A DNA stretch of 28,649 bases, from positions 1-28,649 of the IMG/VR virus record IMGVR_UViG_3300044675_000336; one strand, 5' to 3'. Origin of the DNA: a virus. Below the pieces are notes generated by a model. The model worked only from the letters and a program-made list of their open reading frames with translations, was not told the origin of the DNA and made no database searches. Position 1 is the stretch's first letter; the number at the start of each line of letters is the position of its first letter. Made by a program: the position numbers and the translations under genes. Of this stretch, positions 1-28,649 are shown piece after piece.

Positions 1-3000
1 CTTAAGATACAGTTGATCTGCTGCATCAATATAGGCTTCAGGGATACGGTCGCCGCCGGTGTATGCATCCCCCATGCGGCGCGTTGCCGCACTATTGATG
101 GCTTGCCCGATGCCGTTGGTGTTCATAACCCACTCAACGAGCGGGCGCACTGCGGTCGGCGCGACAGAGTCAATAACCCACTTAGCCGGTGACTCAGCAG
201 TTTCAATTGGCGACATCCTTGACACAGGGATTGGCAAGAATGAGTCCATCATGGAGAGGAAACTGTTAACAAGGAAATCTTTCATCGAAGAATTTCCAAC
301 CGTCATCCCCGCAAACTGAGCGCCAGTAGCCGCGAACGCGCCAAGGCCGAAGCCCCACGGCAGTTGGAACACCACGTCGCGTCCAAGACCGAGTCTTTCG
401 GAAACGCTGTCGGGGATGTGGAAACGCGCAAAGCGAGTCCACTGTTGCATGTTGTCATGCTTGACGTTGTTACGCTTCCACTCATCGTCGGGGGACATGA
501 GAGAGGACATCCAGTACGCTACGTAACCCATACCCAGTAAGGTACCGATCATGATCCGGGCGTTGCGCTGCTCCAGTGCGTATTCTTTCTTGAAGTTCTC
601 TAATGCTTCCGGGTTTTTAGAGACGCCGTCTTTGTCAGGGCGGATGTTATCTGGGAGGTCATTGACCGCCGACTCCATCGAGCGGAACGCGGGCAGCGCC
701 GCCTCACCTGCACGGACAGCACCCGTTGCCGAAGGCCGGATGAACATGTAGAACGCTCCCATCTCACGGGCGTACTCACCGGCTTTCTCAAAGTTGGCAA
801 GGTTCTTAACCCACGCTGCGGCTTCCTGAGCGGCGGCGATTTCCGCAGGGGACATCCCGCTGTCACCCTTTACGTTGGACATGTTCTTTTCAAGGTTGCG
901 CTTGAGCGCTTCCTGCTTGTACAGAGAGTACGCAGCGGTGCGGCTTGTGAATTCAAACATGTTGTTCCACACGTCGATGAATTCGTTGAAGCTCTCCACG
1001 GTGTCCATGATGCGCCGCTTGCCCAGCTTGGTGTTCAGGTCACTCAAACTAGATTTCAGCGAGAAGCTTTCCATGTGGGTGGTCTTGCCACCAAATTGCA
1101 GGTACTCCAGCATGTCCCGCACAAACGGATCGTTCTTGGCTGCGTTCAGCAAAATGCGCTTGCTTACAGGGTCACCCTTCTCGTGCAGGTATGCGACCTC
1201 CATCGCTTTGCCAAGACCGTTCTTCACAATCGCCGCGCTCATCATTTGGATGTACTTGGCAGACTTCAGAGGGCCAAGCTTGCTGGCACCGATGTTCCAC
1301 GCGTTGGTCAGCGCATCGCGCACAAAGTTCAGCGGCGCGAAGTTGTAGTTGTAGCGGGTGTGCATTGCACCGAAGAAGCCCGTCACGGCGTTAGCCATGT
1401 CCAGCATGGGCGCAGCATCGCGGAACGAGTAGCGCAGCGCGTTGAGAATCTTCGGGTCTCTAATCCGAACAATATCAATCGAACCATCCGGGTTGTAGAC
1501 GAAGATGTTGTTTCCGCCCTTGAACTCAGACAGGTCAACGACGTTACGCTCAGCAAACTCAATGTGCTTGGTAACTTCTCCTTCAATCACACCCGTACCA
1601 GTCGGGTTGTACTTGTTTGGCTTGACCGCGTTCTTGATCGACTGCATGTAGTCACGACGCCCAGCACGGCCAGCGGAGCGGTAGGCATCACTCAGCATCT
1701 GCGTGAACGGGTTGTCCGACACACTGAAGCGGCCATCTGCCGAGTGCGCAATATCCTGCAAGTCTTTACCCGTTGCCTTTTCATCAAACGCAAGGTACTC
1801 ATCAACAACAGAGTGTTTGGAGACCCCCTTGAACGGCATGTAGTGCTGGTAGTTGTAGATGCCCACCAAGTTGGACACCGGGTACGACCAGTAGTTGCCG
1901 ATCTTGTCCAGTTCTGCGGTGCGCTGCGTAATGACCTTGGCTTCAGCAAAGATTTTATCCAGCAACTCACGCTGCTTGGGGTCCAGCGCGTCATACTGCG
2001 ACCTGCGCAGATCAACTTCGGCTTGGTTGATACCCAGCACGTTGTAGATGCTGTTATCTTCTTCGATCCTCATGACGCCCAGCGTGCCCGCCTTCTTGTT
2101 GCGGGCCTCCAACCTGCTACGCATCTCTTCATTCTTGATGCGGGGGCTATCGCCAAGTGGGTCAGCAAAGTTTTTGGCGAGGTATTCCAACTCAGCCCGC
2201 AACTGCTGTTTCTGAGCCTCGGTCAACTCGACTCGGTCAATAAGGCCAGACTTGCCCGTACGGGGGTCGCCAAGGATGTCGATACGGCGCATCGCGGCGC
2301 TGATCATTTTGCCGTTGTGGTACAGATTTTTTACCATGCTCAGCGGCACGGACCTCAACCACTTCATGTGGCGTCGTTCCGGTTCGTGGAACATCTCTGC
2401 AAACATGTGCAGATCAACTAGCACACCGTCCTTACCATCAAGACTTTTCTTGGTCAGCTTTGCGTAGTCACTAACAGCCTGCTTGATGTTGTCCATCGGA
2501 ATACGCAGGTAAGTGTTTAAGTAATTACGCGCTTGAGTACTAGCCAGATCACGCTGCTCATCGAAGTTGTTGAACGCTCCATCTACATCGCGGTTGATGA
2601 GACCCGACATGTCCAGCTTCTTGTGCAGGCTACGAGACTCAACGCTCTTGTCTTGGAACCGGCGCACAATGTCGCGCCAGCCAGCAGCCGTGCTAATAGC
2701 TTTCCAAACGTCGCGTGTTTTAGAAGTAATAGCTTCCTTGCCTTTAGGCTCGTAGAACTCTCGGTTCTTGGGATCATTGATACCACCACTACGCGGGGTA
2801 GGCTCTGCGCCTTCTTCAAGATCAGCGGCGGTTGCCGGAGGACTTGGCCTGCTTGGCAAAGCGGGCAGGTAGATCGGAACAGTCGGTTTAGCCAGCAGGT
2901 CTTCAAAAGACGCTGCGACTTCCATCAGGTAGTTCGGCTCGATGTCTTCACGCAGCTTGCCGGTCTTTTGCAGATACGTATCGCGCACCTTCAGGATGCG

Positions 3001-6000
3001 AGCAATCGCCAACTTGAACGAAGACCATGCCGATTTAACGTCGGGCAGGACCGTCTCCAACTCTTGCATGGACGTAGAGGTCACGCCGAAATACTTAAAC
3101 AGCGCTGCGGCGTGGGTCTTGGCAAAGCTGCCGGTGCGCAGGTCTGCACGCAGAAGGGTTTCTTCCTGCAAGTCTTGTTGCAGGCTCTCGTCGCTCAGCG
3201 CGTAGGACACGAACTCAAACAGGTTCTTGTATGCGTTGGGGTGGTCGGATGCCAAGTGCTTGGTCTGCTTCATGATCGCTTCAAGCGACTTGATAGCATT
3301 AAGCTGCCCCAGAGACAGAGTCTTGCGGTCTCCGTACAGATACTCGTTGATGACCTTAACCGTACCTGCGTGGATGACCTCGTGCAGGATGGTGGAGTTG
3401 CTCAGGCCCTCTTGGGTAACCAAGATCGTATCGGTCGCGGGGTCATACTGCGCCAAGTCATCGCCGTCGAGCTTGTCAACAATCTTGATCTTGGTGTTGA
3501 GCTTCAGCCCCAGCAACGCTTCGGCAATGGCTTTCCTGATACGCACAAACGGCGACGAAAGAGCAGTGGTCTTTACCGTGCTCATGTACTGCAAGACGCC
3601 TTGCAGGTCGTTGTTGGCGATCATCCGCACCACTTCGTTCGGCAGCTTGGTGGAGCCAATACCGACCGGGGCTTTGCGACGGAGTTCTTCTAGTTCAGCT
3701 TGCGTCTTCTCGGATTGGGCAGCAACCTCAGCCTTGCGGTTGATGATGTTCTGCTTCTCGCGTTTCTCGCCTTCAGTCAGTTGCTGACTATCTTCAATCA
3801 GCTTAAGACCGAGTTTGGCAAACGCCACGTCCTGCTGCACGCCAGCATTGGTGATCATCTCCCGCATGAAGACTTCTTTTTGCTCGGCTGTCAGGTCCTG
3901 CCAGCGAGGGAAGTTCACGGGGAAAATCTTGGAGTACTGAGCGCGGTTCTCTTCGTACTGGTTGATGGCCCGGCGCTCTTGGGGGGTCAAGTCTTCTTTA
4001 CTACGCCCGCCAATTTTGTTTAGATAGTCCAGCAGCGCTGCGGCCGCTTTTTGGTGCTCACGCCTACTACTGCCAAACGTCAGGCGACCATCCTTGAGTT
4101 CGCCCGCCGTGATGTTGCTGAAATAAACGTCTTTGTAGTCCGCAGCAAGTTTCTTGCTGTACTCGGGCAGCTTGCGACGAACCCCACCGTGCGCAGCCAG
4201 TGCATCTTCAGCGGCAGATTCTCTGTCGGCTGCGGCCTCCAGTCTGGCCTCGTCATTAGAATCAATCGCAGCTTCAGACTCAGCAACGGCGGTTCTAAGT
4301 TCTTGGACAAGCTCTTCCCGGCGCGCGTTGTCTGCGTCAGCTTTTGCGTTTACCTCGTCGCGCATTTCGTTGTAGAGACGCCTGTCTTCTTCACTGATCT
4401 CATAATCAGGAATAGTCTTGCCCAGCGACTCTTTATACGCAGCCACGCGCTCTTGCTCTTGCTGCTGCTCCGTCTTTTCTTCCCCGGCAACCGCATACGG
4501 CAGTTCGCCTTCTTCGAGGAAGTCTTTCTCAATACTTTTCTTAGCCGACAGCGTGCCGGTCACGCCCTGCTTTTGCAGGAACTTGTTCAAGTAGTTCTTC
4601 GGCTTAGAGGCGTCTTTGCCTTCAGCTTCGAGGCGCGCAATCTCTTCTTGGCGGCGCTTGACCTCCACTTGCACCTCGGGAGAGAGGTCAGCAATTGTTT
4701 TGGGTGTTACTGCACCGGGTTGTGCTCCCGCTCCAGCAGGAGTTGATCCAGCAGTTGCCGCAGAAGGTACCACTCCACTTGGCTCAGTTCCTTCAGTTCC
4801 TGCGGCGGGGCTGACTGCACCGGGCTGTCCAGCCATGCTAGCGCCTGCTCCAGTTGCGGATTCGTCAGTTGTTGTAGTTGTAGCACTTGGTGCTCCTTGT
4901 GCAGCGAGGTGCTCACGGATGAGATTGAGTTTTGCAACGTTGGACTTGACGGGTTGAGGGAATTTGACACCCAGATTCCTTCCAAGTTCGTTGATAACAT
5001 CCCGGTTTGGTTTTTCTCCAGCATCAACCTTAGCGATGTACTCGTTGGCCTTCGCCGTGACCTCATCAATACTGGTCTTGATGGCTTCTGCCGCAGTCAA
5101 CGTCTCAGGCGCAGTACCAACAATCGCTTTACCAGCCCTGTCAGTGATCGGCGCGAGCAGATCAATATCGTCCGGGGTGGGAGGAGTGACCGTGCGCTGC
5201 TTGGTCTGCTGCTCGGTGGTGAACTGAGCCTTCTCAGCATCGGTAACAGGCTGCTCCGCCGCCAACTCGCGCTTGGCCGTGTAGGCTTGCCGCCCGCCCG
5301 CAATTGTGCCCATGCCAAGACCGGCAAGACCTTCAAGCGTACCCTGCCCAACCACACCGCGCATGGTCGGAACGTCAAAGCCTTCGCGTTGCAGAGCAAT
5401 GTTCTGAGCCAACTGTTCTTGGCCTGCCTGCACAAACTCAGTACCGAATTCTGTGCCACCGGTGACTGCGGCTTGTCTGACGATGCCGCGCTTGGCAGCG
5501 GCTTTGGTTGCATCCTTTGTCGCGGCTTTAATAGCAGCCTGCTGAGCTTCTTTCTCAACAGTTTTGCCAACAACCCGTTGTGCCAACCCCCGCGCAATCA
5601 CGGGTTCAGCGCCTGTCCTAGCGCCGACAGCACTAATAATCGCGCCGGTCAAAATCATGTCGAGGTTTTTGCCGCCATACGACTGGGCTTCAACCGCGAT
5701 CTTTTCAATCTGCTCAGGCGTCAGCCTCAGATCTTTTTGTTCTGCGAGAGTCTGCTTTGTTGCGTCATAGATCGAACCTTTGATAGTGCCCGAACCCATG
5801 AATGCACCAACACCAAGGCCCGCAGCGGTCGTGACGGCGGCAGGAGCACCCAAGAGGAACGTACTAACACCAGCCAAGATTGCGGGAGCAGCGGTGCCCA
5901 GTGAGCTAGCAACTAGGTCAACAGGCGCTTCTTTGAATGCCCGAGCCGCTGCAACGATCTGGTCTGCAACACCTTTGTCCTCGGCCTCCTTCATGATCTC

Positions 6001-6363
6001 AGCCATGCGCTTGCTGTCTTTTTTGGACTGGGCGCTGTAGAGTTCAGCGATCCAATCCTCGACACCGCGTATGTTCTTGGACACGGAAGAGTTCGCGCCA
6101 AACGCATCGGCAATCATCCGCACGCCCGTGGCAACGCCACCAGCAACCTTCAGCGGAACGTCGGCAACTTGGCGCAGGAAGCTTTGGTCTTCAGGGCGCT
6201 CTTCTTTTTTGGCAGGAGTCTCGGCAGGAGTAGCAGCGGGAGTGGCAGCAGCTACAGGTTTAACTTCTTCAGTGAGCGGAACAATCTCTCCCGTGAATTC
6301 ACGGAAGGATGGCTTTCTAATTTCCAGCGGAACTAACTCACCAGTGAATTCGCGGACAGCCAT
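1..6363 (-). CDS. Giant polyvalent-type phage protein with zincin motif, 3' end missing
   Basis: One uninterrupted frame runs from ATG at 6363 to the window edge, giving 2121 residues with no stop. AAGGAG lies about 6 bases before the ATG. Two copies of a decapeptide (REFTGE-L/I-VPL) sit at residues 4-13 and 21-30. Hydrophobic, Gly/Ala-rich stretches follow at about 155-195, 236-250 and 334-355, then an Ala/Pro/Thr linker and charged helical segments. HEVIH at residues 994-998 is a zinc metallopeptidase (HExxH) signature. E1050, in an EFVSYAL context, is a plausible third ligand, as in peptidase domains of phage polyvalent proteins. The C-terminal half has NFVRD at 1679-1683 and hydrophobic segments near 1930-1955 and 2000-2020, resembling the large polyvalent protein LPD38 class. 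I infer a virion-internal protein ejected with the DNA that could remodel a host target. The peptidase activity is untested, and the C-terminus lies outside the window. Confidence 0.85.
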   Translation of the reverse strand, partial: MAVREFTGELVPLEIRKPSFREFTGEIVPLTEEVKPVAAATPAATPAETPAKKEERPEDQSFLRQVADVPLKVAGGVATGVRMIADAFGANSSVSKNIRGVEDWIAELYSAQSKKDSKRMAEIMKEAEDKGVADQIVAAARAFKEAPVDLVASSLGTAAPAILAGVSTFLLGAPAAVTTAAGLGVGAFMGSGTIKGSIYDATKQTLAEQKDLRLTPEQIEKIAVEAQSYGGKNLDMILTGAIISAVGARTGAEPVIARGLAQRVVGKTVEKEAQQAAIKAATKDATKAAAKRGIVRQAAVTGGTEFGTEFVQAGQEQLAQNIALQREGFDVPTMRGVVGQGTLEGLAGLGMGTIAGGRQAYTAKRELAAEQPVTDAEKAQFTTEQQTKQRTVTPPTPDDIDLLAPITDRAGKAIVGTAPETLTAAEAIKTSIDEVTAKANEYIAKVDAGEKPNRDVINELGRNLGVKFPQPVKSNVAKLNLIREHLAAQGAPSATTTTTDESATGAGASMAGQPGAVSPAAGTEGTEPSGVVPSAATAGSTPAGAGAQPGAVTPKTIADLSPEVQVEVKRRQEEIARLEAEGKDASKPKNYLNKFLQKQGVTGTLSAKKSIEKDFLEEGELPYAVAGEEKTEQQQEQERVAAYKESLGKTIPDYEISEEDRRLYNEMRDEVNAKADADNARREELVQELRTAVAESEAAIDSNDEARLEAAADRESAAEDALAAHGGVRRKLPEYSKKLAADYKDVYFSNITAGELKDGRLTFGSSRREHQKAAAALLDYLNKIGGRSKEDLTPQERRAINQYEENRAQYSKIFPVNFPRWQDLTAEQKEVFMREMITNAGVQQDVAFAKLGLKLIEDSQQLTEGEKREKQNIINRKAEVAAQSEKTQAELEELRRKAPVGIGSTKLPNEVVRMIANNDLQGVLQYMSTVKTTALSSPFVRIRKAIAEALLGLKLNTKIKIVDKLDGDDLAQYDPATDTILVTQEGLSNSTILHEVIHAGTVKVINEYLYGDRKTLSLGQLNAIKSLEAIMKQTKHLASDHPNAYKNLFEFVSYALSDESLQQDLQEETLLRADLRTGSFAKTHAAALFKYFGVTSTSMQELETVLPDVKSAWSSFKLAIARILKVRDTYLQKTGKLREDIEPNYLMEVAASFEDLLAKPTVPIYLPALPSRPSPPATAADLEEGAEPTPRSGGINDPKNREFYEPKGKEAITSKTRDVWKAISTAAGWRDIVRRFQDKSVESRSLHKKLDMSGLINRDVDGAFNNFDEQRDLASTQARNYLNTYLRIPMDNIKQAVSDYAKLTKKSLDGKDGVLVDLHMFAEMFHEPERRHMKWLRSVPLSMVKNLYHNGKMISAAMRRIDILGDPRTGKSGLIDRVELTEAQKQQLRAELEYLAKNFADPLGDSPRIKNEEMRSRLEARNKKAGTLGVMRIEEDNSIYNVLGINQAEVDLRRSQYDALDPKQRELLDKIFAEAKVITQRTAELDKIGNYWSYPVSNLVGIYNYQHYMPFKGVSKHSVVDEYLAFDEKATGKDLQDIAHSADGRFSVSDNPFTQMLSDAYRSAGRAGRRDYMQSIKNAVKPNKYNPTGTGVIEGEVTKHIEFAERNVVDLSEFKGGNNIFVYNPDGSIDIVRIRDPKILNALRYSFRDAAPMLDMANAVTGFFGAMHTRYNYNFAPLNFVRDALTNAWNIGASKLGPLKSAKYIQMMSAAIVKNGLGKAMEVAYLHEKGDPVSKRILLNAAKNDPFVRDMLEYLQFGGKTTHMESFSLKSSLSDLNTKLGKRRIMDTVESFNEFIDVWNNMFEFTSRTAAYSLYKQEALKRNLEKNMSNVKGDSGMSPAEIAAAQEAAAWVKNLANFEKAGEYAREMGAFYMFIRPSATGAVRAGEAALPAFRSMESAVNDLPDNIRPDKDGVSKNPEALENFKKEYALEQRNARIMIGTLLGMGYVAYWMSSLMSPDDEWKRNNVKHDNMQQWTRFARFHIPDSVSERLGLGRDVVFQLPWGFGLGAFAATGAQFAGMTVGNSSMKDFLVNSFLSMMDSFLPIPVSRMSPIETAESPAKWVIDSVAPTAVRPLVEWVMNTNGIGQAINSAATRRMGDAYTGGDRIPEAYIDAADQLYLK
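6274..6354 (-). repeat. Tandem decapeptide at the N-terminus of the giant protein
   Basis: The giant protein opens with REFTGELVPL (residues 4-13) and REFTGEIVPL (residues 21-30), with starts 17 residues apart. The two differ only by Leu/Ile. The coding DNA also matches closely, and both copies contain GAATTC. A duplicated short motif at the extreme N-terminus of a huge virion-type protein could be a packaging or docking tag. That role is inference. Confidence 0.8.
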
Positions 6364-6372
6364 GCCGTCTCC

Positions 6373-9171
6373 TTAATCTGCAATAAATCTTTTGCCGCCC
6401 GGCGCCTCATACACAGTTTTACCTGTAACCTTGTCTTTGCCAATAGGTTTAGACCCTTTAGGCATTCCTTCAGGAAGTCCCGTAGCAGGCGGTTCACCGG
6501 TATAGCGCCGCGTGGCGTCTTCCACATTGCTAGCGGCTGTTCTAGCTCGCGTTGCCCAATCGGTATTCCGCTGGTTGATTCGATCTTGTGCTTCTTGGAC
6601 CTTTTTCTCCATGCCAGCAATTGGTTTTCCGTCTTTGACATTTCTCGTAACGGTTGTCAAATCGGTCCTGTGGATTTCACTGTCCTTCTCTTTTGCAATC
6701 GCTTCAAGCGCCCGGCGTTCTTGATCCCGCGCAATTCCCACTGCTTTGTATTTTCTGTCTTCAGTCAATTCTCTGTCACGTTGCGCACGACTCCTAGCGC
6801 CTTCTCCGGCAGTGAGCTTATCGCCTTCCAGACGCCTGTCAGCCGCGTACCCAGAAGCGCGTGCGGAAATTTCGGCGGTCTCCTTGGCGCCCAGAATTTG
6901 AGCATAACGCTCATTCAGGTTCATGAAGCGGTCACGAGCTTTTTCTTTAAGAGCGCGCGCATCTTTTGCGTCACCACGCTCTTCCAACCGGATAGAGTTG
7001 TCAATATCAAATTGAACCTTGTCCAGTTCACGCCGCACTTTCTTTTGCTCTTTCTCGTCCGAAATCATGTCGGGGATAGATTTCTCCAGCGCTTTGAGGC
7101 CAGCAGCCAAGGTCGGGCCGGGGGTTGAACCCCAACGCGCAAAGAACTCAGCGGTACGCATGTGGCGTTGACGCTCGGCTTCCCCTTTAGCGTTAGCACG
7201 CTCCGCCATGATCTGCTTGCGGTACTCAGCCGCAGCGACGTTCTCAGGCTGACCCCTCTTAACGTCCGCCAAAAACGAATCCTCGGTGCGGCCTGCTTCT
7301 GCCCCTGCGGCAGCTATCATTCTTTGTATATCCGCAAGTGCTCCAGTGTAGGCAGGAGTAGTAGCGCCTTCAGCCTCAACAGAACTCATACGCCCTTCAC
7401 CAACGCCACGCGGGGCTTGAGCTTGGGTACCGCCTTCAGGAGCCGCAGCGGGAGCACGAGCTGGAGCTGGAGCACGAGCTGGAGCTGGAGCACGATCTGG
7501 AGCAGCACCTTTAATACCGCTAGTGTCCGCAGCGGGAGCGGGAGCGGGAGTCGGTTGGGCAGCTTGAGCCGGGCGAGCTTCAGGAGCGGGAGCGGGAGCA
7601 GGTTGACCCTCTTTGTAATATTCTTCAATAGACCTGTTGCCCCGTGCTACACGACCAAGATCAGAGAAACCAGAAGAAAAGCCTACTTTTTTCAAATTAG
7701 CAAAAGGATCGACAGTATTTACACTTTCGGTACCGGTCCCAGATTCAAATTCAGGACTGACTCTGTCACTGTCTGGGTCAGTTACTTTTTTGCCTTGCTG
7801 GAACGCTACGATGCCGCCGCCAGCCATGCCTTGCGAGGCTTGGTAGTCAACCCCCATCGGGCCGGTCGGAGCAGCGCTTTGATCGGCAGTTTTCTCCATC
7901 TGACGTTCACGGAGAATGCGCTGAGCCATGCGGCGCACGGTCGGGCTGGAAGACTCTTGAGCTTGCTTTGCCAGACTCTGGGTGTCCATCGACTCAAGCT
8001 GCGACTCAACTTCACCGCCCACGTCGTAGCGCGGGACAGAGGCAATGCCGCCCTCAGCCATAGAGATTACACCGCCAGCGGCTCTTCCCGCAACTGGGTT
8101 CATTGCATTGTAGATAGACGCGCCAGCACCAGCCAGACCAATACCTTGGGTGAGCGGGTTGGGTGCCGCGACGTATTGGTTGGTCGTGGCCGCTTGCATT
8201 GGCAGACCACGCAACATGTTGGACATGACGCCCAACTGCATAAGCGGATACTGTTGCGTGTTCGCGTAGTCTTGGATGGCTTGATTGATCTTCTGCTGTT
8301 CTTGCGCTTGCTGCAACGCACCAAACTGCTGCTGCGTCCCCAGCGTGGCTTGCCGCTGGCCAAACTGAGTCTGGCCCAGTTGACCCATCGTGCCCGCGCC
8401 GGTAAGCGCAGTCTGAAGGCCCTGAATACCCAAACCAGCGCCATACTGGCGAGACTGCTCACGCATCTGCTGCTCACGAGCAAAGTTCTGCTGCGCTTGA
8501 TCAAACGCAGTCATGTACCCACGGGCGCGGATATCACCCATTTGCGTGCCCAGATTGCGCTGGCGCTCAGCCTCAACGATGGCCTGACGAGACCCACCGA
8601 AAGCACCTGCACGGGTAGCCTGCGCTTGGTCAGCCATGCGCTGCATCTCAGAAGAACGCTGGGCTTCACGAAGCTGCGGCTCCATCGCCTGCTCAACGAA
8701 CGGGTTCATGTACTGAGCGGCACGCCCAGAGGTGAACTGCCCCATGCGATACGGATCGTAGTCCGTGCCCAGCGCGCCCATTGTGGCAGCGCCAGCCATT
8801 TGACCACCAATCTCACCAAGCGGAGACGGGCCTAGATTTTGTGCGCCCCTGAAAGCCTCCTGCTGCATGGGCGAGAACGGAGCGACGTAATCAGATGGGC
8901 TGCTGCTGTAGGGCGTGTACGGTTTGAAACCAGTGATTTCATCGCCCTGCATGTCAAACAACTGCTTCTGGGTCGCGCCCAGCATCGTATGAACATACGG
9001 TTCAGCATATTCAGGGATGTTTGTCTGATAAGTCGTGCCGGTGCTTTGTACGGGGCCACCGCCGCCACCGCCCAGCCCGTAAATGCGGCCATGACCACCC
9101 GGCTTAACACGGGTAGCGTCCTCGCCAAACGGCTCACCAAATGCTTCAAGTTGTCGGCGTGAATAACTCAT
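6373..9171 (-). CDS. Large virion-associated protein (932 aa), likely internal or tail structural
   Basis: ATG at 9171 overlaps the stop of the preceding gene (ATGA). The N-terminus has a polyglycine run near residue 33 followed by a PVQSTGTTYQT segment. About residues 150-300 are Gln/Ala/Arg-rich and helical, with an ARAGAFGGSRQ motif that I recognise from structural proteins of aquatic phages. The middle holds MAEGGI and MAGGGI hexapeptides. A Pro/Ala linker (APAPAR type) precedes a charged coiled-coil C-terminal third. No enzymatic motif is visible. It lies between a GNAT-like protein and the giant polyvalent-type protein, in the position that internal virion proteins occupy in T7-like genomes. 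I therefore infer an internal or ejected virion component. A tail protein is the main alternative. Confidence 0.75.
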   Translation of the reverse strand: MSYSRRQLEAFGEPFGEDATRVKPGGHGRIYGLGGGGGGPVQSTGTTYQTNIPEYAEPYVHTMLGATQKQLFDMQGDEITGFKPYTPYSSSPSDYVAPFSPMQQEAFRGAQNLGPSPLGEIGGQMAGAATMGALGTDYDPYRMGQFTSGRAAQYMNPFVEQAMEPQLREAQRSSEMQRMADQAQATRAGAFGGSRQAIVEAERQRNLGTQMGDIRARGYMTAFDQAQQNFAREQQMREQSRQYGAGLGIQGLQTALTGAGTMGQLGQTQFGQRQATLGTQQQFGALQQAQEQQKINQAIQDYANTQQYPLMQLGVMSNMLRGLPMQAATTNQYVAAPNPLTQGIGLAGAGASIYNAMNPVAGRAAGGVISMAEGGIASVPRYDVGGEVESQLESMDTQSLAKQAQESSSPTVRRMAQRILRERQMEKTADQSAAPTGPMGVDYQASQGMAGGGIVAFQQGKKVTDPDSDRVSPEFESGTGTESVNTVDPFANLKKVGFSSGFSDLGRVARGNRSIEEYYKEGQPAPAPAPEARPAQAAQPTPAPAPAADTSGIKGAAPDRAPAPARAPAPARAPAAAPEGGTQAQAPRGVGEGRMSSVEAEGATTPAYTGALADIQRMIAAAGAEAGRTEDSFLADVKRGQPENVAAAEYRKQIMAERANAKGEAERQRHMRTAEFFARWGSTPGPTLAAGLKALEKSIPDMISDEKEQKKVRRELDKVQFDIDNSIRLEERGDAKDARALKEKARDRFMNLNERYAQILGAKETAEISARASGYAADRRLEGDKLTAGEGARSRAQRDRELTEDRKYKAVGIARDQERRALEAIAKEKDSEIHRTDLTTVTRNVKDGKPIAGMEKKVQEAQDRINQRNTDWATRARTAASNVEDATRRYTGEPPATGLPEGMPKGSKPIGKDKVTGKTVYEAPGGKRFIAD
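7451..7504 (-). repeat. 18-bp tandem repeat encoding a Pro/Ala/Arg linker
   Basis: The unit ggagcacgagctggagct occurs twice without change (7451-7468 and 7469-7486). A third, slightly diverged copy follows (7487-7504). On the minus strand it encodes repeated APARAP-type residues in the linker of the 932-aa protein. Related GGAGC-rich stretches lie on either side (about 7530-7600). The sequence is suited to slipped-strand length change. Confidence 0.85.
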
Positions 9172-9575
9172 AGCTTCATCCTCATAACCTGATGGGTGTT
9201 TTCCATGCCCATCTTTTCATACATTTGCACCAGCGTACCGCGTGCCCAGCATTGCGCTTTTGTAGCCCCGAACGTACGCATCCAGTTTTTTGCTTCTTCA
9301 AAAACGTGTTGTCTGACGATCCCTTTGCCACCCATCAAGTTGACATGAGCCACGCGTTCCCGAGGGTAGTCAACAAATTCAACCGTCACCGCACCGGTGA
9401 TGCCCTCATCAGGTTCATCCCACACGAGCAGAAAAGTAGCCCCAGTGCGGATAGAGTACTCAACTTGCTCGATGGTAATAGCTTCTGGATCGAGATCAAT
9501 CGCTTTTTGCAGTAAGGGCGCAGCGACTGACCAGACTTGCGGTAATTGATTTGGGGTGATGTGGTACAGAGGCAT
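9168..9575 (-). CDS. GNAT-fold-like protein, candidate T7 gp13-type virion protein
   Basis: This is a 135-aa protein with ATG at 9575 and a stop that overlaps the next gene by 4 bases. The C-terminal part, MYEKMGMENTHQVMRM, resembles motif B of GNAT acetyltransferases (Tyr...Gly-Met/Phe followed by a beta strand). The middle strand TGAVTVEFVDY fits a GNAT beta4. The acetyl-CoA pyrophosphate loop (Q/RxxGxG/A) is not clear: the matching place reads MGGKGIVRQ. Internal virion proteins of the T7 gp13 kind also have a GNAT-like appearance. The position between the 533-aa and 932-aa structural-type proteins supports a virion role over an acetyltransferase. Function is inferred from fold resemblance and context only. 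Confidence 0.6.
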   Translation of the reverse strand: MPLYHITPNQLPQVWSVAAPLLQKAIDLDPEAITIEQVEYSIRTGATFLLVWDEPDEGITGAVTVEFVDYPRERVAHVNLMGGKGIVRQHVFEEAKNWMRTFGATKAQCWARGTLVQMYEKMGMENTHQVMRMKL

Positions 9576-9577
9576 GC

Positions 9578-11179
9578 TTACTTGGGCATGTACTTACGGG
9601 GATTGATCTGCTTGCCTTGTTTGGGATTGCCGGTCCGCGCTCTGCGCACGTTGTTCATCATCTCATGCAGTCGCTTAGCGCCTGCTTCGGTAGAGCCGTT
9701 ACCCAGATGCGACACCACATCAGCAGGGATTACAAACTCACCGTCAGCCAAACGCGCAGGTTGCTTGCGGCCAATCATGGCAGGGATGTTGTCGCTCATG
9801 CCATCACCGGGGCCTTTGAGCAGACGAGGATTACCACCCGCCGCGTAGCCGCCCAACGACGAATTTCCAGCTTGCATGATGCCGCCTTGTGCAGCTTCCT
9901 TAGCGCCGGGAGGAGCCAGATTGATCTGCCCCATCGGGGTGGGGCGGCGCATAGCGCCACCAGTCGGCACTTGCAGGTTGGAGCGCTTATTAAGTTTGGC
10001 TTGACGAATCTGCGCGGCAGTCAGAGCGTCTTGATAGCGCGTGTCAGGGTCTTGGTCGTAGTAGATGCCGACATCTGCATCTGCCTTGGGAGCCGTAGCG
10101 CCTTTGCTCGGACGCGCCTCAATCATCTGTTTGTAGAAGTCCAGCGAGTCGGACAGCGTGCCGCCTTTGGCATAGCCGGGAGCATCGCCATCTTCCATTC
10201 GCGTGGTGGGCATTTGATCTTCTGGCCCATCAATCGTCATCACGCCGCCTTCAGCATACTGCGGGTAGCTGGGCGTGTACACATTAGGCGCGGGTGTAGC
10301 TGCTTGAAAATCTTTGGACAGACGGTACTGCGGCCCATACGATTTTCTCTCAGGCATCGACGCGCCTTCTTGGTCCAACATGCCTGTCCTAAGCGCAGTA
10401 AGGTACGCCCCTGCGCCGGTCAAGAATTTGTTTTCTTTGGCAAACTGGGAAAACTTGTCGAATGCAGTAGGCTGAGTAGGTTGAGGCGCAGTGGCAGCAC
10501 TCGCTTCAAGTTGTGCTTGAGCTAGACCGGTAGGATCAGCCATCGTTGCCGCAGGGCTACCTGCTGGTACAGGATTGCCAAAAGTGTCAAAACTCATAGG
10601 AGTTTGAGCGGGAGCGGCCTGAAGAATGCCGGAAGAGGGAGGTTGAACCATTGAGGCAGGGTCAATCCCGGCTCGTGCAAAATCAGCCACAGTAGGCTGC
10701 GCCGCCACCGGAGGCGGAGCACTCGCCGTTACTCCAGTAATGCCACTCGGATTGACTGTCGTTTGGGCAAGGGGTGTCAGCTCGCCAGCAATAGTAGCGG
10801 GACCGGCGCCAGCAATGTTAGTGGGAGCAGCGCCAGCGATGGTGGAGACTTCAGCGCCAGCAGTGGGAAAAGCGTTTAAGGCCACCGAAGGATCTAATCC
10901 AGCAACTTGGATTCCGGGGCTACTTGCAAGATTTTGTATGTTTTGAAGCTGTCCGGGCATCGCCTCCAAGATGCCCGCTTGCGGAGCAAAGCTAGTGGCG
11001 GAAAGCGCTTCAGGAACAGCGGCGATAGCGGTTTCAGCGGCGGTGGCAGTAGCGGCTTGTGCGGCAGTGGCAGCGGCAGCTTCAGCAGCAGCAACTTGAG
11101 CGGCGGTGACAGCGGCGGCTTCAGCGGCGGCGACAGCGGCGGCGGCTTCAGCAGCAGTAAACGCAGCAATGAAAGGCAT
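9578..11179 (-). CDS. Ala-rich virion protein (533 aa) with conserved GEFVIPADVVSHLGNGS tail
   Basis: ATG at 11179 has GGAGC upstream. Residues 5-54 are almost all Ala with spaced Glu, Gln and Thr, predicting a long helix. Residues of about 60-260 are low-complexity Ala/Pro/Thr. The second half carries the hexapeptides YAEGGV and YAKGGT, an AAQGGI and a YAAGGN. The C-terminus contains GPGDGMSDNIPAMI followed by GEFVIPADVVSHLGNGS and ends in a basic RTGNPKQGK stretch. I recognise that C-terminal block from structural proteins of uncultured marine and freshwater podovirus-like phages, but I know no assigned activity. The neighbours suggest an internal virion or tail component. Confidence 0.7.
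   Translation of the reverse strand: MPFIAAFTAAEAAAAVAAAEAAAVTAAQVAAAEAAAATAAQAATATAAETAIAAVPEALSATSFAPQAGILEAMPGQLQNIQNLASSPGIQVAGLDPSVALNAFPTAGAEVSTIAGAAPTNIAGAGPATIAGELTPLAQTTVNPSGITGVTASAPPPVAAQPTVADFARAGIDPASMVQPPSSGILQAAPAQTPMSFDTFGNPVPAGSPAATMADPTGLAQAQLEASAATAPQPTQPTAFDKFSQFAKENKFLTGAGAYLTALRTGMLDQEGASMPERKSYGPQYRLSKDFQAATPAPNVYTPSYPQYAEGGVMTIDGPEDQMPTTRMEDGDAPGYAKGGTLSDSLDFYKQMIEARPSKGATAPKADADVGIYYDQDPDTRYQDALTAAQIRQAKLNKRSNLQVPTGGAMRRPTPMGQINLAPPGAKEAAQGGIMQAGNSSLGGYAAGGNPRLLKGPGDGMSDNIPAMIGRKQPARLADGEFVIPADVVSHLGNGSTEAGAKRLHEMMNNVRRARTGNPKQGKQINPRKYMPK
11018..11167 (-). repeat. Alanine-repeat N-terminal helix
   Basis: On the plus strand this stretch is a degenerate run of gcggcg, ttcagc and gacagc units. 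On the minus strand it encodes about 50 residues of Ala broken by Glu, Gln, Thr and Val (AAEAAA, AAQVAAAEAAA). The periodic polar residues suggest an amphipathic or membrane-active helix at the start of the 533-aa protein. Confidence 0.7.
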
Positions 11180-11180
11180 C

Positions 11181-11531
11181 TTATAGCTCCTTGATCTTGG
11201 GCGACTCTAGGCCCGTACCGCGAAGATTGTGCAGACAGCACAGCACCACGTCGTCCGTCATTGCGGTAAAAGCGTGCGACTTACCAGCGGGAATTTTAAC
11301 GATAGCGGGTGCTTTGAACTCGCCCAAAAGCTCGCCGTCTTGCCAAGCTTCAATTGTTCCACGTGAAACAAGCGTTATGTGGTCATGCTCATGGACATGC
11401 TGAGCAATGATAGTCTTAGCTTTTGCGATTGAGTACGCGCGGACCCAGATGTCGTCCACCTCAGTGAACTCAATATAGTCAAGCGGGACTTCCTTGTAAG
11501 CCGGGTTCGTCCTGATAGCTTCAAGCTCCAT
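11181..11531 (-). CDS. Small single-domain cupin, copy 1
   Basis: This 116-aa protein starts at ATG 11531. The cupin metal motif 1 is HVHEHDH, followed by a strand and a Gly turn (SRGTIEAWQDG). Motif 2 is in PAGKSHAF, and the end holds CCLHNLRG. Size and motif order fit a one-domain beta-barrel cupin that could bind a divalent metal through its His cluster. About half of roughly 54 aligned residues match the second cupin at 16301-16660 (DHITL, FKAP, AGK, DD, CLH). Small cupins of this look occur in aquatic phage genomes, but I know of no assigned substrate. This copy sits among virion genes, so it might be a virion accessory. The fold is well supported; the function is unknown. Confidence 0.75.
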   Translation of the reverse strand: MELEAIRTNPAYKEVPLDYIEFTEVDDIWVRAYSIAKAKTIIAQHVHEHDHITLVSRGTIEAWQDGELLGEFKAPAIVKIPAGKSHAFTAMTDDVVLCCLHNLRGTGLESPKIKEL

Positions 11532-11558
11532 GCGCGTCTCACAAAAAAGAGTTAATTG

Positions 11559-11587
11559 AGTCTAACATGGGGGGTTCTCAGAGGCAA
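11559..11587 (-). promoter_or_regulatory. Weak sigma70-like promoter candidate in the only gap over 50 bases
   Basis: The 56-base gap between the 115-aa gene and cupin copy 1 contains TTGCCT (11587-11582), 17 bases, then TAGACT (11564-11559) on the minus strand. Each hexamer matches the consensus at four of six positions. A T6 tract follows downstream. It could give the last virion genes separate expression, but hits of this quality arise by chance. Confidence 0.2.
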
Positions 11588-11935
11588 TTAGCCAACCTTC
11601 CAGTTGGTGCCATCCGAGTAGACGGGGATAAAGACAGCGCCACCACCTACAACGGTGGCCCCGAAGGTGGGAGTCAAAGCGTTGGTCACAAACGTACGCG
11701 CCCCAGCCCCAGACGTTGCCGCACTGGGTAGAGTGGCAACCGTGTAGTTTGTGGTTGGCGGAATTAAATCAAAAGTACGTAGTTGACCGAGAATGTTGTC
11801 TACCTGATTGAAGTACAGGCGCAGGATGTCGCCAAACTGATCGTGGTAGCGTTTCTCGTACTCAGACGGAGCAACGGGCAGGCGCGGGGCGACAACCCGG
11901 TTGAGTTCAAATTCTGATGTGACGATCTGAGTCAT
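11588..11935 (-). CDS. Small conserved phage structural protein (115 aa)
   Basis: ATG at 11935 shares its A with the stop of the 720-aa gene (TGATG), implying coupled translation with that protein. Residues 20-55 are helical (YEKRYHDQFGDILRLYF, then QVDNILGQLR). This matches a short helical segment often seen in small proteins next to tail genes of uncultured phages. The C-terminal half is Thr/Ala/Gly-rich and beta-like, ending in VYSDGTNWKVG. No catalytic motif is present. A minor virion component partnering the 720-aa protein is the likeliest role, by position only. Confidence 0.6.
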   Translation of the reverse strand: MTQIVTSEFELNRVVAPRLPVAPSEYEKRYHDQFGDILRLYFNQVDNILGQLRTFDLIPPTTNYTVATLPSAATSGAGARTFVTNALTPTFGATVVGGGAVFIPVYSDGTNWKVG

Positions 11936-14097
11936 CAGCGTCTGCCGTCAGGACGGATGTCAATTGCAGGAACGCCCAACTGCCAGTTCACCCCAAGCCC
12001 GTCAGAGCTAACCTTGAACGCCATCTGTCGGCCCCGAATGCGGGTGTAAACAATCTGCGTGAACTGCTGCACCGTGTAATTACGCTGGCCCTGATAGTTC
12101 TGCGTGCTGGTCACTGTTGGCGTAGCTGCCGCACTGTAGTTGGCACCGGGGTTCTGGCGCGGACGCAGAGTAAACGTCACCTGCGGGTTGTTAACGTAGG
12201 AGCCATCAAACGTGATGTCCGGGATCATGCGCCATACGAAGCCGTAATTTTGACCGTCACCGATGTTGAAGTCGGCACACTGAATGTAGGAACTGATCGG
12301 GCTGGGCGGGTTAGTGGCACCATCATCCACGCCATTTTCGTGATAAATCAGATTACCACCATAACCAGCAGCGGACGGGAAGTCGCGCAGGGGCGTATCC
12401 AGCCACGCGGTACGCGACAGATTGCCGTAGCTCCAAATGCGCTCAAGATGGTTGTAGATGACGTAGCGGTCGATCACTGTGGAGTTGGCTGAGCAATAGA
12501 ACCACCAGACCTCGTTGTAACCCTCGTTGGTGCCCGCAAAGAACTGATACTGCTGCTGAAGGTTGATGTCGCCAAAGATGTATTGACGCAAGGGGCAGTA
12601 CAGGGTCTCAACGCGACCCGAGTACATATAGAACTTATCCAGCCCCATCCAGTAAGTGACGTTGGCAGCAGTGGCTGCGGCGTTGGGGCTGGCAATCGAC
12701 AAGTTAGCACCCAGAATCTGGAAGCCCCACACAAACGGCGCTCCAAGATATTGCATGGAATACAGCGCCGCATCCGTCCAAACCAAGATTTCCTGACGGG
12801 CTTGTAAATGCGCAACGATGCTAGAGCCGGTAGAGAGGCGATAACTGCCCGCTTGATTGGTCGCCGCAGGGGTCCAAGTGGCGTAATCTTCTTGATCAGA
12901 CCAGCGGATCAGGAGTGGGTCAAGTGCAGCGGAGCCGTAGTCGTTGCAACCAAACGCAATCACAAAACGCGAGGAGTCCGACACCGTAACGGCGTTGGCG
13001 ATAGACGGGCAACCGGAATCTGTCTGGTAAATGCCTGAACTGGCGGGGGAGAGCAGCCCGGCACGGTCATAGATCAGTGGGTTGGCATTAACCGCCCACA
13101 GGTACAGCGCACCGCCACGGGGGTTGATGATCAGGTCTTGGCCGTAGTTGTTCTGGCTCCACAGCCGCAGTTGTGCTGCCACGCCCGACGTTGCAGATTG
13201 CCCCCAGCCGGTGGCGTTGCCGTATTGGTTAACAACGGAACCAGTAAGATGGGACACGGCGGTGCTACCAACACCGCGAGTGCAGCCGGTGAACGTGGTG
13301 CCGGTCTTACCAGAGTAAGTGATGTATTCACCATCAATACCGATTGCGCCAGACGCGGCAAAGCCTGTGGTTGAAACAACCGTGATGGTTGTAGCACTGT
13401 CGTTGAGTGCGCCATTCAATGTCGTGGTTGCAGAAATTGTGATCGTGCCGCCCCAGCCGCCAGCGCCCCAACCCGTGAGCGTGGTGAAAATTTCTTCACC
13501 AATAGAAAGCTGGTAGTCAAACGTCGCAGCGCCAGTGGTTCCAGAAGACGTGGCCGGAGAGCTGACCGTGATGCTGTAGGTGGTCGCATCAATATAAGTG
13601 ATACGGAACTCTTTGTTCAGCGCCGAAGCAGGGATGCCATTGATCGCGCCGCCCACACTAGAGATCGTGACGAAGTCGCCATTCTTTGCGCCATAGCCCG
13701 CATCGTTAACGATGACGGTGGTTAGACCGTTGGTGGTCGTGAAAGCGTTAGCCGCAACTGTGCTGGTGTAGCGAATCGGCGTAACGTCGTAAAAGTTGCC
13801 GCCGTTGGATTGCTGGATGTAATACTTCAGGTGCGTGCCCAAGCCCATCAGGTTGTAGCCTGCAAGAGTCACCCAGTTCCACAGCGCCCGGCAGGTGCCC
13901 CAAAACGATCCGGTGGTCGGAGCCAAAGATGTGCCGTTGTTAAAGTAGGTGCCGGTGTCACGGTTCCAGCCGCCCAGCTTCTCCGGGTAGCCCGAGCGAA
14001 AACGCACCTTGTCCATCTCAAACCAAGTGCCCTCGTTGGCAAGAGACGTGGATTCTCGGTTTACACCGGGCTTGAGCTGGAGTTTTTGCAGCGGCAT
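11935..14097 (-). CDS. Tail nozzle/tubular-type structural protein (720 aa)
   Basis: ATG at 14097 follows an AAAGGGGCG Shine-Dalgarno-like stretch. The start (MPLQKLQLKPGVNRES, then EMDKVRFRSGYPEKLGGW) and the repeated Trp/Tyr-rich strands resemble the large beta-propeller proteins that close short phage tails (T7 gp12 tail tubular B and P22 gp10 stabiliser classes). Residues 131-190 form a small beta module (GDFVTIS...EFRITYIDATTYSITV). Residues 223-290 form another (TLNGA...TTITV...IDGEYITY...C-x-RG...H), which recurs in the 307-aa protein at 24667-25590. The C-terminal 400 residues keep the propeller-like pattern with no enzyme motif. Nozzle identity is inferred from overall look and gene position. 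Confidence 0.65.
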   Translation of the reverse strand: MPLQKLQLKPGVNRESTSLANEGTWFEMDKVRFRSGYPEKLGGWNRDTGTYFNNGTSLAPTTGSFWGTCRALWNWVTLAGYNLMGLGTHLKYYIQQSNGGNFYDVTPIRYTSTVAANAFTTTNGLTTVIVNDAGYGAKNGDFVTISSVGGAINGIPASALNKEFRITYIDATTYSITVSSPATSSGTTGAATFDYQLSIGEEIFTTLTGWGAGGWGGTITISATTTLNGALNDSATTITVVSTTGFAASGAIGIDGEYITYSGKTGTTFTGCTRGVGSTAVSHLTGSVVNQYGNATGWGQSATSGVAAQLRLWSQNNYGQDLIINPRGGALYLWAVNANPLIYDRAGLLSPASSGIYQTDSGCPSIANAVTVSDSSRFVIAFGCNDYGSAALDPLLIRWSDQEDYATWTPAATNQAGSYRLSTGSSIVAHLQARQEILVWTDAALYSMQYLGAPFVWGFQILGANLSIASPNAAATAANVTYWMGLDKFYMYSGRVETLYCPLRQYIFGDINLQQQYQFFAGTNEGYNEVWWFYCSANSTVIDRYVIYNHLERIWSYGNLSRTAWLDTPLRDFPSAAGYGGNLIYHENGVDDGATNPPSPISSYIQCADFNIGDGQNYGFVWRMIPDITFDGSYVNNPQVTFTLRPRQNPGANYSAAATPTVTSTQNYQGQRNYTVQQFTQIVYTRIRGRQMAFKVSSDGLGVNWQLGVPAIDIRPDGRR
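13228..13431 (-). repeat. Inserted beta domain, copy in the 720-aa protein
   Basis: Residues 223-290 of the nozzle-type protein carry TLNGA, TTITV, ASGAIGIDGEYITY, CTRG and a late His-x2-G-x2-V. The copy at 24973-25197 shows the same elements in the same order. Gly/Trp-rich segments (GWGAGGWGG and GNATGWGQ) border it, as expected for a domain inserted into a loop. Confidence 0.7.
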
Positions 14098-14107
14098 GAG
14101 CGCCCCT

Positions 14108-14710
14108 TTATGCGGTCAAAACCTCTTGCGCGTGTTTAATGTGCGCAATGCGGTCGTCTAACCCAATGGTACCGCCGTTGATCTTCTTTGTCATCCCGGT
14201 GAAGTCTTTAGCATCAGCCTCTTTATTAAGCTGGCGCTTGTTCCAGTACCACCCGGCGGTGAGCGCTGCGTACTTGGGGACCAGCACGTAATCCGGGCTG
14301 TGGATGAAGTCCATGTTTAAAGCATCCCCGGCCAGCGTGTAGTTGTCCTTGCCGGTGAGCTGGATCAGCCCCCGCCCGTGATACAGCCAGCCTTCGCCCG
14401 TTTCCTCCGGTCCGTTGCCCATGCGCCCTGCGTATACTTTATTAGCAATCTTCTCGGGGTTGCGGTGGTAGGGCTTGGCAGACTCCAGCGTCGGGAAGCG
14501 GCTCGGCCAAGTCTTCATCAGGCCCTCTGCGCTGTAGTTCATGTTCTCCTCCAGCTTAGTGAAGTTCATGGACTCGTGGGCGCACTGTCCGATAAACGCA
14601 GCTTGGCGCTCAGGGGTGTTGATCTCATAGCGGTGAAAGACTTCTTCCAGCGGCTCGACCCAGTCAACGCTGATTTTGAGTTTGGCAAGGGTGTTGGCAA
14701 GGCTCATCAT
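14108..14710 (-). CDS. GH19-type endolysin
   Basis: This 200-aa enzyme probably cleaves glycan strands of peptidoglycan at lysis. The glycoside hydrolase 19 (chitinase-like) signature is clear: GQCAHESMNF with candidate acid E46, then EENMNYSAEGL with candidate second acid E55, KVYAGRMGNG, and GRGLIQLTGKDNY (113-125). Residues are numbered from the first of two adjacent ATGs (14710 and 14707). The first overlaps the holin stop as ATGATGA, so coupling to the holin is likely. I see no signal peptide or separate wall-binding domain. Length fits single-domain GH19 endolysins of phages of Gram-negative hosts. The family call is confident; the exact bond cleaved is not shown. Confidence 0.9.
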   Translation of the reverse strand: MMSLANTLAKLKISVDWVEPLEEVFHRYEINTPERQAAFIGQCAHESMNFTKLEENMNYSAEGLMKTWPSRFPTLESAKPYHRNPEKIANKVYAGRMGNGPEETGEGWLYHGRGLIQLTGKDNYTLAGDALNMDFIHSPDYVLVPKYAALTAGWYWNKRQLNKEADAKDFTGMTKKINGGTIGLDDRIAHIKHAQEVLTA

Positions 14711-15204
14711 TTGATTGCAGGTGCTTTAGATAGGAGGTCAGTTTTAGCCTGAGAGCCAGCGCTAGAACCAAAATAATACGCAATGATGCCGGTCCACGCG
14801 GTACCGAGACTACCCAGCATCATCAGAATGGCGGGGTTGTTGGAGTCCACCTTGCCAAGCAGCATCATGATCAGGATGCCAAAGAACCCGAGGGTTACAA
14901 GTCCAGCAAGTACAGGGGGCACGATAGACCGGGTGGTAGCCTGCATCTCACGGGCGCTCTTCCTGTCATCCACCTCCAGTTTGGCAAAGTTCAGGCCCAA
15001 CTCCTGTGCCTGCTTCTGGAGTTCGATCTCCGCAATCTTGACCTGCGCGATCTGGTCGGCGGTCAATTTGTTGTCTTTGATCAGGTCGCTGACCTTGTCC
15101 TCGTCCACCCCGATGGCTTTAGAGATAGCGGAGACAGCCATACCGGCCAGTGGGCCACCGAGCGCCGTAGCGATAGTGGGGGCGATTTGTTTAAGCCATT
15201 CCAT
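14707..15204 (-). CDS. Holin of the three-transmembrane type
   Basis: This 165-aa membrane protein has AAGGAG about 10 bases before its ATG, and that ATG overlaps the upstream stop (TAATG). An N-terminal hydrophobic helix (about 8-31) is followed by a charged helical middle ending in VDDRKSAREMQAT (78-90). Two strong membrane spans follow (about 94-117 and 124-147) with a short hydrophilic tail. This layout, including the D-x-x-SAR block before the paired spans, is typical of the 3TM holin family associated with gene-transfer-agent and phage lysis. It directly precedes and overlaps the endolysin gene, which supports a role in releasing or activating that enzyme. Confidence 0.82.
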   Translation of the reverse strand: MEWLKQIAPTIATALGGPLAGMAVSAISKAIGVDEDKVSDLIKDNKLTADQIAQVKIAEIELQKQAQELGLNFAKLEVDDRKSAREMQATTRSIVPPVLAGLVTLGFFGILIMMLLGKVDSNNPAILMMLGSLGTAWTGIIAYYFGSSAGSQAKTDLLSKAPAIK

Positions 15205-15818
15205 TACTTTTTACTCCTTGAAAGCATAGTTGCCGCAATCTGCAAAAGAACCCGGTATTGATCCACATCCGGCGGCTCTTCCTTCCAGCCCACCGTGATC
15301 TGGCCCACGAACTTACCCTGCTCGGGCGGCACACTGATGCGGCACCCGTAGGTCATGCCCTTCTCCATATACCACAGCCCAATCTCAGACTGGGCGGTCT
15401 TGTAGTGACCGCAGGGAATTTCGCTTGCCATAAGCGCCACAACGTCCCTGTTGTTTGCAGCGTTTGTGGTGAAGAGGCCGACATCTAACCCCTCATGGGT
15501 TTTGTCCCTGCCGTCTTTGGTGTAGGCCCGGTGTAGGACGCGGGTGCCAAACATTGGGTTCACCTTGAAGATAGCTACAACCGTAGCTTCGGTGTTTTTG
15601 AACAGGTGCGCCGCCGCGTCCTCCACCCGGTCCTCCGCAATGCTGGGCAGTTTTTGCTGTTCCTTGTAGGCTCCAATCAGGAACGCTTGGTTTTGCCAGA
15701 CGAAGTAGCCGACGAAGGTGAAGACGGCCATCAGCAAGATGGCGAACAGCTTGAAGGGCGAGTCCACATAACTGAGGACCCTATCCAACACAGTAATCTG
15801 CGTCTTCTCTTCGCTCAC
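15204..15818 (-). CDS. N-terminally anchored membrane protein of the lysis region (204 aa)
   Basis: The start is GTG at 15818, overlapping the upstream stop as GTGA. No ATG fits the junction as well. One membrane span lies at about residues 23-41 with a charged N-terminus, so most of the protein (45-204) should face the periplasm. That part alternates helices and strands (ATVVAIFKVNP, IGLWYMEKGMTYGCRISVP, GQITVGW), vaguely like a GAF or PAS sensor fold. I see no lipobox and no spanin-like coiled coil. Its place between a tail-anchored protein and the holin suggests a lysis-timing or envelope role. Function is unknown. Confidence 0.65.
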   Translation of the reverse strand: MSEEKTQITVLDRVLSYVDSPFKLFAILLMAVFTFVGYFVWQNQAFLIGAYKEQQKLPSIAEDRVEDAAAHLFKNTEATVVAIFKVNPMFGTRVLHRAYTKDGRDKTHEGLDVGLFTTNAANNRDVVALMASEIPCGHYKTAQSEIGLWYMEKGMTYGCRISVPPEQGKFVGQITVGWKEEPPDVDQYRVLLQIAATMLSRSKK

Positions 15819-16279
15819 GACACAGCCTGTTTGACGATAAAGATAATGATGGTGCCAATAATGACAACGCAGATTGCACCGCCAACGATTTGCGCCATCA
15901 GCAGCCGCTGGGCCACCAACTTCTTGCGCTCAGCCGCAGCGATTCTTTCGGCTTTTTCCCGCGCCTGTTTAATCTTCATCCGCTCTTTGAGCATCATCTC
16001 CCACAACTCAGGGTACCCGCCGTAGACCAACTGATGTTTGAGCGCCTCTTCTGCTTCCCGCAGGGCGTTGGCCTGCATCACGATTTCCATCGCCCTGCCG
16101 GTATCAGACTTGCCCGACTTGCCCGCATCGTTGGCGGCTTTTTGAACTACGTCACGCGCATCAAAGAACTTACCAAACTCACCGACGAGTTGGTTGATGT
16201 CCTTGCCTAATTTGATGGCCTTCTGAATGCCCGCTACCGCAGCCTGCGCGGTCGCAAATGCGGTAATGGGATCGATCAT
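15815..16279 (-). CDS. Tail-anchored coiled-coil protein upstream of the holin (154 aa)
   Basis: ATG at 16279 opens MIDPITAFATAQAAVAGIQK, an N-terminal segment I recognise from conserved hypothetical proteins of aquatic phages. Residues 65-125 are helical and highly charged (KERMKIKQAREKAERIAA), consistent with a coiled coil. A single membrane span at about 129-149 ends the protein, leaving only a few residues beyond it. The stop overlaps the next start by 4 bases. Tail-anchored topology in a lysis cassette could suit a holin regulator or an inner-membrane spanin-like part, though the orientation differs from a classical i-spanin. Function is not known. Confidence 0.65.
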   Translation of the reverse strand: MIDPITAFATAQAAVAGIQKAIKLGKDINQLVGEFGKFFDARDVVQKAANDAGKSGKSDTGRAMEIVMQANALREAEEALKHQLVYGGYPELWEMMLKERMKIKQAREKAERIAAAERKKLVAQRLLMAQIVGGAICVVIIGTIIIFIVKQAVS

Positions 16280-16300
16280 GATTAGCCACGGAAATAAAAC

Positions 16301-16660
16301 TTACAACGCCCTAGCCAAACCCGCCGCATGAGCGTTAGATACGCCCGCCGGAATCATGGAAGGGTCAAGGATGTCTTCCTCGCGCTCCCCGGTGCGAAGT
16401 GCATGAAGGCAACTGGCAACCGTGTCGTCTTCAAGGGCTGTCAAAAAATGGCGCTTGCCAGCCATGATATAGATCATATGCGGCGCTTTAAAGACGGTCT
16501 TTTGACCCTCAACATCAACCTCAACGCTACCCTTTGACAGCAGCGTGATGTGGTCGTAGTTATGTTCGTGGCCTTCGTTGCAATCACCCGCCTTGTCAAA
16601 ATGCATCATGCGAACCCAGAGATTCGAGACGCAGGCCATCGTTGTGCGCGGGGCATTCAT
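16301..16660 (-). CDS. Small single-domain cupin, copy 2
   Basis: This 119-aa protein has ATG at 16660, overlapping the oxygenase stop (ATGA). The metal-binding stretch is EGHEHNYDHITLLSKGSVEV, motif 2 is AGKRHFLTAL, and CLHALRTG closes the barrel. An N-terminal NLWVRMMHFDKAG leads into the first strand. It is clearly related to copy 1 at 11181-11531. The type recurs in cyanophage-like and other aquatic phage genomes with no assigned reaction. Coupling to a 2OG-Fe(II) oxygenase-like gene hints at a shared metal-dependent modification step, for example on a virion or host-surface component. That link is an inference from gene order. Confidence 0.78.
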   Translation of the reverse strand: MNAPRTTMACVSNLWVRMMHFDKAGDCNEGHEHNYDHITLLSKGSVEVDVEGQKTVFKAPHMIYIMAGKRHFLTALEDDTVASCLHALRTGEREEDILDPSMIPAGVSNAHAAGLARAL

Positions 16661-17238
16661 TGCTTTACTCCAAACTTAATTTTTCCAGAATTCCAGTCGT
16701 CCGCAGGGGCATGAGCGCCGAACATCCACATGACCCTCGATGTCGCGCCCTCTACTTGCGTAGCAAAATGTTCGTGCTCAGACGCCAGATAGCAATGAAG
16801 CTCACCGACTTCGATGTCTACAGCCTGCCCTGCGATGTGCAAGATACATCCAACATCCGCCGCTCGGGTCATTACGTTGCAACGAAGCGTAGCCATGCCG
16901 CTTGGGCTTGTCGGGTCCATATGAGCATAAACATTGCCACCGGGAAACGTGCAAGACACAACGACCCCATCACGACCATGCCCTTCAATTAGCGGGTAAT
17001 CATCAATTCCACAAAATTTTCGGATCCGAAAAGACAGATCACGCACAAGCTGTGGGTACTCATACCTGTCGGCATACATACGAGATGTGACCCGGTACGG
17101 ATAATTAAGTGACCATCCGGGACTTATGCCCTTATCTAGCCATTTATTTTTGACGCCTTCATCTACCCACGCGTTAAGTGCCTCGCACTCACTCCGCGAA
17201 AAGAAGTTTTTTGTGCGCTCAATCCGAAGGTTGGACAT
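16657..17238 (-). CDS. 2-oxoglutarate/Fe(II) oxygenase-like protein
   Basis: This is a 193-aa protein with ATG at 17238 sharing a base with the upstream stop (TAATG). It shows the facial triad of prolyl-4-hydroxylase-like oxygenases: H106-x-D108 in VYAHMDPT, and a distal His, best H157 in the SEHEHF context. R168 follows as the likely 2-oxoglutarate carboxylate anchor (VEGATSRVMWMFG). A preceding beta strand (DGVVVSCTFPGG) and a following GELHCYLASE turn fit the double-stranded beta-helix. Such enzymes are common in aquatic phages, but targets are mostly unknown. The stop overlaps the cupin start by 4 bases. Substrate candidates include phage proteins or nucleotides; nothing in the sequence decides. 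Confidence 0.75.
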   Translation of the reverse strand: MSNLRIERTKNFFSRSECEALNAWVDEGVKNKWLDKGISPGWSLNYPYRVTSRMYADRYEYPQLVRDLSFRIRKFCGIDDYPLIEGHGRDGVVVSCTFPGGNVYAHMDPTSPSGMATLRCNVMTRAADVGCILHIAGQAVDIEVGELHCYLASEHEHFATQVEGATSRVMWMFGAHAPADDWNSGKIKFGVKQ

Positions 17239-17540
17239 TAATTGGTACCAAGTTTTGTCACGGGCATTTGCTGCGCATTGATGAACGATTCCATGTGTCG
17301 TTGCATACGTTCACCTTCCGTCAGCAATTGAGCGGGAGACAACATAGGCGACCCATCATGCGCGGCGCTCCATGTTTCTGTGCCGGATTCGTCCACTTCA
17401 ATTTCCGCAAACGGTTGCCCGTGGGTGTGAGAAACAAAGAACTGGAACGCCGCGTCAACAGCCGACGACAAAACTTCCTCACGGGTGTCAAACACGCTGT
17501 ACTGACCCGTGTTGGGGTTAAAGTGTGCGTACTTTTTCAT
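17238..17540 (-). CDS. Hypothetical protein coupled to the oxygenase (100 aa)
   Basis: AGGAAG lies about 6 bases before ATG 17540, and the stop shares a base with the oxygenase ATG. The protein begins with aromatic-rich strands (KKYAHFNPNTGQYSVFDT), then a helix and a His-containing segment (FFVSHTHGQPFAEIEV). It ends with a Met/Gln-rich helix (GERMQRHMESFINAQQ). I recognise no family. Position after the fibre genes and before the oxygenase and cupin suggests either a small fibre accessory or a partner or substrate of the oxygenase. Confidence 0.6.
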   Translation of the reverse strand: MKKYAHFNPNTGQYSVFDTREEVLSSAVDAAFQFFVSHTHGQPFAEIEVDESGTETWSAAHDGSPMLSPAQLLTEGERMQRHMESFINAQQMPVTKLGTN

Positions 17541-17551
17541 ATTGCTTCCTG

Positions 17552-18589
17552 TTAAGAGATGTTTCCGTAGCGAGTGCCGGTCACCGTGAAGGTTGCGGTG
17601 TTGCCATTAAGAGCAACGCAAAGACCGCCAGCGCCGCCACTTCGCTGGAAACCAGAGCCACCCGATGCGCCGTAACCGCCACCGCCGCCGCCACCATTGG
17701 GGCCACCAGATGCGGTGTTGCCATTTGAGCCAGCATTGCCAGCACTGCCGCCAGCACCACCGCTTCCACGACCTCCGGGGCCAAAGTTACCCCCGCCACC
17801 GCCTGACCCACCGCCGCGACCAAACATGTTGCCGCCCCCCGGAAAGTCAGGGGCACCAGAGCCGCCAGTGCCGGGCATGATTCGACCGCCACCTCCGCCG
17901 CCACCATATTGCTGTTTTCCGCCGACCGGCCCGACACTGCCGTTTGCTCCAGACGAACCGGGTCCCCCGCCAGCGCCACCGGGGGCGACATTATTACCAC
18001 CAGTTCCGCCAGTACCCCCGCCCGCACCACCTCCGCCTCCGCCATTAGCACCACCTTGGAATGAGGCAGCGCCTCCGCCACCACCGCCGCCTATAAACGA
18101 ATTATTAGCAATGGTGCATGACACACCCAAAGAAATGGCTGTGCCACCGGCGGAGCCGTTTCCTCCGCTACCGCCATCTCCACCCATCCCCATGATGAAG
18201 CCGTTATTGACTAGCTCAACGCCGCCCGGCCACGAGCCGTTGATCGTAAGGCCGGGAGTGCCGGTTGAAGTCGAGTAAATATAAATGTTAGAGGCGACAG
18301 TTGCGACAACTTTGCTATTTTGATTCCAACCCGCGTTTACGGCCAGCGTCCGCAGGTTCGCATTGACCTGATTGCTGCTGATGGTGAAGGCGAACTGGTT
18401 GGCCTTGCCATAGGCGTTGTTTAACGAAATTGCGCCACTGGGCACAGCAAGCAACGTGCGCACATTGCTGTCGTTCAGGCTGATGGTTGCCGTTGCGCTT
18501 TGCCCAAGTTCAATGTTAATGGACTGGTTAAGCCCTCCGGTGGTGGCGTTACCACCAAGGGAGATTGGCCCGGAAGATACCATTGTCAT
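17552..18589 (-). CDS. Glycine-rich tail-tip adhesin (345 aa)
   Basis: ATG at 18589 has GAGG about 7 bases upstream; a second ATG two codons on is less well placed. Residues 22-62 (SINIELGQSATATISL, then VPSGAISLNNAYGKA) form a conserved attachment-type N-terminus seen in many phage fibre proteins. A beta segment (about 65-130) follows, then a Gly-dominated region (134-323) of GGGG, GGTGG, PGG and GGAGG blocks broken by variable residues. A short strand domain ends the protein. Polyglycine-II sandwich adhesins such as gp38 of S16-like phages use this composition to display variable receptor-binding loops. I infer a receptor-binding role. The fold needs structure prediction. Confidence 0.7.
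   Translation of the reverse strand: MTMVSSGPISLGGNATTGGLNQSINIELGQSATATISLNDSNVRTLLAVPSGAISLNNAYGKANQFAFTISSNQVNANLRTLAVNAGWNQNSKVVATVASNIYIYSTSTGTPGLTINGSWPGGVELVNNGFIMGMGGDGGSGGNGSAGGTAISLGVSCTIANNSFIGGGGGGGAASFQGGANGGGGGGAGGGTGGTGGNNVAPGGAGGGPGSSGANGSVGPVGGKQQYGGGGGGGRIMPGTGGSGAPDFPGGGNMFGRGGGSGGGGGNFGPGGRGSGGAGGSAGNAGSNGNTASGGPNGGGGGGGYGASGGSGFQRSGGAGGLCVALNGNTATFTVTGTRYGNIS
17621..18190 (-). repeat. Polyglycine region of the adhesin
   Basis: About 190 consecutive residues are mostly Gly with Ser, Ala, Pro and Asn, encoded by repeated ccacc, ccgcc and accgcc units on the plus strand. Glycine blocks are separated by short non-Gly insertions (for example at residues 175-181, 224-229, 236-239 and 247-257) that could be exposed loops. 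Confidence 0.8.
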
Positions 18590-18600
18590 GGTTGTTTACC

Positions 18601-19425
18601 TCACGGAGTATCGTAAGCAGTCACGTTAGCCGCAGCCACCGCATTGCCAGAAGAGTCGATTGAAAATCTGGCTGAACCGCCATAGCTGAAGGTAAGTTTG
18701 CCCGCAACTTCTGCAATCGTCCAGTTGGTCGTCGTCAGAGTGCCAGCGCCAATCGCCACGTTGTCTGTGCTCAGGGTGTTGGTGTTGGCGTTGTAGGCCA
18801 GCCCGCTGTCGATGAACGGTGATTGGTTGCCCGTAGCCTGCGCACCCACCAGCACCAAGGAAGTCGTGGTGTCAGAGCTGGTCGTTGCACTGATGTTGAT
18901 GTTGGTGGCGTTGGTTGCCGTGGTGGCAGTTGTGGCGGTGTCCGCGTTACCCGTGACGTTGCCGGTCAGGTTGCCCGGGACGTTGCCCACCACCGTGCCG
19001 ATAATGTGGGTGTTTTGAAAAGCAAAGTTAGTTCCCTCAGTCCAGACCGTCATAACCTTGCCGGCAGGAATGGCCACCCCCGCACCGGCAGCAGTTGTAT
19101 TGCCCGTCACCGTGGAGTTGTAGATGGTGGCGACATACGCGCTGGCGTTGTAGATGACGTAGGTCTTCTCTGCCGGAGGAGCATAAACCGCGAAGTTGGC
19201 TGCTGTGGTCGTGGTCAGCGCAATCGTCATGTTGCGGGACTGATCCGCCGCGCCGTTCAGGGCTGTGAGCGCTTGGTTGGCCGAGGTAATGGAAACGGAC
19301 ACATACCCGGCAATGGCTGACTCAACCAAAGTTCCAAGGTTGGTGTTTGTGGTGTTGCCCCACGTACCGGCTTGATCGCCCGTCGTGATCAGTTCAATCC
19401 GCAGGCTTGGAGAATAGGTGCTCAT
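18601..19425 (-). CDS. Tail fibre protein with conserved STYSPSLRIELI N-terminus (274 aa)
   Basis: ATG at 19425 follows an AGGGAA Shine-Dalgarno. The N-terminal block (MSTYSPSLRIELITTG, then GTWGNTTNTNLGTLVE) is widely conserved in fibre proteins of uncultured phages and presumably attaches to the virion. Residues 60-150 are beta-rich (AVYAPPAEKTYVIYNAS, then VTGNTTAAGAGVAIPAG). A VGNVPGNLTGNVTGNADT repeat of short GN units follows, typical of a triple-stranded beta fibre shaft. The C-terminal part is Thr/Asn-rich with no chaperone domain visible. It stands between the repeat protein and the adhesin, which fits a multi-part host-recognition apparatus. Confidence 0.72.
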   Translation of the reverse strand: MSTYSPSLRIELITTGDQAGTWGNTTNTNLGTLVESAIAGYVSVSITSANQALTALNGAADQSRNMTIALTTTTAANFAVYAPPAEKTYVIYNASAYVATIYNSTVTGNTTAAGAGVAIPAGKVMTVWTEGTNFAFQNTHIIGTVVGNVPGNLTGNVTGNADTATTATTATNATNINISATTSSDTTTSLVLVGAQATGNQSPFIDSGLAYNANTNTLSTDNVAIGAGTLTTTNWTIAEVAGKLTFSYGGSARFSIDSSGNAVAAANVTAYDTP

Positions 19426-19444
19426 AGTGATTCCCTGTGATGGG

Positions 19445-20281
19445 CTACTCAGTGTTTATATTTTGCCAGTTGGGGTCCTGATTACTGATGATTTTGACCC
19501 AGCCACCAACGCCAAATCGCTCGGCCAGCACCGCATTCTCACTGATTGCCACAGCAAATGCAGCTTGTACAGCCCGAACATCCGCACTGTTCAGGTTCTC
19601 AGAAATAGACATCAAGAAGGTCGAAAGTACCGAGGCCGCATCCGCCGCAGACAGGTTCTCGATGATGGAGTCGGTAAAAATTTGGATGAGGCGGATCACA
19701 TCTGCAACAGATGCGCCTTCAGAAACAGCCTGAGCAAACTGAGCGGCAATGACCGGCACATCATCCATGTTGACGTTCTCAGCCACAGACTGGGCGAACT
19801 GCGCGGTGATGGTTGACGGGTCGGCCAGATTGGCGTTCTCAGCGATGGACTGCAAGAAGTTGGACTGCTGGGTGCTGAAGTCGGCCACTTCCAGAATGTC
19901 CTCCGTGCGGGACTGCGAGGTGGCAAAGAAAGGCACCGGGGCATCTGCAAGGACTGCGTCTTCCGTCACGGACTGAGCGAACTGAGCGGCAATAACAGGG
20001 GTGTCAGCCGGGACAACGTCCTCACTGATGGAGAACAAAACCTGAAAGCCACCAATAATGGACTCATCAGAGGTCAAAACTTCGTTGATGTTGCCAAAGA
20101 ACAGCCCGGTCCCGGTAACCTCAATATCGCTCTCGGTGATGATCTCAGTGATGGATTGCAGAAAGTCTGATTGCTGAGTGCTGGTGTCTTCGGAAAGCAA
20201 GTTCTCTGTTAAAGAATCAGTAAAGTTCGTCCCTGCCAGTGAGGCAAACGGCGACTGAGCAAAACTTGCAATTCCAAACAC
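19445..20281 (-). CDS. Twelve-unit repeat structural protein (278 aa)
   Basis: The start is GTG at 20281, with AAAGGG about 6 bases upstream; it lies just past the fibre gene stop. After 19 residues the protein is built of twelve units of about 20 residues. Each has the pattern Phe-x-x-Ser-Ile/Val-x-Glu-x4-Ala-Asp-x6-Gln. The protein ends VGGWVKIISNQDPNWQNI, a W...I...Q.P.W closing motif often found at the end of phage tail proteins. Similar repeats occur in aquatic phage structural genes. The acidic, regularly spaced units suggest an elongated rod or beta-solenoid in the tail or fibre assembly. The exact role is unknown. Confidence 0.7.
   Translation of the reverse strand: MFGIASFAQSPFASLAGTNFTDSLTENLLSEDTSTQQSDFLQSITEIITESDIEVTGTGLFFGNINEVLTSDESIIGGFQVLFSISEDVVPADTPVIAAQFAQSVTEDAVLADAPVPFFATSQSRTEDILEVADFSTQQSNFLQSIAENANLADPSTITAQFAQSVAENVNMDDVPVIAAQFAQAVSEGASVADVIRLIQIFTDSIIENLSAADAASVLSTFLMSISENLNSADVRAVQAAFAVAISENAVLAERFGVGGWVKIISNQDPNWQNINTE
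19499..20224 (-). repeat. Twelve ~60-bp protein-coding repeats
   Basis: Residues 20-261 of the 278-aa protein split into twelve units of 19-22 residues. Examples are FLQSIAENANLADPSTITAQ and FAQSVAENVNMDDVPVIAAQ. The Phe, Ser, Glu and Asp positions are the most conserved. Neighbouring units differ at many sites, so this is an old duplication and not a recent perfect tandem. Confidence 0.8.
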
Positions 20282-20284
20282 GGG

Positions 20285-22024
20285 TTACCCTTTGAGCGCA
20301 CGAACTTCTTCACGAAGCTCTTTGATGGCCTCAATCAGCAGCGGCAGTGCACGCTCGTAGCGGACAGTCATGTACTGGGCATCAATCGGGGCGGGGGCCA
20401 CGATCTCCGGCATGATTGCCTCTACCTGCTGGGCCGACACACCAACCTCACGCTTGACTTCATAGCCCAGAGCCTGTGCCGTCTCGTTGGCCTCGTAGTA
20501 AAAGCCTTCAAGGCTGCACAGCTTATCCAGTGCATTCTCGATCTTGCCCAGTCGGGTCTTCAGCCGATCATCAGAGTAATAGGCCGTGACGTTGTTGGTT
20601 GCACGAATCTCTCCCGTCGTACCAGAAGCAGCGGTGCCCACACCAAACGAACCAAACTGAACGCTGGCTCCTGTGTTGATACTCTGCGGGGTGGAAAGCG
20701 TAACGCTGCCCGTGGAAGCAGATGCGATGATCTGGTTGGCAGTACCGGTAATTGAGGTGACGCCACCGTTGGCAATCGTAATGGTCCCGGAACCGTTTGT
20801 GACGGTGATCCCGGTACCTTGCGTCAACGTGGCTTTTGCCAACGTGTTGCCGGTAGTGTTACCAATCAGCAGTTGACCGTCGGTATAGGATGTCTGCCCC
20901 GTGCCACCATTTGCGACGGGCAACGTACCTGTAACACCAGTGGAAAGCGGCAAGCCAGTGCAGCTAGTGAGCGTGCCCGCTGACGGAGTTCCTATATTGG
21001 GCGTGGTAAGCGTCGGGCTAGATGCAAGAACAACAGCCCCGGACCCAGTAGATGTGGTTGCGCCTGTGCCACCAGCGGCCACAGGCAAAGTGCCCGCAGT
21101 CAGGGTTGTGGACCCCGTGGAGAACAGCGCGTTGTTGGCCCCGGCAAAGGTGGTCAGCCCGGTACCGCCGTAGGCTGGCTGGATGGTGCCGCCCTGCCAA
21201 GTGCCACCAGAGATAACCGCAGAGCCAAGGTTGAACGCGTTGGTGCCAAACGTCACACCTTCAGGTAGGTATGCGTGAAGGTCCCAAGTACCACCAACCG
21301 TGGCGTTGGCCGTTAAAAACACCGCCCCTGCGCCGCCCGAAGGGATGGTGGCAATCGTGGCAGTGGCATAGTCCGTGATGGTCAGGTTGCCCGTGGCGAG
21401 GTTGTTGAACACAAACGCCACACCCGTTGTCAGGGTGGTTGCGTCTGGGAGCGCGTATGTCTGCCCGCCCGTGCCAACAAGAGTTTGGATGTAGCTGGAA
21501 GCCGTTGTCAGAATCGTTGTCCCAGCCGCCGCAGTGGTGTTGGTGTTGGCTTGGTTGACCCGGTTGACCGTAATGTTCTGGTCCGCATCCCGCAGCACCA
21601 CCGAGTTGGCCCCAGAAGAGGTGGTGACCCCAGTACCGCCATACGCTACGCCAATAGTCGATCCCTGCCACGTACCAGAGGCCACAGTCCCCAGCGCAGA
21701 GACGTTGCCGCTGCCGTCCAGATTGACCGACCGGCCCGACGGATAGGTAACAAAGACGGTAACTGTGCCGGGAAAGGTGACCGCGTTTCCAGAGTTACTG
21801 GAAGCATAGATGGTCGTGCGAGTTAGCGTAGGCCCCGTGGTGGAGTACGTGCCAAGACCCACCTCCCAGTTACCCGCCGTGTCAGTGGCCGAGTAGTAGG
21901 TGGTGTTCGTGTCACCGATAACGGCAAACGTCTGAAAGCCCGCTGCCGCCCCCGTAAGTGTGAAGCTTACAGTCGTATTCGCCGTGGCCGATTCTTGGAC
22001 ACGGTTTGCGAGAACCAGAGGCAT
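20285..22024 (-). CDS. Tail fibre with C-terminal S74 self-cleaving chaperone domain (579 aa)
   Basis: GGAGG lies just before ATG 22024. The N-terminus is beta-rich. The shaft (about 100-470) shows repeated GTWQGxTIxxAYGGTG and LPVANGGTGQTSY-like turns typical of trimeric phage fibres. The C-terminus holds the intramolecular chaperone (peptidase S74) domain: YYSDDRLKTRLG with the Ser484/Lys489 pair, spaced five residues as in the endosialidase dyad. It is followed by LEGFYYEAN, VGVSAQQVEAIMPEIV, Y.TVRYERALPLLIEAI and a terminal coiled coil. The domain is expected to drive trimerisation and then be cut off at the Ser. Family and domain order are confident; the receptor is unknown. Confidence 0.88.
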   Translation of the reverse strand: MPLVLANRVQESATANTTVSFTLTGAAAGFQTFAVIGDTNTTYYSATDTAGNWEVGLGTYSTTGPTLTRTTIYASSNSGNAVTFPGTVTVFVTYPSGRSVNLDGSGNVSALGTVASGTWQGSTIGVAYGGTGVTTSSGANSVVLRDADQNITVNRVNQANTNTTAAAGTTILTTASSYIQTLVGTGGQTYALPDATTLTTGVAFVFNNLATGNLTITDYATATIATIPSGGAGAVFLTANATVGGTWDLHAYLPEGVTFGTNAFNLGSAVISGGTWQGGTIQPAYGGTGLTTFAGANNALFSTGSTTLTAGTLPVAAGGTGATTSTGSGAVVLASSPTLTTPNIGTPSAGTLTSCTGLPLSTGVTGTLPVANGGTGQTSYTDGQLLIGNTTGNTLAKATLTQGTGITVTNGSGTITIANGGVTSITGTANQIIASASTGSVTLSTPQSINTGASVQFGSFGVGTAASGTTGEIRATNNVTAYYSDDRLKTRLGKIENALDKLCSLEGFYYEANETAQALGYEVKREVGVSAQQVEAIMPEIVAPAPIDAQYMTVRYERALPLLIEAIKELREEVRALKG

Positions 22025-22036
22025 AAAACCTCCTTA

Positions 22037-22642
22037 TTAGGACGTTGCGGTGGTCGAGTAGGTAACGCTAACGGTGTCGCCCGCCGTGGTGACTTTTGCT
22101 ACAGCAAAAGCGCCCGCGCTATACAGCGTGCCCGAGGTGTTGTTGATCGTCGAAGATGCGCCAGAGCCGGTCACCAAGAAGCAGCCGCCAACCGTGCCGC
22201 CGCCACCCGTGATGGTGTAGGTGATCGCCGAAGCGGTCTTGGTCGTCACGTTGGTAGGCGTGGTACCCGTAGAAGTCGCGGAACTGAACGAGGCAGTGCC
22301 CCGCACAGCCGAACCACCAACGGTGTAGTTGGTGAACTCAGTCCAGCCGCCGTGAGAAGCCATCGTGTCCGCAGCCGCGAAGGTCGGGCTGGCGCCGGAG
22401 ATCAACCCGAGGAACGGGCCGACGGTGGTGTAGCTGGAGCCAGACAGCAGGGTGTCCAGCATCAGTTCTTTACCAACAGCGTTAACCAAGTTGGGGAATT
22501 CGTCTTGCCACTTGATGTTGCCATCAACGTCGCGGCAGATGACGTGATAAACGCCCTCGATGCCAACAGACTCAGCGCCAACGACGTTGGACTGCATGGT
22601 CACCTGTGCGTGATCGCCAAAGTTAGAAAGCTCTTTTTGCAT
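22037..22642 (-). CDS. Beta-rich conserved virion protein (201 aa)
   Basis: AAGGAG is placed 6 bases before ATG 22642. The first half contains a conserved block (GVYHVICRDVDGNIKWQDEF, then PNLVNAVGKELMLDTLLSG, then GPFLGLISG). I recognise it from tail-region proteins of many uncultured phages. The rest is Thr/Ser/Gly-rich beta sequence ending in GDTVSVTYSTTAT. There is no catalytic motif. It lies immediately upstream of the S74 fibre and is likely a tail or baseplate-type component or fibre connector. The specific role is not known. Confidence 0.65.
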   Translation of the reverse strand: MQKELSNFGDHAQVTMQSNVVGAESVGIEGVYHVICRDVDGNIKWQDEFPNLVNAVGKELMLDTLLSGSSYTTVGPFLGLISGASPTFAAADTMASHGGWTEFTNYTVGGSAVRGTASFSSATSTGTTPTNVTTKTASAITYTITGGGGTVGGCFLVTGSGASSTINNTSGTLYSAGAFAVAKVTTAGDTVSVTYSTTATS

Positions 22643-22651
22643 GATTGCTCC

Positions 22652-23077
22652 TTATACAAGCCGAATTAAAGCAGACGTGCTGGTGTTAGCGGGCATCTGC
22701 ACAGTGAAAGAAGTGGTTGAAGTTTTGTCCGAGCCAAAGTCCAGCACGCACACGGCACCGTTGGCCCCCGGCGTATAGATCAACGCGCCACGCGCCGTAA
22801 TTGCGCCAGTCCATGCGGGGGCGGAGAAGTTGATATACGTGGTACTGCCACCAGAATTGTTGGCTTCTGAGCCAATTGTCGCTGTAACAATCTGCCCACC
22901 TGCAACATAGTTACCGCCCGTTGCCTCACCCGTCACAGTGTACGCAGTGGTAGTCTGATCCAGACTAGCGGCGTTGGTGTACAGCGCCAGATAGAACGTG
23001 TCAGAGGCGAAGTTGATCGTCCCGTTGGCAAGGCCCGAGCGCAACGTATTGCAGGAGAAGTTGCCGGTAAATGCCAT
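22652..23077 (-). CDS. Beta-sandwich virion protein (141 aa)
   Basis: ATG at 23077 shares a base with the stop of the 231-aa gene (TAATG). The sequence is almost wholly beta strand: FYLALYTNAASLDQTTTAYT, then NYVAGGQIVTATIG, AWTGAITARGALIY and a C-terminal FTVQMPANTST. This pattern, with the ITARGALIY block, recurs in small structural proteins of aquatic phages. Linkage to the candidate adaptor upstream and the fibre set downstream suggests a tail or adaptor-ring component. No enzyme motif is seen. Confidence 0.62.
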   Translation of the reverse strand: MAFTGNFSCNTLRSGLANGTINFASDTFYLALYTNAASLDQTTTAYTVTGEATGGNYVAGGQIVTATIGSEANNSGGSTTYINFSAPAWTGAITARGALIYTPGANGAVCVLDFGSDKTSTTSFTVQMPANTSTSALIRLV

Positions 23078-23772
23078 TACCGAACCCCGCTATTCTGCGG
23101 CAGCGGCGCAAGACGGAACTGCCCACTACGGTACGCATCGCTGCGCTCCAGACCATCGCCCAGACGTTGTGCCAGCGCAAGAGCTTCTTTGTATTTCATT
23201 TCGTAAAGAGTGAGCATGTCAGTCTCGCCCTTCATGAATGTATACGCCTCAACCAGAGAGCCATACAGCAGTACTGTGTCGAAGTTATCACCCAGCCAAG
23301 TCCGGCCATCCGCAGCCACCGAAATGGACTCGGGGTAGTAGTAATAGTGAAGCTCGACGTTGTAGGCAGCGTCAGGCGTCGGCCCCAGCAAGAACGACAA
23401 CTCGTCAGTAATATTTGCGCCAACCACCGTCGGGCCAAATAGCGCGTAATACTTGGGAATGCCTGTGTCCGTGGTCGGGTTGGGGTACGCCTGCCGGATG
23501 AAGTTCACATCCTTGTTGAGCAGGTACTCGTAATTCCCAGAGGCATCAATGACGGCCATCGAGTACACCGACAGGAAGTCAGTGGGGCAAGACAGATACT
23601 TGTTAGCTGACGAAACCGACCCTATCACGTTCTTGCGAATCGACGGAAACTGCACCGTGTTATAGATGCGCTGCTCGGCCTGCTCCACGAACACCGGGAT
23701 GTTTGCAACAAAGTCCGTCTCAAAGTTCTGCGTGTAATCGCAGATAGCAGCGGTCAACTCGGTGTAGTTCAT
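23077..23772 (-). CDS. Candidate head-tail adaptor (231 aa)
   Basis: GAGGTTTAG lies before ATG 23772. The N-terminal helices (MNYTELTAAICDYTQN, then FVEQAEQRIYNTVQFPSIRK) lead into a strand region (LSCPTDFLSVYSMAVI, then FGPTVVG) and a helical C-terminus (VLLYGSLVEAYTFMKGETDM, then YEMKYKEALALAQRL). Helix-strand-helix organisation with this YTELxxxIxDYTQN start matches proteins that metagenomic annotations call phage adaptors (SU10-like). That would place it in the ring joining portal and tail. I base this on pattern memory only. The 307-aa protein at 24667-25590 could equally be the main connector. Confidence 0.6.
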   Translation of the reverse strand: MNYTELTAAICDYTQNFETDFVANIPVFVEQAEQRIYNTVQFPSIRKNVIGSVSSANKYLSCPTDFLSVYSMAVIDASGNYEYLLNKDVNFIRQAYPNPTTDTGIPKYYALFGPTVVGANITDELSFLLGPTPDAAYNVELHYYYYPESISVAADGRTWLGDNFDTVLLYGSLVEAYTFMKGETDMLTLYEMKYKEALALAQRLGDGLERSDAYRSGQFRLAPLPQNSGVR

Positions 23773-23779
23773 CTAAACC

Positions 23780-24046
23780 TCAAGCCATCGGGCCGCGAGT
23801 TTTAATGCCCTTGGTCGCAGCACCGTAACCGCGCATGGTCTGTTCGCCATTACGGTTAACGGGAGGACAGTTGCCCTTGCTATAGCCGCCAACAGACATG
23901 TCCAACTCGTCCATGAGCTTAGCACCCGTGACCGTAGGAATTGCGTTGGTCACGTTGACGGTCGAACCGGACATCGTGTGGGGCGTGGCATAAACATCGG
24001 CAGAGCCGACTTCTTTGCCCATCCGTTTGTCGCTAAATTTAGCCAT
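23780..24046 (-). CDS. Small Gly/Lys-rich phage protein with GAATKGIKTRGPMA tail (88 aa)
   Basis: AGAAGGGC lies before ATG 24046. The N-terminus is basic (MAKFSDKRMGKEVGSADVYA), the middle is Thr/Val-rich, and the C-terminus reads MRGYGAATKGIKTRGPMA. That ending recurs in small proteins of uncultured phages. It loosely echoes the GKTRGKMV ending of the three proteins at 26105-27178. No fold or activity is recognised. Its place between connector-type genes suggests a small virion component. Confidence 0.6.
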   Translation of the reverse strand: MAKFSDKRMGKEVGSADVYATPHTMSGSTVNVTNAIPTVTGAKLMDELDMSVGGYSKGNCPPVNRNGEQTMRGYGAATKGIKTRGPMA

Positions 24047-24048
24047 GA

Positions 24049-24219
24049 TCAGCCCTTCTTATACGTGAAGGAAGATTTTTTTTGGTTGGCAACCTTTGCA
24101 AGGCCACGACCCAATGTTCGCATCTGCTCATTGGTTTTACCACCCTTAGCCAACTTGGTCATTGGCTTACCCGGATGCATTGCCTTTTCGTGCTTGTGCA
24201 CTGCTTTTTTCGCGTCCAT
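24049..24219 (-). CDS. Tiny basic protein (56 aa)
   Basis: The frame runs from ATG 24219 to TGA 24049-24051, with TAAGGAG giving both the end of the upstream gene and an excellent Shine-Dalgarno. The peptide starts MDAKKAVHKHEKAMHPGK and continues LAKGGKTNEQMRTLGRGLAK, ending in FTYKKG. About one residue in three is Lys, Arg or His. The KGGKTNEQM-x3-GR pattern recurs in small phage proteins as I remember them. It also carries the LAKGGK hexapeptide variant seen elsewhere in the window. A nucleic-acid-binding or virion-internal role is possible. Confidence 0.6.
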   Translation of the reverse strand: MDAKKAVHKHEKAMHPGKPMTKLAKGGKTNEQMRTLGRGLAKVANQKKSSFTYKKG

Positions 24220-24229
24220 GTTCGACTCC

Positions 24230-24658
24230 TTACGTCGTAGATATCGTTACTGTACCAAGTCCCACGGTTAAAACCAAGTTATTTGGCGTCAAAAGAACAT
24301 CAAAAAATGATGCTCCGCCCACCGGTGCCCAGCCCCACTGGAACACGCGACTGCCGCCCTCAGAGTATCCGTACCCGTCTGGCGTCGTATTTCCCGTCCG
24401 ATCAATCTGCAATCCGCTGGTGCCGGAGACGAGGTAGCTAACGTCGGGGCGAGGTTCCCGAACCGCCTGCGGGTCATTGACCGGATACATGCCCAACTGC
24501 AACTGAGGCTGATCTGGGTCCCAACAGGTTGGGCAGACCTTGATGTTGTAAAGCTTCGTTTTAAGAACTTGTTTCTTAAGTTCTTTGAGCATGTATCGCC
24601 CCGCGCAGCGATCACACTCCGCGATTGCATACTTGCCAGAAGCGAAGCGGTTAGGCAC
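24230..24658 (-). CDS. Zinc-ribbon phage protein (142 aa)
   Basis: The start is GTG at 24658 with GAGG 6 bases upstream. An earlier out-of-frame ATG in the same leader ends after three codons. The N-terminal domain has C15-x2-C18 and C42-x2-C45 (AECDRCAGRY and KVCPTCWDP), a four-cysteine zinc ribbon. It is followed by the conserved QLQLGMYPVNDPQAVREPRP. The last 60 residues are Gly/Thr-rich beta sequence. This combination is common next to connector genes of aquatic phages. Zinc binding is well supported. Whether it is a structural clamp or touches DNA is not known. Confidence 0.72.
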   Translation of the reverse strand: MPNRFASGKYAIAECDRCAGRYMLKELKKQVLKTKLYNIKVCPTCWDPDQPQLQLGMYPVNDPQAVREPRPDVSYLVSGTSGLQIDRTGNTTPDGYGYSEGGSRVFQWGWAPVGGASFFDVLLTPNNLVLTVGLGTVTISTT

Positions 24659-24666
24659 GCATCACC

Positions 24667-25590
24667 TCAATAGAACAACTGCCGAGGGACAAACCGATCA
24701 GGGGCTTTCTCCCGGTCTTCTTGTGATGCCAACAGCCACTGCTGCTCGTACTCGCCCTTGAGCATCGCCACGCGATCCGGCGGGATTTCCATGCGTTTGG
24801 ACGCAACATAGTACGCCAAGCCAGCCACCAAACAGGGGATCAAACGGAAAGGGATGTCCTGAACATTCACGCCGTTGCCCGCGTCTTGCAGGCGGCGCAT
24901 GCGCCAGTACACGAAGATGTACTGGTCGCCCGGAGCATTTGGCGTAGGCCAGACATTGATGCAGGGCAGATTCGCCACCACAATCGCTGCGCCGTTGGAA
25001 TGAGTCGCTGCCGTAGTGTCGTTCTGGCCCCGGAAGCAGTTCAAAAGCTGATTGCCATCGACGTTCTGATAAACGATGGTCTCATTATCGATGTTGATGC
25101 AGCCAGCCGCAGGCAAATCGTAGGCGTTGCTGACGGTGATCGTAGTGTCCGCAGCCGTAATCGCCCCGTTCAACGTCACACTCGTATTGTTGGTCGCGCC
25201 CGTCTGGCGGTTGATCCACACCTGAATCGGACGCCCTTGCGCCAGCTTGTTGGGGATCGTGGAGTACGTCGGCTCGGAGATGCGGCTGATGTTGATGTCA
25301 GTCTGGTTCAAGCCGTTGGCCTGAGTGCGGATGACTTGATCAAGCAGGTCAATAGTGTCAGTGGGGTAAGGATAGATCGCCTGACCCGTGTTCATCACGA
25401 TCTGGCCTTGCTCTACCGTCCACAGATTGATGCCACGGTTTGCCCACTCGATGGTGAGCATGTTCAGCGAACGACGTGCCGTACGGAACTCATAGCCCGT
25501 ACGGATCTCTAGACCCGCACGCTCATACGCCTCCTCCATGATCTCATTGAGATCGAGGTTAAACGACGTGAGTCCAGTAGTTACAGCCAT
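24667..25590 (-). CDS. Candidate connector/tail tubular A-type protein with inserted domain (307 aa)
   Basis: ATG at 25590 shares a base with the upstream stop and has GAGG about 8 bases before it. N-terminal helices (LNEIMEEAYERAGLEIRTGY, then ARRSLNMLTIEWANRG) and C-terminal helices (PCLVAGLAYYVASKRMEIP) surround strands. This is the layout of T7 gp11-type gatekeeper proteins that join the head to the nozzle. Residues 132-206 form a beta module (TLNGA, TTITV, INIDNETIVY, CFRG, H-x2-G-x3-V) inserted between VWINRQ and INVWPTPN. The same module occurs in the 720-aa protein. A structural connector role is likely; the exact assignment is inferred. Confidence 0.65.
   Translation of the reverse strand: MAVTTGLTSFNLDLNEIMEEAYERAGLEIRTGYEFRTARRSLNMLTIEWANRGINLWTVEQGQIVMNTGQAIYPYPTDTIDLLDQVIRTQANGLNQTDINISRISEPTYSTIPNKLAQGRPIQVWINRQTGATNNTSVTLNGAITAADTTITVSNAYDLPAAGCINIDNETIVYQNVDGNQLLNCFRGQNDTTAATHSNGAAIVVANLPCINVWPTPNAPGDQYIFVYWRMRRLQDAGNGVNVQDIPFRLIPCLVAGLAYYVASKRMEIPPDRVAMLKGEYEQQWLLASQEDREKAPDRFVPRQLFY
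24973..25197 (-). repeat. Inserted beta domain, copy in the 307-aa protein
   Basis: Residues 132-206 share ordered elements with 13228-13431: TLNGA, TTITV, G-x-I-x-ID-x-E-x-I-x-Y, C-x-RG and a late His-x2-G. The borders VWINRQ and INVWPTPN read naturally as one continuous strand region if the module is removed, which marks it as an insertion. Confidence 0.7.
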
Positions 25591-25823
25591 TATCGGTGCC
25601 TCGCTGTTTTCGCTGCCACTTTAGGTGGCTGCTTTACGAATTGCTTCCCGGCAGCTTTTCCCGCACGCTTCGCACGCGTTGTTGAAGCGTACTCAGCAGG
25701 GCTGAGGCTTTTGATCGCAGACTCTGGAAGATATCTTTCACCCGTGTCAGAAGAGCGTTTGCCACTTTTAGTCCTCCACTTTTGAGCGGTCCAGTCCTTC
25801 AGAGATTTCTGCGGAGCTTTCAC
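25590..25823 (-). CDS. Small basic conserved phage protein (77 aa)
   Basis: The start is GTG at 25823 with AAGGAC upstream; the previous stop is two bases away. The core reads WTAQKWRTKSGKRSS, then GERYLPESAIKSLSPAEY and TTRAKRAGKAAGKQF, ending in KVAAKTARHR. I recognise this block from cyanophage and other aquatic virus genomes, possibly DUF5872, but have not checked. The charge is strongly positive. A DNA-binding or capsid-internal function is possible. No experimental role is known to me. Confidence 0.7.
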   Translation of the reverse strand: MKAPQKSLKDWTAQKWRTKSGKRSSDTGERYLPESAIKSLSPAEYASTTRAKRAGKAAGKQFVKQPPKVAAKTARHR

Positions 25824-25825
25824 GA

Positions 25826-26101
25826 TCAGTCCTTGTACCCGCCACCCTTGGCCTTGTACTGTTTAGCCAGAAGCTGCGCCTTACGCGCGCTCCACTGTCC
25901 AGCACCGGTGCCTTGTACCGCCCGAGCCTTGATGGACTCGAACAGCGACTTGCGCATACCGGGCTTGGTGTAGTTGCCAGCCGCATTGACCTTACCACCC
26001 TCAGCGTACTGAGTGAAGTCAGTGTCGTCCCGACGCTCTTTACGAGCACCCTTGGGCATCTTGCTGGATCGGATCGCGCCCATCCCACGGCTGGCCATCA
26101 T
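25826..26101 (-). CDS. Small conserved phage protein with VNAAGNYTKP and GQWSARKAQLLAK (91 aa)
   Basis: Two adjacent ATGs (26101 and 26098) follow the previous stop by three bases. The N-terminus is MMASRGMGAIRSSKMPKG. The centre is QYAEGGKVNAAGNYTKPGMR. The C-terminus holds GAGQWSARKAQLLAKQYK and GGGYKD. The last two blocks are highly conserved in uncultured phages as I recall them. It is basic, probably helical at the C-terminus, with no known activity. It carries the YAEGGK form of the recurring hexapeptide. Confidence 0.7.
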   Translation of the reverse strand: MMASRGMGAIRSSKMPKGARKERRDDTDFTQYAEGGKVNAAGNYTKPGMRKSLFESIKARAVQGTGAGQWSARKAQLLAKQYKAKGGGYKD

Positions 26102-26104
26102 GGC

Positions 26105-26521
26105 TTACACCATCTTTCCGCGAGTCTTGCCGCGTTGAGCAATGCCGTCAGCACGAGAAGAAGCGGTGCCGCCAGCCTTCATGCCCCGTGTTTCGCGTTT
26201 AATTTGACTGTCAAGCTCTCGGTCAGCAGCGTCTTCCATAGCGGAAGCAGCTTTATAGTTGCGCACAGAAGAGCGTAATTCTTTAGCGGGAGTCTTAAAG
26301 TCAGCAACAACCGCCCCACCCGGCACAGTAGATATCGCACCAGACTTAGCAAGTTTTCCTGCTGCACGAACTCCTTGTCCAATTGCCGCGTCTTTTTCGT
26401 TTTGTACGTCGCTCTCAAATCCTCTCGGACGAACACTTTCATATTTATTTGGCATGGCTTTGCGCATTTGCTCTTCGTAAATCCGCGTCATTCCACCAGA
26501 ATCAAATTTGCGTTTTTTCAT
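26105..26521 (-). CDS. RADG-tail protein 1 (138 aa)
   Basis: ATG at 26521 begins MKKRKFDSGGMTRIYEEQMR, a basic start. The middle (about 45-110) is helical and charged with an Ala/Gly stretch (GAISTVPGGAVVAD). The C-terminus is MKAGGTASSRADGIAQRGKT followed by RGKMV, the motif shared with the next two genes upstream. DNA of the last 66 bases also resembles theirs. No fold is recognised. The shared tail with unrelated N-termini suggests a common targeting or binding signal. Confidence 0.65.
   Translation of the reverse strand: MKKRKFDSGGMTRIYEEQMRKAMPNKYESVRPRGFESDVQNEKDAAIGQGVRAAGKLAKSGAISTVPGGAVVADFKTPAKELRSSVRNYKAASAMEDAADRELDSQIKRETRGMKAGGTASSRADGIAQRGKTRGKMV
26108..26173 (-). repeat. RADG C-terminal motif, copy 1
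   Basis: Encodes GGTASSRADGIAQRGKT then RGKMV, at the end of the 138-aa protein. It shares the GG, TAS, RADG, GKT and MV positions with copies 2 and 3. Confidence 0.85.
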
Positions 26522-26523
26522 GA

Positions 26524-26739
26524 TCAGACCATCTTCCCACGGGTTTTACCCCGTTGAGCGCAGCCATCAGCACGAGCAGAGGCAGTCATGCCGCCGCTAG
26601 CCATCTTCTTGGGTTTAGAAGCTTTGGGGGCCGGTTTGGCCGAACCGCCGTCGATGTCTTGCGGAGGGGGCGCCCCAGAGTCCGGGTTATACACGCCGTG
26701 CTTGACTGGGGGTTGCGGTTTCTTTTCCAGCATGTCCAT
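26524..26739 (-). CDS. RADG-tail protein 2 (71 aa)
   Basis: AGGAG is placed before ATG 26739. The first 45 residues are Pro/Lys-rich and probably disordered (MDMLEKKPQPPVKHGVYNPD, then APKASKPKKMAS). The rest is the shared tail GGMTASARADGCAQRGKT then RGKMV, with Cys in place of Ile after RADG. The protein is therefore little more than a flexible leader plus the motif, which argues that the motif itself carries the function. Confidence 0.65.
   Translation of the reverse strand: MDMLEKKPQPPVKHGVYNPDSGAPPPQDIDGGSAKPAPKASKPKKMASGGMTASARADGCAQRGKTRGKMV
26527..26595 (-). repeat. RADG C-terminal motif, copy 2
   Basis: Encodes GGMTASARADGCAQRGKT then RGKMV, with one extra residue after GG compared with copies 1 and 3. 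It ends at the stop of the 71-aa gene. Confidence 0.85.
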
Positions 26740-26749
26740 GTTGGACTCC

Positions 26750-27178
26750 TTAGCAGGCTTTGCCGCCGCGCATCATCTTGACCATAGCGCCCTTGGTCTT
26801 GCCTTTAGAAGCAATACCGTCAGCACGGGCAGAAGCGGTGCCGCCCTTGTTCATGAAAATAGGCACTTTTTTGCCGTCTTTCATTTTCATAGGCATGCCG
26901 CCTTTCTTCATGCCCATAGGCATGGCGGGAGCCATCATGGTGTCAGCCATAGGAGTGGGCTTTTTCATCCCATCCTTAGCGGTGCTCATGCCTTTTTTCA
27001 TCACGGGTTTACCCATTTTCGAGACAGCCATACGGCCTCCTTCTTTAAAAGTTTTGCCTTTATCGGCGGTTACAAACTCTTTCCCAACACTCTGCGGCAC
27101 TCCCGCTTTTTTGGCGAACGACGGATTGTTGGCCACCGCCGCCATAAAGTTGTGCTGCTTCTTGCTACTGCTCGGCAT
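26750..27178 (-). CDS. RADG-tail protein 3, Met/Lys-rich (142 aa)
   Basis: I place the start at ATG 27178, just past the previous stop and with AAGGTC upstream. The frame stays open further upstream, but that stretch overlaps a better-supported gene. The N-terminus (MPSSSKKQHNFMAAVANNPS, then AKKAGVPQSVGKEF) is a block I recognise in many aquatic phage genomes. The centre is Met/Lys/Pro-rich, with 20 Met in 142 residues (MGKPVMKKGM, MPMGMKKGGMPMKMK). The shared GGTASARADGIASKGKT motif follows, then a nine-residue extension ending in Cys. Function is unknown. The two ends look like separate modules. Confidence 0.65.
   Translation of the reverse strand: MPSSSKKQHNFMAAVANNPSFAKKAGVPQSVGKEFVTADKGKTFKEGGRMAVSKMGKPVMKKGMSTAKDGMKKPTPMADTMMAPAMPMGMKKGGMPMKMKDGKKVPIFMNKGGTASARADGIASKGKTKGAMVKMMRGGKAC
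26780..26845 (-). repeat. RADG motif, copy 3
   Basis: Encodes GGTASARADGIASKGKT then KGAMV. Unlike copies 1 and 2 it is followed by KMMRGGKAC before the stop. Confidence 0.85.
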
Positions 27179-27179
27179 A

Positions 27180-27368
27180 TCAGACCTTGATGATCCAACC
27201 CTTGCCAACGACAAAGCCGACGGCCAGCAGGCCAACAAAAATAAAAAACTTCTCGACGACAGTCTTGCCGACCTTCTTATAGAACTCCCCAGAGAGTTCT
27301 TCAAGTGCAAGCTTTGCCGCTTCTTTGGCAATCAAACGCTCGCGGTCAGTTAATTGCGTATCAGCCAT
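27180..27368 (-). CDS. Small single-span membrane protein (62 aa)
   Basis: ATG at 27368 is chosen because GGAAG lies about 8 bases upstream and the previous stop is one base away. A GTG six codons earlier would overlap that gene. Residues 1-45 are a charged helix (MADTQLTDRERLIAKEAAK, then LEELSGEFYKKVG). Residues of about 46-60 are hydrophobic (FFIFVGLLAVGFVVG) with a short basic end. It is a tail-anchored membrane peptide; holin-like or envelope-interacting roles are both possible. It is far from the lysis cassette. Confidence 0.6.
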   Translation of the reverse strand: MADTQLTDRERLIAKEAAKLALEELSGEFYKKVGKTVVEKFFIFVGLLAVGFVVGKGWIIKV

Positions 27369-27369
27369 G

Positions 27370-27615
27370 TCAGCACTTCCAAGCACGCAGTGATTTGTTA
27401 ATCCGGGAGTTTGGGTCGTTCGCGGTCTTGGCCGAGGTGAGCTTCTTCTTCATGCCACTCATCCTCGCGCAAAAAGAGTCGCGCCTTGACCCGCCCTCTG
27501 GTTGCGGCGGTTTTAGGTTCATCCCTTGGGCCTTCGCAGAGGCGCGACCCTTGGCGTTCAGACCACCTTTGGGGTTCTTGCCTTCCTTGCGAGTCCATGC
27601 GGGTGACTTAGCCAT
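27370..27615 (-). CDS. Conserved basic phage protein with SFCARMSGM motif (81 aa)
   Basis: ATG at 27615 begins MAKSPAWTRKEGKNPKGGL and overlaps the upstream stop by 8 bases (ATGGCTAA). A TTG seven codons earlier is less likely. The protein continues NAKGRASAKAQGMNLKPP, has SFCARMSGM near its middle and ends SLRAWKC. This set of blocks is strongly conserved across aquatic tailed phages, perhaps DUF6321, unchecked. Two conserved Cys (one in the middle, one terminal) could bind metal or form a bond. Role unknown; basic charge suggests nucleic acid or capsid interior. Confidence 0.72.
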   Translation of the reverse strand: MAKSPAWTRKEGKNPKGGLNAKGRASAKAQGMNLKPPQPEGGSRRDSFCARMSGMKKKLTSAKTANDPNSRINKSLRAWKC

Positions 27616-28123
27616 AATAAATCTGCGCCCCGTCAATGCCGCTCATGTAGGCATAAATTCCATTTGCTGCCAATACGCCTTCGCCGGGAATAAGGGGCGC
27701 ATTTTGGAAATCGTCTGATGCGTGGGTTTCATAGGTTAACAGCCAACGATTTGCGCCACTGACATAAACCGCTGCTGGAGAGCCTGTGATAGTCCCAGTA
27801 TTGATGTCTGTGATCGTAAACGCATCTGCGGTTGTTACAGTAATGGCATAATTTCCATCAGTAGCAGAGCCGCCAGAGCCAGTGTTAAAGTGGATGCCAA
27901 CAACAGTGCCGGTTGTTAACCCATGCGCAGTTTTTGCAATCGTCACGGTTGTGCCGCTACGACCGTAAGTTACGCTTGAAGTTACTGGAACTACGGTTGT
28001 ATCAAACAAAACCAAAGTTCCGCTACCACCGTAAAAAGAAACGCCTTTTACACGGTTGCGCCCAAGAACAAAAAAACCGCTTTGGTTTAAATGACCTTGT
28101 TTTACATCATACTGCATTGCCAT
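27608..28123 (-). CDS. Beta-module virion protein (171 aa)
   Basis: GGAGC lies upstream of ATG 28123. The first 40 residues (MAMQYDVKQGHLNQSGFF, then GRNRVKGVSFYGG) lead to a beta module (GTTVTIAKTAHGL, TGTVVGIHF, DGNYAITVTTADAFTITD). That module is frequent in phage structural proteins and similar in style to residues 131-190 of the 720-aa protein. The end, IPGEGVLAANGIYAYMSGID, resembles a head-decoration or tail component. No enzyme motif is present. Confidence 0.62.
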   Translation of the reverse strand: MAMQYDVKQGHLNQSGFFVLGRNRVKGVSFYGGSGTLVLFDTTVVPVTSSVTYGRSGTTVTIAKTAHGLTTGTVVGIHFNTGSGGSATDGNYAITVTTADAFTITDINTGTITGSPAAVYVSGANRWLLTYETHASDDFQNAPLIPGEGVLAANGIYAYMSGIDGAQIYYG

Positions 28124-28274
28124 TTTCTTGCTCCGGTTTTGGCGCGTCTAACATGCGGGCTTTTAACTCCGCATTTTCCTTTGCCATTGCTGCTACAAGT
28201 CCCATAGCGTGATCTCTTTGGCTTTCCAGAAGCCCAAGCATGGCTTGGACCTCTGGGTCTTTATGAGTCAACAT
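28107..28274 (-). CDS. Small coiled-coil protein (55 aa)
   Basis: ATG at 28274 shares a base with the upstream stop (TAATG). A TTG nine codons earlier would overlap that gene by 28 bases, and I reject it. The sequence is mostly one helix: MLTHKDPEVQAMLGLLESQR, then AMGLVAAMAKENAELKARML, with heptad-like Leu/Ala spacing and an acidic end. It overlaps the next gene by 17 bases. It could be a small oligomeric virion or scaffold-type accessory. No family is recognised. Confidence 0.5.
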   Translation of the reverse strand: MLTHKDPEVQAMLGLLESQRDHAMGLVAAMAKENAELKARMLDAPKPEQENGNAV

Positions 28275-28649
28275 TAAGCAGCGCGAGTAACCAATTTCCA
28301 AACTGGGCTGGTAATTACCGCTGTCTGGAGATACAAGTTTCCGGCGGTGCTGTCAATGTACATGGAGCCGGGGCCAGCAAAGTTGTCGCCCGTTGTACCG
28401 TCAACAGGAGCGCCCGTGTTAACCATAACCACAACATCATCTTCCATGCGGATGTTGGCTTTGGTGTAAGGAATGACGCCCGAAGGACCGCCAGCATCAA
28501 GAACGGGGTCTTGCATCTTCAGGTCAATACCGTACTCAAAACCAGAACCAGCTGTGGTCTGAGCCATTGCAACGCCGAAGGCGCAACGAGCGGTAGTTAC
28601 ACCAGAGTCGCCGTCCATGAACGCCATAACAGCGGCATCGCCAGACAGA
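28274..28649 (-). CDS. C-terminal part of a structural-type phage protein (5' end missing)
   Basis: The frame is open up to the window edge, reading LSGDAAVMAFMDGDSGVTT. The ATG at 28627 is therefore probably internal, and the gene starts outside the window. The visible 124 residues are beta-rich with FEYGIDLKMQDP, IPYTKANIRMEDDVVVMVN and a final YLQTAVITSPVWKLVTRAA. This kind of ending appears in capsid-decoration or fibre-like proteins of aquatic phages. Being first in transcription order, it probably follows the head genes. Confidence 0.6.
   Translation of the reverse strand, partial: LSGDAAVMAFMDGDSGVTTARCAFGVAMAQTTAGSGFEYGIDLKMQDPVLDAGGPSGVIPYTKANIRMEDDVVVMVNTGAPVDGTTGDNFAGPGSMYIDSTAGNLYLQTAVITSPVWKLVTRAA

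Follow-up and report, generated by a model that had tools for sequence, protein, structure and literature searches.

A candidate targeting tag at the C-termini of unrelated, fast-changing proteins encoded between the capsid and adaptor genes of aquatic podoviruses

A short conserved peptide, the RADG tail, closes a large number of small proteins with otherwise unrelated bodies in a large and widespread group of uncultured aquatic podoviruses, among them relatives of phages of SAR11 and roseobacters. On balance we favour the view, at a probability of roughly 0.55, that this tail is an address at the C-terminus by which a hypervariable set of cargo proteins is targeted to the virion, probably to the head. 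The consensus is roughly 23 residues long, GG-x-[ST]AS-x-R-[AG]-D-G-[CI]-A-x-[RK]-G-K-T-[RK]-G-[KR]-M-V, its core being derived from 119 distinct tails, with part of the positions set by the search expression itself.

The stretch of DNA under analysis (hereafter, the window) is a complete IMG/VR virus record of 28,649 bases, in which the genes lie almost all on the minus strand. In the order of transcription a 171-aa protein, a DUF6321 protein and a small hydrophobic protein are followed by the three tagged genes g3, g2 and g1, then by a phrog_17747 protein, a phrog_14910 protein and the SU10-type adaptor 1, and finally by a zinc-ribbon-like protein, a 56-aa protein, an 88-aa protein and adaptor 2. 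The original prediction, which left the strand unstated, placed the RADG motif at or near the C-terminus of three consecutive genes; all three are on the minus strand, and the motif is exactly terminal in g1 and g2 and ends nine residues short of the stop in g3. The features of the locus are the following.

27370..27615, minus strand: DUF6321 protein, without the tag in the window
27180..27386, minus strand: small protein with one hydrophobic, transmembrane-like segment; its position upstream of the tagged genes is conserved (compare locus L220)
26750..27178, minus strand: g3, 142 aa, tagged; N-terminal module phrog_16759 (residues 1-46, SSSKKQHNFMAAVANNPSFAKK), M/K/G-rich linker, tag
26780..26845, minus strand: RADG tag of g3, GGTASARADGIASKGKTKGAMV, then nine residues, KMMRGGKAC, to the stop
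26524..26739, minus strand: g2, 71 aa, tagged; body P/K-rich and disordered-looking; the same body carries another tag sequence in locus L123
26527..26595, minus strand: RADG tag of g2, GGMTASARADGCAQRGKTRGKMV, exactly C-terminal (sequence and shuffle control)
26105..26521, minus strand: g1, 138 aa, tagged; body mostly helical and hypervariable; missing from the closest relative, L123
26108..26173, minus strand: RADG tag of g1, GGTASSRADGIAQRGKTRGKMV, exactly C-terminal (sequence and shuffle control)
25826..26101, minus strand: phrog_17747 protein (YAEGGKVNAAGNYTKPG...WSARKAQ...), the next gene downstream of the tagged genes
25590..25823, minus strand: phrog_14910 protein, a conserved neighbour
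24667..25590, minus strand: SU10-type head-tail adaptor 1, the conserved flank downstream of the tag locus
23783..23833, minus strand: tag 2 (RGYGAATKGIKTRGPMA) of the 88-aa protein, probably a distant variant of the RADG tail
23077..23772, minus strand: SU10-type adaptor 2, the next gene after the one that carries tag 2

The first 42 residues of g3 (27041-27178, minus strand) share 81% identity with PHIKZ165.1, a phiKZ protein that stands alone, and the same N-terminal module forms the start of proteins annotated as structural in the large phages 121Q and PBECO4. This module is widely travelled, gp51 of 121Q and 32740-32898 of BUCT555 being among its locations. Elsewhere in the window, near the lysis genes, two small cupin-like proteins (11181-11531 and 16301-16660, both minus strand) share the sequence HxxDHITL(V/L)S(R/K)G...AGKxHxxTA.

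A chance origin of the motif finds no encouragement in the controls, since no match occurred in 300,000 residue-shuffled copies of the three window proteins and none to the reversed pattern in 23 whole records. Two scans of IMG/VR and one of the GTDB genomes returned at least hundreds of matching stretches, and the related loci that were fetched, nearly all of them IMG/VR contigs, yielded at least 335 non-redundant tagged proteins of 50-559 aa. The expected C-terminal position is borne out across these sequences, the tag being exactly terminal in 282 of the 335 (the matched motif stops three residues before the stop). The bodies in front of it form 111, 154 or 202 clusters at 30, 50 or 70% coverage, and among 137 bodies compared with Pfam and PHROGs no family recurred in more than two members, the best E-value being 1e-4. 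The claim that one tail sits on differing bodies thus holds for at least about 110 body clusters without a clear Pfam or PHROG assignment, and a single globular family, which would have spoken against it, did not emerge. A transmembrane-like segment is present in just one of the 335 tagged proteins, and the net charge is about +6 for the tail and +3 for the median body. A profile search of the PDB with the tag gave composition-type matches to GG/DG segments, none of them convincing, and the AlphaFold model of g1, built on an alignment of 137 sequences, was left out of the fold comparison because of its pTM of 0.29, with low confidence for the tail. Literature searches on 'RADG motif', DUF6321, Pag-Yong1 and MinM2/Pra-JY27 returned nothing relevant.

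Is it the peptide or the DNA that is conserved? Third codon positions differ at 53-58% of sites among 122 distinct tails, equally within and between contigs, and an invariant peptide with saturated third positions implies that selection acts on the protein. The three window tails are 60-77% identical as DNA, one pair using different codons at 9 of its 17 shared residues, such that the similarity of coding DNA remarked upon in the original prediction is little more than the shared amino acids would impose. Given the divergence at third positions, tails of the window type must be old and not recent duplicates, and a recent DNA-level duplication of the tail was accordingly rejected on the saturation of silent sites. 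Of the proposal that the tail had been duplicated or swapped as a cassette there remains the exchange of bodies, with junctions in or beside the tag. Tags within one contig differ slightly less from one another than shuffled ones (0.200 against 0.230, with none of 500 shuffles as alike), an effect which is consistent with a shared partner, although it is small and perhaps partly due to shared ancestry.

The coding DNA of the tail end shows a further regularity. In 224 of 236 tails no more than 10 nt separate the stop from the next ATG, and the final glycine codon is GGA or GGG in 177 of these 224, whereas GGC and GGT prevail among the other glycines of the tail. The tag thus ends in what resembles the ribosome-binding site of the next gene. 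In the window this resemblance of the last codons, GGA/GGG-AAG-ATG, is found at 26105 and 26524 (minus strand).

Comparison of the window with eight relatives illustrates how rapidly the tagged genes are replaced. Most flanking genes are clearly orthologous, adaptor 1 being 73-96% identical, while in the tagged slots of most relatives the bodies differ and only the last 20-34 residues align. The nearest relative, L123, with adaptors 96 and 100% identical to those of the window, is without g1; the body DNA of its g2 is nearly identical to that of the window g2 and is followed by a different tag, the last 27 nt of which, together with the downstream flank, are those of the window g1. In 38 pairs of loci the downstream DNA is at least 90% identical and the bodies are unrelated, the tags being 81-100% identical in the 25 pairs listed, and the 3' part of the tag is often closer than the 5' part. 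Synteny breakpoints lie inside tags for 14 of the 43 non-redundant pairs, where 2.5 would be expected, and they mark 25 of 111 gene ends with a tag but 5 of 156 without one, a seven-fold difference in frequency. Some of this enrichment is to be expected, since a conserved tag lengthens whatever alignment contains it, and since the gene that first varies on the way upstream from the adaptor mostly has a tag. Read from these alignments, local recombination at the tag is visible between close relatives.

The position of the tag in the genome is narrowly defined. Since sampling on the tag itself was to be avoided, 80 loci were fetched via adaptor 1, 35 of which have at least 3 kb upstream; 34 of these 35 carry one to four tags within about 2.2 kb upstream (29 of 35 with a stricter motif), and in 214 kb of this adaptor-anchored sample no tag lies downstream of adaptor 1. 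Whole records (23, of 38-66 kb) have zero to five copies each, in one cluster and on one strand, and the three records negative for the pattern include MinM2 and Pag-Yong1, whose divergent tag reads GGMIGRDGCAKRGRTKGRFI. Among loci selected by the tag, a gpT-like major capsid protein (MCP) is encoded upstream in 41 of 43, DUF6321 is present in 52 of 54, and adaptors 1 and 2 follow downstream in 87 of 88 and 59 of 59, respectively. Two further expectations, that the motif would occur in multi-copy sets in related genomes and beside head and connector genes, thus find support in one to five copies per genome and in an interval that runs from capsid to adaptor.

The phages concerned can be placed with the help of cultured relatives. 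The MCP of L220, for which no PDB relative was found by sequence, is 57-72% identical to the MCPs of HTVC023P, HTVC027P, CRP-901/902 and MinM2, and the cultured phages with a homologous capsid also include DSL-LC04. Tag-bearing records combine the gpT-like MCP with SU10-type adaptors in the same order as in HTVC023P-like podoviruses; the window is assigned to these by its adaptors, because it stops before its capsid gene. These phages encode a GroES immediately before the scaffold gene; annotation places it upstream of the capsid genes in those cultured relatives that were examined, and it was scored in L220. At the sensitivity used, the only phage records with the tag are MinM2, Pag-Yong1 and Pra-JY27, the carrier being MM2_5 (WEV89192.1), three genes past the capsid gene; searches found no virion proteomics for these three. 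These records (OQ594354.1, OL906435.1 and PP438419.1) are identical in length, 65,014, and list three cyanobacterial hosts; they may represent a single phage, whose host could be a heterotroph present in cultures that were not axenic. The tag is absent from cultured HTVC023P, HTVC027P and CRP-902 despite their homologous capsid, and is therefore dispensable for capsid assembly as such. Cyanophage Pam1, to which an annotation pointed, is a 36-kb phage.

The RADG tag can be grafted onto another protein family. DUF6321 (PF19846) resembles the tag in being a module at the C-terminus of proteins that vary greatly in length (its PHROG profiles span 99 to 928 aa) and are encoded in the same gene interval, but differs from it in being a 72-residue domain of unrelated sequence with an invariant FCAR...W.C, for which the AlphaFold model has a pTM of 0.38 and Foldseek found no match in the PDB. 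While 96 DUF6321 proteins end at the otherwise terminal invariant WxC, 16 run on into the tag by a continuation GG-(Y/T)V-...-ADGCATKGKTKGRFV or GGTVRGGGCEIRGKTKGKMV, as in L086:1374-1727, L099:1618-1941 and L200:4798-5118. DUF6321 also constitutes the C-terminal part of cyanophage T4-GC119, annotated as 'similar to S-SM1 protein', a label that in P-HM1 is borne by gp3, 13-15, 18-21, 23 and GC190 and by no listed replication gene; S-E7 annotates its DUF6321-bearing protein as 'structural protein'. GC190 is among the proteins stated to occur in virions in one account (PMC3037559). By this pattern, which is circumstantial evidence, the cyanophage homologue of DUF6321 is annotated in the manner of virion proteins.

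Variants of the tag form several dialects. Proteins of the g3 type, with the phrog_16759 N-terminus, carry RADG, RDGV, SADG or GGGIE followed by GKT. For one body that is tagged in L129, DSL-LC04 encodes a homologue without the tag, which lies elsewhere in the genome, between portal and GroES. The tail of the 88-aa protein, in which a looser version of the motif had been noticed, is a second conserved tag, KTxGIKxRGxG[AC]ATKGxx[ASC]RGPMA followed by the stop (core RGxG[AC]A[TI]KGxxxRGPMA and stop), which is carried by no fewer than four kinds of small body immediately before adaptor 2. Profile comparison by hhalign places it in register with the RADG tag (P 0.0016, at a probability of only 16%), of which it is probably, to judge by this alignment, a distant variant. 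Tag 2 is present in L004, L007, L123, L220 and about 100 other loci, and is among the most conserved C-termini of the clade. An N-terminal form, M-x-F-K-S-[AG]-[AN]-D-G-x3-[QK]GKTKGKNLG (also M-x-F-K-S-x-A-[DN]-G-x3-x-GKTKGKNLG), is encoded by the gene that precedes in many relatives. In L203, L204, L214, L225, L226, L232, L237 and L239-L241 the gene concerned is small and close to that of the zinc-ribbon-like protein, at a distance of about 1.3-3.4 kb downstream from the adaptor 1 start.

How could such a peptide work? From the low-confidence model we infer an anatomy in which a GG hinge leads into a short helix (SxRADGCAQ) and the peptide closes with a basic end (RGKTRGKMV). The tag would dock unrelated, fast-changing small accessory proteins on one common phage partner, most likely in the head, be it the capsid shell, the scaffold or the portal vertex, and the docked proteins would be built into the virion, probably travelling with the DNA. 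The slot between capsid and adaptor would take in new bodies by recombination, with junctions in or beside the tag-coding DNA. That there should be one address to one partner is suggested by a peptide selected as protein, by interchangeable bodies, by the presence of one to five copies per genome and by the confinement to the capsid-adaptor interval. Three circumstantial arguments favour the head as destination: this location; the graft onto DUF6321, whose T4-GC119 carrier shares its 'similar to S-SM1 protein' label with gp3, gp13-15, gp18-21, gp23 and GC190 and not with the replication genes; and the N-terminal module of g3, which begins proteins annotated as structural in 121Q and PBECO4.

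Turnover and a shared partner would fit equally well with docking outside the virion, for instance on a complex for replication or transcription or on a chaperonin inside the infected cell, and GroES is indeed encoded upstream of the capsid genes; yet with the tag limited to the capsid-adaptor interval, none occurring downstream of the adaptor, and grafted onto a domain whose cyanophage homologue is annotated like virion proteins, such a partner seems unlikely. Unlikely too, and slightly more so, is a nucleic-acid- or phosphate-binding tail that would tether small basic proteins to the genome, be it packaged or replicating. The tail and the median body both carry a positive net charge, many neighbouring small proteins are equally K/R-rich, and DG[CI]AxRGKT, matched by eye, fits the phosphate-loop pattern GxxxxGK[ST]. 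But conservation at the acidic, small and Cys/Ile positions is no less strict than at the basic ones, and nonspecific DNA binding does not call for such strictness; GHT, GRT and GKS variants occur; and the pattern, which lies five residues from the C-terminus in a partly unstructured, low-confidence region of the model, lacks the surrounding hydrophobic strand or helix and any convincing PDB match, such that the tag does not display a Walker A set between strand and helix inside a globular domain, as P-loop NTPases have it.

The closeness of the next ATG (224 of 236), the GGA/GGG at the last glycine (177 of 224) and the junctions in or near tags (14 of 43 against 2.5 expected; ends 25 of 111 against 5 of 156) could in principle mean that the tail is kept mainly at the level of DNA, as a translational-coupling linker and homology patch encoding a functionless peptide. 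We regard this as quite improbable, for upstream of the ribosome-binding segment the amino acids are fixed and the third positions free, and the motif occurs also at the N-terminus of a neighbouring gene and, in other wording, on DUF6321. Least plausible, and in our estimate very improbable, is that the tail serves as a stability or degradation signal or is the relic of one ancient family with diverged bodies. A C-terminal place is typical of protease tags, and a loose cut-off gathers 140 bodies in one single-linkage group; to our knowledge, however, the tag bears no resemblance to an ssrA-type tag, the bodies form 154 clusters at 50% coverage or more, and the DUF6321 graft together with the swaps between near-identical genomes reveals a real modularity, common ancestry failing for DUF6321 and for g2.

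If the preferred reading, a tag for virion cargo, is extended, the several dialects could be wordings of one skeleton, R-x-x-G-x-A-x-[RK]-G-x(2,3)-[RK]-G-x-M-x, which would constitute a general cargo-loading code of aquatic phages, its coding DNA doubling as ribosome-binding site and recombination socket; we consider this generalisation tentative and rather doubtful. Were it true, the code would be previously undescribed and would mark a class of small proteins for head packaging and delivery to the host, and phages could plug in effector or anti-defence genes pre-addressed to the virion. Even as a simple loading signal, the sequence rule would flag hundreds of phage proteins as probable delivered cargo, and the tail could be moved to the C-terminus of other proteins so as to load them into phage particles. 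The internal proteins of T4 counter host restriction enzymes, and the slot would therefore, if the tag is a loading signal, be a natural hunting ground for new anti-defence proteins. DUF6321 with and without the graft offers two matched proteins that differ by the tag alone.

Three known systems invite comparison. In scaffolding proteins of the P22 type a small and basic, coat-binding C-terminal helix-turn-helix docks inside the procapsid. The RADG tag is likewise a small basic C-terminal element, but these phages encode their scaffold separately, ahead of the capsid gene, and the tagged proteins are accessory and multi-copy. In T4 the capsid-targeting sequence (CTS) of the internal proteins is N-terminal and is cut off by the prohead protease. 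The internal proteins of T-even phages are diverse and share only this sequence (PMC3012670). Like the CTS of IPI, IPII and IPIII, the RADG tag is a short terminal segment on diverse small accessory proteins; unlike it, the tag differs in sequence and is C-terminal (exactly so in 282 of 335 proteins). No Peptidase_S78 was found in 11 tag-bearing genomes by a search whose control worked (that for Peptidase_S77 had no positive control). The T4 proteins are packaged in the head and injected; for the RADG proteins packaging is a prediction. In Family 1 encapsulins a short C-terminal peptide guides cargo into an HK97-type shell (PMC8346489). The likeness to the RADG tag again lies in a short C-terminal targeting peptide carried by different proteins, and the difference in the motif and the setting: in place of a cellular operon with known cargo enzymes there is a phage genome with a tailed-phage module of portal, scaffold, MCP and adaptors, in which the bodies are many, unrelated to one another and without a match to any enzyme family. 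By these features of terminus and operon the RADG tag is a member of neither the T4 CTS nor the encapsulin peptides; by analogy, however, we think it somewhat favoured that it works like both, as a short address by which diverse proteins would be loaded.
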